Assembly: GCA_017857755.1 (NCBI GenBank)
Contig: JAFMCM010000003.1
Location: forward strand, 1 to 64,000
Origin: Methylophilaceae bacterium
GTDB taxonomy: Bacteria > Pseudomonadota > Gammaproteobacteria > Burkholderiales > Methylophilaceae
Direction of reading: 5' to 3'
DNA: 64,000 bases
The position numbers and the translations under genes were made by a program. Below, in pieces: positions 1-64,000 of this stretch. The notes beneath the pieces are model-generated. The model searched no databases and was not told where the DNA came from. It saw only the letters and a program-made list of their open reading frames with translations. The first letter of the stretch is position 1. Every line of letters begins with the position of its first letter.

Positions 1-2642
1 GGATTAAGCTTATATTTTTTAACCGCGTCTGCCACTTTTGCTGCGGGCAGTTTACCCTCGTCGCTTAACGCTTTTAGTGCGGCAACAACGACATAATAAC
101 GGTCGACTTCAAAGAAATCACGCAAGGCTTCACGGCTATCAGAGCGACCATAGCCATCTGTGCCTAAGGCAACGAATGCGTTTGGCACAAAGCGCTGAAT
201 CTGCTCGGCGAAACTCTTCATATAATCGGTTGAAGCAATCACTGGCCCTTGCGTGTCTTTTAAACATGCGGCTACATAGCTTATACGTTGTTTTTTCTCT
301 GGGTTAAGCATATTCCAACGATCACAATCTAAGCCTTCGCGACGTAGTTCGGTAAAGCTTGTCGCACTCCAAACATCAGCGGATACGCCCCAGTCACGTT
401 CGAGCAACTCAGCCGCTGCGATGACTTCACGAAGAATAACGCCGCTACCCATCAGCTGTACTTTTTCGCCTTTTGCTTTTGATTTGCTGAAGCAATACAT
501 ACCTTTTAATATGCCAGCTTCACAATCCTTAGGCATTGCAGGATGGCTATAGTTTTCATTCATTAGCGTGATGTAGTAGTACACATCTTCTTGGTTTTGC
601 ACCATGCGGCGTAGACCTTCTTGGATAATGACAGCAAGCTCATAAGAAAAGGTCGGGTCGTAAGAGACACAGTTTGGAATAGTGGCCGACAACAGATGGC
701 TATGACCATCTTCATGTTGTAAACCTTCACCATTTAAGGTGGTACGACCTGCAGTGGCACCCAACAAGAATCCGCGTGCACGACTATCGCCTGCCGCCCA
801 TGCAAAATCACCAATACGTTGGAAGCCAAACATAGAGTAGTAAATGTAGAATGGAATCATTTGTGCGCCGCTGACACTGTAGGAGGTCGCCGCAGCTAGC
901 CAGCTGGAGAATGCTCCAGCTTCATTAATGCCTTCTTCAAGAATTTGGCCTGTTTTCAGCTCTTTGTAATACATGACTTGGTCAGAATCTTGTGGCTCAT
1001 ATAATTGACCAATAGAGGAGTAAATACCTAACTGACGGAACATGCCTTCCATACCAAATGTACGGGCTTCATCGGGTACAATTGGGACAACATATTGGCC
1101 GATTTTTTTATCACGAACTAACGTTGAAAGGATACGCACAAATGCCATCGTGGTGGAAATTTCGCGCTCCCCTGTCGCACCTAACATATTTTCAAAAGCA
1201 GATAATTCAGGGACGGTTAGCGCATTGCCTTTTTGTCTACGCTTAGGCACGTGACCGCCCATTGCGGCCTTGCGCTCTGCCATATATAGCATTTCTGGGC
1301 TATCTGCATCAGGTTTGTAATACGAAAGATTTTCAACTTGCTCATCAGTCAGTGGCAAATTAAAGCGGTCGCGGAATTTTTTCAGCGATTGAATATCCAT
1401 ACTTTTCTGTTGGTGTGTTGTATTTTGCCCTTCACCAGCATCACCCATACCGTAGCCTTTAACTGTTTTAGCTAAAATCACGGTTGGTTGGCCTTTATGA
1501 TTAACAGCAGCGTGATACGCAGCATAGACTTTATGAGGGTCATGACCGCCACGGTTTAAACGCCAAATGTCATCATCTGACATGGCTGCTACCATTTCTT
1601 TTAGCTCGGGATATTTGCCAAAAAAGTGTTCGCGTGTATAGGCGCCACCTTTTTGTTTAAAGTTCTGATACTCACCATCGACACATTCTTCCATGCGTTT
1701 TTTGAGTAGGCCATCTTTATCCATCGCTAATAATGGATCCCAGTAAGAGCCCCAGACCACTTTTAAAGCATTCCAGCCTGCGCCGCGGAAATTAGATTCT
1801 AACTCTTGAATGATTTTGCCATTGCCACGTACTGGACCATCAAGGCGCTGTAAATTACAGTTAATCACAAAGATTAAATTGTCTAAACCTTCACGGGCTG
1901 CTAATGAAATCGCACCTTGTGATTCTGGCTCGTCCATTTCGCCATCGCCACAGAAAACCCATACTTTGCGATTGCTGGTATCGACGATTCCGCGGTTATG
2001 CAGATACTTTAGAAAGCGTGCTTGATAAATCCCAGCTAATGGACCAATTCCCATTGAGACAGTTGGGAATTGCCAGAAATCGGGCATTAACCATGGATGA
2101 GGGTAGCTAGACAAGCCATTGCCGCCTGTTTCTTGACGGAAATTGTCCATTTGCTCCTCGGTAAATCGGCCTTCTAAATAGGCGCGTGCGTAAACGCCTG
2201 GGGAAGAGTGGCCTTGGAAGTAAATACAGTCGCCACCAAAATCTTCGTTTGCCGCGCGGAAGAAGTGATTAAAACCAACGTCATATAAAGTAGCTGCTGA
2301 CTGGAAACTGGCAATATGCCCACCAACACCTGGTGATTTTTCATTAGCTCGCAAGACCGTCATGATGGCGTTCCAGCGAACGAGCGCACGAATACGGCGT
2401 TCCATTTCTGGGTCGCCAGGCAGTTTAGCCTGTAAGTGTGTTGGGATAGTGTTCACATAAGCGGTCGTTGCATTATAGGGTAGGTTGCTACCTGAGCGTC
2501 GCGCTTGGTCAATCATTTCTTCTAACAAGAAGTGGGCGCGATCAGTGCCTTCGTTTTCGATAACAGACAATAATGCGTCTAACCATTCTTGCGTTTCTTG
2601 TGGGTCTGTTTCAGTTAAGCCCGTTTGCGGATTTGTTGCCAT
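1..2642 (-). CDS. aceE: Pyruvate dehydrogenase E1 component (homodimeric type), 3' end outside window
   Basis: This is the thiamine-diphosphate-dependent E1 subunit that decarboxylates pyruvate and acetylates the lipoyl groups of E2 in the pyruvate dehydrogenase complex. The minus-strand frame is open from an ATG at 2642 to the window edge, about 880 codons; the E. coli protein has 887, so only a few C-terminal residues are missing. The start reads MATNPQTGLTETDPQETQEW. Typical AceE stretches follow: GVGGHIASFQSAATLYDVGF, then VFCGDGEMDEPES (the ThDP-binding GDG motif), then NLQRLDGPVRGNGKIIQELE, and near the C-terminus ALGTDGYGRSDSRE. aceF and lpd would be expected further left. Identification is secure from long stretches typical of the family. 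Confidence 0.97.
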   Translation of the reverse strand, partial: MATNPQTGLTETDPQETQEWLDALLSVIENEGTDRAHFLLEEMIDQARRSGSNLPYNATTAYVNTIPTHLQAKLPGDPEMERRIRALVRWNAIMTVLRANEKSPGVGGHIASFQSAATLYDVGFNHFFRAANEDFGGDCIYFQGHSSPGVYARAYLEGRFTEEQMDNFRQETGGNGLSSYPHPWLMPDFWQFPTVSMGIGPLAGIYQARFLKYLHNRGIVDTSNRKVWVFCGDGEMDEPESQGAISLAAREGLDNLIFVINCNLQRLDGPVRGNGKIIQELESNFRGAGWNALKVVWGSYWDPLLAMDKDGLLKKRMEECVDGEYQNFKQKGGAYTREHFFGKYPELKEMVAAMSDDDIWRLNRGGHDPHKVYAAYHAAVNHKGQPTVILAKTVKGYGMGDAGEGQNTTHQQKSMDIQSLKKFRDRFNLPLTDEQVENLSYYKPDADSPEMLYMAERKAAMGGHVPKRRQKGNALTVPELSAFENMLGATGEREISTTMAFVRILSTLVRDKKIGQYVVPIVPDEARTFGMEGMFRQLGIYSSIGQLYEPQDSDQVMYYKELKTGQILEEGINEAGAFSSWLAAATSYSVSGAQMIPFYIYYSMFGFQRIGDFAWAAGDSRARGFLLGATAGRTTLNGEGLQHEDGHSHLLSATIPNCVSYDPTFSYELAVIIQEGLRRMVQNQEDVYYYITLMNENYSHPAMPKDCEAGILKGMYCFSKSKAKGEKVQLMGSGVILREVIAAAELLERDWGVSADVWSATSFTELRREGLDCDRWNMLNPEKKQRISYVAACLKDTQGPVIASTDYMKSFAEQIQRFVPNAFVALGTDGYGRSDSREALRDFFEVDRYYVVVAALKALSDEGKLPAAKVADAVKKYKLN

Positions 2643-2944
2643 GCTTTGAGGTTTCTCCGTATTGCGGTTTATTACGCCTTATTTTCTTGGAATGCGGCGA
2701 AATGACGCATGAGTAGTGTTGAATATACAAAATGATAGTTTCGCTTTATTCAGCTTTTTGGTCAAGTTAAAACATCGTTACGCACGCGCTTGCCACGGCT
2801 TTGTTGCGGAATATTGCTAAGGACTGCCAATGAGTTCTTCTATCAATTGGGTAGTTAAAGTATGCAAAATGACGTCAATTTGCGCTAAAAGCTATTAATT
2901 GTGTAAATTACATTGCTGTTATAGGGGCGGTGTTAGTGGTCATT
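2643..2944. other. Intergenic region upstream of aceE
   Basis: About 300 bases lie between the end of the TauE-type gene and the aceE start, both on the minus strand. I see no gene. It presumably holds the aceE promoter. A TTGACC hexamer occurs on the minus strand around 2760, but no well-spaced -10 partner is clear. No terminator hairpin is obvious after the TauE gene. Confidence 0.4.
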
Positions 2945-3757
2945 TTAACTCAAGAGGCTTAAGGCTAAGTAGATGGCTGCAATCAGGCATAAAATTGAAA
3001 ATCCTTGATTACACAGATGTTTGGGAATTTTCTCTGCAATAACTTTTGTGCTGATTAGCATTGTTAATGTTGTCGTTGTGGCAAAAGGAATGGCCAAACT
3101 CCAATTGAATGTACTTGATTGAATATGGCTACTGATACTGCTTAAGCTAATCAGGCAGACGGTTGTTAATGTCGTTGCGACAACTGTTGCATGGTTGAAA
3201 TTGCTGATTTTATTGAGACTGGGTACAATTAAAAATCCGCCACCCAAGCCTAGTAATCCAGAGAGTAATCCTGATATTCCTCCTGTAGCAATCAACTGTT
3301 TTGTGCAAGATGCTGTCCAAAATAACTTTGCAGTTACTGGATTAAGCATACAGGCAGGTAATGAATTTAATTGCCCATCGTCAATATTCTGTCTATTTGC
3401 ATGTTGCCAGCTGCGAACGCAGATTAAAAGCAAAGTTGAAATCAGGGCAATGCTTAATACTTGATTTGGTAATTTTTCTGCTAATTTAACGCCGAATGGC
3501 GCCAACACAAACCCTGATATCGCCATCAAAAGTGCTGCTTTATAACGCACCTTTTTGTTGAATAAGCCTTGCAAAGCGCCAACAGCTGCTGCACTTAATA
3601 CGGCAAGCAGCGCGATGGGCGTAGCTTGATAAATGCTGATATTGAAAAAAGAGACCAGTAAGGGAATGGCAATCATTGCTCCGCCAGCGCCTGTTAGCGC
3701 TAAAACAAAGCCAACAGCAACACCAAGACATGCGCTGATGATTTGAATTTCTAACAT
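2945..3757 (-). CDS. TauE/SafE-family membrane transporter (probable sulfur-oxyanion exporter)
   Basis: This 270-residue protein is almost entirely hydrophobic with about eight membrane segments. It starts MLEIQIISACLGVAVGFVLA and has the glycine-rich repeated motif of the family twice: LTGAGGAMIAIPLLV near residues 22-36 and GLLGLGGGFLIVPSL near 167-181. TauE/SafE proteins export sulfite, sulfoacetate or related anions across the inner membrane. It is the last gene of a minus-strand set with a DUF442 protein (10 bases upstream) and an ArsR repressor. In known bigR-type loci such a transporter accompanies a persulfide dioxygenase, so sulfite or thiosulfate export is the likely role; the substrate is inferred from context only. 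Confidence 0.85.
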   Translation of the reverse strand: MLEIQIISACLGVAVGFVLALTGAGGAMIAIPLLVSFFNISIYQATPIALLAVLSAAAVGALQGLFNKKVRYKAALLMAISGFVLAPFGVKLAEKLPNQVLSIALISTLLLICVRSWQHANRQNIDDGQLNSLPACMLNPVTAKLFWTASCTKQLIATGGISGLLSGLLGLGGGFLIVPSLNKISNFNHATVVATTLTTVCLISLSSISSHIQSSTFNWSLAIPFATTTTLTMLISTKVIAEKIPKHLCNQGFSILCLIAAIYLALSLLS

Positions 3758-3767
3758 GTGGATTTCT

Positions 3768-4223
3768 TTATTGCTTTGTGTTGATTTTTCGATAAAGCTT
3801 TGTTATTAAACATTTGTTCTGGAAAAAGTGACTTAACTTATTTGTCAACCAGTTTTGTTTTGTTGGGGCAGTGTTTGGATTGACTTTCTGCTGAGCTAAA
3901 GTATGTAAATTGGTTGCACGCATGCCTGTTCTGCAAAAGCCTAGCATTGGTGTTGGTGTATTAGTGACGAAATGTACGCAAGCGGTGATGTCACCTTCTT
4001 TGATGTTATTGGGAATAACTGGAATATGTATATAGTGTAAGCCTGCTTTTTCTGCTGCTGATTGGAGAATGATACTTGCAGGCTGATTGGCGCCACCCTC
4101 ATTATCTGGGCGCGCATTGATTATTGCTTTGTATCCTAAAGCAGCAATTTCTGCTATGTCTTCAGGGTTGATTTGTGGCGCGCTACTAAATATTTCAGAA
4201 TGCTTGGTAATCGATAATGTCAT
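3768..4223 (-). CDS. DUF442 / Blh N-domain-like sulfurtransferase or phosphatase-fold protein
   Basis: This 151-residue protein resembles the N-terminal domain of Blh (beta-lactamase-like hydrolase) proteins, family TIGR01244/DUF442. Evidence is the opening ITKHSEIFSSAPQINPEDIA, the segment AIINARPDNEGGANQP, and the active-site loop FCRTGMRA with Cys97 and Arg102 (a C-x4-R, rhodanese-like loop). In Blh proteins this domain is fused to an ETHE1-type dioxygenase and transfers sulfane sulfur; here the two are separate genes, divergently placed. The basic tail after residue 120 is unlike the catalytic domain. It sits between the ArsR repressor (14 bases upstream) and the TauE transporter. The sulfurtransferase role is inferred. 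Confidence 0.82.
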   Translation of the reverse strand: MTLSITKHSEIFSSAPQINPEDIAEIAALGYKAIINARPDNEGGANQPASIILQSAAEKAGLHYIHIPVIPNNIKEGDITACVHFVTNTPTPMLGFCRTGMRATNLHTLAQQKVNPNTAPTKQNWLTNKLSHFFQNKCLITKLYRKINTKQ

Positions 4224-4237
4224 CTTATTTCCTTAAA

Positions 4238-4549
4238 TTAAGCTTTTTTGCAAAATTGTTCAGCCAGCACGTTAATAATGGCAATGGCAGGTTTGCTAGT
4301 GACGCGGTAATAAATGTTTTTACCTTCGCGTCTTGTTTCTACCACTTGATTTTCGCGCAGTACGGTTAATTGTTGAGAGAGCGTCGGTTGTTTGATTTCA
4401 GTTAATGCTTCCAACTCTCCTACGGGTAGTTCGCCTTGTGACATATGGCACAGTAGTAATAGTCTGTCTGCATTCGCTAATACTTTTATTAGTGTGGTTG
4501 CTTCATCTGCTGATTCACGCAACACTTCAAGATTGTTTGATTGGGTCAT
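4238..4549 (-). CDS. bigR: ArsR-family persulfide-sensing repressor, BigR/SqrR type
   Basis: This is a 103-residue winged-helix protein of the ArsR family. The recognition helix region reads EIKQPTLSQQLTVLRENQVV (residues 51-70) and the wing follows as RREGKNIYYRV. It lacks the metal-binding CVC motif of ArsR/SmtB proteins. Instead it has exactly two cysteines, Cys34 in helix 2 (LLLLCHMS) and Cys100 near the C-terminus (EQFCKKA). In BigR and SqrR an equivalent pair forms a disulfide or polysulfide link on oxidation by reactive sulfur and releases DNA. It is divergent from the persulfide dioxygenase gene across an AT-rich palindromic region, so it probably represses both directions. Family call is strong; the sensing mode is inferred from cysteine placement. 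Confidence 0.85.
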   Translation of the reverse strand: MTQSNNLEVLRESADEATTLIKVLANADRLLLLCHMSQGELPVGELEALTEIKQPTLSQQLTVLRENQVVETRREGKNIYYRVTSKPAIAIINVLAEQFCKKA

Positions 4550-4582
4550 GATTTTCTCAATATCACTAAATATCTTATCATT

Positions 4583-4610
4583 TAATATAATATATTATTA
4601 TATAATATAA
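4583..4610. promoter_or_regulatory. Candidate BigR operator: two overlapping 12-bp AT palindromes
   Basis: Between the divergent repressor and dioxygenase genes lies an almost pure AT stretch. It contains two perfect overlapping palindromes, ATAATATATTAT at 4587-4598 and TATTATATAATA at 4596-4607. BigR operators in other proteobacteria are AT-rich inverted repeats placed over the promoter, so this fits autoregulation plus control of the dioxygenase. AT-rich DNA gives palindromes easily, which limits confidence. Confidence 0.5.
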
Positions 4611-4646
4611 AACAATATAATTTACAGGATGCTGGAGGGGTGAAAA

Positions 4647-5360
4647 ATGTTTAAACAATTGTTCGATGAGGTTTCATCAACATTGACATACATACTGATT
4701 GATGACGAAACAAGAGCGGCGGTTATTATCGATCCAGTTGATCGATATATCAATCATTACATCGCTTTAAGTCGACAGTTGAATATTCAATTGCGATATG
4801 CCTTAGATACGCATGTGCATGCCGACCATATCACAGCGAGCGGTAAGCTTAGAAACTTGCTAGGCTTACAAACAGGGGTAAGCGAGTTATGTGGTGCGGA
4901 AAATGTAGATTGGCAACTAAAAGATGGTGATATGGTGACATTTGGACGAGAAACAATCCGCGTTATTGCTACGCCAGGCCATACTGCAGGTGGTTTATCC
5001 TTTTTGTGGCTTGGTCAGTTGTTTACGGGTGATGCACTATTAATTAATGGCTGTGGGCGAACTGATTTTCAAGGTGGTGATGCGGGTGTTTTGTTTGATA
5101 GTATTACGCAACGAATCTTCACGCTGCCAGATGAGACGTTGATTTACCCTGGACATGATTATCAGGGGTATCGTGTCAGTAACGTGGCACAGGAAAAATT
5201 GACTAATACACGCTTGGCTAAACAGTCTAGAGAAGCGTTTATCAGTATGATGGCTGCATTAAATTTACCCAAGCCGTCAATGATTGATGTTGCTGTGCCA
5301 GCCAATCGTCAATGTGGTGTTGATGTGGTCGATAGGGACAAAGTCAATCACCTAACTTAA
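4647..5360 (+). CDS. ETHE1-type persulfide dioxygenase (MBL fold)
   Basis: This 237-residue metallo-beta-lactamase-fold enzyme probably oxidises glutathione persulfide to sulfite with a mononuclear iron. Visible motifs are THVHADH (His56, His58, Asp60, His61), PGHTAGG (His112), TGDALL (Asp129), GCGRTDFQGG (Arg138, which aligns with the glutathione-binding arginine of ETHE1) and YPGHDY (His170). His56, His112 and Asp129 are the expected iron ligands. The start ATG has a clear ribosome site (GGAGGGG) about 8 bases upstream. It is divergent from the BigR-like repressor and followed by a Crp/Fnr regulator 53 bases downstream. It acts in the cytoplasm in sulfide detoxification together with the exporter and the DUF442 protein. 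Confidence 0.9.
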   Translation: MFKQLFDEVSSTLTYILIDDETRAAVIIDPVDRYINHYIALSRQLNIQLRYALDTHVHADHITASGKLRNLLGLQTGVSELCGAENVDWQLKDGDMVTFGRETIRVIATPGHTAGGLSFLWLGQLFTGDALLINGCGRTDFQGGDAGVLFDSITQRIFTLPDETLIYPGHDYQGYRVSNVAQEKLTNTRLAKQSREAFISMMAALNLPKPSMIDVAVPANRQCGVDVVDRDKVNHLT

Positions 5361-5413
5361 ATACGTGCTTGAACAATGCACTAAACAGCTTAAACATGAA
5401 TTGAGGAATCCAA

Positions 5414-6082
5414 ATGCAAACGGCAATAGAGAATTTAGATTGGTTATCGATTTTTCCTGATTTGACTGCGCTTGAAGCATCTGCGAAAGAGGCCTTGCTC
5501 AAACATGCACGTTTAGTTGAAGCGCCAGTTGGTACGGTAGGCTATCGAGAAGGTGGACACTGTGGCGCCTACGTGATGCGATTGGCAGGGCAGTCGCGGG
5601 TATTTAAGGTCTCAGCTAGTGGTCGCGAAATATTGCTTTATCGTGTGCATGGCGGAGAAACTTGCGTGATTACAACGACTTGTTTATTGGGAAATAGCGA
5701 TTATCCTGCATCAACAGTAGTTGAAGAGGCGATTACTGATATTATTATTCCTTCGAACGCCTTTAATCAGTTGATGATTGATTCAAAAGTTTTTCGTACG
5801 TTTGTGATGGCAAATTATGGCGCTCTAATTAGTGACTTAATTGTGTTATTGGATGAAGTGGCATTTCATCGTATTGACGCACGTTTGGCTAAATTGTTTT
5901 TAGAAGCTGGCACTAATCCTATTAAAAGGACGCATCAGCAATTTGCGGACGAACTTGGCACTGCACGCGAGGTGGTGAGCCGCCAAGTTAAGCGGTTTGA
6001 ACAAAATAAATGGGTGGCACTTGGACGCGGTCAAGTCGATATTCTTGACCGTGCTGCTTTGACCAAATTGGCACAAACTTAA
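5414..6082 (+). CDS. Crp/Fnr-family transcriptional regulator
   Basis: This 222-residue protein has an N-terminal cyclic-nucleotide-type beta-roll (about residues 15-125) and a C-terminal winged helix of the HTH_Crp_2 type. The recognition region is THQQFADELGTAREVVSRQV, about residues 173-192. The cAMP-binding residues of Crp and the N-terminal cysteine cluster of Fnr are absent. Three cysteines, Cys50, Cys84 and Cys90, sit in the sensor domain (GGHCGAY and ETCVITTTC), so a thiol or redox signal is possible. A ribosome site GAGGAATCC precedes the ATG. Its place right after the persulfide dioxygenase suggests a regulator linked to sulfide or redox stress; ligand and targets are unknown. Confidence 0.85.
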   Translation: MQTAIENLDWLSIFPDLTALEASAKEALLKHARLVEAPVGTVGYREGGHCGAYVMRLAGQSRVFKVSASGREILLYRVHGGETCVITTTCLLGNSDYPASTVVEEAITDIIIPSNAFNQLMIDSKVFRTFVMANYGALISDLIVLLDEVAFHRIDARLAKLFLEAGTNPIKRTHQQFADELGTAREVVSRQVKRFEQNKWVALGRGQVDILDRAALTKLAQT

Positions 6083-6150
6083 ATTGTGTGCATGCATAAT
6101 GGCGTTATGAGGCGGACAGTACAGCATGCTTATTGAATGCAAGCATTAAA

Positions 6151-7125
6151 CTATTGAATAGCGCAGTGGTTGCATTGCCCTTTGACTTGCTCAAACCCTT
6201 TGACAGTTGCCAAGCCTTTAACATCTGTAAAGTTGGCGTTATCAACATCAGCATCAGTTAAGTTTGCTCCTGTTAAATCCGCTCCTGTTAAATCTGCTGA
6301 AACTAAATCAGCGCGATTTAAGTTGGAATTGCGCAAGTTTGCGCCTTTTAAATTGCCAAACGGAAATGCGGCAATGTTCAAATCCGCATCTTCAAAGTTT
6401 GCGCCTTCAAAATTACCACCAATGGAATCAAATTTCATTTGCCCCATTGGTTGATTGCCGATATCTAAACCGAATCGGCCTTTTCGAGCATCAACACCAC
6501 TCATATCAACTTTGCCTAGCGTGCCAATAACGCGTGCGTTTACCATTGTTGCATTTCTGAAGACACTGTGATCAAAAATGGGCTGAAAAATAATCGCGTT
6601 AGTTAAATCTGCGCTACTAAAGTCTGCGTTTTCAATACGCGCTAAATTTAAATATGCACCTCGCATATTGCTACCAATCAGTTTAGTGCCTTTGAGTTCT
6701 GCACCAAAAAAGCTAACATTTTGCATATTGCAGTGGCTCAAATCCATGCCATTAAAAATGAGATAGCTTGCGTCGCGGTTGCTCAAATCACAGGATTGAC
6801 TGTTAATCTGTTTTAAAGCTTCTGCTTGCGTGATTTTTGTTCTAGCAATTTCAGCTTTATTGGCATAAAAATTAGTCGCTTGACTAATCATCTCGTCTTG
6901 CTCGAATAAAAACGCATCTCTAGAAGATGCTAATGCAAAGCAATATTTTTGGCCTTTGTATATTTCGTTGATGGAGCAGTCAGTTTTTTTATACACACCT
7001 TTTGATAAAGCATAAGTGCAATAGTCATCAAATGCGCCTATTTGGGACGTATCAGGCGTTGCCATACAAGACATTGTGCTCATGATGAATGCAATGGTAG
7101 TCACAATAACCTTAATGAATCTCAT
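6151..7125 (-). CDS. Exported pentapeptide-repeat protein
   Basis: This is a 324-residue protein of unknown function. I start it at the ATG at 7125, not the in-frame ATG at 7185, because GGAGAG lies 8 bases upstream and the protein then begins with a clean signal peptide (MRFIKVIVTTIAFIMSTMSC, with a likely cut after CMA). A mature N-terminal domain with several cysteines covers roughly residues 25-125. Tandem pentapeptides of the A(D/N)Lxx type follow (for example GADLTGANLTDADVDNANF), which should fold as a right-handed quadrilateral beta-helix. Two CxxC-like cysteines end the protein (GQCNHCAIQ). The gene stands alone, convergent to the Crp/Fnr gene. No enzymatic motif was seen. Confidence 0.8.
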   Translation of the reverse strand: MRFIKVIVTTIAFIMSTMSCMATPDTSQIGAFDDYCTYALSKGVYKKTDCSINEIYKGQKYCFALASSRDAFLFEQDEMISQATNFYANKAEIARTKITQAEALKQINSQSCDLSNRDASYLIFNGMDLSHCNMQNVSFFGAELKGTKLIGSNMRGAYLNLARIENADFSSADLTNAIIFQPIFDHSVFRNATMVNARVIGTLGKVDMSGVDARKGRFGLDIGNQPMGQMKFDSIGGNFEGANFEDADLNIAAFPFGNLKGANLRNSNLNRADLVSADLTGADLTGANLTDADVDNANFTDVKGLATVKGFEQVKGQCNHCAIQ

Positions 7126-7395
7126 GCGAGCTCTCCAGTCCGTTTTGGGTCGATTCGTTTTCTTGATGAACTTGATATATTTCACATTTCATAATTATGT
7201 AATTATACAGCTGCAACAAGCATCAATACGGTAACTATAGTCACAAAGCCAATTTTTACGGTTTCTCAACCTACTCAACTTGCTTTATATGGCATTCTAG
7301 CCTCAGTTAATTTGTTCACTGACTTTAAAATTAAGGCAGGTGCTGCGGTGAAGCTGTTCTATAATGACGTGAAATATAATTAAAAGGAAACCTCA

Positions 7396-7902
7396 TTGTT
7401 AACAGCAATCTACCAACAACTCATTCAGTTGTTTGCCAAGCCTGAAATAAATGCCGCACAAGCTTGGCTGGCGAGTGGATTGGAGGTAAAGCATATTTTT
7501 TGGATGTATGCCACCCCAGTTAATATGCAACTTGGACGTGATAGTTATTTTTTAACGAACCCAGCTACGACCGTTGTCACAGATGAAGAGAGTTTTGCGT
7601 TGATGGCGACTTTAAATCAGCATTTTGCAGGCTTGGGCTATTATTTTTACTTACATCAACATGTTTGGTTTTTAGGCTTAGATGTCAATCCTGATATCAC
7701 CACAACGCCGATTCATTTGGTTAGCAACCAAGATATTGCTGATTTTTTACCACAAGGAAATGGTGCTTTAGCTTGGAACGCCTTACAAAATGAGATTCAA
7801 ATGTTACTGTTTAGTCATCCAGTGAATACAGCGCGTGAGGAGCAAGGTTTGCCCGTGCTGAATAGCTTGTGGTGTTATGGCTTAGGTGCTTGTATTCATT
7901 AA
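7396..7902 (+). CDS. Short recJ-linked protein, possible remnant of the ApgM-like phosphoglycerate mutase family
   Basis: This 168-residue protein is read from a TTG start at 7396 with AAAGGAAA about 6 bases upstream. It ends 3 bases before recJ, so the two are probably co-transcribed. In betaproteobacteria the gene upstream of recJ often encodes a longer protein annotated as cofactor-independent phosphoglycerate mutase-like. The C-terminal PVLNSLWCYGLG resembles the NSLWFWGGG signature of that group, and the segment LPQGNGALAWNALQNEIQMLL fits it too. Metal-binding and catalytic serine motifs of true ApgM enzymes are not visible and the protein is about half the usual length. It may be a non-enzymatic relative; function unknown. 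Confidence 0.55.
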   Translation: MLTAIYQQLIQLFAKPEINAAQAWLASGLEVKHIFWMYATPVNMQLGRDSYFLTNPATTVVTDEESFALMATLNQHFAGLGYYFYLHQHVWFLGLDVNPDITTTPIHLVSNQDIADFLPQGNGALAWNALQNEIQMLLFSHPVNTAREEQGLPVLNSLWCYGLGACIH

Positions 7903-7905
7903 AAT

Positions 7906-9597
7906 ATGCAAAAGACCATCATTCAAAGACGGGTTGATGACGTCGTTGTCAATCGCTTAGTTGAGAAAGGGGTTTCACCTTTGTTGGCGCGGCTTTATGC
8001 AGCACGAGGTGTGGATGATACAGCGGATTTATCGGTTTCGTTAAATCATCTTATTTCACCTAATCAACTTACTAACAGTGCAATAATGGCGAGTTTGTTA
8101 GCCGATGCAATTGCAGAAAAAAAGCAGATATTAATCGTTGGCGATTATGATGCGGATGGCGCAACAGCGACGGCAGTTGCGGTAAAAGGTTTGTTGTCTA
8201 TGGGTGCGCAGGTTGATTTCTTGGTGCCTAATCGCTTTGAATACGGCTATGGGCTAACACCTGAGATTGTTCAGCTGGCGGCCACAATGTCTCCTGATGT
8301 TATTGTGACCGTGGATAACGGCATTGCCAGCGTTGATGGGGTTGCTGAGGCAAATAAGCTCGGCATACAGGTCTTAATTACCGACCACCATTTGCCTAGC
8401 GATGAAACACCACAAGCGGCTTGCATCGTGAATCCCAATCAACATGGTTGTGGTTTTGCGAGTAAAAATTTAGCTGGTGTCGGTGTTATGTTTTATGTCT
8501 TGCTGGCATTGCGCGCAGAGCTGCGTGAACGTGGCACATTTACTGAAAAACAAGAGCCTAACTTAACTGAATTATTAGATTTAGTCGCGTTAGGGACGGT
8601 TGCAGATTTGGTCAAATTAGATGCAAATAACCGCATTTTGGTCGAGCAAGGTTTGCGGCGCATACGCGCTGGTGCTTGCAGTGCAGGCATCACTGCTTTG
8701 TTGAAAGTGGCTGGTCGCGACCAATCACAAGTCAACACCCAAGATTTAGGTTTTTATATTGGACCGCGACTTAACGCGGCAGGACGACTGGATGATATGC
8801 GTTTGGGAATACAGTGTTTATTAGCTGGCGAAAACGAAGCCATAACAATCGCACAATCACTACATGATTTAAATATTGAGCGCCGCAGTATCGAATCCAG
8901 TATGCAAGATGAAGCCTTGGTCAGTTTGAATGAAATATCTGTTGGCGACCAGTACAGCATTAGCTTGTTTGAACCAACCTGGCATCAAGGTGTGGTTGGT
9001 ATTTTAGCTTCGCGAATTAAAGAGCAATATCATCGGCCTGTGATTGCCTTTGCTGAAGTAGAGGATGGCTTATTGAAAGGTTCTGGTCGCTCGATTGCTG
9101 GTTTGCACCTCAGGGATGCGCTCGATATGGTGACAAAGCGATACCCGAATTTAATTATTACGTTTGGTGGTCATGCGATGGCTGCTGGCCTGAGTATCGA
9201 GCAAAGTCGTTTTTTTGATTTTCAAGCGGCTTTTGAGAAGATTGTGCGAACGTTATTAACGCCAGCGGATTTGCAGGCAATTATTCAAACGGACGGTGGT
9301 TTTTCAGCGGATGAAATGACCTTGCATCATGCGCAATTGATTGCCCATCAAGTTTGGGGGCAAGGATTTACACCACCGCTGTTTAATGACCTTTTTACTG
9401 TAATTACCCAGCGTGTTGTAGGCGGTAAGCATTTGAAACTTCTATTGGAAAAGCAAGGCAAGCGCTTTGATGCCATCTATTTCGGACAAACGGCGTTATT
9501 AGGTGATGAGATTGAGGCCGTTTATCAACTGCAGGTCAATCACTATAACAATGTGCAATCGTTGCAGTTACAGCTGTTGCATGTGTTGAACGCCTAA
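7906..9597 (+). CDS. recJ: Single-stranded-DNA-specific 5'-3' exonuclease RecJ
   Basis: RecJ degrades single-stranded DNA 5' to 3' in RecF-pathway recombination, mismatch repair and base-excision repair. The 563-residue protein (E. coli 577) shows the DHH-superfamily motifs in order: GDYDADG at 79-85, TVDNG with Asp137, TDHH at 159-162 and GVGVMFY. The DHHA1 domain follows, with GRSIAGLHLRDAL and the GGHAMAAG motif near residue 425. A C-terminal OB-like domain follows. The ATG lies 3 bases after the stop of the preceding short gene. Confidence 0.96.
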   Translation: MQKTIIQRRVDDVVVNRLVEKGVSPLLARLYAARGVDDTADLSVSLNHLISPNQLTNSAIMASLLADAIAEKKQILIVGDYDADGATATAVAVKGLLSMGAQVDFLVPNRFEYGYGLTPEIVQLAATMSPDVIVTVDNGIASVDGVAEANKLGIQVLITDHHLPSDETPQAACIVNPNQHGCGFASKNLAGVGVMFYVLLALRAELRERGTFTEKQEPNLTELLDLVALGTVADLVKLDANNRILVEQGLRRIRAGACSAGITALLKVAGRDQSQVNTQDLGFYIGPRLNAAGRLDDMRLGIQCLLAGENEAITIAQSLHDLNIERRSIESSMQDEALVSLNEISVGDQYSISLFEPTWHQGVVGILASRIKEQYHRPVIAFAEVEDGLLKGSGRSIAGLHLRDALDMVTKRYPNLIITFGGHAMAAGLSIEQSRFFDFQAAFEKIVRTLLTPADLQAIIQTDGGFSADEMTLHHAQLIAHQVWGQGFTPPLFNDLFTVITQRVVGGKHLKLLLEKQGKRFDAIYFGQTALLGDEIEAVYQLQVNHYNNVQSLQLQLLHVLNA

Positions 9598-9646
9598 AAA
9601 TGAGTCCCTGCTATATAATGTTGCATCTATGAATAATGTCGCACGT

Positions 9647-10420
9647 ATGAAAAAAACCGCCAAAAAATTTGTTATTGCTAATTGGAAAATGCATGGCAAC
9701 CTCGAGCAAAATCAATCTTTGTTAACTCACTATGTAAACCAATTAAATAGTCTCAAGCAGACGCAAGTTGTTGTTTGCGTGCCCTATCCTTATCTAAGTC
9801 AAGTGCAAAGCGTGTTGGAACATACAGACCTTGCGTGGGGTGCGCAAAACTTAGCTAAAAATCTAAATGGGCCATTTACAGGAGAAGTTAGTGCAGAAAT
9901 GTTGAAAGATTTTGGTTGCGAATATGTGATTCTAGGGCATTCAGAACGAGCAACAGCTTATTGTGAATCGGATGAAAATATTGCTCAAAAATTCATGATG
10001 GCTAAACAACACGGTATAACGCCCATTTTATGCGTTGGCGAGACCTTGATTGAACGCGAAGCTGGCGTGATGGAACTAAAAGTTGGAAAGCAGCTCGATA
10101 CAATTATCGATTTATATGGGGTTGATGTTTTTAATGATGCAATTGTATCTTATGAGCCGATATGGGCCATTGGTACAGGTCTGGCCGCATCTCCTTTGCA
10201 AGCTCAAGCCATGCATCAATTCATCTTTGATAAGCTAACCCAGTCGAAAGAGGCTCAAAAGAATCGTGTAAAAATCCTCTACGGAGGAAGCGTAAATCCG
10301 CAAAATGCGTTACAATTATTCAAAGTTGAAAATATTGATGGTGGGCTAGTAGGTAAATGTTCTCTTAGCGCACCAGCGTTTGAAGATATCTGTCAAGCAG
10401 CGGAATTATCTGTTGGTTGA
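9647..10420 (+). CDS. tpiA: Triose-phosphate isomerase
   Basis: TpiA interconverts dihydroxyacetone phosphate and glyceraldehyde 3-phosphate. The 257-residue protein carries the catalytic lysine in ANWKMHG (Lys14), the catalytic histidine in LGHSER, the catalytic glutamate in YEPIWAIGTG, and the phosphate loops GGSVN and GGLVGK. I chose the ATG at 9647 because the protein then begins just before the first beta strand as in other family members. A second in-frame ATG at 9629 would add six residues, and neither has a good ribosome site. A TATAAT hexamer at 9614-9619 may be part of a promoter, but no -35 is well spaced. secG follows, as in other proteobacteria. Confidence 0.96.
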   Translation: MKKTAKKFVIANWKMHGNLEQNQSLLTHYVNQLNSLKQTQVVVCVPYPYLSQVQSVLEHTDLAWGAQNLAKNLNGPFTGEVSAEMLKDFGCEYVILGHSERATAYCESDENIAQKFMMAKQHGITPILCVGETLIEREAGVMELKVGKQLDTIIDLYGVDVFNDAIVSYEPIWAIGTGLAASPLQAQAMHQFIFDKLTQSKEAQKNRVKILYGGSVNPQNALQLFKVENIDGGLVGKCSLSAPAFEDICQAAELSVG

Positions 10421-10458
10421 TTTTTTTTATGGTTGACAGGCTAAATAATAGGTAAAAA

Positions 10459-10806
10459 ATGGAAAACATCATTACAGTCGTGCATGTATTAGCGGCCGCA
10501 AGTTTAATTGGATTGATTTTATTACAGCACGGCAAAGGTGCTGATATGGGTGCTGCTTTTGGTAGTGGCGCCTCAGGTAGTTTGTTTGGCGTGAGTGGTT
10601 CATCGAACTTTCTGAGTCGAGCAACATCAATCAGTGTGCTTGTATTTTTTGTAACGAGTTTGGCTTTGGCGTACATCGCTAGTCATAAATCTAGCGCAAG
10701 TAGCGTGATTCAGGCTCCTGTGGCGACGGTTAACACGAGTGTAAAAGAATCCCCGCCAGCGCAAACTGCGCCTGTTGCTGGTACTGCGGAGGATGTTCCT
10801 AATTAA
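10459..10806 (+). CDS. secG: Protein-export membrane protein SecG
   Basis: SecG is the small non-essential subunit of the SecYEG translocon and helps SecA cycling. This 115-residue protein has the two expected membrane helices (residues 2-20 and about 55-75). They are joined by the conserved glycine-rich loop HGKGADMGAAFGSGASGSLFG. A low-complexity Ser/Ala/Pro tail follows. It lies between tpiA and tRNA-Leu just upstream of the nuo operon, the usual arrangement in betaproteobacteria. Confidence 0.95.
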   Translation: MENIITVVHVLAAASLIGLILLQHGKGADMGAAFGSGASGSLFGVSGSSNFLSRATSISVLVFFVTSLALAYIASHKSSASSVIQAPVATVNTSVKESPPAQTAPVAGTAEDVPN

Positions 10807-10832
10807 ATTTAGGTTAATTCCTAAATTTACAT

Positions 10833-10917
10833 GCCGTCGTGGTGGAATTGGTAGACACGCTATCTTGAGGGGGTAGTGACGAAAGTCGTGAGAGTTCGAG
10901 TCTCTCCGTCGGCACCA
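10833..10917 (+). tRNA. tRNA-Leu (anticodon GAG)
   Basis: This 85-base class II tRNA has a seven-pair acceptor stem (GCCGTCG with CGTCGGC), an anticodon stem CTATC/GGTAG enclosing the loop TTGAGGG, a long variable arm (GACGAAAGTC), a T arm GAGAG-TTCGAGT-CTCTC and an encoded CCA end. The anticodon GAG reads leucine codons CUC and CUU. It sits between secG and nuoA. Confidence 0.95.
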
Positions 10918-11082
10918 GGTTGATGATTGGTGTATTGCTTGAGTGGCTTCATTACAAATGAAGCGAATGAAAAGATTAAAGTGTAAAGACAGGTTAGTTC
11001 AAAAGACAGCCGCAAGAGATACGTGTAACAATCTACACATATCATGTTTTTATTTAACGTAGTAAGCTAAGGGTTAGAGCTT

Positions 11083-11439
11083 TTGCTAGAAAATTATTTT
11101 CCAATTTTAATGTTCATTTTGGTGGGTTTAGGCGTCGGTCTGGGACCACTTATCCTTGGCAAGTTGGTATCACCTCATAAGCCTGATGCTGAAAAAAATT
11201 CACCTTACGAATGTGGCTTTGAGGCCTTCGAAGATGCGCGCATGAAGTTTGACGTGCGGTATTATCTTGTTGCAATTCTTTTTATTCTCTTTGATTTAGA
11301 AATCGCATTTTTATTCCCTTGGGCAGTTGTTTTGCATGATATTGGTCTTTTTGGTTTTTTAGCCATGATGGTGTTTTTGTTTGTGCTAGTGGTTGGCTTT
11401 ATTTATGAGTGGAAAAAAGGCGCTCTGGAATGGGATTAG
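11083..11439 (+). CDS. nuoA: NADH-quinone oxidoreductase subunit A
   Basis: NuoA is a small membrane-arm subunit of complex I with three transmembrane helices, near residues 5-27, 62-82 and 90-110. The 118-residue protein has the conserved loop [34 protein letters not shown], which carries the family cysteine and acidic residues. The start is TTG at 11083, with GGGTTAGAG upstream as ribosome site. It is the first gene of the complete nuoA-N operon, which lies downstream of secG and tRNA-Leu. Confidence 0.96.
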
Positions 11440-11486
11440 CTGTCAGTGTTAATTCGCATGTTAATTTTAAAATGGGGTTAATTTAA

Positions 11487-11963
11487 GTGAGTATCGAAGG
11501 CGTATTAGAAAAAGGGTTTGTAACCACCTCGCTAGATACGGTGATTAATTACACCCGCACAGGGTCGATGTGGCCAATGACATTTGGATTGGCTTGTTGT
11601 GCCGTTGAAATGATGCATGCTGGTGCTGCACGTTACGATCTTGATCGTTTTGGTATTGTTTTTCGCCCCAGTCCTAGACAGTCGGACGTGATGATTGTCG
11701 CGGGTACTTTGGTGAACAAAATGGCGCCTGCGTTACGTAAAGTCTACGACCAAATGGCTGAGCCGCGCTGGGTCATTTCTATGGGTAGTTGTGCCAATGG
11801 CGGCGGTTATTATCACTACTCATATGCGGTTGTTCGTGGATGCGATCGAATTGTTCCAGTTGATGTGTATGTGCCAGGATGTCCGCCAACAGCTGAAGCA
11901 TTGTTGTTTGGAATTATCCAACTGCAGAAAAAAATTAAACGCACGAATACGATTGCACGATAA
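11487..11963 (+). CDS. nuoB: NADH-quinone oxidoreductase subunit B
   Basis: NuoB carries iron-sulfur cluster N2, the last electron carrier before ubiquinone. The 158-residue protein has the tetranuclear ligand pattern LACCAVEMM (adjacent cysteines), [11 protein letters not shown] and [11 protein letters not shown]. The start is GTG at 11487. The N-terminal [22 protein letters not shown] is typical of proteobacterial PSST subunits. Confidence 0.97.
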
Positions 11964-11968
11964 AGATA

Positions 11969-12577
11969 GTGGCCAATAATATGTCAGCAAAGTTAAATCA
12001 ATTATCCGCACAGTTAAAATTGGCGCTCAATGCAGGCCTCGTTAAACTGACCGAAGATTTAAACGAAATTACCATAGAATGCAAAGCGAAAGATCTCCTA
12101 GATGTTTGCATCAGATTGCGTGATCATGGAGAGTTGAAGTTTGAACAGTTAATTGACTTGTGCGGGGTTGATTATAGTGAGTATCAAGATGGTTTGTGGG
12201 AAGGCTCGAGATATGCTGTGGTTATTCACTTGCTTTCTGTTTCATTGAATCAGCGAGTGCGTTTACGCGTTTTTGCGACAGATGACAACTTTCCTGTTTT
12301 ACCCACGCTTATTGATGTTTGGCCAGTAGCTAACTGGTTTGAGCGTGAAGCTTTTGATTTATTTGGGATTATGTTTGAGAATCATCCAGATTTACGTCGC
12401 ATTTTGACTGATTATGGTTTTGTTGGACATCCTTTCCGTAAAGATTTTCCGATGATAGGTCATGTAGAAATGCGATACGACCCCGAGCAGCAACGTGTTG
12501 TATATCAGCCTGTCTCAATTGAGTTGCGTAATAATGTGCCTCGCATTATTCGCGACGAAGGAGTGCATAATGGCTGA
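11969..12577 (+). CDS. nuoC: NADH-quinone oxidoreductase subunit C
   Basis: NuoC is the 30-kDa-type peripheral subunit that docks beside NuoB and NuoD. The 202-residue protein has the family signature [29 protein letters not shown] followed by GHPFRKDFP. It begins at GTG 11969, or four codons later at ATG 11981 (MSAKLNQL); the sequence does not decide between them. Its last 8 bases overlap the start of nuoD. NuoC and NuoD are separate genes here, not fused as in E. coli. Confidence 0.96.
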
Positions 12578-13823
12578 AATACATAATTACACCATGAACT
12601 TCGGTCCCCAGCATCCGGCAGCGCATGGTGTATTACGTTTGGTTTTAGAGTTGGATGGCGAGGTTATTCAGCGTGCCGATCCGCATATTGGATTATTGCA
12701 TCGCGCTACCGAAAAACTGGCTGAAAATCGGACTTATTTACAGTCAGTTCCTTACATGGACAGGCTCGATTATGTGTCCATGATGTCAAACGAGCATGCC
12801 TATGTAATGGCAATTGAGAAAATGCTTGGCTTGGAAGTCCCGATTCGTGCCCAGTATATTCGGGTCATGTTCGACGAAATTACTCGAATCCTCAATCATT
12901 TACTCTGGATTGGTGCACATGGTATTGATTTGGGTGCGATGACCATGTTTATTTATGCTTTTCGCGAGCGTGAAGACTTGTTTGATATGTATGAGGCGGT
13001 TTCTGGTGCGCGTATGCACGCTGCATATTATCGTCCTGGAGGGGTTTATCGTGACTTGCCTGATCGCATGCCACAGCATGAAACAACCAAATTCCGTAGC
13101 AAAGCACAAATTAACCGGTTAAATCAGAATCGTCAAGGATCCTTACTCGATTTTATTGAGGACTTTACAGCACGTTTTCCGAAGTATGTTGATGAGTACG
13201 AAACATTGTTAACAGACAATCGTATTTGGAAGCAACGTACGGTAGGCATTGGTGTTGTTTCGCCTGAGCGTGCTTTAGCATTGGGTTTTACTGGTCCGAT
13301 GTTACGCGGTTCTGGTGTTGAGTGGGATTTGCGTCGTAAGCAACCTTACGAGGTTTACGATCAGCTTGATTTTGATATTCCAGTCGGAGTTAATGGTGAT
13401 AGTTATGATCGTTACTTAGTTCGGATGGAGGAATTCCGTCAGTCAAACCGCATTATCAAGCAGTGCGTAGATTGGTTGCGTCAGAACCCAGGGCCAGTTA
13501 TCACCAGTAATAATAAAGTAGCGCCACCAGACCGTGAAGGGATGAAAACTAACATGGAAGATATGATTCATCACTTTAAATTGTTTACTGAAGGCTTTCA
13601 TGTGCCTGCAAGTGAAGCGTATGCAGCTGTTGAGCATCCAAAAGGTGAATTTGGTATTTATATGATTTCTGATGGGGCGAACAAGCCTTATCGATTGAAA
13701 ATAAGAGCGCCTGGTTTTGCACATATTTCTTCAATGGATGAAATGTGTCGTGGACATATGCTTGCCGACTTGGTAGCTATTATTGGGACACAAGATATTG
13801 TGTTTGGAGAAATTGACCGATGA
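12570..13823 (+). CDS. nuoD: NADH-quinone oxidoreductase subunit D
   Basis: NuoD is the 49-kDa subunit that forms the quinone pocket with NuoB. The frame is open further upstream, but the start is the ATG at 12570, giving [20 protein letters not shown] with a strong GAAGGAG site 6 bases before it; the protein has 417 residues. [13 protein letters not shown] and the quinone-site region [16 protein letters not shown] are intact, as is the C-terminal [12 protein letters not shown]. The start overlaps the 3' end of nuoC. Confidence 0.97.
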
Positions 13824-13881
13824 TAGTGCAACCTGTTTCCGTTGGCGCAGCATCTTTAAACTGTAATGAGAAAGTTGTTTA

Positions 13882-14355
13882 ATGTTATCAGCTGAAGCTA
13901 TCGAAAAAATTGAATACGAGCTGACGAAGTATCCAAAAGATCAACGTCAAGCAGCGGTCATGTCTGCCTTGAGGATTGTTCAAACAGAACGTGGGTGGTT
14001 GTCTCAGGAGAGTATTAGTGATGTTGCGGCTTATTTGGGTATACCCGATATTGCCGCACTGGAAGTAGCAACTTTCTACAACATGTATGACACCGAGCCA
14101 GTTGGAAAATATAAGATTACGGTTTGTACCAATATCTCATGTATGTTGCGGGACAGTGATAGCATTGTTCATCATCTGCAAGAGAAGTTAGGGATTGGAT
14201 TTAACCAAGTAAGTGAAGACGGGCAATTTTGTTTAAAAGAAGGTGAATGCATGGGTGCATGTGGCGGTGCACCACTAATGAGTGTTAATAATGCAACGAT
14301 GTATGAATATCTTACTCCTGAAAAAGTCGATAAAATTTTGAAGGAGCTTAAATAA
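13882..14355 (+). CDS. nuoE: NADH-quinone oxidoreductase subunit E
   Basis: NuoE is the 24-kDa subunit of the NADH module and holds 2Fe-2S cluster N1a. The 157-residue thioredoxin-like protein has the four ligands in two pairs: CTNISC and [15 protein letters not shown]. The segment [17 protein letters not shown] is also typical. Its stop codon shares one base with the nuoF start, and AAGGAG inside its last codons serves as the nuoF ribosome site. Confidence 0.96.
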
Positions 14356-15686
14356 TGTCGACATTAAAATCAGAAACAAAGGATTCAAAGCCTGTGATGA
14401 CAGACCTGAAAGGTCAAACTTTAATTACATTGCAAACACTCAAAGAAGACAATCCAGCTTCATTAGCGACTTATGAAAAGTTAGGTGGCTATGAACAATT
14501 AAAGCGCTTGGTCACCAATAAAGTTAAAGCGGTTGAAGTAATCAACCAAGTTAAATTGTCTGGACTTCGTGGGCGAGGGGGAGCAGGTTTTCCAACAGGC
14601 CTTAAATGGAGTTTTATGCCTCGTTATTACGATGGTACTAAATATCTGGTTTGCAATACAGATGAAGGTGAGCCTGGCACGTTTAAAGATAGAGATATTA
14701 TTCGCTACAATCCGCATCAACTGATTGAGGGAATGGCGATTGCTGCCTATACCTTAGGTGCTGGTGTTGGATATAACTATATTCATGGTGAAATTTGGCG
14801 TGAATATGAGATTTTTGAAGCTGCTTTGGCTGAGGCTCGGGCGGCTGGTTATATCGGACAAAATTTGTTTGGTACTCATTTTAACTTCGAGTTATATGCT
14901 GTGCATGGGTATGGTGCATATATCTGCGGTGAAGAAACGGCGCTGATTGAATCGATTGAAGGTAAAAAAGGTCAGCCAAGATTTAAGCCACCTTTTCCAG
15001 CCAGTTATGGTGTGTTTGGTAAACCAACCAATGTTAATAACACAGAAAGTTTTGCTAGCATCCCATGGATTTTACAACATGGTGGTCAAGCGTTTGCAGA
15101 CTTGGGCGTTGCGGGTTCTGGTGGCAGTAAATTATTCTCAGTTTCTGGTCACGTTGAAAAGCCAGGCAACTATGAAGTAAACATGGGCATGCCTTTTACG
15201 GAATTATTAGCGATGGCGGGCGGTATTTGGAAAGGACGTCAATTAAAAGCGGTCATACCAGGCGGTCCTTCCACAGCGGTTATGCCAGCTTCTGCCATTC
15301 TAGATGCGACAATGGACTATAACGGTTTAAGCAAAGCAGGTTCAAGCTTGGGTGCTGGATCTTTGATTGTGATGGACGAAACCACTTGTATGGTTAAAAC
15401 GCTAAAACGCTTAAGCTACTTCTTTTATGAAGAGAGTTGTGGGCAGTGCACGCCTTGCCGTGAGGGCACTGGGTGGGTTTATCGTGTGATTAAGCGCATC
15501 ACTGAAGGCAATGGCAAAATGGAAGATTTGGATCTGCTGACCGATGTGAGTAATAACATTTCAGGGCGCACTATTTGTGCCTTAGGTGATGCGGCGGCTA
15601 CGCCTGTATTGAGCTTTATTAAACATTTCCGTCCAGAGTTTGAATACTATATTCAGCATGGCAAAAGCATGGTTGATGGACAATAG
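14355..15686 (+). CDS. nuoF: NADH-quinone oxidoreductase subunit F
   Basis: NuoF binds NADH and FMN and holds cluster N3. The 443-residue protein has the FMN/NADH motif [16 protein letters not shown] near residues 70-85, the NADH segment [34 protein letters not shown], and the cluster ligands [12 protein letters not shown] with a distal cysteine in [11 protein letters not shown]. Translation is probably coupled to nuoE by the one-base overlap. Confidence 0.97.
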
Positions 15687-15689
15687 CAT

Positions 15690-18125
15690 ATGTTAAAAAT
15701 TGAAATTGATGGCAAGCCAGTAGAAGTCGACCACGGCACAACGATTATTGATGCCGCTGATAAACTTGGGGTTGCGATTCCACGTTTTTGTTACCACAAA
15801 AAATTATCAGTGGCGGCTAACTGCCGCATGTGTTTGGTTGAAGTGGAGAAGTTTGGTAAGCCATTGCCAGCTTGTGCTACACCTGTTGCTGAAGGAATGA
15901 AAATTTTCACTCGTAGCAAGGCGGCTGTGCAGGCTCAACAAAGTGTGATGGAGTTTCTGTTAATAAACCACCCTTTAGACTGTCCAATATGTGATCAAGG
16001 TGGCGAATGCGATTTGCAAGATGTCGCTGTCGGTTATGGTGCTAGTGGTTCCCGTTATACCGAAGAAAAACGTGTCGTCTTTAATAAAAATATCGGCCCA
16101 CTCATCAGTACCGATATGACGCGCTGTATTCAATGTACGCGCTGTGTCCGTTTTTTAAAAGAAGTTGGAGGAATGCAAGAGCTGGGCATGGTTGGTCGAG
16201 GTGAACATGCAGAAATTACAGCTTATGTTGACCAAAGTGTTAACTCTGAGTTGTCAGGCAATATTATTGATTTATGTCCTGTAGGTGCGTTAACGAATAA
16301 GCCGTTTAGGTATTCAGCGCGTAGTTGGGAATTGGTGCGTCGACCTTCTATCGCGCCGCATGATAGTATGGGCTCGCATATTGAAGTCCATGTAAAAGAC
16401 GATAAAGTCATGAGAGTTTTGCCGCGTGAAAAAGAAAGTATTAATGAATGCTGGTTATCAGACCGTGACCGTTATTCTTATGAGGGTTTAAATAGTCCAG
16501 ATCGACTAAAAGTACCCATGATTAAGCATCATGGAGAATGGCAAGAAACGGATTGGAAAACAGCGCTTGAGTATGCTGCTGGTCAAATCAAAGATATTAC
16601 AACTGAACATGGTAGTGATGCATTGGGAGCATTAGTCTCTCCTAATAGCACGATGGAGGAAGGTTACTTAATCAAAGAGCTAGTCCATGGGTTAGGTTGC
16701 GGGAACGTCGACTATCGTTTGCGCCAAACAGACTTTAGATTAGATGGTAAACGTGTTGGGACACCTTGGATGGGTTGCAATATTGATGAGATTGAAAAGC
16801 TAGATCGCATTTTGTTAATCGGTTCTAATATTCGTAACGAACACCCTCTGCTGGCACAGCGCTTCCGCAAGGCTGTTGATAATGGTGCAGAACTTTCGAT
16901 TATTAGTCCATTAGACAATAATCCTTTAATGGATATTGCCCATAAGATTATTGTGACACCAAATGACATTGTGAATGTTTTAGCGCAGATACTAAAAGCG
17001 ATGTCTAAGCTGCAGAAGTTGTCTTTGTGTTTACCACCACAATTAAGCGAATTGCTTGAGCAGATTCATGTGCGACCAAATACTGAAGCAATGGCGGAAA
17101 GCCTTGTTGGTTTGGGTGAGACAGTGAACTTAATTGCACCAAAAGTCGGTATTTTTCTTGGCAATATGGCGCTTAGCGCGCCAAGATTTACTGAAATGTA
17201 TAGTTTGGCTGAGGCTATTGGCGGTGTTTCTGGTGCAAAAGGGGGTATTTTACCTGCGGCTGCGAACAGTACTGGAATGCATTTATTAGGTGTGATGCCA
17301 GCATCAACTGGTATGCATGCCCGTGCAATGCTAGAAGTGCCACGTAAAGCCTATTTGTTGTTGAATATTGAGCCAGAACTTGATTGTCAGCATGCTGCTT
17401 TAGCCCGTTCAGCAATGGAGAAAGCGGATTGTGTTGTTGCATTAACAGCCTACAAATCAAAAGCTTTAGATCACGCAACTGTCTTACTACCTATCGCGCC
17501 GTTTACAGAAACTTCAGGTACTTTTATGAGTATGGAAGGCCGTATTCAAAGTTTTAAAGCGGTGGTAAAACCGTTAGGTGAATGCCGACCCGCTTGGAAA
17601 GTATTGCGTGTGTTGGCCAATACACTAGGGCTTCAAGGCTTTGATTTTGAAAGTAGTGAAGAGGTTAAACTTAAGATTTTTGATGGTGAGAAGCCATCAG
17701 ATTTTGCAAGAAGTCGTTTGAATAACAACATGAAGGAGCTGGTGGAGATTGAAACGAAAATTAAGTCACCAGGTTTGCAAAGAGTTGGTGAAGTTCCGCA
17801 GTACGAGGCAGACCCAATCGTTCGTCGCTCTGAGCCTTTAAGAAAGACCAAATATAACATCAAACGCTTAGTTCGATTACATCCAGATGAGATGCGTGCT
17901 TATGACTTGGTTGAAGGTGATATGGTGTTAGTTACACAAGATAAAGGTAGTACTGTTCTCCCAGTTAGACCAGACGCACACGTTGCACCAGGTTGTGTAA
18001 GGGTCGCTGCAGCACATGAAGATACTTTGGGTTTGGGTGATTTGATGGGTGATATTTCAATTGAAAAAATTACTCAAGAACAAGCTGATGTGTTTAAATC
18101 CAAACAAATGGAAGCACAAAACTAA
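15690..18125 (+). CDS. nuoG: NADH-quinone oxidoreductase subunit G
   Basis: NuoG is the large iron-sulfur subunit. The 811-residue protein begins with a 2Fe-2S ferredoxin domain ([15 protein letters not shown] and a distal Cys in PACATP), then [18 protein letters not shown] and the 4Fe-4S set [10 protein letters not shown] with a distal CPVGAL, then a molybdopterin-oxidoreductase-like domain. At the place where E. coli-type NuoG carries extra cluster N7, the sequence is [11 protein letters not shown] without the cysteines, so N7 is absent. It lies 3 bases after nuoF and shares one base with nuoH. Confidence 0.96.
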
Positions 18126-19153
18126 TGGAATGGTTATCTCAATTATTCGGTAGTTATTGGCAAAATGTTCAAATGGTTGGATGGACATTGGTTAAAATTA
18201 TTGCCATTGTTGGTCCATTAATGATTGCGGTTGCTTATTTAACTTATGCAGAGCGTAAAGTAATTGGCTATATGCAAGTGCGTATTGGACCGAATCGTGT
18301 TGGTTTTTGGGGATTGTTGCAGCCTGTTGCTGATGGTCTTAAGTTATTATTTAAAGAAATCATTATACCAACAGCTTCCAATAAAGGCCTGTTTTTATTA
18401 GGTCCAGTATTGACAATAGCACCAGCTTTTGCAGCATGGGCAGTGATTCCTTTTGATGGCACAATGGTGTTAGCCAACATTGATGCTGGTTTATTGTATG
18501 TATTAGCAATGACTTCAATTGCCGTTTATGGGGTAATCATCGCTGGTTGGGCATCCAATTCAAAATATGCATTCTTAGGTAGTCTGCGCTCGGCTGCGCA
18601 AATTGTTTCTTATGAGATTGCTATGGGCTTTTCCTTGGTGGGTGTGCTCATGTGTGCGAACAGTTTAAACTTAGGTAACATCGTTTTGGGGCAAGAGGGT
18701 GGTTTTTGGCATTGGTATTTCATTCCGTTGTTCCCTTTATTTATCGTGTATTTTATTAGTGCCGTTGCCGAGACAAATCGCGCGCCATTTGATGTGGCTG
18801 AAGGTGAGTCTGAGATTGTGGCAGGATTTCACGTGGAATATTCGGGAATGGCGTTTGCCGTTTTCTTCTTAGCAGAATATGCCAATATTTGGCTGGTCTG
18901 TACACTCGCTGCATTGATGTTTATGGGCGGTTGGTTGTCACCCTTGCCATTCTTACCAGATAGTATATTGTGGCTTTTCGCGAAAATGGCATTTTTAGTG
19001 TTTTTCTTCCTGTGGTTTAGAGCAACATTTCCAAGATACCGTTATGATCAGATTATGCGTTTGGGCTGGAAGGTTTTTATTCCCATTACTATCGTATGGA
19101 TTGTGTTCGTTGGTGCAATGATGCAGACAAAGTTTGATTACTTGTTTCACTAA
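18125..19153 (+). CDS. nuoH: NADH-quinone oxidoreductase subunit H
   Basis: NuoH links the quinone pocket to the membrane arm. The 342-residue protein has about eight transmembrane helices and the conserved cytoplasmic loops [21 protein letters not shown] (after helix 1), [21 protein letters not shown], and [18 protein letters not shown] near the end. The glutamates of the AEGESE loop line the quinone entry. Confidence 0.97.
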
Positions 19154-19196
19154 ATTTGACTAAAACTATTTGAATTAGGATATTTCACTAAACCGT

Positions 19197-19688
19197 ATGT
19201 TTAAACAAATGAAAAATACACTGGGTAGTTTGATGCTCATTGAGTTGCTTAAAGGTATGGCCGTCACTGGCAGGTACTTTTTTGCTCGTAAGATTACGAT
19301 TCAATATCCAGAAGAGCGTACACCGCAATCCAATCGATTTCGTGGATTACACGCTCTACGCCGCTACCCAAACGGAGAAGAGCGTTGTATCGCTTGTAAA
19401 TTATGCGAGGCTGTGTGTCCAGCAATGGCAATCACTATTGAATCTGAACAACGAGATGATAATACACGTCGCACAACCCGCTACGATATTGATTTAACCA
19501 AATGTATTTTTTGCGGCTTGTGTGAGGAATCATGTCCTGTGGACTCAATTGTAGAAACACGCATCTTTGATTATCACGGTGAACAACGTGGTGATTTGTT
19601 ATATACAAAAGAGATGTTGCTCGCTGTTGGAGATAAGCATGAAAAACAAATTGCGGCAGATCGCGCGCAAGATAAGAATTATAGATAA
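19197..19688 (+). CDS. nuoI: NADH-quinone oxidoreductase subunit I
   Basis: NuoI carries clusters N6a and N6b between the NADH module and N2. The 163-residue protein has two 4Fe-4S ferredoxin motifs, [12 protein letters not shown] and [12 protein letters not shown], with an amphipathic N-terminal segment that anchors it to the membrane. It lies 43 bases after nuoH. Confidence 0.97.
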
Positions 19689-19701
19689 CGAATAAAAGTT
19701 C

Positions 19702-20343
19702 ATGATAACTATGGTGTTTACCGATTTTTTATTTTATGTATTAGCAACCATTCTGCTTGTTTCGGCTTCGCGGGTGATCACTGCTCGCAACCCTGTTCAG
19801 GCGGCTTTATTTTTAGTGCTCTCTTTTTTTACAGCATCTGGAATATGGCTGTTGTTGCAAGCAGAGTTTTTGGCGATTGTGCTGGTGTTGGTTTATGTTG
19901 GTGCAGTTATGGTGTTGTTTCTGTTTGTGGTGATGATGCTGGATATTAATATTGACAAATTGCGAGAGGGGTTTTGGAGCTACTTGCCACTTGCAGGCAC
20001 CATTGGCGGCTTAATGGCGATAGAAATGGCCATGATATTAGGGAATAAATATTTTGCAGCAGCACCAAATGTCAGTCGTCCAGCAGCCTACAGCGATACA
20101 GCTGCAATTGGTCATGTGATGTATACAGAATATTTGTTACCATTTGAGTTGGCATCAGTCGTTTTATTGGTTGCCATTGTTGCGGCCATCGCCTTAACGC
20201 TAAGAGAAAAAAGAGAGAGCAAATCGATGAACCCCTCACAGCAGGTGATTGTAAAAAAAGCAGATCGTTTACGAATGGTAAAAATGAGGTCTGAAAGCGA
20301 GGTCTTGCCAAATGATCAAGCCGACAAAGGAGATGCTGCATGA
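19702..20343 (+). CDS. nuoJ: NADH-quinone oxidoreductase subunit J
   Basis: NuoJ is a membrane-arm subunit with five transmembrane helices. The 213-residue protein shows [52 protein letters not shown], whose glycine/tyrosine helix is the flexible pi-bulge element of the proton path. A hydrophilic tail of about 40 residues follows. Its stop overlaps the nuoK start by four bases (ATGA). Confidence 0.95.
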
Positions 20344-20648
20344 CTGTCGGTTTATCTCACTACCTTATACTAGGTGCCTTACTATTTGCGATCAGCGTTA
20401 TTGGCATATTTTTGAACCGCAGAAATGTGATTATTGTGTTGATGGCAATTGAGCTTATGTTGCTGGCAGTGAATATAAATTTCATTGCATTTTCACATTA
20501 CTTACAAGATATTGCAGGTCAAGTTTTTGTCTTTTTTATTTTAACCGTCGCCGCTGCTGAGTCAGCCATTGGTCTAGCAATTTTAGTTGTGTTGTTCCGT
20601 AACATACGCACGATTGATGTTGAAGATTTAGATTCACTTAAGGGCTAA
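20340..20648 (+). CDS. nuoK: NADH-quinone oxidoreductase subunit K
   Basis: NuoK is a small three-helix membrane subunit in the proton path. The 102-residue protein shows [22 protein letters not shown] with the key glutamate of helix 2, and a second conserved glutamate in [13 protein letters not shown]. Start overlaps the nuoJ stop. Confidence 0.96.
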
Positions 20649-20654
20649 AAAATA

Positions 20655-22670
20655 ATGATGATAAAGCAGTTTCTTATTTGGATCCCTTTACTACCATTAA
20701 TCGCATCTGCAATTGTTGGTTTGTTTGGAAGTCGTTTGCCTCGCAGTGCAGCACATTGGCTTACTATTCTAGGTGTTGCTGGTGCTTTCATACTCTCGGC
20801 TTTCGTTTTCAAAGCAACATTGGCTGGATTTATCCATAATGCAAACTTATATACCTGGCTAGTTTCTGGTGATATTCGTTTTAGTGTTGGATTTTTAATT
20901 GACAACCTGACAGCTATGATGATGGTGGTCGTCACCTTTGTTTCATTAATGGTACACATATACACTATCGGTTATATGCATGAAGATTCAGGCTATAGCC
21001 GTTTTTTTAGTTATATATCTTTGTTTACTTTTGCCATGCTGATGTTAGTCATGTCTAACAATTTTATGCAATTATTCTTTGGGTGGGAGGCTGTAGGTTT
21101 AGTCTCTTATTTGCTCATTGGTTTTTGGTATACAAGACCGACAGCCATTTATGCCAATTTAAAAGCCTTTTTGGTTAACCGTGTTGGTGATTTTGGGTTC
21201 TTACTTGGTATCGGGCTAGTACTTGCTTACACTGGTAGCTTAGATTATGCAGAGGTATTTAAAGCCGCGCCTACTTTGTCTGAAACTACAATCAGTCTAT
21301 TTGCCAATACGCCTTGGTCGTTGATGACCGTAAGTTGTATTTTATTATTTGTGGGGGCAATGGGTAAATCTGCACAGGTGCCGCTACATGTTTGGTTGCC
21401 TGATTCAATGGAGGGCCCAACGCCAATTTCAGCTTTAATTCATGCGGCAACAATGGTGACTGCAGGGATATTTATGGTGGCAAGAATGTCCCCTCTGTTT
21501 GAGATGTCAACGACGGCATTATCCTTTGTCATGACGATAGGTGCTATTACAGCATTATTCATGGGTTTATTGGGTGTCATTCAAAACGATATCAAGCGTG
21601 TTGTTGCCTATTCAACATTATCACAATTGGGTTATATGACAGTTGCTCTAGGCGCATCGGCCTACTCTGTGGCAATTTTTCACCTAATGACTCATGCTTT
21701 CTTTAAAGCGCTATTGTTTTTGGGTGCTGGATCGGTAATCATGGGTATGCATCATGATCAAGATATCCGCAATATGGGTAATTTGAAGCAATATTTCCCA
21801 GTTACTTGGATTACATCGTTGATTGGTTCCCTAGCGTTGATTGGTACACCTTTCTTTGCTGGTTTTTATTCAAAAGACAGTATTATTGAAGTGGTTAAAT
21901 TCTCACATATTCCAGGCAGTGGTTTTGCTTATTTTGCAGTCATTGCAGGTGTGTTTATAACGGCATTCTATTCCTTTAGATTGTACTTTATGGTTTTTCA
22001 CGGCGCTGAAAAATGGCGAGAAGTGAGGCCGCATGCACATGATGATCACCTTCATCATGGCTTAAAACCAGATCAAGATCCTCATGAACCTGGTTGGGTC
22101 GTGAAATTACCTCTGATTTTGTTGGCAATTCCATCATTGTTAATTGGCTATATTGCCATTCAGCCAATGTTGTTCGGAGACTTCTTTAGGGGTGTGATTG
22201 TTATCAATGCTGAGTTGCATCCAGCGATGGAGCACTTAGCGCATCATTTCCATGATGTTTTACATACACCTTCTGGCATGGCGATCCATGGCTTGCTCAC
22301 TTTACCATTTGCGCTGGCGATACTTGGTGTTGCTACTGCTTGGCTTTTCTATATGAAGCGTCCTGATATTCCTGCAGTTATACAGCAACGTTTAAGTCTT
22401 TTGAATCGCGTATTAGAAAATAAATATGGATTTGATCATTTTAACGAAGTCTTTTTCGCTGGTGGTTCGCGGTTTATTGGTAATAAACTTTGGCAAATTG
22501 TCGATTTACAGCTTATTGATGGCGCGATTGTCAACGGTACGGCTAAACTAATTGGTAAGTTATCTAGTGTTGTGCGTCAATTACAGTCTGGGATGATCTA
22601 TCACTACGCATTTGCCATGATTATCGGAGCATTTTTGCTTTTAACTTTTTTTACTAAGATTTTTAACTAA
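20655..22670 (+). CDS. nuoL: NADH-quinone oxidoreductase subunit L
   Basis: NuoL is the distal antiporter-like proton pump of complex I, with about 14 helices plus the long lateral helix. The 671-residue protein carries FGWEAVGLVSYLLIGFWYTRP, the broken-helix region KSAQVPLHVWLPDSMEGPTPISALIHAATMVTAG with its pumping Lys and His residues, and IQNDIKRVVAYSTLSQLGYM. A histidine-rich loop (HAHDDHLHHG, near residue 456) precedes the C-terminal arm. Confidence 0.97.
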   Translation: MMIKQFLIWIPLLPLIASAIVGLFGSRLPRSAAHWLTILGVAGAFILSAFVFKATLAGFIHNANLYTWLVSGDIRFSVGFLIDNLTAMMMVVVTFVSLMVHIYTIGYMHEDSGYSRFFSYISLFTFAMLMLVMSNNFMQLFFGWEAVGLVSYLLIGFWYTRPTAIYANLKAFLVNRVGDFGFLLGIGLVLAYTGSLDYAEVFKAAPTLSETTISLFANTPWSLMTVSCILLFVGAMGKSAQVPLHVWLPDSMEGPTPISALIHAATMVTAGIFMVARMSPLFEMSTTALSFVMTIGAITALFMGLLGVIQNDIKRVVAYSTLSQLGYMTVALGASAYSVAIFHLMTHAFFKALLFLGAGSVIMGMHHDQDIRNMGNLKQYFPVTWITSLIGSLALIGTPFFAGFYSKDSIIEVVKFSHIPGSGFAYFAVIAGVFITAFYSFRLYFMVFHGAEKWREVRPHAHDDHLHHGLKPDQDPHEPGWVVKLPLILLAIPSLLIGYIAIQPMLFGDFFRGVIVINAELHPAMEHLAHHFHDVLHTPSGMAIHGLLTLPFALAILGVATAWLFYMKRPDIPAVIQQRLSLLNRVLENKYGFDHFNEVFFAGGSRFIGNKLWQIVDLQLIDGAIVNGTAKLIGKLSSVVRQLQSGMIYHYAFAMIIGAFLLLTFFTKIFN

Positions 22671-22678
22671 GACCTTTA

Positions 22679-24172
22679 ATGCTAACTAATCACATATTAA
22701 GTTTATCTATTTGGGTGCCAATTTTAGCTGGTGTTATCGTGCTTGCACTCGGCAATGATCACCGTGTAGCACTGACTCGTTGGTTGGCCGCTTTTGGCGC
22801 TATTGCAGGGTTGTTGGTGACTGTCCCGCTTTATACGCAATTTAACTTTGCCGAAGCTGGCTTCCAGTTTCAAGAAGCCGCTTATTGGATCCCTGCTTTT
22901 CAGATTTTTTATCATCTTGGCGCCGATGGTATTTCAGTCCCCTTAATTTTGCTGACTAGTTTTACTACTCTGATTTGCATAATTGCCTCTTGGCAGGTAA
23001 TTACTAAAAATATTGCACAATATATGGCTTGTTTTTTAATGATGAGTGGGCTGATGATTGGTGTGTTTAGCGCCTTAGACAGTATCTTATATTACGTATT
23101 TTGGGAGGCAATGCTGATTCCAATGTTTCTTGTTATTGGTATTTGGGGTGGTCCCAATCGCGTTTATGCAACAGTTAAATTCTTTTTATACACCTTGCTA
23201 GGCTCTCTGCTGATGTTGGTTGCCTTTATTTATTTGTTCCATTTGACAGGTAGCTTCAATATTGCCAAATATCACAATGTTGTATTGCCGTTCAATGTTC
23301 AACTTTGTATTTTCATGGCTTTTTTTATGGCTTTTGCTGTCAAAATTCCAATGTGGCCTGTACATACTTGGTTGCCAGATGCTCACGTTGAAGCGCCAAC
23401 AGCAGGGTCTATTGTGTTAGCTGCTGTTATGTTGAAGTTGGGTGGATATAGCTTCCTGCGCTTTGCCATGCCGATTGCGCCTGATGCGACACATTACCTG
23501 GCTGGTTTTATGATTGCCCTATCACTGATTGCAATCTTATATATTGCATTGGTCGCACTAGTCCAAAAAGACATGAAAAAATTGATTGCTTATTCCTCAA
23601 TTTCACATATGGGTTTTGTTACTTTGGGTTTTTTCCTCTTTAGTCAATTAGGATTAGAAGGCGCTATAGTGCAAATGATTTCACATGGTTTTATCTCAGC
23701 TGCCATGTTCCTATGCGTTGGCGTCCTATATGACCGTATGCACAGCCGCCAAATCGCTGATTACGGAGGTGTTGCAAATACCATGCCTGTATTTTCAGCT
23801 TTCGTTGTTCTGTTTGCGATGGCCAATAGTGGTTTGCCAGGAACGAGTGGCTTTGTTGGCGAATTTATGGTGATATTAGCAGCTGTAAAATACGATTTTT
23901 GGGTTGCCTTTATTGCAGCCACAACATTAATCTTTGGTGCGTCTTATACGCTTTGGATGGTTAAACGCGTTTACTATGGTTCTGTAGCGAATGATAAGGT
24001 AGCAGCGTTAAAAGACTTAAGCAGAAGAGAGTTTGTGTTGTTGGCAGTGTTAGCCGCATTCACTATCGGTATTGGCGTTTATCCACAAGTGATTACACAG
24101 ATGACGCAAGCAACATCAGCCAGATTTTTAAATCATATGTCAATTAGTAAACTACCGGCGGCAGGAATATAA
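22679..24172 (+). CDS. nuoM: NADH-quinone oxidoreductase subunit M
   Basis: NuoM is the second antiporter-like pump. The 497-residue protein has FWEAMLIPMFLVIGIWGG with the conserved glutamate of helix 5, KIPMWPVHTWLPDAHVEAPTAGSIVLAAVMLKLGGY, and QKDMKKLIAYSSISHMGFV. Length fits the family. It lies 8 bases after nuoL. Confidence 0.97.
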   Translation: MLTNHILSLSIWVPILAGVIVLALGNDHRVALTRWLAAFGAIAGLLVTVPLYTQFNFAEAGFQFQEAAYWIPAFQIFYHLGADGISVPLILLTSFTTLICIIASWQVITKNIAQYMACFLMMSGLMIGVFSALDSILYYVFWEAMLIPMFLVIGIWGGPNRVYATVKFFLYTLLGSLLMLVAFIYLFHLTGSFNIAKYHNVVLPFNVQLCIFMAFFMAFAVKIPMWPVHTWLPDAHVEAPTAGSIVLAAVMLKLGGYSFLRFAMPIAPDATHYLAGFMIALSLIAILYIALVALVQKDMKKLIAYSSISHMGFVTLGFFLFSQLGLEGAIVQMISHGFISAAMFLCVGVLYDRMHSRQIADYGGVANTMPVFSAFVVLFAMANSGLPGTSGFVGEFMVILAAVKYDFWVAFIAATTLIFGASYTLWMVKRVYYGSVANDKVAALKDLSRREFVLLAVLAAFTIGIGVYPQVITQMTQATSARFLNHMSISKLPAAGI

Positions 24173-24175
24173 AGC

Positions 24176-25651
24176 ATGGACACCATCAATACCGACCTCT
24201 TTATCTCTATGCCTGAAATTACCATGCTGAGCATGGCAATGTTTATTCTGATTATAGATTTATTCTTAAACAAGAATAACCGTATGATTATTTATGGCTT
24301 GGCACAAATGACCCTGTTTGCTGCAGCTTACCTTGTTCTTTCACTCAATGCATTTGCCATAGACGTTGCCTATAATGGAATGTTTATTAGTGACCCTATC
24401 AGTGATGTTCTCAAGTTGGCGACTTTAATAGGCGCCTCAATTATGCTGGTTTATACCAGACATTATATGCAGTTGCGTCAGATGTTCTCAGGTGAGTATT
24501 ACGCATTATTCTTATTTGCCATCGTAGGGATGATGGTGATGATTTCTGGCTACAACTTAATCACTATTTACGTTGGTTTAGAGTTGTTATCATTGTGCGT
24601 TTATGCTTTAGTTGCCTTAGATCGGGACAACGCAAGGGCTACTGAAGCTGCAATGAAGTATTTTGTTCTCGGAGCACTTGCTTCAGGCATGTTACTTTAT
24701 GGCATGAGTATGATTTATGGCGTCACGGGTAGTCTTGATATTGGTACGATTGCAGAAAGATTGAAGGATGCTTTCGAACAAAACCCTGATTTTATCCATA
24801 ATCCAGTGTTGATTTTGGGCTTAGTATTTATTGTTTCTGGTTTAGCTTTTAAATTTGGAGCTGTGCCTTTTCATATGTGGGTGCCAGACGTCTATCAAGG
24901 CTCTCCGACGGCAATCACGATGCTCATCGGTTCAATCCCAAAATTTGCTGGCTTTGCCATGGCTTTACGTTTACTAGTTTTTGGCTTGGCCTACTTAGTT
25001 GGAGATTGGCAAGATATGCTGTTAGTGATGGCGGTGATGTCGATTGCTATCGGTAATATCACTGCGATTGCGCAAACAAACTTAAAACGCATGTTGGCTT
25101 ATTCGACCATTTCACATATCGGCTTTTTACTATTAGGTTTGATGAGCGGTTCATTGAACGGTTTTGCTTCAAGTATGTTTTACGTTTCAGCTTATGTACT
25201 CATGTCCTTAGCTGGCTTTGGTATGATTTTATTATTATCTAGAAAAGGGCATGAGGCTGAACAACTAGATGACCTAAAAGGGCTAAACAAACGTAGTCCA
25301 TGGACAGCTTTTTTAATGCTAATCACCATGTTTAGTATGGCAGGCGTTCCGCCAACCGTGGGCTTTTATGCAAAATTCACAGTGCTACAAGCTGCACTGC
25401 ATGTTGGGTTTATTTGGGTTGTTGTATTTGCTGTATTAATGGCAGCGATTGGCGCATTTTATTATTTGCGTGTGATTAAGCTGATGTATTTTGATGAACC
25501 CGTAGACACGGCGCTGATTGATGCTCCTTTGGACATGAAAATGATCTTGAGCTTAAATGCGTTGGCATTACTTGTTGTTGGATTGATGCCTCAAGGTTTG
25601 CTTGAGTTGTGTGGGGTAGCCATTGCTACTAGCCTTCCACATTTACTTTAG
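24176..25651 (+). CDS. nuoN: NADH-quinone oxidoreductase subunit N
   Basis: NuoN is the third antiporter-like pump and the last gene of the operon. The 491-residue protein contains YVGLELLSLCVYALVALDRD, KFGAVPFHMWVPDVYQGSPTAITMLIGSIPK, and TNLKRMLAYSTISHIGFLLLG. A rho-independent terminator follows about 70 bases downstream. Confidence 0.97.
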   Translation: MDTINTDLFISMPEITMLSMAMFILIIDLFLNKNNRMIIYGLAQMTLFAAAYLVLSLNAFAIDVAYNGMFISDPISDVLKLATLIGASIMLVYTRHYMQLRQMFSGEYYALFLFAIVGMMVMISGYNLITIYVGLELLSLCVYALVALDRDNARATEAAMKYFVLGALASGMLLYGMSMIYGVTGSLDIGTIAERLKDAFEQNPDFIHNPVLILGLVFIVSGLAFKFGAVPFHMWVPDVYQGSPTAITMLIGSIPKFAGFAMALRLLVFGLAYLVGDWQDMLLVMAVMSIAIGNITAIAQTNLKRMLAYSTISHIGFLLLGLMSGSLNGFASSMFYVSAYVLMSLAGFGMILLLSRKGHEAEQLDDLKGLNKRSPWTAFLMLITMFSMAGVPPTVGFYAKFTVLQAALHVGFIWVVVFAVLMAAIGAFYYLRVIKLMYFDEPVDTALIDAPLDMKMILSLNALALLVVGLMPQGLLELCGVAIATSLPHLL

Positions 25652-25714
25652 ATTAAGCTTAATGTGATGGATTGAAGGGTGTTGCTTAAAATTAATCAAC
25701 TTTACCAACAACAT

Positions 25715-25758
25715 AAAAAAGCTCACCGTTTTAATGATATCAAATGGTGAGCTTTTTT
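25715..25758 (+). terminator. Rho-independent terminator of the nuo operon
   Basis: The stem GCTCACC (25721-25727) pairs with GGTGAGC (25746-25752). It extends inward by a G-T pair and three T-A pairs to an 11-pair stem. It is flanked by a run of A upstream and six T downstream. It lies about 70 bases after the nuoN stop. Confidence 0.85.
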
Positions 25759-26123
25759 ATTGGCTTGCCTGGTGATGACTGAACTGACTATTGAGCATGA
25801 TGGGTGCCAAGATTGAGATGTTAGATTAATGGAGCGATAGATATCCCTTTGTTTTAAAGATACTATACGTTTAGTGGCATTCACTGTTTACAATACAAAA
25901 GTCATAATCAGATAGGGAAGATATGTGCATAGACAATCAAAGAGCAATAGACATGTTAACAATTGTTGGCCTACGGAAATTTCAGACAGTATAAGCATAG
26001 GTGATATTTACTAATGGTCAAGTACGGCGTTAACTCCATGATGGTGGTGAATGTAAGTCGATTGACGAGTCTAGCAAGTACGCAAGCGTTTGAATATAGA
26101 TCTGATGATAGCCTGGGTCATAG
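25759..26123. other. Gene-free stretch between the nuo terminator and the Nudix gene
   Basis: About 365 bases hold no gene I can support. One 42-codon open frame begins at an ATG near 26012 and runs into the Nudix start region, but it has no ribosome site and no recognisable product. A TTGACG hexamer near 26061 could be a -35 for the downstream gene, though no well-spaced -10 was found. Confidence 0.35.
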
Positions 26124-26687
26124 ATGCAAAATAAAGTGGATTTAATAGAGCATTGCGTCAGTTCAAACACCTTAGTAGAAGGCGGAATGCTAACTGTTAA
26201 ACGAGATCAAGTGCGACTGCCAAATGGGAACCTAAGTCAACGTGAGTACGTCGTACACCCAGGTGCCGTCGTTATTGTTGCAATACTAGCCAATGGTAAT
26301 GTGGTGCTAGAGCGTCAATTTCGTTATCCATTACATCAAGTGTTTATTGAATTACCTGCTGGTAAAATGGATGCCAATGAAGCAGTTTTGGCGGCTGGTC
26401 AGCGTGAATTGACGGAGGAAACAGGTTATGTTGCTAGAAGTTGGGTTAATCTCGGATACCATCATCCCTGTATCGGCTATTCAAACGAGGTCATTCATAT
26501 GTATTTAGCGACAGGCCTTATAGCTGGCGAGCATAAACGAGATGAAGATGAGACCTTGGAAGTGTTTGATGTCCCTTTTGCCCGATGTATTGAGATGGTT
26601 GAATGCGGTGAAATAACCGACAGTAAAACGATTACGGCACTTTTCATCGCTGAGAAATATTTAGTTAAACATCACGTAGATATCTAA
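26124..26687 (+). CDS. nudF: Nudix hydrolase, probable ADP-ribose pyrophosphatase
   Basis: This 187-residue protein has a complete Nudix box: GKMDANEAVLAAGQRELTEETGY (GX5EX7REUXEEXGU) near residues 80-102. The preceding beta strands include VVLERQFRYPLHQVFIELPAGKMD, the typical ADP-ribose pyrophosphatase context (RQ.R...E.PAG). It likely hydrolyses ADP-ribose to AMP and ribose 5-phosphate. The downstream epimerase starts one base after its stop, so the two are co-transcribed. Substrate is inferred from family resemblance. Confidence 0.88.
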   Translation: MQNKVDLIEHCVSSNTLVEGGMLTVKRDQVRLPNGNLSQREYVVHPGAVVIVAILANGNVVLERQFRYPLHQVFIELPAGKMDANEAVLAAGQRELTEETGYVARSWVNLGYHHPCIGYSNEVIHMYLATGLIAGEHKRDEDETLEVFDVPFARCIEMVECGEITDSKTITALFIAEKYLVKHHVDI

Positions 26688-26688
26688 T

Positions 26689-27528
26689 ATGGCAAAGATA
26701 TTGATTGTTGGTTGCGGCGACCTTGGTGCGGAGTTAGCTCGTCTGCTGGTGAGTGATGGGCATCTAGTCACAGGTGTCAGAGTTAGCGAAAAGCCAGGTC
26801 CACTACATGTACGTTTGATTCAAGCGGATGTAACGCATCTTGATTCACTTCAATCTTTATCCCATATTCAAGCAGAAATCTTGATTTATTGCGTCGCTGC
26901 GAATGCGCAGACCGATGAAAGTTATCGCATGCATTATGTAGAAGGTTTGCAAAATGTACTTCATACGCAAGCACATAACAATCATTTAAAACATATCTTT
27001 TTTGTCTCTAGCACAAGAGTTTATGGTCAGGACACCGACAATCTATTGGATGAGTTGACGCCAGCAGAGCCTTGCGATTTTGGTGGGGAACGGCTGTTAG
27101 AGGCAGAGCAATTGCTCAGTACAATGGATTGCGACACGACTAAGATTAGACTCGCTGGTATTTATGGGGCAGGTCGGCAATATCTGATAAAAATGGCAAA
27201 AGAGCCAAGCCGATGGCCAGAGAGTAACAAATGGACAAATCGAATCCATCGAGATGATGCTGCTCGTTTTATAAGCTTTTTGTGTGAAAAAGTGGTGACA
27301 GGCGAAACAATCCAAGATTGTTACATTGGTGTAGATGATATGCCCACTTTACAATATGACGTCTTGAAGTGGATTGCAGATCAAATAGGCGTTGTTTCAA
27401 CACCGATGCCTGCAGATGAAAAAATAAGTGGTAAACGACTGAGTAATCAGCGTCTGCGAAGTACTGGTTTTCAATTAAAGTATTCGAATTATCAAATCGG
27501 CTACAGTGAGATGCTGAATGATATTTAA
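26689..27528 (+). CDS. NAD-dependent epimerase/dehydratase-like protein (YeeZ type)
   Basis: This 279-residue extended-SDR protein has the N-terminal dinucleotide-binding motif ILIVGCGDLGAELARLL (Gly8, Gly10, Gly13). The later strand reads HIFFVSSTRVYGQDTDN, where Ser-Ser and Tyr take the catalytic places, but the usual lysine four residues after the tyrosine is not present (YGQDT). Such YeeZ-like proteins are poorly characterised and may be non-catalytic or bind nucleotides. It is packed between the Nudix gene and a lytic transglycosylase gene that starts 11 bases before its end. Confidence 0.8.
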   Translation: MAKILIVGCGDLGAELARLLVSDGHLVTGVRVSEKPGPLHVRLIQADVTHLDSLQSLSHIQAEILIYCVAANAQTDESYRMHYVEGLQNVLHTQAHNNHLKHIFFVSSTRVYGQDTDNLLDELTPAEPCDFGGERLLEAEQLLSTMDCDTTKIRLAGIYGAGRQYLIKMAKEPSRWPESNKWTNRIHRDDAARFISFLCEKVVTGETIQDCYIGVDDMPTLQYDVLKWIADQIGVVSTPMPADEKISGKRLSNQRLRSTGFQLKYSNYQIGYSEMLNDI

Positions 27529-28720
27529 TATATTGTTTGCAGTGTTTATTTTATTGGGGAGCATAATTGCATTCCCTAATGAAAGAGATCCTTTTGCTGT
27601 CTGGTTAGAGAATCTGAAAGTAGAGGCGCGCAAAGAAAACATCTCTGAAAACACCATCGAAAATACATTCAAAGACGCCGAGTACTTGCCAAGTGTAATC
27701 GAATTAGATAGATCGCAGCCTGAATTTATTTCAACTTTTCTTTCCTATCTTCACAAACGTGTGACAGAGAGTAAGATTAAGGAAGGTCGTGATCGATTGT
27801 CAGAAAATCAAGTTCTGCTTGATCAAATAGAAAAACAATATGGCGTTCCTAAAAATATTCTTGTTGCATTCTGGGGGCTTGAAACGAACTATGGAGGCTA
27901 TAAAGGAAACTATGGTTTGCCCTCAGCGTTAATGACGCTAGCTTACGAAGGACGAAGAGCTGATTTTTTTCGAAGTCAGTTATTAGATATGATGCGAATT
28001 GTTGAGCAGGGGCATAAGAGAATAAGCGATATGCAAGGCTCTTGGGCAGGTGCAATGGGGCATATGCAATTTATGCCAGCCACTTTTATTGCCTATGCCA
28101 TCGATGGTGATGCTGATGGTAGAAGTGATATTTGGAACTCATTGCCTGATGCATTTTCATCTGCGGCTAACTATTTGTCCAGTATCGGCTGGAAACGAGA
28201 TGAACCTGTTGCCTTTGAGGTGAAGTTACCAAACGATTTTGAATATGAGCAAGCGCAGTTAGCTGTTCGTCAACCATCTAAAACTTGGGCAAGTTTAGGC
28301 GTGTTAAGGGCAGATGGAACACCGTTGCCACCTTTGGACAACACAGCTGTTTTGTTACCACAAGGTTGGCAAGGTCCTGCATTTTTGGTCGCTAGTAATT
28401 TCGATGCTGTGATGCACTGGAATCGTTCTATTAAATACGCCTTATCGGTCAGTCATTTAGCAGACCAACTAGTCGAGGATAAGCCTATTTTATATGGCGC
28501 TAATGCTGACAATCACGGGCTTGCTTTAGATGAAGTTAGGACAATCCAAGCTAAACTAAATGCACTTGGTTTTGATAGTGGCCGAGCAGACGGGTTTCCT
28601 GGCACCAAAACGCAACAAGCCATTAGAAGCTATCAATTACAGCACCATCTTCCAGCAGATGGATATCCCTCTTACGCTTTACTTCAGCAGTTAATCAATG
28701 ACAACGGCGATGGAAAGTAA
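27518..28720 (+). CDS. Lytic murein transglycosylase (MltB family) with peptidoglycan-binding domain
   Basis: This 400-residue protein cleaves the MurNAc-GlcNAc bond of peptidoglycan with formation of 1,6-anhydroMurNAc. It begins with a hydrophobic signal sequence (MIFNILFAVFILLGSIIAFP). The SLT_2 domain follows, with catalytic Glu122 in FWGLETNYGGYKGNYG and the typical SWAGAMGHMQFMPATF. A C-terminal PG_binding_1 domain covers residues 335-395 (LDEVRTIQAKLNALGF...DGFPGTKTQQAIRSYQ). No lipobox cysteine is present, so it is likely a soluble periplasmic form. Start ATG lies inside the end of the epimerase gene. Confidence 0.92.
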   Translation: MIFNILFAVFILLGSIIAFPNERDPFAVWLENLKVEARKENISENTIENTFKDAEYLPSVIELDRSQPEFISTFLSYLHKRVTESKIKEGRDRLSENQVLLDQIEKQYGVPKNILVAFWGLETNYGGYKGNYGLPSALMTLAYEGRRADFFRSQLLDMMRIVEQGHKRISDMQGSWAGAMGHMQFMPATFIAYAIDGDADGRSDIWNSLPDAFSSAANYLSSIGWKRDEPVAFEVKLPNDFEYEQAQLAVRQPSKTWASLGVLRADGTPLPPLDNTAVLLPQGWQGPAFLVASNFDAVMHWNRSIKYALSVSHLADQLVEDKPILYGANADNHGLALDEVRTIQAKLNALGFDSGRADGFPGTKTQQAIRSYQLQHHLPADGYPSYALLQQLINDNGDGK

Positions 28721-28796
28721 TATTAATTGTGATTTGATACGACAGTGTTTGCGTGCGTTAACGCAATCAGCTAAAATCACGCCTTCATATTAAAAC

Positions 28797-28873
28797 AGGC
28801 GGTTAGCTCAGTTGGTTAGAGCGCTTGGTCGACATCCAAGAGGTCAGCAGTTCGAATCTGCTACTGCCTACCA
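28797..28873 (+). tRNA. tRNA-Val (anticodon GAC)
   Basis: This 77-base tRNA has an acceptor stem AGGCGGT/ACTGCCT with one G-T pair, a D arm with AGCTCAGTTGGTTAGAGC, an anticodon stem CTTGG/CCAAG with loop TCGACAT (anticodon GAC), a T arm GCAG-TTCGAATC-TGC and an encoded CCA. It reads valine codons GUC and GUU. A terminator follows directly. Confidence 0.95.
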
Positions 28874-28880
28874 AAAATCC

Positions 28881-28917
28881 AAAAAAGCCGTATTATTTGA
28901 CGGCTTTTATTTTTTTA
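28881..28917 (+). terminator. Rho-independent terminator between tRNA-Val and thrS
   Basis: The stem AGCCGT (28886-28891) pairs with ACGGCT (28900-28905). It is extended by A/T pairs and followed by TTTATTTTTTT. It starts 13 bases after the tRNA 3' end and ends only about 16 bases before the thrS start codon, so it may act as a leader attenuator as well as the tRNA terminator. Confidence 0.75.
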
Positions 28918-28932
28918 ATGTAGAGATTGTAT

Positions 28933-30840
28933 ATGCCAGTCATTCGTTTACCTGATGGATCTGAGCGTCTATTTGACGCGCCACTCACTGTTGCCGATGT
29001 TGCAATGGATATTGGTGCTGGTCTTGCTAAAGCGACTTTAGCTGGAAAAGTAAATGGTGTGATTGTTGATGCAAGTTATTTGATTGAATCGGACAGTGAC
29101 TTATCTATAATTACTGATAAAAGTGATGAAGGTTTAGCTATTATCCGCCACTCAACAGCGCATTTGTTGGCTTATGCAGTGAAGACATTATTCCCAGATG
29201 TACAAGTGACGATAGGCCCAGTGATTGATAACGGATTCTATTACGATTTTAGTTATAAACGTGCTTTCACCCCTGATGACTTAGAAAAAATCGAACAAAA
29301 AATGACGGAGCTAGCGAAGAAAGATGAGCTAGTTACCCGTAAGGTATTGCCGCGTGATGAAGCTGTTGCGTACTTTAAAAGTATTGGCGAACAATATAAG
29401 GCGGAAATTATTGCCAGCATCCCAGTCAATGAAGACGTGTCGCTGTATACGGAGGGTGATTTTACAGATTTATGTCGTGGGCCACACGTCCCCAACACTG
29501 GCAAACTTAAAGCATTTAAGCTCATGAAAGTTGCAGGTGCTTATTGGCGTGGAAATAGTGATAATGAGATGCTACAGCGGATTTACGGCACTGCATGGCG
29601 GAATAAAGATGAATTGAAGGCTTACTTGTTTCAGTTAGAAGAAGCTGAAAAACGCGATCATCGTAAACTGGGTAAACAGTTAGACTTCTTTCATATGCAA
29701 GATGACGCGCCTGGGATGGTGTTCTGGCACCCTAAAGGATGGACGCTATGGCAAGTGATCGAGCAATATATGCGTCAAATGTTTATTGACTATGGCTATC
29801 AGGAGGTGCGCACGCCTTCCGTACTAGACAAGTCATTATGGGAAAAATCTGGGCACTGGCAGAACTATCATGACAATATGTTTGTTACTGCTTCTGAAAA
29901 TCGTGATTACGCAGTGAAGCCGATGAATTGTCCTGGCCATATTCAGATTTTCAACAGTCAGTTACATAGTTATCGTGATTTACCTTTACGTTTGGCTGAG
30001 TTTGGTTCCTGTCATCGTAATGAGCCATCAGGCGCATTGCACGGTTTGATGCGTGTGCGTGGATTTACTCAAGATGACGCACATATTTTTTGTACAGAAG
30101 CGCAGGTTGAATCAGAGGTCGCCGATTTTATTAAAATGCTCTATAAAGCTTATGGCGACTTTGGTTTTAATGATGTATTAGTCAAGTTGTCTACACGGCC
30201 TGAAAAGCGTATAGGCACTGATGAGGATTGGGATAGGGCTGAACAATCACTGGCTAATGCTTTAAAAACCAATCAGTTAGCGTTTGAATACTTGCCAGGT
30301 GAAGGTGCGTTTTACGGCCCTAAAATTGAATTCACACTAAAAGATAGTTTGGGTCGTCTATGGCAATGTGGTACTGTGCAATTGGATGCTAACTTACCAG
30401 AACGTTTGGGTGCTGAGTATGTTGCAGAAGATAATTCGCGTAAGCGCCCAGTGATGTTGCATCGCGCCATTGTTGGGTCGATGGAGCGTTTTATGGGCAT
30501 ATTGATTGAAAATCATGCGGGTGCGATGCCATTGTGGTTGTCACCACTTCAAGTCATGGTGTTAAATATTTCTGATGCGCAAGCTGATTATGTTGTGCAA
30601 GTGGTTGAAATGCTGAAGAAAAATGGTATTAGATGCGAATTTGACTTGAGAAACGAGAAGATTACCTATAAAATACGCGAACATAGCTTGCAGAAACTGC
30701 CTTATATACTTGTGGCAGGGGATAGAGAGATGCAAGCGGGTTGTGTGGCCGTGCGAACCAGAAAAGGTGAAGACTTAGGTTCAATGCCGATTGAAGCGTT
30801 TATTGAGCGTATTCAGTCAGAGATAAAAACCAAAGTTTAA
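28933..30840 (+). CDS. thrS: Threonyl-tRNA synthetase
   Basis: ThrS charges tRNA-Thr. The 635-residue protein (E. coli 642) starts at ATG 28933 ([20 protein letters not shown]). It has the TGS domain (1-60), the editing SAD domain with [12 protein letters not shown] and [12 protein letters not shown], and the class II core with the zinc ligands Cys in NCPGHI, His in [20 protein letters not shown] and His in [15 protein letters not shown]. The anticodon-binding domain follows ([12 protein letters not shown]...AGDREMQAG). Upstream is tRNA-Val and a terminator that leaves almost no room for a separate promoter. The ribosome site is weak (TAGAGA). infC follows. Confidence 0.97.
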
Positions 30841-30916
30841 CTGCCTAAATAATATTTAGGGTAACTTTGGTAATGCGCGGCTTTTAATTTGGATTACGAA
30901 ACAAAAGGGGATAGCT

Positions 30917-31471
30917 ATAGCTCAGGACAAAGGTAAAGGTACAAGAATTAACGGTGACATTACGGCGAAAGAAGTACGCTTAGTCGGTGTGGATAGCGAA
31001 CCGTTAGGGATTGTGAGTTTGGCAGAAGCGTTTGCGCAAGCAGAAGCGATTGACATTGACCTTGTAGAAATTGCACCCAATGCTAACCCTCCAGTTTGTC
31101 GTTTGATGGATTACGGCAAATTTAAATACGCTGAAAGTAAGCGGATGCATGAGCAGAAGCTCAAACAAAAGCAAGTGCAGATTAAGGAAGTTAAATTCCG
31201 TCCAGCTACTGATGTTGGAGATTACGCGATTAAAGTGCGTAATATTACGCGGTTTTTGGAAGATGGGGATAAGGTTAAGTGCACCTTGCGCTTTAGAGGG
31301 CGTGAGATTACGCACCAGGAATTTGGTTTGGATTTGTTACGACGCGTTCAGGCTGATTTGGTTGATGTTGCAGTAGTTGAACAGTTCCCAAAGATGGAAG
31401 GTCGTCAAATGGTAATGGTGTTAGCCGCTGTAAAAAAAGAACCAGTTAAAAAAACTACAGCAAAAGCATAA
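30917..31471 (+). CDS. infC: Translation initiation factor IF-3 with non-canonical AUA start
   Basis: IF-3 binds the 30S subunit and rejects wrong start codons. The first AUG in the frame is too far in, at residue 25. The conserved N-terminus ([20 protein letters not shown]) is encoded upstream and begins right after ATA at 30917-30919, with the strong site AAAAGGGG 6 bases before. The protein then has 184 residues, the normal length. infC genes typically use AUU, AUC or AUA starts so that IF-3 limits its own synthesis. Core motifs [24 protein letters not shown] and [12 protein letters not shown]...[19 protein letters not shown] are intact. It is followed by rpmI and rplT. Confidence 0.93.
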
Positions 31472-31510
31472 CAAATGGCCGAATAAAATTAAGTATTAAT
31501 AGATTTTCAT

Positions 31511-31566
31511 GAGTGAACTGGCCAAAAGGCATGCCTAAGCACTCTTAATTACTCTTAAGGAGAAAA
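31511..31566 (+). promoter_or_regulatory. Structured leader of rpmI-rplT, possible L20 autoregulatory element
   Basis: Between infC and rpmI, GAGTG (31511-31515) can pair with CACTC (31540-31544) around an inner GGC...GGCATGCC segment. A CTTAATTACTCTTAAGGAG stretch carrying the ribosome site follows. In other proteobacteria L20 represses rpmI-rplT by binding a structured leader here. No known L20 motif was matched, so this is only a placement-based suggestion. Confidence 0.3.
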
Positions 31567-31568
31567 AA

Positions 31569-31766
31569 ATGCCAAAAATGAAAACAAAGAGCAGCGCCAA
31601 AAAGCGCTTTAAGTTCTTGGGAAATGGTAAAGTTAAACGTACCCATTCCCATCTGCGTCATATCTTGACTAAAAAGACAACGAAGCAAAAACGTAAGCTA
31701 CGTGGTACAGAAATCATTTCAGCAACCGATATCAAGCGCGTTCGCGCCATGATGCCAACACGATAA
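31569..31766 (+). CDS. rpmI: 50S ribosomal protein L35
   Basis: This 65-residue, very basic protein begins [20 protein letters not shown] and contains [22 protein letters not shown], characteristic of L35. TAAGGAG precedes the ATG. rplT follows 10 bases later. Confidence 0.97.
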
Positions 31767-31776
31767 GGAGACTGAT

Positions 31777-32136
31777 ATGCCTAGAGTAAAACGTGGTGTT
31801 GTCGCTCGCGCAAGACACAAAAAAGTATTAAAAGCCGCTAAAGGTTTCCGCGGTCGTCGTAAAAATGTTTATCGCGTTGCTAAGCAAGCGGTAATGAAGG
31901 CTGGTCAATATGCTTATCGTGACCGTCGTCAGAAAAAACGTCAATTCCGTACATTATGGATTGCCCGTATTAATGCTGGTGCTCGTGAATTCGGTCTGAC
32001 TTATAGCCGTTTCATGAATGGCTTGAAAAAGTCTGCAGTCGAAGTGGACCGTAAAGTTTTAGCAGATTTGGCTGTGTTTGATAAAGATGCTTTTGCGAAA
32101 TTTGTTGATTTAGCAAAATCAGGTTTAGCAGCATAG
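31777..32136 (+). CDS. rplT: 50S ribosomal protein L20
   Basis: L20 is an early assembly protein of the 50S subunit. The 119-residue protein begins [20 protein letters not shown] and contains [46 protein letters not shown], an unmistakable L20 sequence. A strong terminator follows 11 bases after the stop. Confidence 0.98.
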
Positions 32137-32147
32137 TTTTTTCTCAC

Positions 32148-32178
32148 AAAAAAAGAGGCTGCGGCCTCTTTTTTTTTC
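32148..32178 (+). terminator. Rho-independent terminator after rplT
   Basis: AAAAAAAGAGGC and GCCTCTTTTTTT form a perfect stem around the TGCG loop (GAGGC at 32155-32159, GCCTC at 32164-32168), followed by nine T. Its T run overlaps the left arm of the next inverted repeat. Confidence 0.9.
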
Positions 32179-32230
32179 TTATACTGTTTGATTAAAATGA
32201 TGGTTATTGTGATCAAACAGTATAAGAAAA
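32174..32230. repeat. Perfect 19-bp inverted repeat in the pheS leader
   Basis: TTTTCTTATACTGTTTGAT (32174-32192) is repeated exactly in inverted form at 32212-32230, with a 19-base loop between. On the plus strand the stem is followed by TCGTTTTT. It lies 34 bases before the pheS start and directly after the rplT terminator. It could be a pheST attenuator, an mRNA-stabilising hairpin or a protein-binding site. Confidence 0.85.
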
Positions 32231-32252
32231 TCGTTTTTAACCCTTGAGATAA

Positions 32253-33266
<1,014 letters not shown>

Positions 33267-33282
33267 ACGATTAAGATACGAT

Positions 33283-35637
33283 ATGCAATTTTCTGAATAT
33301 TGGTTACGCCAATTTGTAAACCCAACGCTGGATGCTGATGCTCTAGGCCATGCTTTAACCATGGCTGGCTTAGAAGTGGAAGAGCAGGTGCTTGTTGCCC
33401 AACCTTTTATTAACGTCGTTATTGGTGAAATTATTTCAGCAGAAAGGCATCCAGATGCCGACCGCCTACAATTATGTAAAGTGGATGTGGGCCAAGTTGA
33501 ACCTTTACAAATTGTTTGTGGTGCACCGAATGCGCGCGTTGGTTTAAAAGCACCTTGTGCGATGATTGGTGCTAAATTGGCAGATTTGACTATCAAAAAA
33601 GCAAAAGTGCGTGGTATTGAGTCTTCTGGGATGATGTGTTCGGCTAAAGAGCTTGGTTTGGCAGAAGATGCGGATGGATTAATGGAATTTCCTAGTTCAG
33701 CAGCGGTTGGTCAAAATGTCCGTGATTATTTAAGATTAGATGACACGCTCTATACCATTAAACTAACGCCTAATCGTGCGGATTGTTTGAGTATTTTAGG
33801 TGTTGCACGAGATGTTGCAGCCATAACTGGGGCACCGATTAGTTTGCCTGAAATGATTGCGATTACACCAAGCAATCATCAAAATGTTGCTGTGAATGTA
33901 GCTGAGCCAGTTGCTTGCCCTGTTTATTTTGGTCGCGTTGTTGCAGGGGTGAACGCAAAGGCGAAGACGCCCGGTTGGATGGTTCGTGCATTAGAACGTA
34001 GCGGCTTGCGCAGTATCAGTGTCATTGTAGACATTACAAATTTTGTATTGCTAGAACTTGGCCAGCCAATGCATGCTTTTGACTTTGATAAGCTCAGCGG
34101 TGATATTGCTGTGCGCTTTGCGCAAGCAGATGAATGTATTCAATTGCTCAATGATACAGAAGTAAGATTAGCATCAGATGATTTAGTGATTGCGGATGCT
34201 TCAGGTGCGATTGCTTTAGCTGGGATTATGGGTGGTGGTACGACGTCGGTATCAGATGAAACAAGTAATATCTTCTTAGAAGCAGCTTTTTTTACCCCTG
34301 ATGTTATTGCAGGAAAGGCGCGACGTTTAGGTCTGAGCACAGACGCTTCTTATCGCTTTGAGCGAGGCGTTGATTATGGCAATACCAAACAAGCTTTAGA
34401 ACGTGCAACGGCGCTAGTGTTGGCTATATGCGGTGGTGATGCAGGTCAAGTTACAGAAGCTGTTGGAACATTGCCAGACCGCAAAACTGTTGTTTTAAGG
34501 TGCTCGCGGGTAGCTGCTGTATTGGGAATTGATATTCCTAAAGAAGCCGTTGGTCAAATACTAACCCAACTTGGTTTTTCGTTTACACAAGCCGATGACA
34601 GTTTTATTGTGCAAGCGCCAACTTATCGTTTTGATATCGAGCGTGAAGCTGACCTGATTGAAGAGGTAGCTAGACTGCATGGCTACGATAAAATTCCAGC
34701 AATTAACCCACAAGCGAGTGTCAATATGCTGCCACTACCAACAGCGAAGTTGAATGCGTTTTGGTTGAAGGATGCTATGCTGGCGCAAGGTTATCAAGAA
34801 GTAGTCACTTATAGTTTTGTTGATGAAAGTTGGGAGCGCGATTTATTAGCCAATCCTAAGCCGATAAAGCTAATGAATCCAATTGCAAGCAATCTCAGTG
34901 TGATGAGAACAGGTTTGTGGGGCGGATTGTTAGATGTGTTAACTTATAATATTAATCGTAAACAAGAACGCGCAATGTTGTTTGAAGTTGGGAGCACTTT
35001 TCATCGACAAGAAGTTGGCTATCGGGAAGAGGCGCATATTGGTGGCTTATGCTATGGCGCTGTTTCACCAGAGCAATGGAGTGTGCCAGCTCGAGATGTT
35101 GATTTTTATGATGTTAAAGCCATGGTCGATATCTTGTCACATCATCAAGCTGAATATCGCAAGGAAACTCACCCTGCCTTGCACCCAGGACAAACTGCTC
35201 GCATTTATCTGAAAGGTCAGGCGATTGGCTGGTTAGGCAAACTACATCCAAAATGGCAACAACATTACAGCCTACCAAAAAGCACTATTTTATTTGAATT
35301 GCAAACGCAGGCTTTACTGCAGACACAGCTTTCAGTCTACACGGAAGTTTTAAAATTCATTCCTGTTAGACGTGACGTTGCGATTGTTGTTGACTGCACA
35401 CTCGAAGTGCAATCGATCATTGATGCGGTATATAAAGCTGAGATACCCTTCTTGCAGAAGATACAATTATTTGATATTTACCAAGGAAAAGGTATTGCTG
35501 AAAACAAAAAAAGCCTTGCATTTCTTATACTTATGCAAGATACTCATAAAACAATGGTTGACTCTGAAGCAGAGGCTGCAATGGCTAAACTGCTTGAACT
35601 ATTAAAAAATAAATTTGACGCTCAGTTAAGAAACTAA
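33283..35637 (+). CDS. pheT: Phenylalanyl-tRNA synthetase beta subunit
   Basis: This 784-residue subunit has the N-terminal tRNA-binding OB domain (VVIGEIISAERHPDADRLQLCKVDVG, about 44-69), the editing B3/B4 domain (TNFVLLELGQPMHAFDFDKL), the B5 domain, the inactive class II-like core (GYQEVVTYSFVDE, NPIASNLSVMRTGLWGGLLDVL) and the C-terminal anticodon-binding FDX-ACB domain (KFIPVRRDVAIVVD to the end). Length fits the family. ihfA follows, the usual proteobacterial order. Confidence 0.97.
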   Translation: MQFSEYWLRQFVNPTLDADALGHALTMAGLEVEEQVLVAQPFINVVIGEIISAERHPDADRLQLCKVDVGQVEPLQIVCGAPNARVGLKAPCAMIGAKLADLTIKKAKVRGIESSGMMCSAKELGLAEDADGLMEFPSSAAVGQNVRDYLRLDDTLYTIKLTPNRADCLSILGVARDVAAITGAPISLPEMIAITPSNHQNVAVNVAEPVACPVYFGRVVAGVNAKAKTPGWMVRALERSGLRSISVIVDITNFVLLELGQPMHAFDFDKLSGDIAVRFAQADECIQLLNDTEVRLASDDLVIADASGAIALAGIMGGGTTSVSDETSNIFLEAAFFTPDVIAGKARRLGLSTDASYRFERGVDYGNTKQALERATALVLAICGGDAGQVTEAVGTLPDRKTVVLRCSRVAAVLGIDIPKEAVGQILTQLGFSFTQADDSFIVQAPTYRFDIEREADLIEEVARLHGYDKIPAINPQASVNMLPLPTAKLNAFWLKDAMLAQGYQEVVTYSFVDESWERDLLANPKPIKLMNPIASNLSVMRTGLWGGLLDVLTYNINRKQERAMLFEVGSTFHRQEVGYREEAHIGGLCYGAVSPEQWSVPARDVDFYDVKAMVDILSHHQAEYRKETHPALHPGQTARIYLKGQAIGWLGKLHPKWQQHYSLPKSTILFELQTQALLQTQLSVYTEVLKFIPVRRDVAIVVDCTLEVQSIIDAVYKAEIPFLQKIQLFDIYQGKGIAENKKSLAFLILMQDTHKTMVDSEAEAAMAKLLELLKNKFDAQLRN

Positions 35638-35680
35638 CTGAAATAAATAAATCGGATTAAAAGTAAGGCAGGGAGCATTT

Positions 35681-35977
35681 ATGACATTAACGAAAGCGGA
35701 TTTGGCTGATCTGTTATTTGAGCAAGTAGGGCTCAATAAGCGTGAAGCTAAAGACATGGTAGAAGCTTTTTTCGAAGAGTTAAGGGCCGCGCTTGAAAAT
35801 GGTGACAGTGTTAAGCTATCAGGATTTGGTAATTTTGAACTTCGTCAAAAAGCAGAGAGACCAGGTCGTAACCCAAAAACAGGCGAAGAAATTCCAATTT
35901 CAGCTCGACGTGTCGTCACTTTTCATGCCAGTCAGAAATTAAAAAGTAAAGTCGAAGAGCATTACGCTTCAGAATAA
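35681..35977 (+). CDS. ihfA: Integration host factor alpha subunit
   Basis: IHF-alpha forms with IHF-beta a DNA-bending nucleoid protein. The 98-residue protein has [25 protein letters not shown], the fold signature [30 protein letters not shown] with the intercalating proline arm, and the C-terminal FHASQKLK. The ribosome site GGCAGGGAG precedes the ATG. It is followed 19 bases later by a MerR-type gene. Confidence 0.97.
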
Positions 35978-35996
35978 CTTAGAAACTTGATTGTCT

Positions 35997-36398
35997 ATGT
36001 CTGAACCCACTCAACACTTACAGCTTCCTCCTATCCCTGCCAAACGTTACTTTACGATCGGAGAGGTCAGCGAGTTATGTGGTGTTAAACCGCATGTGTT
36101 ACGTTATTGGGAGCAGGAATTTATACAACTAAAGCCCGTTAAACGTCGTGGTAATCGTCGTTATTACCAGCACCACGAGGTGCTACTGATTCGTAAAATT
36201 AGGGAGCTCTTATACGAACAGGGTTTTACCATTAGCGGCGCACGCAATCGACTTGATGGTGTTGAAGTCGGCGGTGCAAATGTTGCGGTAAAAGAAGATA
36301 CTGTTGGATCTCAAGCTAAGGTAGAAATCAACAATATAGATTTACCATCCATTAAACATCAAATTCAAGAAGTCATTCAATTATTACGCGTTTATTAA
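35997..36398 (+). CDS. MerR-family transcriptional regulator
   Basis: This 133-residue protein has a MerR-type winged helix (RYFTIGEVSELCGVKPHVLRYWEQEF, then KRRGNRRYYQHHEVLLIRKIRELLYEQGFTISGARNRL). A short C-terminal region follows without the metal-binding cysteines of MerR or CueR. A homologue lies directly after ihfA in many beta- and gammaproteobacteria; its targets are not established. Start taken at ATG 35997; a TTG two codons earlier is possible. Confidence 0.9.
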   Translation: MSEPTQHLQLPPIPAKRYFTIGEVSELCGVKPHVLRYWEQEFIQLKPVKRRGNRRYYQHHEVLLIRKIRELLYEQGFTISGARNRLDGVEVGGANVAVKEDTVGSQAKVEINNIDLPSIKHQIQEVIQLLRVY

Positions 36399-36512
36399 CT
36401 TAATCTTTAATATTCATTCATCACATATCAATTATAGGCTTTATATTCGGTTTATCTCTACCGTAGTTTCGTGTTTTTTGTTTTATAATAAAAAATATTC
36501 AGAGAGTGCATT

Positions 36513-36589
36513 CGGGGCGTAGCGCAGTCTGGTAGCGTACTTGTCTGGGGGACAAGGGGTCGCAGGTTCAAATCCTGCCGTTCCGACCA
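36513..36589 (+). tRNA. tRNA-Pro (anticodon GGG)
   Basis: This 77-base tRNA has an acceptor stem CGGGGCG/CGTTCCG with two G-T pairs, an anticodon stem CTTGT/ACAAG with loop CTGGGGG (anticodon GGG), a T arm GCAGG-TTCAAAT-CCTGC and an encoded CCA. It reads CCC and CCU. It lies 30 bases before pgm. Confidence 0.95.
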
Positions 36590-36618
36590 TTTATTTTCTA
36601 AGCTAGCAAGAGACTTAA

Positions 36619-38250
<1,632 letters not shown>

Positions 38251-38275
38251 GTGAAAAAGCTTGATTGCACTGCCT

Positions 38276-38299
38276 GCGAGATAAGCACTCGCTTTTTTT
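38276..38299 (+). terminator. Rho-independent terminator of pgm
   Basis: GCGAG (38276-38280) pairs with CTCGC (38288-38292) around ATAAGCA, followed by seven T. It lies 25 bases after the pgm stop. Confidence 0.7.
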
Positions 38300-38319
38300 C
38301 GGCCAATTGATTCAATCAC

Positions 38320-38757
38320 GGGCTTAATCGTCATTTGATCTTTATACAAACGCACATCCACACGACCTAAAAAGCTCATCCCGGTAACACATCGCCTTGT
38401 AAGCCTGGGGCAATCGAGGCGGAAACACTTTTTGCTTCAACACCACCTAGTTTGACAAAGGCTCACCGAACTAAATAGCCAACCGCATCGCTATTAGCCG
38501 TGCCTGTGCAAACGGCAGCAACACTTTTTAAAGGTAGCCTATCAGCAATGATTTGAGAAATGGCAACGCCAGTTGCTTCTGTGTCTACGAGTCCATTTAC
38601 TTTTTGACCATTGATTAAAGCATCAGAGCGTTAGTGTCCATCTAAGCCGCGTTTGAGCACAACTTCGGTCGTCGTACCTTGGCTGGCGATTTAATTAGGA
38701 TGCTGAATATTGTCCGCAAGGTAATCAATAGCGCCAGCGAGGCCCAGTCAAATCAGT
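38320..38757 (-). pseudogene. Degraded retropepsin-like (clan AA) aspartic protease gene
   Basis: The minus strand still spells a TIGR02281-type aspartic protease in one main frame: EVVLKRGLDGH, stop, RSDALINGQKVNGLVDTEATGVAISQIIADRL, then SVAAVCTGTANSDAVGYLVR, stop, then FVKLGGVEAKSVSASIAPGLQGDVLPG. A one-base loss then shifts to MSFLGRVDVRLYKDQMTIKP. A further stop lies before EVVL. The active-site DTGAT is changed to DTEAT. Three in-frame stops, one frameshift and loss of the catalytic glycine mark it as dead. In the family this is a periplasmic, membrane-anchored domain of unknown substrate. Few remnants of the N-terminal part are visible. Confidence 0.85.
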
Positions 38758-38798
38758 CTAAGGAATAAGCTACTTCTTGACATTAACAGAAGTGCTGA

Positions 38799-40199
38799 TT
38801 AAAAAGGCAATTGGACATGTGGCGCTGCCGCTAGAATGACATCCCTGAAACGCGCTTGAATGCGGTTTAATGCAGCTTCATTGTCTGCTTCAAAGCGCAG
38901 GACAATAACTGGGGTCGTGTTTGATGGACGCATTAAACCAAAACCGTCACTATATTCAACACGTAAACCATCAATTTTGATGACTTTTGCATCATCGAAC
39001 TTTGCTACTTTTTGTAGTTTTGCAATTAATGCATGCGGTTCACCTTCTTGCATTTCAATATGTTGTTCAGGCGTGTTGACGCTGTCGGGTAGTGCGTTAA
39101 GGACTGCTGAAGCGTCACTCGACTGACTCAAGATTTCCAACAAGCGTGCACCTGCATATAAACCATCATCAAAACCGTACCAACGTTCTTTGAAAAAAAT
39201 ATGACCACTCATTTCACCAGCAAGGGCGGCAGCTGTTTCCTTCATTTTTGCTTTGACTAAAGAATGGCCTGTTTTCCACATCAATGGTTTACCCCCCCGC
39301 GCCTGAATCCATGGTGCTAAATGGCGAGTTGATTTCACATCGTAAATAATCGTCGCCCCAGGTTCGCGCTTCAGGACATCCTCTGCAAATAGCAACAGCT
39401 GCCTGTCTGGATAAATAATATGCCCCTCTTTTGTTACCACACCTAAACGGTCACCATCGCCATCAAAAGCCAGTCCAATCTCTGATTCGCCTGTTTTAAG
39501 GGCATGGATTAAATCTTTTAAATTACTTGGTACGGAGGGATCTGGGTGGTGATTAGGAAAATGGCCATCTACTTCGCAAAAAAGCTCTTCAACTTCACAT
39601 CCCAATGCTTCATAGAGCTTTTTAGCAAATACACCAGCGACGCCATTACCTGCGTCTACAGCAATTTTCATCGGGCGGCTCAGTTTAATATGATGGCTAA
39701 TCTGGGCAATATATTCATTATCAATATAATAAGTGCTTTCTTGCCCAGTCCCAGTGGCTAACACGTTTGTTTCAATGCGTTGACGTAAGGCTTGTATCGA
39801 CTCGCCTGACAGCGTTTCGCCTGCCAGCACCATTTTCAGACCGTTATAATTAGGTGGATTGTGACTGCCTGTTACCATCACACCACAGTCGGTGTTAAGG
39901 TGATAGGCGGCGAAGTACACAACAGGTGTTGCCACTAGACCTAAGTTAATGACGTCAACACCCGCTTTGCGAATGCCAATCGCTAGTGCGGCGGCAAGTG
40001 ATGGGCCAGATAAGCGACCATCGTAGCCAACACAAATTGTCGATTGTTGACGCGCCAACGCTTCACTACCTAAAGCTTGACCGATAGACTCTACAATTGC
40101 AGGTGTTAGCGTTTCTCCTACGATACCACGGATATCGTAGGCTTTAAAGATGGCTTTCGGTAGAGACGGCTCTTGTCTGGTTATATTGTTTGGTGTCAT
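38799..40199 (-). CDS. algC: Phosphomannomutase/phosphoglucomutase (AlgC/ManB type)
   Basis: This 466-residue alpha-D-phosphohexomutase has FKAYDIRGIVGETL at the N-terminus, the phosphoserine loop VMVTGSHNPPNYNGLKM, the magnesium loop LAFDGDGDRLGVV, the sugar loop GEMSGHIFFKERWYGFDDGLYA and the C-terminal RPSNTTPVIVLRFEA. It supplies mannose 1-phosphate or glucose 1-phosphate for surface polysaccharide. Its ATG shares one base with the stop of iscX (TAATG), so the two are translationally coupled. It is convergent to pgm across the pseudogene. Confidence 0.94.
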   Translation of the reverse strand: MTPNNITRQEPSLPKAIFKAYDIRGIVGETLTPAIVESIGQALGSEALARQQSTICVGYDGRLSGPSLAAALAIGIRKAGVDVINLGLVATPVVYFAAYHLNTDCGVMVTGSHNPPNYNGLKMVLAGETLSGESIQALRQRIETNVLATGTGQESTYYIDNEYIAQISHHIKLSRPMKIAVDAGNGVAGVFAKKLYEALGCEVEELFCEVDGHFPNHHPDPSVPSNLKDLIHALKTGESEIGLAFDGDGDRLGVVTKEGHIIYPDRQLLLFAEDVLKREPGATIIYDVKSTRHLAPWIQARGGKPLMWKTGHSLVKAKMKETAAALAGEMSGHIFFKERWYGFDDGLYAGARLLEILSQSSDASAVLNALPDSVNTPEQHIEMQEGEPHALIAKLQKVAKFDDAKVIKIDGLRVEYSDGFGLMRPSNTTPVIVLRFEADNEAALNRIQARFRDVILAAAPHVQLPF

Positions 40200-40393
40200 T
40201 AACTAGCTTCATCCATCCATGCTAGCTGAATGGCTTCCAGTATTTTTTCACCGCAATGGTCTTCTGTATCATCAAATCCATCCAGATTCATTACCCATTG
40301 CATTAAGTCAGTAAAGCGGATGGTCTTAGGATCTGTTTCTGGATATTGGTCGTAAAGATCTTCTGCAATTCTTTGTGTGTCTGTCCATTTCAT
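40199..40393 (-). CDS. iscX: Fe-S cluster assembly protein IscX
   Basis: IscX is a small acidic protein that binds IscS and iron and modulates Fe-S cluster assembly. The 64-residue protein reads MKWTDTQRIAEDLYDQYPET, then DPKTIRFTDLMQWVMNLDGFDD and EKILEAIQLAWMDEAS, which match the family along its whole length. It is unusual that it is separated from other isc genes and coupled to a phosphohexomutase gene. Upstream lies the terminator of a predicted small RNA on the same strand. Confidence 0.93.
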   Translation of the reverse strand: MKWTDTQRIAEDLYDQYPETDPKTIRFTDLMQWVMNLDGFDDTEDHCGEKILEAIQLAWMDEAS

Positions 40394-40457
40394 TGTGATA
40401 AGCTCAAATGACGATTAAAAAATCATTATAGCTTGCTATTAATTTGTTGTGAAAGTC

Positions 40458-40488
40458 AAAAAAAAATCCCAACCACGAGGGTTGGGAT
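40458..40488 (-). terminator. Strong rho-independent terminator facing iscX
   Basis: On the minus strand ATCCCAACC (40488-40480) pairs with GGTTGGGAT (40474-40466) around CTCGT, followed by a run of nine T. On the plus strand no T run follows, so the direction is clear. No protein gene lies upstream on this strand. Confidence 0.9.
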
Positions 40489-40525
40489 AAGGGAGGAGTC
40501 GAAACTTGGGAGAATTACGCTCTAT
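40458..40525 (-). ncRNA. Predicted sigma-54/NtrC-controlled small RNA with anti-Shine-Dalgarno motifs
   Basis: From a sigma-54 promoter at 40535-40550 a transcript of about 68 bases would start near 40525 and end at the T run 40466-40458. The 5' part of about 37 bases is predicted unpaired and has two C-rich stretches, TTCTCCC (40513-40507) and CTCCTCCC (40499-40492), complementary to GGGAG and GGGAGGAG ribosome-binding sequences. The 3' part is a 9-pair hairpin with nine T, a typical Hfq-binding terminator. No open reading frame fits. The flanking genes are iscX (same strand, downstream) and glyA (divergent). The transcript is inferred from signals, not observed. Confidence 0.7.
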
Positions 40526-40534
40526 CTTGATAAA

Positions 40535-40550
40535 AGCAAACAATATGCCA
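40535..40550 (-). promoter_or_regulatory. Sigma-54 (RpoN) promoter of the predicted small RNA
   Basis: The minus strand reads TGGCATATTGTTTGCT. This matches the -24/-12 consensus TGGCAC-N5-TTGCW with correct spacing (GG at 40549-40548, GC at 40537-40536). Only the sixth base departs from the usual C, and T is often found there. Transcription would begin about 12 bases downstream, near 40525. Confidence 0.75.
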
Positions 40551-40632
40551 ATTTATATTATGTTAAAAATCAATATGTTATAAAAGTTTCAATGTTAAGT
40601 ATGTGTGATTCATTTGCAATCTACCTGATTGG

Positions 40633-40649
40633 TGCACGCTTTAGGTGCA
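40633..40649. promoter_or_regulatory. NtrC-type enhancer box
   Basis: TGCACGCTTTAGGTGCA is a TGCAC-N7-GTGCA inverted repeat with the exact spacing of NtrC sites (consensus TGCACC-N5-GGTGCA). It lies about 115 bases upstream of the predicted start at 40525, a usual enhancer distance for sigma-54 promoters. It also lies upstream of glyA, so an effect in that direction cannot be excluded. Confidence 0.65.
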
Positions 40650-40721
40650 TTAATTGCATGAACTCTTTACGTTTTTAGCTATCAATTAAGCGAATCACCG
40701 GTTTTAGTAAATAAGCTGTCA

Positions 40722-40730
40722 TGATAAAAT
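40722..40730 (+). promoter_or_regulatory. Candidate extended -10 promoter element of glyA
   Basis: TGATAAAAT is an extended -10 element (TG, one base, TAAAAT), 43 bases before the glyA start. The -35 region is weak (TTTTAG near 40702). It would give a leader of about 37 bases. Confidence 0.4.
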
Positions 40731-40773
40731 ACGCGATTATTCTTACTACGTCATTTTTGGAAATCATTACCCT

Positions 40774-42021
40774 ATGTTTAGCCATTCAAATAAACTTCAC
40801 ATTACTGACCCTGCTATCGCAAAACTGATTGATGCAGAGGTGCAACGCCAGGAGCAACATATTGAGTTAATTGCTTCAGAAAATTACACCAGCCCAGCGA
40901 TAATGGAAACGCAAGGTTCGCAATTAACGAATAAATATGCAGAAGGTTATCCAGGCAAGCGTTTTTATGGTGGTTGTGAGGTTGTTGATCAAGTTGAGCA
41001 ATTAGCGATTGACCGTTTAAAAGCCTTGTATGGAGCTGAATATGCAAATGTGCAACCACATTCTGGTTCGCAAGCTAATCAAGCCGTTTACTTTGCGATG
41101 TTAAAGCCTGGCGATACGATTATGGGGATGAATTTAGGACATGGCGGACATTTAACCCATGGTTCACCCGCAAATATATCAGGTAAGTTGTTCAATATTG
41201 TCGCTTATGGTCTTAATGAGCATGAAGAGATTGATTACGATGAGATGGAGCGTATTGCCATTGAGTCTAAGCCTAACTTGTTAATCGGTGGTGCTTCCGC
41301 TTATGCCTTGCGTTTTGATTGGGCACGTATGGCAGAGATTGCTAAAAAGGTCGGCGCGTATTTTATGGTCGATATGGCGCATTATTCTGGATTGATTGCT
41401 GGTGGTGTTTATCCTAATCCAGTGCCACACGCGGATTTTGTTACATCGACGACCCATAAAACATTGCGTGGCCCACGTGGCGGTATCATTATGGCAAAAG
41501 CTGAATTTGAGAAAAAATTAAACTCAAGTGTATTCCCGAGCTTGCAAGGCGGCCCTTTAATGCATGTTATGGCAGGTAAAGCCACAGCTTTCTTAGAGGC
41601 AGCAACGCCTGAATTTAAATCCTATCAGAAGCAAGTGGTTAAAAATGCAGCAGTGATGGCAGATGTGCTAGCATCGCGCGGGTTACGCATTATTTCCGGA
41701 CGAACCGAGTCACATGTGTTTTTGGTTGATTTGCGTGCTAAAGGGTTAACAGGTAAGGCGGCAGACGCAGCCTTAGGGTTGGCACATATCACAGTGAATA
41801 AAAATTCAATTCCGAATGATCCAGAGAGCCCGTTTGTGACGTCTGGTATTCGGATTGGATCGCCAGCAATTACAACTCGCGGCTTTAAAGAAGACGAAGC
41901 AAAACAAGTGGCACATTTGATTGCAGATGTGTTGGATAACCCTGAAGATGAAGCTACGATTGCGGCAACCAAAGTAAAAGTACATGCGCTAACTTCACGT
42001 TTCCCAGTTTATAGTGCTTAA
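40774..42021 (+). CDS. glyA: Serine hydroxymethyltransferase
   Basis: GlyA converts serine and tetrahydrofolate to glycine and methylene-tetrahydrofolate with PLP. The 415-residue protein has [39 protein letters not shown], the PLP-lysine segment [15 protein letters not shown], and [14 protein letters not shown]. Length fits the family. In methylotrophs this enzyme may also serve C1 assimilation; here the ribulose monophosphate cycle would be expected, so a housekeeping role is more likely. nrdR follows. Confidence 0.97.
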
Positions 42022-42065
42022 GTCATTTTAGGTGTTTTAAAATTGTTTAAGCGAACAATCATTCA

Positions 42066-42512
42066 ATGAGATGTCCTTTCTGTAATGCAGATGATACGCA
42101 AGTCGTTGATTCTCGTGTGAACGACGAAGGCGATTCAGTTCGTCGTCGTCGTCGCTGTGGCAGTTGTGATAAGCGCTTCACCACTTATGAGACTGCTGAT
42201 TTGCGTTTGCCACAGGTCATTAAAGGTAACGGCAATCGTGAAGACTTTAAAGATGAGAAACTCCGAGAAGGTTTCTTTTTAGCTTTACACAAGCGCCCAG
42301 TATCTGCCGAACTGATGGAAGAAGCGTTGCAACATATTCGCAGCAAATTGCTCGTCTTGGGTGAGCGTGAAGTGCCTTCGCGTCAAATCGGCGAGTTGGT
42401 GATGGCTGAGCTACGTAAGCTAGACAAAGTGGCGTATATTCGCTTTGCTTCAGTTTACCGTAGTTTTCAAGATGCGGACGACTTCCGTGACGCCCTTAAA
42501 GATTTAAAGTAA
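42066..42512 (+). CDS. nrdR: Transcriptional repressor NrdR
   Basis: NrdR represses ribonucleotide reductase genes in response to ATP/dATP. The 148-residue protein has the zinc ribbon [17 protein letters not shown]...[12 protein letters not shown] and the ATP-cone domain ([23 protein letters not shown]...[11 protein letters not shown]). glyA-nrdR-ribD order is common in betaproteobacteria. Confidence 0.97.
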
Positions 42513-42519
42513 CCAATAT

Positions 42520-43617
42520 ATGACAGACTACACGCCTGACGATCATCGTTTTATGACGCAGGCTTTGCGGTTAGCCGAGCAGGGCTTATACACAAGTATG
42601 CCGAACCCGCGTGTAGGTTGTGTCGTCGTCAAAGAGGGTGTTGTTGTTGGCTCAGGCGCACATTTAAAAGCAGGTACACCACATGCAGAAGTGCATGCAT
42701 TGCTTCAAGCGGGGTTGCTAGCAAGGGCTGCAACGGTTTATGTTACGCTTGAGCCTTGTAGTCATCATGGGCGTACGCCACCTTGTGCAGACGCACTGAT
42801 TAAAGCGGGTGTTGCTAAAGTAGTGATTGCGATGCAGGATCCCAATTCCTTAGTTTCTGGTCAAGGCATTGCTGCTTTAAAAGCAGCTGGAATATCCGTA
42901 TTTACAGGTCTTATGCAACAGCAGGCACATGATTTAAATATTGGGTTTATTACGCGTATGACGCTGAAAAAACCTTTTGTCCGCAGTAAAATTGCCGCTA
43001 GCCTTGATGGTCAAACTGCGTTAAGCAACGGCGCTAGTCAATGGATTACCAGTGCTGCAGCTAGGCGCGATGTGCAACATTGGCGTGCAAGGTCATGTGC
43101 TGTGTTGACTGGGATTGGCACTGTTTTGCAAGATAATCCAAGTTTAACTGTGCGAGAATTTTCCATGGATCGTCAACCTTTATCTGTGGTCGTCGATAGT
43201 CAATTGCGGATACCGCTTGATGCTAAACTGCTGAATAATCCACATGTGCTGATTGCGTATGCACAAGACACCCAGCAAAAAGCCACGCAATTAAGCAAAA
43301 TGGGAATTGCTTTAATCCGCATTCCTGACAATAGCGGCAAGGTCTGCCTCCACACGCTACTAAAGCATCTTGCAAGCAATCAGATGAATGAAGTGATGGT
43401 TGAGGGTGGTGAGGGTTTAAATGGTGCTTTAATGGCACTTAACTGCATAGATGAGTTGCTATTGTATTATGCGCCTAAGCTGATGGGTAGTGATGCAAAA
43501 GGCATGTTCGCTTTACCTGCATTACAAAGTATGCAAGCCGTTATCCCGCTGGAGATAAAAGAAGTGCGACAGTTGGGTGATGATGTTCGAGTCATAGCAA
43601 GATGCATGAATGTTTAA
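42520..43617 (+). CDS. ribD: Bifunctional riboflavin deaminase/reductase RibD
   Basis: RibD deaminates and then reduces the pyrimidine intermediate of riboflavin synthesis. The 365-residue protein has the deaminase zinc motifs HAEVHAL and PCSHHGRTPPCADAL in the N-terminal 150 residues. The reductase domain follows (FVRSKIAASLDGQTALSNGASQWITS, VMVEGGEGLNGALM). It lies 7 bases after nrdR and overlaps the TatD gene by 16 bases. Confidence 0.96.
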   Translation: MTDYTPDDHRFMTQALRLAEQGLYTSMPNPRVGCVVVKEGVVVGSGAHLKAGTPHAEVHALLQAGLLARAATVYVTLEPCSHHGRTPPCADALIKAGVAKVVIAMQDPNSLVSGQGIAALKAAGISVFTGLMQQQAHDLNIGFITRMTLKKPFVRSKIAASLDGQTALSNGASQWITSAAARRDVQHWRARSCAVLTGIGTVLQDNPSLTVREFSMDRQPLSVVVDSQLRIPLDAKLLNNPHVLIAYAQDTQQKATQLSKMGIALIRIPDNSGKVCLHTLLKHLASNQMNEVMVEGGEGLNGALMALNCIDELLLYYAPKLMGSDAKGMFALPALQSMQAVIPLEIKEVRQLGDDVRVIARCMNV

Positions 43618-44441
43618 AAAAAACATCAACATTGATTGATACCCACTGTCATTTAGACGCCGATGTTTTTCGTGAAGATCGCGAACTAATCTTACAGCAA
43701 GCACTTGAATTTGGTGTCGGTATGGTGGTTATACCTGCCGTAAAGCCCAAACATTTTGCCCAGCTAGCTGGTCTGGCTGATCAGCATGGTAATTGTTGTT
43801 ATGCATTAGGTATACATCCAATGTTTATCGACCAAGTGAGTCCTAAGGATATTATTCAATTGAATAAGCTTGTCACACAGACACTAGTGCAACAGAATAA
43901 ATTGGTTGCTATTGGAGAAATTGGTTTAGATTTTTATGTGACTAAGCAAAATAGAGAAGCTCAAGCTTACTTTTTTGGTGAGCAACTCAACATCGCTAAG
44001 ACACATGATTTACCTGTGATTTTGCATGTGCGTAGTGCAATTGATGAGGTCTTAAAGCAATTAAGATTAACTAAAGTTAAGGGTGGTATCGCTCATGCAT
44101 TTAATGGCAGTATGCAGCAAGCGGAAGCATTGATTGAATTGGGATTTAAACTGGGCTTTGGTGGCGCGATGACCTATATCCGCGCGATAAAGATTAGAGA
44201 GCTCGCTAGAAACTTGCCTTTAGAGGCAATCGTATTAGAGACGGATGCGCCAGATATGCCGCCAGCATGGTTGGATAAAAAACAACGCAATAGTCCATTA
44301 GAGCTTTTAAAAATTGCAGAAACCTTAGCAGATTTGAGGCGCATTCCAGTGTCGCAAATCATTGAAATAACAAGAAAAAATTCTGAGATGGTTTTGCCAA
44401 AAATAGCTGACTTATGCACACCACTTCAAGCTTTACATTAA
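43602..44441 (+). CDS. TatD-family metal-dependent deoxyribonuclease
   Basis: This 279-residue TIM-barrel hydrolase has the metal-binding LIDTHCHLDADVF near the N-terminus, GEIGLDFYV with the bridging glutamate, VILHVRSA, GGIAHAFNGS and ETDAPDMPP. TatD proteins are 3'-5' exonucleases acting on damaged DNA. The start ATG at 43602 lies inside ribD; a TTG at 43632 just before the barrel would give a more usual length. Which TatD paralogue it corresponds to (YjjV-like seems likely) is not certain. Confidence 0.9.
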   Translation: MHECLKKTSTLIDTHCHLDADVFREDRELILQQALEFGVGMVVIPAVKPKHFAQLAGLADQHGNCCYALGIHPMFIDQVSPKDIIQLNKLVTQTLVQQNKLVAIGEIGLDFYVTKQNREAQAYFFGEQLNIAKTHDLPVILHVRSAIDEVLKQLRLTKVKGGIAHAFNGSMQQAEALIELGFKLGFGGAMTYIRAIKIRELARNLPLEAIVLETDAPDMPPAWLDKKQRNSPLELLKIAETLADLRRIPVSQIIEITRKNSEMVLPKIADLCTPLQALH

Positions 44442-44706
44442 GTAATGCTAAAAAACAGCATAAAACCAATGAGATACAGTAAGTTATTGATTTTAAAGAT
44501 AAAAATAATAGATTAAAAAATGAACTTTTTAAAAAACCCCTTATAAATTGGTAAGTTACGATTTTATGTCACTTTAATCCACAAAGTTATCCACAGATTC
44601 TGTGGATGGAAAATGGCAAAAAATACTTATCCATAAATAGCAAGCCATTTATTTATATTTTTTTACTTGATTTTTAATTTTTAAGGTTGCCAACGTCGTT
44701 AATTTT
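44442..44706. promoter_or_regulatory. AT-rich intergenic region with clustered DnaA boxes
   Basis: A perfect DnaA box TTATCCACA lies at 44587-44595. Near matches lie at 44575-44583 (TAATCCACA), 44601-44609 (inverted, CCATCCACA on the minus strand) and 44627-44635 (TTATCCATA). The central 44589-44607 is a palindrome, ATCCACAGA-T-TCTGTGGAT. Upstream, 44490-44545 is very A/T-rich (GATTTTAAAGATAAAAATAATAGATT), like a DNA-unwinding element. It could be an origin-like or DnaA-titrating element or a DnaA-regulated promoter for mtnA. The genes on both sides run in the same direction and dnaA is not here. Confidence 0.6.
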
Positions 44707-45771
44707 ATGTTTGTAAATCACATACACTATCGAGCCATTTGGCCTGAATCCAATTTTAAGTCGGTGAGTATTATTGATCAGACTAAGTTGCCTTTTCATT
44801 TTGAGCATGTGCAGATTGATACACTAGAAAAGATGATTCATGCCATTAGTTGTATGCAGGTGCGAGGCGCGCCTTTGATTGGTGCATCGGCTGCATATGG
44901 ACTTGCGTTAGCGATGCTCAATGATTCGAGCAATGCACATTTGCGGCTAGCGGCTGAGCAGCTGATACAATCAAGACCAACAGCGGTTAACTTGGCTTGG
45001 GCAGTTAATCGGATGGTTTCGCACTTAACTCACCTTCTGCCTCATGAGCGTGTGTCTGCGGCATGGTTAGAGGCGGCTAAAATTGCGGATGAGGATGTTG
45101 AGCAGAATCGCATGATTGGCCAACATGGGTTGGCATTAATTGCTCAAGCCTATCAAGAAAAAACTTTTCATATTTTGACCCACTGTAATGCAGGTTGGTT
45201 GGCGACGGTAGATTTTGGCACTGCACTCTCGCCAATTTATGCTGCGCATGATGCTGGATTGGCGCTTCATGTTTGGGTAGACGAAACACGTCCACGCAAT
45301 CAGGGTGCCAGTCTTACCGCATGGGAATTGGGGCAACATGGTGTACCGCATACCGTCATTTCTGATAATGCAGGCGGGCATTTAATGCAGCAAGGGCAGG
45401 TAGATATGGTGATTGTCGGCGCTGACCGCGTCGCTGCTAATGGCGATGTCTGTAATAAAATAGGGACCTATCTCAAAGCGTTAGCTGCGGATGATAATCA
45501 AATCCCTTTTTATGCGGCTGTACCTAGCCCAACCATTGATATTGAGTTGGCACATGGGCGTGATATTGTGATTGAAGAGCGCCATCATGATGAAGTGGCT
45601 TATATGCAAGGGCATACAGCGGATGGTCGCTTGCAAAGTGTGCGTGTAATACCTGTGCACAGTAATGCCGCTAACCCCGCGTTTGATGTTACGCCTGCAC
45701 GATTAGTAACAGGGATCATCACAGAAAAAGGGGTATTCGCGCCAAATCAGTTAGCAAAAGGGATAGGGTGA
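44707..45771 (+). CDS. mtnA: Methylthioribose-1-phosphate isomerase
   Basis: MtnA converts 5-methylthioribose 1-phosphate to the ribulose form in salvage of methylthioadenosine. The 354-residue protein has MQVRGAPLIGASAAYGLALA, the catalytic cysteine in ILTHCNAGWLATVDFGTALSPI, DETRPRNQGASLTAWEL, and the catalytic aspartate in IVGADRVAANGDVCNKIGTY. It is followed directly by a class II aldolase gene; their pairing defines the pathway. Confidence 0.95.
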   Translation: MFVNHIHYRAIWPESNFKSVSIIDQTKLPFHFEHVQIDTLEKMIHAISCMQVRGAPLIGASAAYGLALAMLNDSSNAHLRLAAEQLIQSRPTAVNLAWAVNRMVSHLTHLLPHERVSAAWLEAAKIADEDVEQNRMIGQHGLALIAQAYQEKTFHILTHCNAGWLATVDFGTALSPIYAAHDAGLALHVWVDETRPRNQGASLTAWELGQHGVPHTVISDNAGGHLMQQGQVDMVIVGADRVAANGDVCNKIGTYLKALAADDNQIPFYAAVPSPTIDIELAHGRDIVIEERHHDEVAYMQGHTADGRLQSVRVIPVHSNAANPAFDVTPARLVTGIITEKGVFAPNQLAKGIG

Positions 45772-45773
45772 TT

Positions 45774-46403
45774 ATGAGAGAAGCTTTACTGAATGTTGCT
45801 CAGCAATTAGTTCAAGCAGGGCTTAACAAAGGCGCTTCAGGCAATTGTAGTGTCAGGGATAATGACGGTTTACTGATTACGCCTAGTGGTATTGATGTGG
45901 CGCTGATGAATGCGACATCTATGGTGAGCATGCAAATGGATGGCAAAGCTGAAGCTGGCAAAAAGCCATCATCAGAGTGGTTTTTTCATCGTGATATTTA
46001 TCAGCAACGTCCAGAGGTGAATGCGGTTATTCACACACACAGTATGTTTGCCACAACAATGGCTTGTCTACATCAAGCGATACCAGCCTTTCATTATATG
46101 ATTGCAATCACTGGTGGTGATCACATTCGATGCGCGCCTTATGCCTTGTTTGGCACACCAGCTTTATCAGCGCTAGCACTGATGGCTTTGCGCGGGCGAA
46201 AAGCCTGTTTACTGGCCAATCATGGCATGATTGCAGTGGGCGCCAGCTTGGAAGAGGCATTGGCAATTGCGGTAGAAGTAGAAAACCTTTGTGAGCAATA
46301 TTGGCGTTTGCTACAAATCACACCAACACCACCTTTATTAGGTGAAGCTGAAATGCAAGCAGTACATCAGCAGTTCAAAAATTATCGAAACTGGAAACGA
46401 TAA
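45774..46403 (+). CDS. FucA-like class II aldolase, probable methylthioribulose-1-phosphate aldolase
   Basis: This 209-residue zinc aldolase resembles fuculose-1-phosphate aldolase along its length: GLNKGASGNCSVR, LLITPSGID, KKPSSEWFFHRDIYQQRPEVNAVIHTHS, then HYMIAITGGDHIRCAPYALFGT and CLLANHGMIAVG. Zinc ligands would be His87, His89 and His150, with Glu68 as the acid/base. True MtnB dehydratases share the fold but have a different middle part (a VFEDYELQKAF-like segment), which is absent. Coupled to mtnA, it most likely splits methylthioribulose 1-phosphate into DHAP and methylthioacetaldehyde (DHAP shunt). Start taken at ATG 45774; a GTG at 45768 is possible. Confidence 0.8.
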   Translation: MREALLNVAQQLVQAGLNKGASGNCSVRDNDGLLITPSGIDVALMNATSMVSMQMDGKAEAGKKPSSEWFFHRDIYQQRPEVNAVIHTHSMFATTMACLHQAIPAFHYMIAITGGDHIRCAPYALFGTPALSALALMALRGRKACLLANHGMIAVGASLEEALAIAVEVENLCEQYWRLLQITPTPPLLGEAEMQAVHQQFKNYRNWKR

Positions 46404-46498
46404 GTCAACTATTTTTTATTGCAATCAGACACAGCGTTTGATTGTGATTGCCCCACCTTTCACGTAAAATAACAACCCGTCTGCAATAATTCTTATAA

Positions 46499-48139
<1,641 letters not shown>

Positions 48140-48979
48140 ATGAAATTATGCGGTTTTGAAGTCGGTTTGAATCAGCCTTTATTTTTAATTGCTGGACCAT
48201 GTGTGATTGAGTCGCGCGAGTTTGCTATTGAAACTGCTGGCCAATTAAAAGAAATTGCAGCCCGCATTGGTGTGCCGTTTATTTATAAGTCTTCTTATGA
48301 TAAAGCCAACCGCAGCTCAACCAGAACCTTTCGAGGATTTGGCTTAGATGAAGGCTTAAGAATTTTAGATGAAGTGAAAAGCCAAATTGGTGTGCCTGTC
48401 TTAACAGATGTCCATACCGCTGAGCAAGTGCCACACGTCGCAGCAGTTGTTGATGTGCTTCAAACCCCAGCTTTTCTATGTCGCCAAACAGACTTTATTG
48501 TTGCTTGTGCCCAATCAGGCAAGCCTGTGAACATCAAAAAAGGTCAGTTTCTAGCACCACACGATATGTTACAGGTGGTGAATAAAGCGAAAGAGGCTAA
48601 CGGTGGAGCCGATAATATTATGGTTTGTGAGCGCGGTGCTTCGTTCGGCTATAACACTTTAATCTCTGATATGCGTGGTTTAGCAACTATGCGCGAAACG
48701 CATTGCCCAGTGGTATTTGATGCCACACATTCTGTACAACAACCAGGCGGTCAAGGGGATAAAAGCGGTGGACAGCGTGAGCATGTGCCAGTTTTGGCAC
48801 GGGCTGCGGTTGCAAGCGGAATTGCTGGTATCTTTATGGAAACGCATCCTAACCCAGCTATGGCATTGTCTGACGGCCCCAACGCTTGGCCCTTAGATAA
48901 AATGGCAGATTTATTACAGGTGTTAGTGGATATTGACAGACTAGTAAAAAAAGCTGGATTCGCTGAAATGTCACTTTAA
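48140..48979 (+). CDS. kdsA: 3-deoxy-8-phosphooctulonate (KDO-8-phosphate) synthase
   Basis: KdsA condenses arabinose 5-phosphate and phosphoenolpyruvate for the lipopolysaccharide core. The 279-residue TIM barrel has [66 protein letters not shown], and [24 protein letters not shown]. The protein shows a metal-ligand-like Cys in AGPCVI, as in metal-dependent forms, but the decisive residues need alignment. It shows the organism makes Kdo-containing outer membrane. Confidence 0.97.
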
Positions 48980-49030
48980 TACTTATCAAAGAAAGTATTG
49001 AGTAACAAAGAATCAAGCGTATACCCATAG

Positions 49031-50347
<1,317 letters not shown>

Positions 50348-50362
50348 ATTTTTTGGATTGTT

Positions 50363-50656
50363 TTGAAAGCGTTAACCATTATTTTTGTCTTGCTAATTGC
50401 CTTGCTACAATATCCATTGTGGCTAGGCAAAGGCAGTTGGTTACGTGTTTGGAAAGTCAATCAGCAAGTGCAAAAACAAGCATTGGATAATGCTGCCAGC
50501 CAACAGCGAAATGATACGCTAAGAGCAGAAGTTCGTGATCTTAAACAGGGTGATGCTGCTGTAGAAGAGCGCGCTCGTAGTGAGTTGGGTATGATCAAGC
50601 CTGGCGAAACATTTTATCAAGTGATTGATGCGTCAAAGCTTAATCCAGCCCAGTAA
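50363..50656 (+). CDS. ftsB: Cell division protein FtsB
   Basis: FtsB joins FtsL and FtsQ in the divisome. The 97-residue protein has one N-terminal membrane helix (ALTIIFVLLIALLQYPLWLG), then a coiled coil with QVQKQALDNAASQQRNDTLRAEVRDLK and the end segment VEERARSELGMIKPGETFYQV. The start is TTG at 50363. Its position after eno is conserved. Confidence 0.94.
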   Translation: MKALTIIFVLLIALLQYPLWLGKGSWLRVWKVNQQVQKQALDNAASQQRNDTLRAEVRDLKQGDAAVEERARSELGMIKPGETFYQVIDASKLNPAQ

Positions 50657-50770
50657 AACGTTAACTCATTCAAGCTAGAGAAGCATTAGTAGTTGATTTG
50701 TACAGTGCTCGCAGCGCTTGATTTAACGTGACTCAGGTTATTGGGTTCGGCTCATGCGCATCCAACTTCA

Positions 50771-51751
50771 TCATTCTTTTTCCAAAGCATACGGTAGTGT
50801 TTTGAATTTAATCGGGTATGAATTCCAGCTAACATTACCCGATTCTTTCGCTTCAATTCGCATTTCAATTAAGGCATCAAAACCGTCAGCAAAGTTGGCG
50901 CCTGCGCTGACTATTTGGCCTACATCATTCTCGCTAGCATCCAGCACTTTGTCACCTGCGCTAGGCATGCTTGCGTTCGTTGCTGCAGCTTCGATCGTCG
51001 CGAGATAAGTCCGACGCTTTACCGCTCCTAAATAATGCGTTCTCGCTACAATTTCTTGCCCTGTGTAGCAACCTTTCTTAAAGCTAATACCGTTTAGTTT
51101 GTCCAAGTTAAGCATTTGTGGCACAAATTGCTCTTGTGTTGCTTCGACTATTTCAGGTAGACCTGTTTGAATATTCAGCCAGTCCCAACTTGCTTTAGTT
51201 GCTGATTTAAATTTAGTGTGAAGTTGAGTTTGAACATAGTTTGCTTGTTCGGCATTAATCAGCAACTCAAATCGTTGGTGACCTGCGATGGTTGGGAGTT
51301 TAATCATTACTCCTATGCACTGTTCTGCTTCGACAATCGGTACTAGCGAATAATTTTCAGTTGGTACTGGCGATGAAAAGATATTAGATAAAAGATGCGC
51401 TGCTTGTGGTCCATTGACACCCAATCGCATCAATTGCGCACTGACATCACTAATATCAACTTTTGAACGCATGACATACATGTTCAGGCGTTTCATAATC
51501 GGCGCCAGTAGTGGCTGATTAAACTGTAAATATACGGTTTCATGGTGTTTAAAGGCGAGGAATAACGCTAACATACGTCCTTTAGGCGAGCAGTAAGCGC
51601 TGAAGTGTGCATGGCGACCATCTAATGCTTTAACATCATTAGTCACTTGGCCTTGCAAGAACGTGATGGCATCATCACCGCTCACTGCTAATAAACCCAG
51701 ATGCGATAAATCGCAAAGGATGTTGTCTGTTTGCCAATTTGTTTCTGTCAT
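50771..51751 (-). CDS. ygfZ: Folate-binding protein YgfZ (GcvT-like)
   Basis: YgfZ is a tetrahydrofolate-binding protein needed for repair or activity of some Fe-S enzymes such as MiaB. The 326-residue protein has a GcvT-like fold with LSHLGLLAVSGDDAITFLQGQVTNDV and the signature KKGCYTGQEIVARTHYLGAVKRR with the functional Cys228. It is divergent from a YgfX-like gene, and their 5' ends overlap slightly in the window between 51751 and 51769. Confidence 0.94.
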   Translation of the reverse strand: MTETNWQTDNILCDLSHLGLLAVSGDDAITFLQGQVTNDVKALDGRHAHFSAYCSPKGRMLALFLAFKHHETVYLQFNQPLLAPIMKRLNMYVMRSKVDISDVSAQLMRLGVNGPQAAHLLSNIFSSPVPTENYSLVPIVEAEQCIGVMIKLPTIAGHQRFELLINAEQANYVQTQLHTKFKSATKASWDWLNIQTGLPEIVEATQEQFVPQMLNLDKLNGISFKKGCYTGQEIVARTHYLGAVKRRTYLATIEAAATNASMPSAGDKVLDASENDVGQIVSAGANFADGFDALIEMRIEAKESGNVSWNSYPIKFKTLPYALEKE

Positions 51752-51768
51752 GCCACTATTTACCTTAT

Positions 51769-52173
51769 ATGAAAAATCAATTAATTCAAGCTATTGAGAT
51801 TAGAGTTAAACCGTCATTGGTATTATTGGGTGCGCTTAGTCTGATTTCAATCCTTAGTTGTTTGGTTTTGTTAGCGTTGCCTATCCCATTGATGGTTAAA
51901 TGGCTGATGATAACAATCGTCATTTGCTCAAGCTTCTACTATACCTTACGGGATGCACTGCATCTATTACCATGGTCATGGCAGACAATAACGGTGAGTA
52001 GCCAGGGTCAACTTCGATTAAGCAATCAAAGAGGCGAACAGTTTACCCCAGTTTTACAGGCTTCCTGCTTTATTCATCACAAGCTGATTGTTATTAATGC
52101 CAAATCCTTAGACCAACAACATTCAATCAAGCGTGCTCTTCCACCTGTGATTATCTTTTTTGCAAGCGGATAG
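51769..52173 (+). CDS. YgfX-like inner-membrane protein with damaged 3' end
   Basis: The frame from ATG 51769 (MKNQLIQAIEIRVKPS) gives 134 residues with two membrane helices (about 17-55), then SFYYTLRDALHLLPWSWQTITV and QGQLRLSNQRGEQFTPVLQ, the pattern of YgfX/CptA-type proteins next to ygfZ. The stop at 52171 follows a T run (52156-52161). In the next frame the sequence continues as LQADSQQHRQLRV, a TAG, then LRWWQHES, which looks like the usual YgfX tail (RQLRVWLRW). So a one-base T insertion and a TGG-to-TAG change have probably removed the C-terminal 20 residues. It may be a decaying gene or still work in shortened form. Confidence 0.7.
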   Translation: MKNQLIQAIEIRVKPSLVLLGALSLISILSCLVLLALPIPLMVKWLMITIVICSSFYYTLRDALHLLPWSWQTITVSSQGQLRLSNQRGEQFTPVLQASCFIHHKLIVINAKSLDQQHSIKRALPPVIIFFASG

Positions 52174-52250
52174 CCAACAGCATAGACAGTTACGGGTTTA
52201 GCTGCGCTGGTGGCAGCATGAATCTTGATTGGTGAAAGAGCCAATTAAAT

Positions 52251-52330
52251 AAGTCTTTTGCTGGTCAAAATAATGAGAGGAGCAACATCGCTTACGTAAG
52301 ACTTTTCATCGTGAACGTTAGGTTGACCAG
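52251..52330. repeat. Two interleaved inverted repeats between ygfX and mxaL
   Basis: AAGTCTT (52251-52257) pairs with AAGACTT (52298-52304), and CTGGTCAA (52261-52268) pairs with TTGACCAG (52323-52330). The arms alternate A-B-A'-B', a pseudoknot order. The stretch separates convergent genes and may contribute to termination; no T run follows. Confidence 0.5.
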
Positions 52331-52342
52331 GAATGCGTATGG

Positions 52343-53371
52343 TTAACGAATATAGTTGTCGTGCGCGATGGTAGCTTCGTTTTCAGATGACCGCTTGAAC
52401 GACCTTTTATATAAGCCGATGGTTTCAGCCATGCGTCTAAAGGGGTGTTTGCTAAAGTAGGCCGCGAGCAGTAACAGGCCTGCTAATGTAGCTAATACCC
52501 AATCAATGTTGAATGGTTCGATAGCGCGTCGAGCGGGTTTTTGTTTTTTCATTGCGCTTAACACTTGGTGTACGTTTTCTCCATGCACATACAATGCGCC
52601 TACCTCATGACTAATTTCTTTCAAGTAAGCTTCATCAAGCTTAGAGATGTAGCGGTCAAACTCACCAGAGGCAACACTATCATTTCTAGTACCAATATTG
52701 GATTCAGAAATTTGGGCTATCCCTGGTTGCAAAGCAAAACTTTCATTTGACCAATATCCAATGACCTGATTGTCTTGACTTAATTTTGGAATGGCAGCGC
52801 CTTCTAAACTGCCAACACCCACAAATAGCCAATCCTTAGCATCTTGTACACCAGCCAAATCTTTTTTATTAAACACATGTAGTTTTGGAGCTTCTTCACC
52901 ATCGGTGAAAAAAACCACTTGCGCAGTTTCTGGGAAGGCGCGAATTGTACGGGAGATGCTGTATAGATTTTCACGGATACGACTATTACCCGACCACGCA
53001 GTACGCCAGTCAAGATGATCAATGGTGTCTTTGATCGCATGAAAATTTTCACAGACTTCAATTGGGTGATAAAGCGCAGCAGTACTAACGCCTGCAAACA
53101 ATGATACTCCGACTTTTGTGCCACATGGTAATGAAGAGACCACTTCGTGCATTAATGTTTTAGTATGGTCCATACGTGTGATTTTTTGACCATTAACTTC
53201 AATATCGGGAGTATTCATGCTCTGTGAGATATCAGCAACTAGCATATACGTGTAAATGTTATGCTTGAGCGGGATAGTAGGGCGAAAGATGGCAATCAGC
53301 AATAGCAACAATGCGCCACCAAGGAGGGTCGAGTCTTTATTTTCTTTTAAAAATCGAGTGAAATTCTGCAT
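52343..53371 (-). CDS. mxaL: Methanol dehydrogenase accessory protein MxaL (VWA domain)
   Basis: This 342-residue protein has an N-terminal membrane helix (LLGGALLLLLIAIFRP), then a von Willebrand A domain with the metal site VADISQSMNT (D47-x-S-x-S), FFTDGEEAP and WLFVGVG. A second helix lies near the C-terminus (WVLATLAGLLLLAAYF). It is the last gene of the R-S-A-C-K-L block. MxaL is known to be needed for calcium insertion into MxaFI methanol dehydrogenase. Start ATG 53371 has AAGAGCAGG upstream; an ATG at 53398 would overlap mxaK. Name relies on order and domain type. Confidence 0.83.
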   Translation of the reverse strand: MQNFTRFLKENKDSTLLGGALLLLLIAIFRPTIPLKHNIYTYMLVADISQSMNTPDIEVNGQKITRMDHTKTLMHEVVSSLPCGTKVGVSLFAGVSTAALYHPIEVCENFHAIKDTIDHLDWRTAWSGNSRIRENLYSISRTIRAFPETAQVVFFTDGEEAPKLHVFNKKDLAGVQDAKDWLFVGVGSLEGAAIPKLSQDNQVIGYWSNESFALQPGIAQISESNIGTRNDSVASGEFDRYISKLDEAYLKEISHEVGALYVHGENVHQVLSAMKKQKPARRAIEPFNIDWVLATLAGLLLLAAYFSKHPFRRMAETIGLYKRSFKRSSENEATIAHDNYIR

Positions 53372-53384
53372 GTGCCTGCTCTTG

Positions 53385-53939
53385 TTAAGGTAAACCAACT
53401 GGGATATTACTCATAATCATGCCAGGCGCATCGGAGTCGCTCACACCAGGTGTAGGTACCTCTGGCAGCAATGACATTACGCGATCTAAGTTGCGACGTG
53501 TTCCCCAATTACTGTTATCCAGTTTAACCGCGTTTTTGTAAGCTGTTTTTGCTTCTAAAAGCAAGTATTCGGCTTCATCACGTGTCCTGGGGTCATTACT
53601 ACTATCCACTCGCAAGGCTTTCAAAAAAAACATATTGCCAATATTATGAAACACAGCAGAACGATTGCTGGCAGAGCTCGTTTGGGTCAACCCAGTAAAC
53701 AATTTGGTTGCTTCTTTGTAATATTCTTTTTTGGCTAACCAATAAGCTTGTGCATACTTTGCTTCATAACTTAATTGATCAGTTTTTGGTGGCTTACCGA
53801 TTTTAACCGCTGTATTAAACGCGTTAATCTGATTCAAGCGATTAACTTGATGCGCAATACCAAGGCTAGAAATCAATGCAATCAAACTGCAACCCCAGGT
53901 GAGTTTTTTGACGGTTAAAAATCCTAAGTTGAGCGCCAT
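53385..53939 (-). CDS. mxaK: Methanol dehydrogenase accessory protein MxaK (TPR-like)
   Basis: This 184-residue protein has a signal-anchor (residues 11-29, LTWGCSLIALISSLGIAHQV) and helical repeats of TPR type (AYWLAKKEYYKEATKLFTGL; EYLLLEAKTAYKNAVKLDNSNWGTRRNLDRVMSLLP). A proline-rich C-terminus follows. It lies between two VWA genes and overlaps mxaC by 16 bases, the MxaK position in known mxa clusters. It probably works in the periplasm or at the membrane with MxaC and MxaL. The precise function of MxaK is not established. Confidence 0.82.
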   Translation of the reverse strand: MALNLGFLTVKKLTWGCSLIALISSLGIAHQVNRLNQINAFNTAVKIGKPPKTDQLSYEAKYAQAYWLAKKEYYKEATKLFTGLTQTSSASNRSAVFHNIGNMFFLKALRVDSSNDPRTRDEAEYLLLEAKTAYKNAVKLDNSNWGTRRNLDRVMSLLPEVPTPGVSDSDAPGMIMSNIPVGLP

Positions 53940-54913
53940 GTTTTATTCTCCAAATATTTCACGCCAAGCAATAATGCAATCATCATTGCGGCTAAGAAAT
54001 AACATAATTGCGTAAAGTTCTTACCTGGTATTTTTTCTAGGTAGGTAATGGGTTTCTTTTCTTTTTTATTAATATCGAAAATAGCGGCTTCTAATGATTT
54101 TGGGTCTTCCGCTTCGTAAGCTTGAAAAGGCGTATCCAACGTTTTAAAGAAATTATGTAATTCAATTTGCACTGGTGGCAATTCGATTTCTTTCCAATTT
54201 TCGTATTTTGGGTCGAAAATACTGATTCCACCAGGTTGCCTCAATACAATCCAGTAAAGCGTAATATTATGTTGCTGTAGCCACGCTTTGAGTTTTTGCT
54301 GGACAACACCCTCAACTCTACCAGCACCGTCAGAAATCAAGATAATGGCGCGCGAGCCAGAATCAGGTACTTGATCAAATTGTGCAACAGCACTAGTTAA
54401 GCCAGCGCCAATATTGGTTTGAAATAATGCATTGCCTGCAGTTGCTTTAATCGCGGCCAAGATAGCCTCTCTGCTTTCGGTTAATGGTAAGACATACATG
54501 GCGGAGTTACTAAAGGTAGTAATGCCAATCATGTCGTTTTTACGTGCATTGACAAAGGCCGTCATCAGGCGACTGGCTGCAGCTGACTTAGTTTCACCCA
54601 CATTACCAGAAGCCACGCCTCCTGCAAATGCGTCATCCATACTCGCACTACGGTCTAATACCAATGCGATTTGTGCACCTACGCCTATTTTCTCAATTTT
54701 CTGCTCTAAGGTGTGTGGGTCAGCTAGGCCAACGATGATGCAGGCGATACTAATGCTGGCTAATAATTTCAGCATCAAACCAATTAAATTGGATAATGGG
54801 TCATGCGGCAACATCTCTACCCATGAATAGCTTCTAGTGTGCGAGCGTTCAAGTAAAATCGGCAATAAAGCAAGCGGCAATAGCCACAACATTAATGGAT
54901 GCGTAAAAGCCAT
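53924..54913 (-). CDS. mxaC: Methanol dehydrogenase accessory protein MxaC (VWA domain)
   Basis: This 329-residue BatA-like protein has two N-terminal helices (LWLLPLALLPILL and LMLKLLASISIACIIVGLA), a VWA domain with LVLDRSASMDD (D87-x-S-x-S), DMIGITTFSNSAMYVLPLT and AIILISDGAGRVEG, and a C-terminal helix. Its ATG shares one base with the mxaA stop (TAATG). MxaC, MxaK and MxaL are required for calcium incorporation into methanol dehydrogenase in known methylotrophs. Confidence 0.85.
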   Translation of the reverse strand: MAFTHPLMLWLLPLALLPILLERSHTRSYSWVEMLPHDPLSNLIGLMLKLLASISIACIIVGLADPHTLEQKIEKIGVGAQIALVLDRSASMDDAFAGGVASGNVGETKSAAASRLMTAFVNARKNDMIGITTFSNSAMYVLPLTESREAILAAIKATAGNALFQTNIGAGLTSAVAQFDQVPDSGSRAIILISDGAGRVEGVVQQKLKAWLQQHNITLYWIVLRQPGGISIFDPKYENWKEIELPPVQIELHNFFKTLDTPFQAYEAEDPKSLEAAIFDINKKEKKPITYLEKIPGKNFTQLCYFLAAMMIALLLGVKYLENKTWRST

Positions 54914-55932
54914 TAAGTGTAGTCTCCTTGCATAATATCGGGCACTAAGCCACGTTCACAATCACGTAAATGACGGCATAGCGTCAGCAACCATGCTCTA
55001 GGATTAACGCTATTCAATGGTTGCGAACAATCTTCAAAAAATACTTGATGAGAAAAACCAAAAAACTTCTCTATTTCATATTGGGCTGGTTTGAAAGTGG
55101 GTTTTGAATCAAGCAATTCGGCTAGATTATGACTAAATAAACTCATGCCTGCAGTTTTATTCATTGCAGCGTGAACACACGATACTGCCTGTTTGATTCC
55201 ATCAGGTGAGTCATCCAATTTTTTGACCTCTCGATACGCTCTAGCAAAAGGCGCGCCCATTCTCGGCAGCCATGCTCGAGTACCAAGAATGTATAATAAG
55301 CCAAGCATCGATAATGCTAAGAGCCCAGCTAATAGTTTTATGTGCAACATGGCTTTGTTTGTATCTAAAGTCAGGGGTGGCGTAAAGGGATACATTTCTT
55401 GGGCTAACTTAATTTGGCCAATTAGAGAAAGTGGCGAAATTCTAAAGTTGAATGAAGGGATGCGGTATTGCACAATTTCTTTTGGATTTTGTGTATTACG
55501 TAGTTTTAAAATTTCAGCAGGCAAAGCGGCAGGTTTCGCCACGCGGTGAGTTTTAAACACTTGATAACTTAAATCCAGCACGTGGGTTTCACTGTCAGTT
55601 GCAGTTGTTGTTTTTTTATCAATACCCACCAATTCAATGCCAGATACTTCGCCTTTATAACGATGCTCGTAACCAATGATAGGTAGGGATTCTTCAATCA
55701 ATTCATAGGGTTTTTTGATGGTAATGGTAACTGTTCTGTTGAGAATATCACCGACAACATAACCAGCATCGCGGGTTGGGTCCTCAACAGTTAATTCAAT
55801 AAACTTGTCATCAACGCTGGGTAAAATTACATCAGCAAGCAGTGGCTGTGAACAGCATAGGGCACTTAAGCTTAGTAAATGGATGAAAATGCGCTGTATG
55901 GTATGGCTAGGTTGCATAAGTTTACTCATCAT
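54913..55932 (-). CDS. mxaA: Methanol dehydrogenase accessory protein MxaA
   Basis: This 339-residue protein has a signal peptide (IFIHLLSLSALCCSQPLLA) and a periplasmic domain with TVEDPTRDAGYVVGDILNRTVTI, where the DPxRxxGYVxGD pattern is typical of MxaA. A central membrane helix (LLAGLLALSMLGLLYIL, about residue 205) and a cytoplasmic domain of 110 residues follow. MxaA acts in calcium loading of methanol dehydrogenase. It lies between the DUF58 and VWA genes, with gaps of 3 and -1 bases. Confidence 0.85.
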   Translation of the reverse strand: MMSKLMQPSHTIQRIFIHLLSLSALCCSQPLLADVILPSVDDKFIELTVEDPTRDAGYVVGDILNRTVTITIKKPYELIEESLPIIGYEHRYKGEVSGIELVGIDKKTTTATDSETHVLDLSYQVFKTHRVAKPAALPAEILKLRNTQNPKEIVQYRIPSFNFRISPLSLIGQIKLAQEMYPFTPPLTLDTNKAMLHIKLLAGLLALSMLGLLYILGTRAWLPRMGAPFARAYREVKKLDDSPDGIKQAVSCVHAAMNKTAGMSLFSHNLAELLDSKPTFKPAQYEIEKFFGFSHQVFFEDCSQPLNSVNPRAWLLTLCRHLRDCERGLVPDIMQGDYT

Positions 55933-55935
55933 GAT

Positions 55936-56799
55936 TTAAGCGGCGACATACTGGTGAAAATAATCACTTAATAAGTCGGCATCAAACTGGTTGGCGACAA
56001 AAAATGGCTGCATATCAAAGCGTAAAAACAAGTCTTCGATCGCTTTTTTTCTTTGTTCAAAGCTTTCCAAAATACGTTTTTTGTATTCTTTACGTAAAAA
56101 TAAAGTGCGTTTAGCGCCTGTTTCGGGGTCGGTCACATTGGCAATGCCAAATTCAGGCAAATCACGATATTCAGCCGTGTCCCATAACACTACAGGAATA
56201 ATATGATGACCTAACATAAGCACTAAGGCAGCTTCTAAATCTTGCATCGGCATATGAAAATCAGATACTAAAAAAATCAAAGAACGCTCGCGTGGCAACA
56301 TACGAACGGTATCAATTAGAGCCGTACTACCAACCTCCGCAGGGTTGTAGTCTCTTAATAGCTCAGCCATTTCAATCGCAATATGGGGTCTTGCAGAAAG
56401 CGAACTAATCCAGTCTTCTCGGATTTCTTCGTCAAAACCAATAAATCCAAAAGGGTCTCCATTATGCGTGACAGATTGCGCGACTGACTGGGTGATATCC
56501 GCAGCGATTGATAGTTTACGCTGATGGCTGCCATATTTCATAGAGCCAGATAAGTCACATAAAACAAATACAGGCGTGGCACTTTTTTGATTAAAAATAC
56601 GCACATAGATTTGTTCCATTGGGTCACGTATTGTTTGGCGTAAATCAATACGTCGCGGGTCAGGATAGGAGAGAAGGGTGGCATGACCACGAAACTCCAT
56701 TCCCATCCCACGCTGATTGCTACGGTGACTCCCGGGCCGGCGCGAATTGGAACGCCAATTAATATGGTAACTAAACTCTTTAATATGATCTGGGCGCAT
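55936..56799 (-). CDS. mxaS: Methanol dehydrogenase accessory protein MxaS (DUF58)
   Basis: This 287-residue DUF58 protein has the family segment HRSNQRGMGMEFRGHATLLSYPDPRRIDLRQTIRDP and a VWA-like metal site in FVLCDLSGSMKYG (D82-x-S-x-S). Such proteins pair with MoxR AAA+ ATPases. No membrane segment is visible. The gene lies 32 bases after mxaR and 3 bases before mxaA. Confidence 0.86.
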   Translation of the reverse strand: MRPDHIKEFSYHINWRSNSRRPGSHRSNQRGMGMEFRGHATLLSYPDPRRIDLRQTIRDPMEQIYVRIFNQKSATPVFVLCDLSGSMKYGSHQRKLSIAADITQSVAQSVTHNGDPFGFIGFDEEIREDWISSLSARPHIAIEMAELLRDYNPAEVGSTALIDTVRMLPRERSLIFLVSDFHMPMQDLEAALVLMLGHHIIPVVLWDTAEYRDLPEFGIANVTDPETGAKRTLFLRKEYKKRILESFEQRKKAIEDLFLRFDMQPFFVANQFDADLLSDYFHQYVAA

Positions 56800-56831
56800 A
56801 AGTTAAATGGATAATAAAAAAGATCTGATGC

Positions 56832-57848
56832 TTAAGGCGCAGCAACTGCACTGACAATGCCATCGAGCATTTCACGTGCAATTTCAGTACGACGCATCTC
56901 GTAAACTGGACTAAAGACCACACGATGGGCAATCGTTTCATGAAAAACAGCGTGAATATCATCAGGTATGACAGCACTTCTTTCATTCAACCAAGCATTG
57001 ACCCGTGCTGCTCTTAATAACATCGCCATACCGCGCGGACTAGCCCCAGACAAAACGAGGCGGCTCATATCAACACCTGACACTTTTACCCCATAATCCA
57101 TGGGTTTTTTGGTCGCTTTCCACAATTCTAGTGCATATTGGCGTAAAGCTGGGCTAGCGCTAATACTATCTTGCAACTGTGCAGCAAAGCCATTTAAATC
57201 TTTATATTGAAGAATATTCTGAGGGACACCATCGACCAGTTTGTCGACATTATGGAATCGTGTATCAAACACCAAAGATTCCATAATGGATTGGTCAGCT
57301 GGCACAACAATTGGAATTTCCATCATAAAACGGTCACGTGCTGCTGATGGAATATCAAAAGTTTCTTCTTTTTCCACTTGGTTGCGATCGGCAAATACCA
57401 GCATATGTGGGAAGTGATGTTCTTTATTGAAAGCGGTTAATGTGCGTTCTGCCATGACACGCAGTAACAATGAATGCACTTGGGGACGTGCACGGTTAAT
57501 TTCATTAAAGAAGAAAATAGATAAGTCTTCGCCAGCTTCTAAAATTGGACCAGGACTGACATGTGGTTTACCGTCTTCACCCAAATAAGTGTGATAAACC
57601 AAATCGTTTGGCATTAAATCAATTGTGCCCTCAATACGCTGATAGGCACCACCAACGCCGCGGGCAATCGCACGGAGTAAGGTTGTTTTTCCCACACCGA
57701 CATCCCCCTCTAGCAACACATGACCGCGCGCGAAAATAGAGATTGTGATTAATCGAATAGGGTTGCTTTGACCAACAACAACTTTATTGACTTCTGATTC
57801 TAACGTTAACGCATGTTGACGCCAGTCGGCTAATTGACGATCGCTCAT
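56832..57848 (-). CDS. mxaR: MoxR-type AAA+ ATPase MxaR
   Basis: This 338-residue AAA+ ATPase of the MoxR family has Walker A GDVGVGKTT (48-56), Walker B FFFNEIN (112-118), the sensor and arginine-finger region IPSAARDRFMMEI, and the C-terminal lid with GASPRGMAMLLRAARVNAWL. MoxR proteins act with DUF58 and VWA partners as chaperone-like machines; here it heads mxaRSACKL. Upstream is the shared regulatory region with fabA. Confidence 0.9.
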   Translation of the reverse strand: MSDRQLADWRQHALTLESEVNKVVVGQSNPIRLITISIFARGHVLLEGDVGVGKTTLLRAIARGVGGAYQRIEGTIDLMPNDLVYHTYLGEDGKPHVSPGPILEAGEDLSIFFFNEINRARPQVHSLLLRVMAERTLTAFNKEHHFPHMLVFADRNQVEKEETFDIPSAARDRFMMEIPIVVPADQSIMESLVFDTRFHNVDKLVDGVPQNILQYKDLNGFAAQLQDSISASPALRQYALELWKATKKPMDYGVKVSGVDMSRLVLSGASPRGMAMLLRAARVNAWLNERSAVIPDDIHAVFHETIAHRVVFSPVYEMRRTEIAREMLDGIVSAVAAP

Positions 57849-57885
57849 CGTGGTTTCCTATGTTGAAAAAGAGTAAAATGAAATT

Positions 57886-57944
57886 TGTAACATAATGTAA
57901 CAATATTAAACGAATAATGGAAGCGTGTATACAGGTTTGTATAC
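57886..57944. promoter_or_regulatory. Repeat-containing region between mxaR and fabA
   Basis: Two direct repeats TGTAACA start exactly 10 bases apart (57886-57892 and 57896-57902), nearer mxaR. An 18-base palindrome GTATACA-GGTT-TGTATAC lies at 57927-57944, nearer fabA. Both have the look of operators for the divergent genes. No regulator can be named. Confidence 0.45.
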
Positions 57945-58064
57945 TTTATTATTTTACAGCATATCTGATCTGGTTTGCAGATAAATCGTTGTTAGGGGTT
58001 TCAAGAAAAGCGTTTTCCAGCGAAAATAGCGGTAATTATCATTTCATTATTAAAGATTAGAAGA

Positions 58065-58580
58065 ATGTCAAAACAAAATAGTTATACTAAAGAAGAGTTG
58101 TTGGCCTGTGGACGTGGCGAAATGTTTGGTGAAGGTAATGCGCAATTGCCCTTGCCACCGATGTTAATGTTTGACCGCATTGTTAGTATTACTGACGAAG
58201 GTGGCAAATATGGCAACGGCCAAATTATTGCAGAGCTAGATATCAACCCTGATTTATGGTTTTTTGAGTGTCACTTTACAGGCGACCCTGTGATGCCTGG
58301 TTGTTTGGGTTTAGATGCCATGTGGCAATTAGTTGGGTTTTATCTCGGCTGGAAAGGCGGCCCAGGTCGCGGTCGTGCCTTAGGCGCGGGGGAGGTGAAA
58401 TTCTCTGGTCAAGTATTGCCTGGCGCTAAAAAAGCAACCTACACCATTGATTTGAAACGTGTCATTATGCGCAAACTAGTGATGGGAATTGCAGATGCAA
58501 CCATGGATATTGATGGTAGAGAAATTTATGTAGCAACCGATTTGCGTGTGGGCTTATTCACGCGCACGGACAATTTTTAA
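58065..58580 (+). CDS. fabA: 3-hydroxydecanoyl-ACP dehydratase/isomerase
   Basis: FabA dehydrates 3-hydroxydecanoyl-ACP and isomerises the trans-2 to the cis-3 double bond, the branch point to unsaturated fatty acids. The 171-residue hot-dog-fold protein has [32 protein letters not shown] with the catalytic His and Asp, and [19 protein letters not shown]. fabB follows 25 bases later, so the pair forms an unsaturated fatty acid operon. Confidence 0.97.
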
Positions 58581-58605
58581 TTCAGATAGCAAGAGGAGAC
58601 ACGTG

Positions 58606-59838
58606 ATGAAACGTGTTGTAATTACTGGGCTGGGCATTGTATCTAGCCTCGGCAATAATAAACAAGAAGTCAAAAACAGTCTCTATGAAGGTAAGTCAGG
58701 CATTACCTATCAGCCAGAGTATGCTGAGCGTGGTTTACGTTCTCATGTGGCGGGTTCAATTAAAAACTTAGACATTGAAGCATTGATTGATCGTAAATTA
58801 TTGCGTTTTATGGCTAAAGGACATGCTTATACATGGATTGCGATGCAAGAAGCAATTGCTGATGCGGCTTTACCTGAAGACTTGGTTTCCAATGTTAGAA
58901 CAGGCTTGATTGTTGGCGCGGGTGGCACTTCGACTGAGAGTGTATTAGAAAGTACTGATACATTGGCGGCAAAAGGTATTCGCCGTGTTGGCCCTTATAT
59001 GGTGACTAAAACGATGAGTAGTGGGATTGCCGCTTGTTTGGCAACTGGCGCCAAAATTAAAGGCATCAATTATGGCATTAGCTCAGCTTGCTCAACCAGC
59101 GCGCATTGTATTGGTGCTGGTGTTGAGCAAATTCAACTAGGCAAGCAAGATATCGTGTTTGCTGGTGGTGGTGAAGAAGAGCACTGGACTATGAGCTTTC
59201 TATTTGATGCAATGGGTGCGTTATCCAGTAAATATAATGAGACGCCTGAAAAAGCATCGCGTACTTACGATGCTGATCGAGATGGATTTGTGATTTCTGG
59301 CGGCGGTGGCATCCTTGTCTTAGAAGAGTATGAGCATGCTAAAGCACGGGGCGCGAAAATTTATGCGGAAGTGCTAGGCTATGGTGCGACCTCAGATGGG
59401 TACGATATGGTGGCACCAAGTGGCGAAGGTGCAATGCGCTGTATGAACTTAGCTTTACAAGGACATGATGGCAAAAAAATCGACCAAGTTGATTACATCA
59501 ATACGCATGGCACATCAACACCCGTTGGTGATACTAAAGAGCTTGAGGCGATTCGTGAGGTGTTTGGCCACTGCGATGTGGCGATTGCTTCAACAAAATC
59601 ATTATCTGGCCACGCCTTAGGTGCGGCGGGTGTCAACGAAGCCATTTACACCTTGATTATGATGGAGAATAACTTCATTGCAGCTTCTGCGAATATCGAG
59701 ACTTTAGACCCAGCCGCTGAGGGTTTAAATATTGTGCAAAAGCGTATTGATCACGTGAAGATTGAAACAGCAATGTCTAATAGTTTCGGTTTTGGCGGTA
59801 CAAACGCTACGCTCACATTGTCAACCAAAAACCTCTAA
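58606..59838 (+). CDS. fabB: 3-oxoacyl-ACP synthase I
   Basis: FabB elongates cis-3-decenoyl-ACP and other acyl-ACPs. The 410-residue thiolase-fold protein starts at ATG 58606 ([17 protein letters not shown]) with AGAGGAGAC upstream. Motifs are the active-site cysteine in [14 protein letters not shown], the catalytic histidines in [11 protein letters not shown] and [11 protein letters not shown], and the C-terminal [12 protein letters not shown]. Confidence 0.97.
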
Positions 59839-59845
59839 TGCCGAG

Positions 59846-59879
59846 TCATCGCATACGCAAGGTAACGTGTATGCGATGA
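59846..59879. repeat. Hairpin after fabB
   Basis: TCATCGCATAC (59846-59856) pairs perfectly with GTATGCGATGA (59869-59879) around 12 bases. No T run follows, so it is not a standard intrinsic terminator, but it may stabilise the fabAB 3' end or separate convergent genes. Confidence 0.6.
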
Positions 59880-59931
59880 ATTCACTGGTTTGCGAGCTAG
59901 GCAGTAATCTTCAGCAAACCCCGTTTTGATT

Positions 59932-60309
59932 TTATGATGTCGGCAACAGCAAGGCGGCTGCTACGTTCCGACCTTCACTCATTAGGATGTTATATGTTCT
60001 GCAAGCAGCATCTGTGGTCATGCATTCAATAGCGCATCCTTTTTCTGTTAATGCTTTCGTTAATTTAGGATGTACAAACTGATGCGTTGCACCTGTACCT
60101 AATAGCACCAGCTCAGGGTTAAGGGCTAGGATGGCGTCAAAATCGACGGCAGTGAGTTGCGCAAAATCTTTTGCCGACCAGTCTAGTATTAATTGATTAG
60201 GCATCACAATTAAAGGATGGCTGTAACGGGTTTTGTTAACAGCAATGTATCCCCCACCATAAGCTGTAATCAGATTGCTATCTTCCACTTGCGTTAAATG
60301 TAGTTTCAT
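59932..60309 (-). CDS. Mth938-domain (DUF498) protein
   Basis: The 125-residue protein starts at ATG 60309 (MKLHLTQVEDSNLITAYGGGYIAVN). The open frame runs 66 codons further upstream, but that part has no family similarity and would overlap the alaA promoter region. It shows LILDWSAKDFAQL and PELVLLGTGATHQFVHPKL, typical of the Mth938/Xcc981 family, including homologues of the NDUFAF3 complex I assembly factor. Its exact bacterial role is not established. Confidence 0.85.
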   Translation of the reverse strand: MKLHLTQVEDSNLITAYGGGYIAVNKTRYSHPLIVMPNQLILDWSAKDFAQLTAVDFDAILALNPELVLLGTGATHQFVHPKLTKALTEKGCAIECMTTDAACRTYNILMSEGRNVAAALLLPTS

Positions 60310-60524
60310 AACGATTATTTTACCCAAGTTTGACTCGTTTGCATAAAGAGAGCCTAAATGGCTTGCTGCTGCAGTGACAATCAGTGTTGGCATTGGTTTA
60401 ACCATCCAAATAAGGTGATGATTCATCGCTGATGATACAAGAGTTTCATTGCCTGTATAGGGGGCACAAGGTAAGATAACACCTTTTGATATTGGTAGTT
60501 TTTTCAAGCCATCAATAGCATTGT

Positions 60525-60530
60525 TATAAT
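60525..60530 (+). promoter_or_regulatory. Candidate -10 element of alaA
   Basis: A perfect TATAAT lies 12 bases before the alaA start codon, which would give an mRNA leader of only about 6 bases. The -35 match is poor (TTTTTC). The alaA start has no clear ribosome site, consistent with a near-leaderless message. Confidence 0.4.
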
Positions 60531-60542
60531 ACGAATGCAGAT

Positions 60543-61790
60543 ATGAACAACACTCCTAAAGCGAAGTTAAAAAAATCCAGTAAGCTCGATAACGTTTGTT
60601 ACGATATTCGTGGGCCTGTGCTTGAGCGTGCGCGAGCAATGGAGGAAGAAGGGCATCGCATCATTAAGCTCAACATTGGCAACCCAGGTGTATTCGGTTT
60701 AGAAGTGCCTGACGAGATTCAACAAGATGTTATTCGTAATATGACTAAATCTGGGGTTTACACCGAAAGTAAGGGCTTGTTTGAGCCGCGTAAAGCCATT
60801 ATGCATTACACGCAAAGCAAACAGATTGCTGGCGTCACCGTGGATGACATTATCATTGGAAACGGCGTTTCTGAGTTAATTGTAATGGCGATGCAAGGTT
60901 TGCTTAATAACGGTGACCAAGTGCTAGTGCCCGCACCAGATTATCCGCTATGGACAGCGGCTGCCACTTTAGCGGGTGGCACTGCAAGGCATTATGTGTG
61001 CGAAGAAGAGAACGGTTGGTTACCTAATCTGCAAGATATGGAATCAAAAATCAACGCAAACACTCGTGCTATTGTAGTCATTAATCCGAACAACCCAACG
61101 GGTGCGCTCTATCCAAAAGAAACCTTGCTTGGCATTATTGATATTGCGCGTCAGCATGATTTAGTGATTTTTGCCGACGAGATTTACGATAAAGTACTGT
61201 ACGATGGAAATACCCATATTTCAATGGCTTCCTTAGCCGATGATGTATTATTTGTGACTTTTAATGGTTTATCCAAAAATTACCGTGCTTGTGGTTACCG
61301 AGCTGGTTGGATGATTGTTTCAGGCGATAAATCACACGCACTAGCGTATATCGAAGGCTTGAATATGTTGGCTTCTATGCGCTTATGTAGCAATGTGCCA
61401 GGTCAGCTAGCGATTCAAACCGCTTTAGGTGGCTACCAAAGCATAGATGATTTAGTTGCACCGAGTGGACGCTTATGTAAACAACGCGATTTAGCTCATG
61501 AAATGCTAGTTGCTATCCCTGGGGTTACTTGTTATAAGCCAAAAGCGGCGATGTATTTATTTCCTAAACTGGATCCTGAAATTTACCCTATTGAAGATGA
61601 TCAGCAGTTTGTGTTGGATTTGTTAGAAGAAGAAAAAGTATTACTAGTACAAGGGTCAGGTTTTAACTGGAAAACGTCTGACCATTTCCGTGTGGTCTTT
61701 TTGCCAAATGTAGATGATTTAACAGTGGCGATTAATCGCATTGCAAAATTCTTAAAAAATTACAGAATGAAATTTGGAGCAAAGGTTTGA
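60543..61790 (+). CDS. alaA: Alanine aminotransferase (AlaA type)
   Basis: This 415-residue PLP enzyme closely resembles E. coli AlaA: SSKLDNVCYDIRGPVLERA, KLNIGNPGVFGLEVPDEI, NGVSELIVMAMQGLLN, VLVPAPDYPLWTAAATLAGG, INPNNPTGALYPKE, ADEIYDKVLYD, the PLP lysine in FNGLSKNYRACGYRAGW, and NMLASMRLCSNVPGQLAIQTALGGYQS. It likely makes alanine from pyruvate and glutamate. hom overlaps its stop by four bases, so the amino acid genes are co-transcribed. Confidence 0.95.
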   Translation: MNNTPKAKLKKSSKLDNVCYDIRGPVLERARAMEEEGHRIIKLNIGNPGVFGLEVPDEIQQDVIRNMTKSGVYTESKGLFEPRKAIMHYTQSKQIAGVTVDDIIIGNGVSELIVMAMQGLLNNGDQVLVPAPDYPLWTAAATLAGGTARHYVCEEENGWLPNLQDMESKINANTRAIVVINPNNPTGALYPKETLLGIIDIARQHDLVIFADEIYDKVLYDGNTHISMASLADDVLFVTFNGLSKNYRACGYRAGWMIVSGDKSHALAYIEGLNMLASMRLCSNVPGQLAIQTALGGYQSIDDLVAPSGRLCKQRDLAHEMLVAIPGVTCYKPKAAMYLFPKLDPEIYPIEDDQQFVLDLLEEEKVLLVQGSGFNWKTSDHFRVVFLPNVDDLTVAINRIAKFLKNYRMKFGAKV

Positions 61791-63097
61791 AGCAATTAAA
61801 TGTAGGGCTGGTAGGTTTAGGGACAGTTGGCGGCGGGACGTATACCGTACTCGCGCGTAATGGAGATGAAATGGCGCGCCGTACTGGCGTTACTGTTAAA
61901 GTAACACATGTTGCAGATCGCAATCTAGCGCGGGCAAATGAACTGACAAAAGGTGCAGTGGCCATCACTGATGATGCCTTTGCCTTGGTTGCTAATCCTG
62001 ATGTTGAGGTGGTTGTTGAGTTAATTGGCGGTACTACGATAGCTAAAGAAGTTGTCCTAAAAGCCATTGAAAATCACAAACATGTGGTAACGGCTAATAA
62101 AGCATTAATCGCTATGCATGGCAATGAAATCTTTTCTGCTGCGCAAAAAGCTGGTGTGATGGTCGCTTATGAAGCAGCTGTTGCTGGCGGCATTCCGATT
62201 ATTAAAGCCTTACGTGAAGGTTTAGGCGCTAATCGCATTGAATGGGTGGCAGGTATTATTAATGGGACGACTAACTTTATTCTGACAGAAATGCGCGAAA
62301 AAGGCCTTGCTTATCAAGATGTAATTGGCGAAGCACAGCGTTTAGGATATGCAGAAGCTGATCCAACTTTTGATGTAGAGGGTATTGATGCGGCGCATAA
62401 ATTAGTGATTATGTCGGCTATTGCTTTTGGTATGCCGCTGAAGTTTGATGCGGTTTATACAGAAGGCATTACAAAGCTTGAACAAACAGATCTCCAGTAT
62501 GCAGAATCATTGGGCTATACAATCAAGTTGCTTGGCATCGCTAAACGCACTAATCAAGGTGTTGAGTTGCGGGTGCACCCGACCTTGATTCCAGCGAAAC
62601 GTTTGGTCGCTAATGTGGATGGCGCGATGAATGCAGTCGTCGTGCAAGGGGATGCGGTTGGACCGACATTGTATTATGGTGCTGGCGCTGGTGCAGAACC
62701 AACAGCCAGTGCAGTCGTGGCTGATTTACTGGATGTAGCTAGATTAAAAGATGCTGAACCACTTCAGCGTGCAGCCGCCCTGGGCTATCAGTTAAATCAA
62801 GTGCAAGATCTGCCTGTGGTCGCGATTGCTGATATTAATAGCGCTTATTATTTGCGCATGCATGCAACGGATAAACCTGGCGTGATGGCCGCAGTCACAA
62901 AAATTTTAGCGGACAGAAATATTTCTATTGATGCAATGTTACAAAAAGAGCATGCCGCCAGTGCTTCGGGTACAGATATTGTATTGCTTAGCCATGAAAC
63001 AATAGAAAAGTATATGGATGCTGCTATTACTGAGATAGAAGCGCTTGCTGATGTTAAAGGGCAAGTGGTCAAATTGCGGATGGAGACATTGGGTTAA
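61787..63097 (+). CDS. hom: Homoserine dehydrogenase
   Basis: Hom reduces aspartate semialdehyde to homoserine for threonine and methionine synthesis. The 436-residue monofunctional enzyme has the nucleotide motif GLVGLGTVGGGTYTVL, TANKALIAMHGNEIF, AYEAAVAGGIPIIKALREGLGANRIEWVAGIINGTTNFIL, and YAEADPTFDVEGIDAAHKLVI. A C-terminal ACT domain from about residue 350 (YYLRMHATDKPGVMAAVTKIL) suggests threonine feedback. The start is TTG at 61787 inside the alaA stop. Confidence 0.96.
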   Translation: MKQLNVGLVGLGTVGGGTYTVLARNGDEMARRTGVTVKVTHVADRNLARANELTKGAVAITDDAFALVANPDVEVVVELIGGTTIAKEVVLKAIENHKHVVTANKALIAMHGNEIFSAAQKAGVMVAYEAAVAGGIPIIKALREGLGANRIEWVAGIINGTTNFILTEMREKGLAYQDVIGEAQRLGYAEADPTFDVEGIDAAHKLVIMSAIAFGMPLKFDAVYTEGITKLEQTDLQYAESLGYTIKLLGIAKRTNQGVELRVHPTLIPAKRLVANVDGAMNAVVVQGDAVGPTLYYGAGAGAEPTASAVVADLLDVARLKDAEPLQRAAALGYQLNQVQDLPVVAIADINSAYYLRMHATDKPGVMAAVTKILADRNISIDAMLQKEHAASASGTDIVLLSHETIEKYMDAAITEIEALADVKGQVVKLRMETLG

Positions 63098-63099
63098 GT

Positions 63100-64000
63100 A
63101 TGAAATATTTAAGTACGCGTGGTCACTCACCCGCTTTAAGTTTTAGCCAAGTGTTATTAGGTGGCTTAGCTCCTGATGGTGGATTATATTTACCTGAAAA
63201 GTATCCACAATTTGATGCGGCAGATTTAACTGCGATGCGCGATATGAACTATCGCGATTTAGCTTTTACTATTTTGTCACGCTTGATTGCCGAAAACGAC
63301 ATTCCAGCCGATGATTTGCGCGCCATCATCAATAAAACCTACACCGCGGATGTTTATGGGTTTACTCGCAAAGGGCAATCAGCAGAAGACATCACCCCAA
63401 CCGTTAAGTTAGCAGACGACTTATATCTTCTATCACTTTCTAACGGCCCTACACTCGCATTTAAAGACATGGCTATGCAGCTGCTTGGTAACTTATTTGA
63501 GTATGTATTAGATAAAACTGGCGAAACCACTAATATTTTGGGTGCAACTTCAGGTGACACTGGCTCGGCAGCCGAGTATGCGATGCGCGGTAAAAAAGCT
63601 GTCCGCGTCTTTATGTTATCACCCTACGAAAAAATGAGCCGTTTCCAAACAGCACAAATGTTTAGCTTGCAAGATGAAAATATCTATAACATTGCCGTAA
63701 AAGGCGTGTTTGATGATTGCCAAGATATGGTCAAAGCGGTTTCAAATGATGCTGCATTTAAAGCCAAATATAAAATTGGTGCGGTCAACTCCATCAACTG
63801 GGGTCGAATTGTCGCGCAGGTAATTTACTACTTTAAAGGCTATTTTGCCGTTACGCAGCACAATGAGCAAAAAGTTGATTTTGCCGTACCTTCTGGCAAT
63901 TTTGGTAACGTTTGTGCTGGTCATATTGCCCGCATGATGGGTTTGCCAATTGAAAAGCTAGTAGTGGCCACTAATGAAAATGACGTATTAGACGAGTTTT
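63100..64000 (+). CDS. thrC: Threonine synthase, 3' end outside window
   Basis: ThrC converts O-phosphohomoserine to threonine. The frame from ATG 63100, two bases after hom, stays open to the window end (300 codons). It reads MKYLSTRGHSPALSFSQVLL, GGLAPDGGLYLPE, the PLP lysine in NGPTLAFKDMAMQLLG, ILGATSGDTGSAAEYAMRG, NSINWGRIVAQVIYYFKGY and VPSGNFGNVCAGHIARMMG. It is of the longer proteobacterial/fungal type and should end about 170 codons beyond the window. Confidence 0.96.
   Translation, partial: MKYLSTRGHSPALSFSQVLLGGLAPDGGLYLPEKYPQFDAADLTAMRDMNYRDLAFTILSRLIAENDIPADDLRAIINKTYTADVYGFTRKGQSAEDITPTVKLADDLYLLSLSNGPTLAFKDMAMQLLGNLFEYVLDKTGETTNILGATSGDTGSAAEYAMRGKKAVRVFMLSPYEKMSRFQTAQMFSLQDENIYNIAVKGVFDDCQDMVKAVSNDAAFKAKYKIGAVNSINWGRIVAQVIYYFKGYFAVTQHNEQKVDFAVPSGNFGNVCAGHIARMMGLPIEKLVVATNENDVLDEF

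Follow-up and report, generated by a model that had tools for sequence, protein, structure and literature searches.

A conserved, predicted sigma-54-dependent small RNA beside glyA in Methylophilaceae and its possible link between nitrogen limitation and methanol oxidation

Between iscX and glyA, members of the Methylophilaceae carry a conserved non-coding element comprising a sigma-54 promoter, NtrC-type boxes, a hairpin and a terminator, and the comparison of loci supports its independence from iscX. To judge from these motifs, the locus is very probably an RNA gene under sigma-54 control. We lean, with some reserve, towards the view that it encodes a trans-acting RNA of ~67 nt (hereafter sRNA1) that is driven by NtrC and sigma-54 and restrains methanol oxidation under nitrogen limitation; there are no RNA, binding or mutant data. 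When nitrogen is limiting, phosphorylated NtrC would bind the upstream boxes and activate sigma-54 RNA polymerase, and the resulting base-pairing RNA would expose UCUCC(AAA) in a 5′ hairpin loop and end in a terminator. The loop would pair with ribosome sites of the UUUGGAGA type. Its chief partner would be xoxF, the gene of the lanthanide methanol dehydrogenase, joined in some genera by hps and by pqqA, pqqC and pqqE, which serve the PQQ cofactor of XoxF. Pairing would block translation, so that C1 intake is slowed when nitrogen is short. That the RNA is transcribed, that it answers to nitrogen, that these are its targets, that it represses them and that an RNA chaperone takes part are all inferences. 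A short NtrC/sigma-54 RNA with anti-Shine-Dalgarno motifs had been proposed here in an initial annotation, and the proposal gains support, from comparative sequence evidence only.

The window (the whole 64 kb stretch of DNA analysed, from genome G000) shows, in minus-strand order, NtrC-type boxes (40649-40620), the sigma-54 promoter, a predicted start at ~40525, a 5′ hairpin, a C-rich linker, the terminator, a sigma-70-type promoter and iscX. The features are as follows.

40633..40649, minus strand: NtrC-type box 1, TGCACCTAAAGCGTGCA, 11/14 to TGCACCA-N3-TGGTGCA.
40620..40636, minus strand: NtrC-like box 2, TGCACCAATCAGGTAGA, overlapping box 1, 11/14.
40535..40550, minus strand: sigma-54 promoter (-24/-12), TGGCATATTGTTTGCT, 16/16 to TGGCAYRNNNNTTGCW.
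40458..40525, minus strand: predicted small RNA sRNA1, about 66-68 nt, start inferred 12 nt past the -12 C.
40496..40522, minus strand: 5′ hairpin with the CUCC seed in its loop, from folding.
40509..40513, minus strand: UCUCC seed (UUCUCCCAAG in the window, UCUCCAAA in most relatives), invariant in the 31-sequence alignment A2.
40491..40498, minus strand: second C-rich stretch, CUCCUCCC, between hairpin and terminator, read from the sequence; present in relatives but more variable.
40458..40488, minus strand: intrinsic terminator with a 9-bp stem (40488-40466), a 5-nt loop and a T tract, from folding and a terminator scan.
40425..40453, minus strand: separate sigma-70-type promoter of iscX, TTCACA-17-TATAAT, 11/12; a TATAAT-like box before iscX is kept in relatives.
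40199..40393, minus strand: iscX (ORF), the downstream neighbour, outside the RNA.
40774..42021, plus strand: glyA (ORF), divergent, the constant neighbour of sRNA1 (kept in L168, L169 and L171).

The NtrC box, sigma-54 promoter and terminator are all present where the initial annotation had placed them. With GG at -24, GC at -12 and N10 spacing, TGGCATATTGTTTGCT meets the definition of a sigma-54 promoter and is the sole perfect TGGCAYRNNNNTTGCW match in 64 kb. Its rarity is weak evidence because sites with at most one mismatch number 3 in the window versus 5.2 expected from shuffling; conservation is the real test, and on the aligned sequences the promoter passes it. A single NtrC-type box is not rare either, since the whole window holds 5 sites scoring 11/14 to TGCACCA-N3-TGGTGCA. 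The region contains no other terminator of this kind (0.4 expected). Having its own promoter, a short non-coding body and a terminator with a U tail, the predicted transcript fits the description of a trans-acting, intrinsically terminated sRNA as far as motifs can tell; the U tail is only compatible with Hfq dependence, and no Hfq-binding data exist. An Rfam search of the whole window returned two tRNAs only and no match at the sRNA1 locus.

How widely is this arrangement kept? A DNA search recovered copies of 83-85% identity in two genomes of the genus of G000. iscX was located in 173 of 187 family genomes and the DNA upstream was read for 90; in genera g1, g7 and g22 and part of g19 the elements follow one another as in the window, from the boxes through a TGGCAY-N6-TGCW-type promoter, a AGCGYATATCTCCAAAATCGCTCCCC-like RNA and a terminator to the iscX promoter box and iscX. 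A covariance model found strong matches (at least 43.9 bits) in 68 of the 187 genomes, all in g1, g7, g19 and g22, and 31 of these matches had built the model. The window copy, matched over 40459-40550 with the promoter included (68.8 bits), was itself among the building sequences. Across the 31 copies of A2, the GG and GC of GG-N10-GC, TGC and UCUCC are invariant; for GG/GC this is partly by selection, as the homologue scan required GG-N10-GC, while UCUCC was not required. Copies in g14 are divergent (UCUCCC) with weak model scores. Homologous loci in the same context across so many genomes put the sRNA1 elements, as sequence features, beyond chance, and the conservation check suggested at the outset comes out in favour of promoter, boxes, CUCC motif and terminator, all kept in four genera. 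Terminator-only matches in G068, G025 and G096 are unrelated terminators rather than sRNA1 copies, and L009 is also unrelated. At one locus (L080, G176:C5), a MITE-like insert of ~180 bp with terminal inverted repeats separates the sigma-54 promoter from the RNA body.

The stretch first described as ~37 unpaired bases instead folds as a 5′ hairpin. In the window RNA this is a small hairpin exposing CUCCC in its loop and followed by CUCCUCCC; individual folds likewise have a short 5′ hairpin with UCUCC in its loop and a stem sequence that differs between lineages. A stem of at least 4 pairs around unpaired UCUCC is predicted for 26 of 31 homologues versus 6.7 expected with shuffled flanks. Against dinucleotide shuffles the sRNA1 fold has z = -3.7, mostly due to the terminator, whose stem varies in sequence in relatives with its pairing kept. 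Both of the C-rich anti-Shine-Dalgarno stretches originally pointed out exist, but only UCUCC is invariant and CUCCUCCC varies more.

The loop is complementary to UUUGGAGA. The expectation of GGGAGG-type target sites is replaced: the invariant seed is UCUCC(AAA), and its complement marks xoxF, pqq and hps ribosome sites. The target list is pattern-based and covers the genes behind a chosen subset of matches only, in sequence stretches, without a full genome screen. Each of the 14 genomes searched has 9-27 matches to the pattern TTTGGAGA-N4-9-ATG. Among the matches listed, which are not a census of this genome-wide scan, it precedes xoxF (g1, g7, g19), a second xoxF (G058), hps (g19), tal (G000), three pqqA copies, pqqC and pqqE in G167, and pqqA, pqqC, gapA and ccoN in G058; rpmB, rpmH and a porin are among the further genes that it precedes. 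In G167, xoxF or pqq genes account for 6 of 27 matches, where we estimate a random expectation of ~0.1 among ~2,700 genes. The site is rare, serving 1 of 46 window ORFs, and sampled 19-kb regions contained one incidental UUUGGAGA ribosome site among their ORFs. The window gene in question (53384-53954, minus strand) encodes an uncharacterised membrane-anchored protein with the start MALNLGFLTVKKLTWGC, and its site is common to G004 and G005.

Among the xoxF starts surveyed, TTTGGAGA is present in almost every sampled g1, g7, g19 and g22 genome, and the site is mostly TATGGAGA or similar in sampled g2, g3, g10, g13, g14, g15 and g17. As exceptions, g8 and one g20 genome have TTTGGAGA at xoxF with no sRNA1 detected; in G196, G191 and G001 the xoxF site differs from the TTTGGAGA of sRNA1 genera. 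TTTGGAGA at xoxF could be a matter of clade history. hps carries the site in 15 of 17 g19 genomes, in single cases only in the other sampled genera and not in the window genome, and pqqA carries it in 4 of 7 copies seen. Four pqqA copies were noted in G167 (L429, L430, L432, L433), three with the UUUGGAGA site and the pqqB/pqqC-adjacent one without. xoxF leaders (L218-L267) share another conserved motif, ACCCTTAGTARTN, which precedes the ribosome site by ~10 nt, also in genera that lack sRNA1. By duplex energy alone xoxF does not stand out (rank 16 of 126 in G000 and 35 of 109 in G167), and this measure was discarded as an uninformative target finder that for the most part picks up G-rich starts of roughly called genes. 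In G000 the seed UUCUCCCAAG pairs with its own xoxF as a 6-bp run, a mismatch and 5 more pairs. There are no expression data; the targets of sRNA1 are plausible only, and whether xoxF and the PQQ genes are real ones is evenly balanced in our judgement.

The RNA and the xoxF site tend to vary together. Uninterrupted RNA-xoxF pairing spans 9.6 nt for own partners versus 9.0 nt for swapped ones in 32 genomes (permutation p<0.0001; within genus p=0.0035), with relatedness not fully removed; looser scoring of a 20-genome subset gave a weaker signal (p=0.02; within genus 0.09). iscX and glyA starts, used as controls, gave no pairing signal. Matched changes comprise UUCUCC in the RNA with GGAGAA at xoxF (g1, and as a separate case the g7 genome G011), CCAAAU with AUUUGG in G189 versus CCAAU with AUUGG in G191, and CCAAUU with AAUUGG in G196. 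Five genomes (G214, G172, G184, G199, G224) do not follow, and the last four keep only 8 pairs.

These data bear on two other accounts of the targets. The RNA may be real and NtrC/sigma-54 driven but act mainly on other mRNAs, for example at GGGAGG-type sites via CUCCUCCC or on many messages as a general anti-Shine-Dalgarno RNA, with xoxF minor or coincidental. The energy ranking that places other genes above xoxF fits such an account, as do the imperfect pairing with the window genome's own xoxF and CUCCUCCC itself, which is at its strongest in g1 and the sibling RNA described below; it sits poorly with UCUCC alone being invariant, with the co-variation with xoxF and with the functional coherence of the UUUGGAGA genes, and we hold it to be unlikely while keeping it in play. 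Alternatively, UUUGGAGA could merely be the ribosome site of some highly expressed genes at which the RNA does not act. It is also carried by rpmB and rpmH, and genera that lack sRNA1 conserve the xoxF leader too. Yet few ribosome sites are of the UUUGGAGA type, at xoxF the sRNA1 genera have moved from TATGGAGA to TTTGGAGA, and the xoxF site changes together with the RNA in G011, G189, G191 and G196, which leaves this second account doubtful.

Boxes scoring at least 10/14 to TGCACCA-N3-TGGTGCA lie upstream of 21 of 30 sRNA1 copies, against 2.0 expected in shuffles, and recur at -99/-100, -78 to -80 and -69/-70 from the -24 T. Box 1 of the window lies 99 bases ahead of the T of the -24 element, and relatives have equivalent boxes at fixed distances. 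The locus thus presents the motif arrangement of an NtrC-activated promoter, with TGCACCA-N3-TGGTGCA-type sites ~100 bp upstream. A search for RpoN was positive in 176 of 187 family genomes; the NtrC gene was not searched for, and there are no binding or mutant data. Many g7 boxes read TCAACCA-N3-TGGTTGA, possibly reflecting a lineage-specific NtrC preference or another activator. Could sRNA1 then depend on sigma-54 and yet answer to a different enhancer-binding protein and a signal other than nitrogen? The g7 variant, the lack of such boxes at the sibling RNA and the unsearched presence of NtrC would allow it, but boxes in g1, g19 and g22 are near the enteric NtrC consensus and at NtrC-typical positions. 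We regard a different activator as improbable and NtrC control of sRNA1 as likely.

In g19 and g14 examples sRNA1 stays by glyA when 1-2 kb with another gene separates it from iscX, and because it is kept there it is taken as a unit independent of iscX. One could instead see a sigma-54 transcript that the terminator cuts short and that serves iscX in cis, as its leader or attenuator; this idea draws on most g1, g7 and g22 loci lying directly upstream of iscX in the same direction, but it is rejected as scarcely credible given this separation, the own promoter box that iscX keeps and the absence of any alternative antiterminator fold among those seen.

Weaker model matches mark a further locus, flanked by orn and a glycogen-synthase-like gene. 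This sibling RNA has a TGGCAY-N6-NTGCTTAT promoter, a hairpin AGCUUCUCCAAAGCU, CUCCUCC and a terminator, and is found in more genera than sRNA1 (g1, g3, g5, g6, g7, g8, g10, g14, g17, g19 and g22, including Methylobacillus flagellatus L1B); it was not found in G000. The loci can be described in one line.

L152-L167, L170 and many of L271-L346: sibling RNA with a sigma-54-type promoter and a UCUCCAAA hairpin loop, without NtrC boxes.

The invariance of UCUCCAAA in the sibling alignment A3 is partly by selection, as the search pattern required it. NtrC-type boxes are not enriched upstream (2 of 55 versus 3.1 expected). An order-wide search of 399 genomes gave strong sibling matches (at least 63 bits) only in Methylophilaceae; scores of ~32 bits or less outside the family are at chance level, and the matches inspected were not beside orn. 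Three loci in other families of the order (L484, L489, L486), also not beside orn, have chance-level model scores yet a similar anatomy, with a candidate sigma-54-type promoter, a hairpin, CCUCCUCC and a terminator. A tentative extension is that a Methylophilaceae-specific pair of sibling anti-Shine-Dalgarno RNAs couples nitrogen to C1 metabolism, sRNA1 (through NtrC) repressing XoxF and the PQQ pathway and co-evolving with the xoxF site, and the orn sibling adding a non-NtrC signal to the same targets.

The nearest precedents of sRNA1 are NrsZ, NfeR1, NmsR and GlnZ. NrsZ of Pseudomonas aeruginosa, an RNA of ~226 nt that is processed and encoded next to ntrC, opens the rhlA 5′ UTR and activates rhlA (PMC8395346). 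It is likewise a nitrogen-limitation sRNA, controlled by NtrB/C and RpoN, a control that sRNA1 matches at sequence level only; sRNA1 differs in its ~67 nt, its place beside glyA/iscX, its CUCC loop and its predicted role as a repressor. Homology to NrsZ is not indicated by Rfam, with no match at the sRNA1 locus, the NrsZ model unchecked and no alignment made. NfeR1 (alpha-r14 family) of Sinorhizobium meliloti has three hairpins with CCUCCUCCC and is activated by LsrB and repressed by NtrC (PMC10746234). Like the predicted sRNA1 it is a nitrogen-stress sRNA that blocks ribosome sites through unpaired anti-Shine-Dalgarno motifs (PMC10746234), but the family is alphaproteobacterial and sRNA1 has, in place of three CCUCCUCCC hairpins, one UCUCC hairpin, a linker and a terminator. 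NmsRA and NmsRB of Neisseria meningitidis, tandem copies under the stringent response (RelA) that target TCA-cycle mRNAs, are betaproteobacterial siblings with UC-rich anti-Shine-Dalgarno sequence in loop and linker that switch central carbon metabolism (PMC5362039); the NmsR family has three stem-loops, whereas sRNA1 has two stem-loops, a distant sibling beside orn and sigma-54-type promoters at both. GlnZ of Enterobacteriaceae also serves C/N balance by lowering a carbon pathway (sucA) under nitrogen limitation (PMC9731577), but is processed from the glnA 3′ UTR and differs in sequence and target. The main text of a Methylophilaceae transcriptome paper does not mention small or non-coding RNA (PMC3728764). 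In the open-access papers searched we found no described sRNA that links nitrogen status to methanol oxidation.

The prediction that sRNA1 acts on xoxF is a specific one that could be tested in cultured strains at little cost, and with its sibling nature provides a comparison of the same seed behind two promoters. In lakes, soils and coastal seas, Methylophilaceae are among the major consumers of methanol; if the prediction is true, sRNA1 may slow their use of methanol when nitrogen is scarce.
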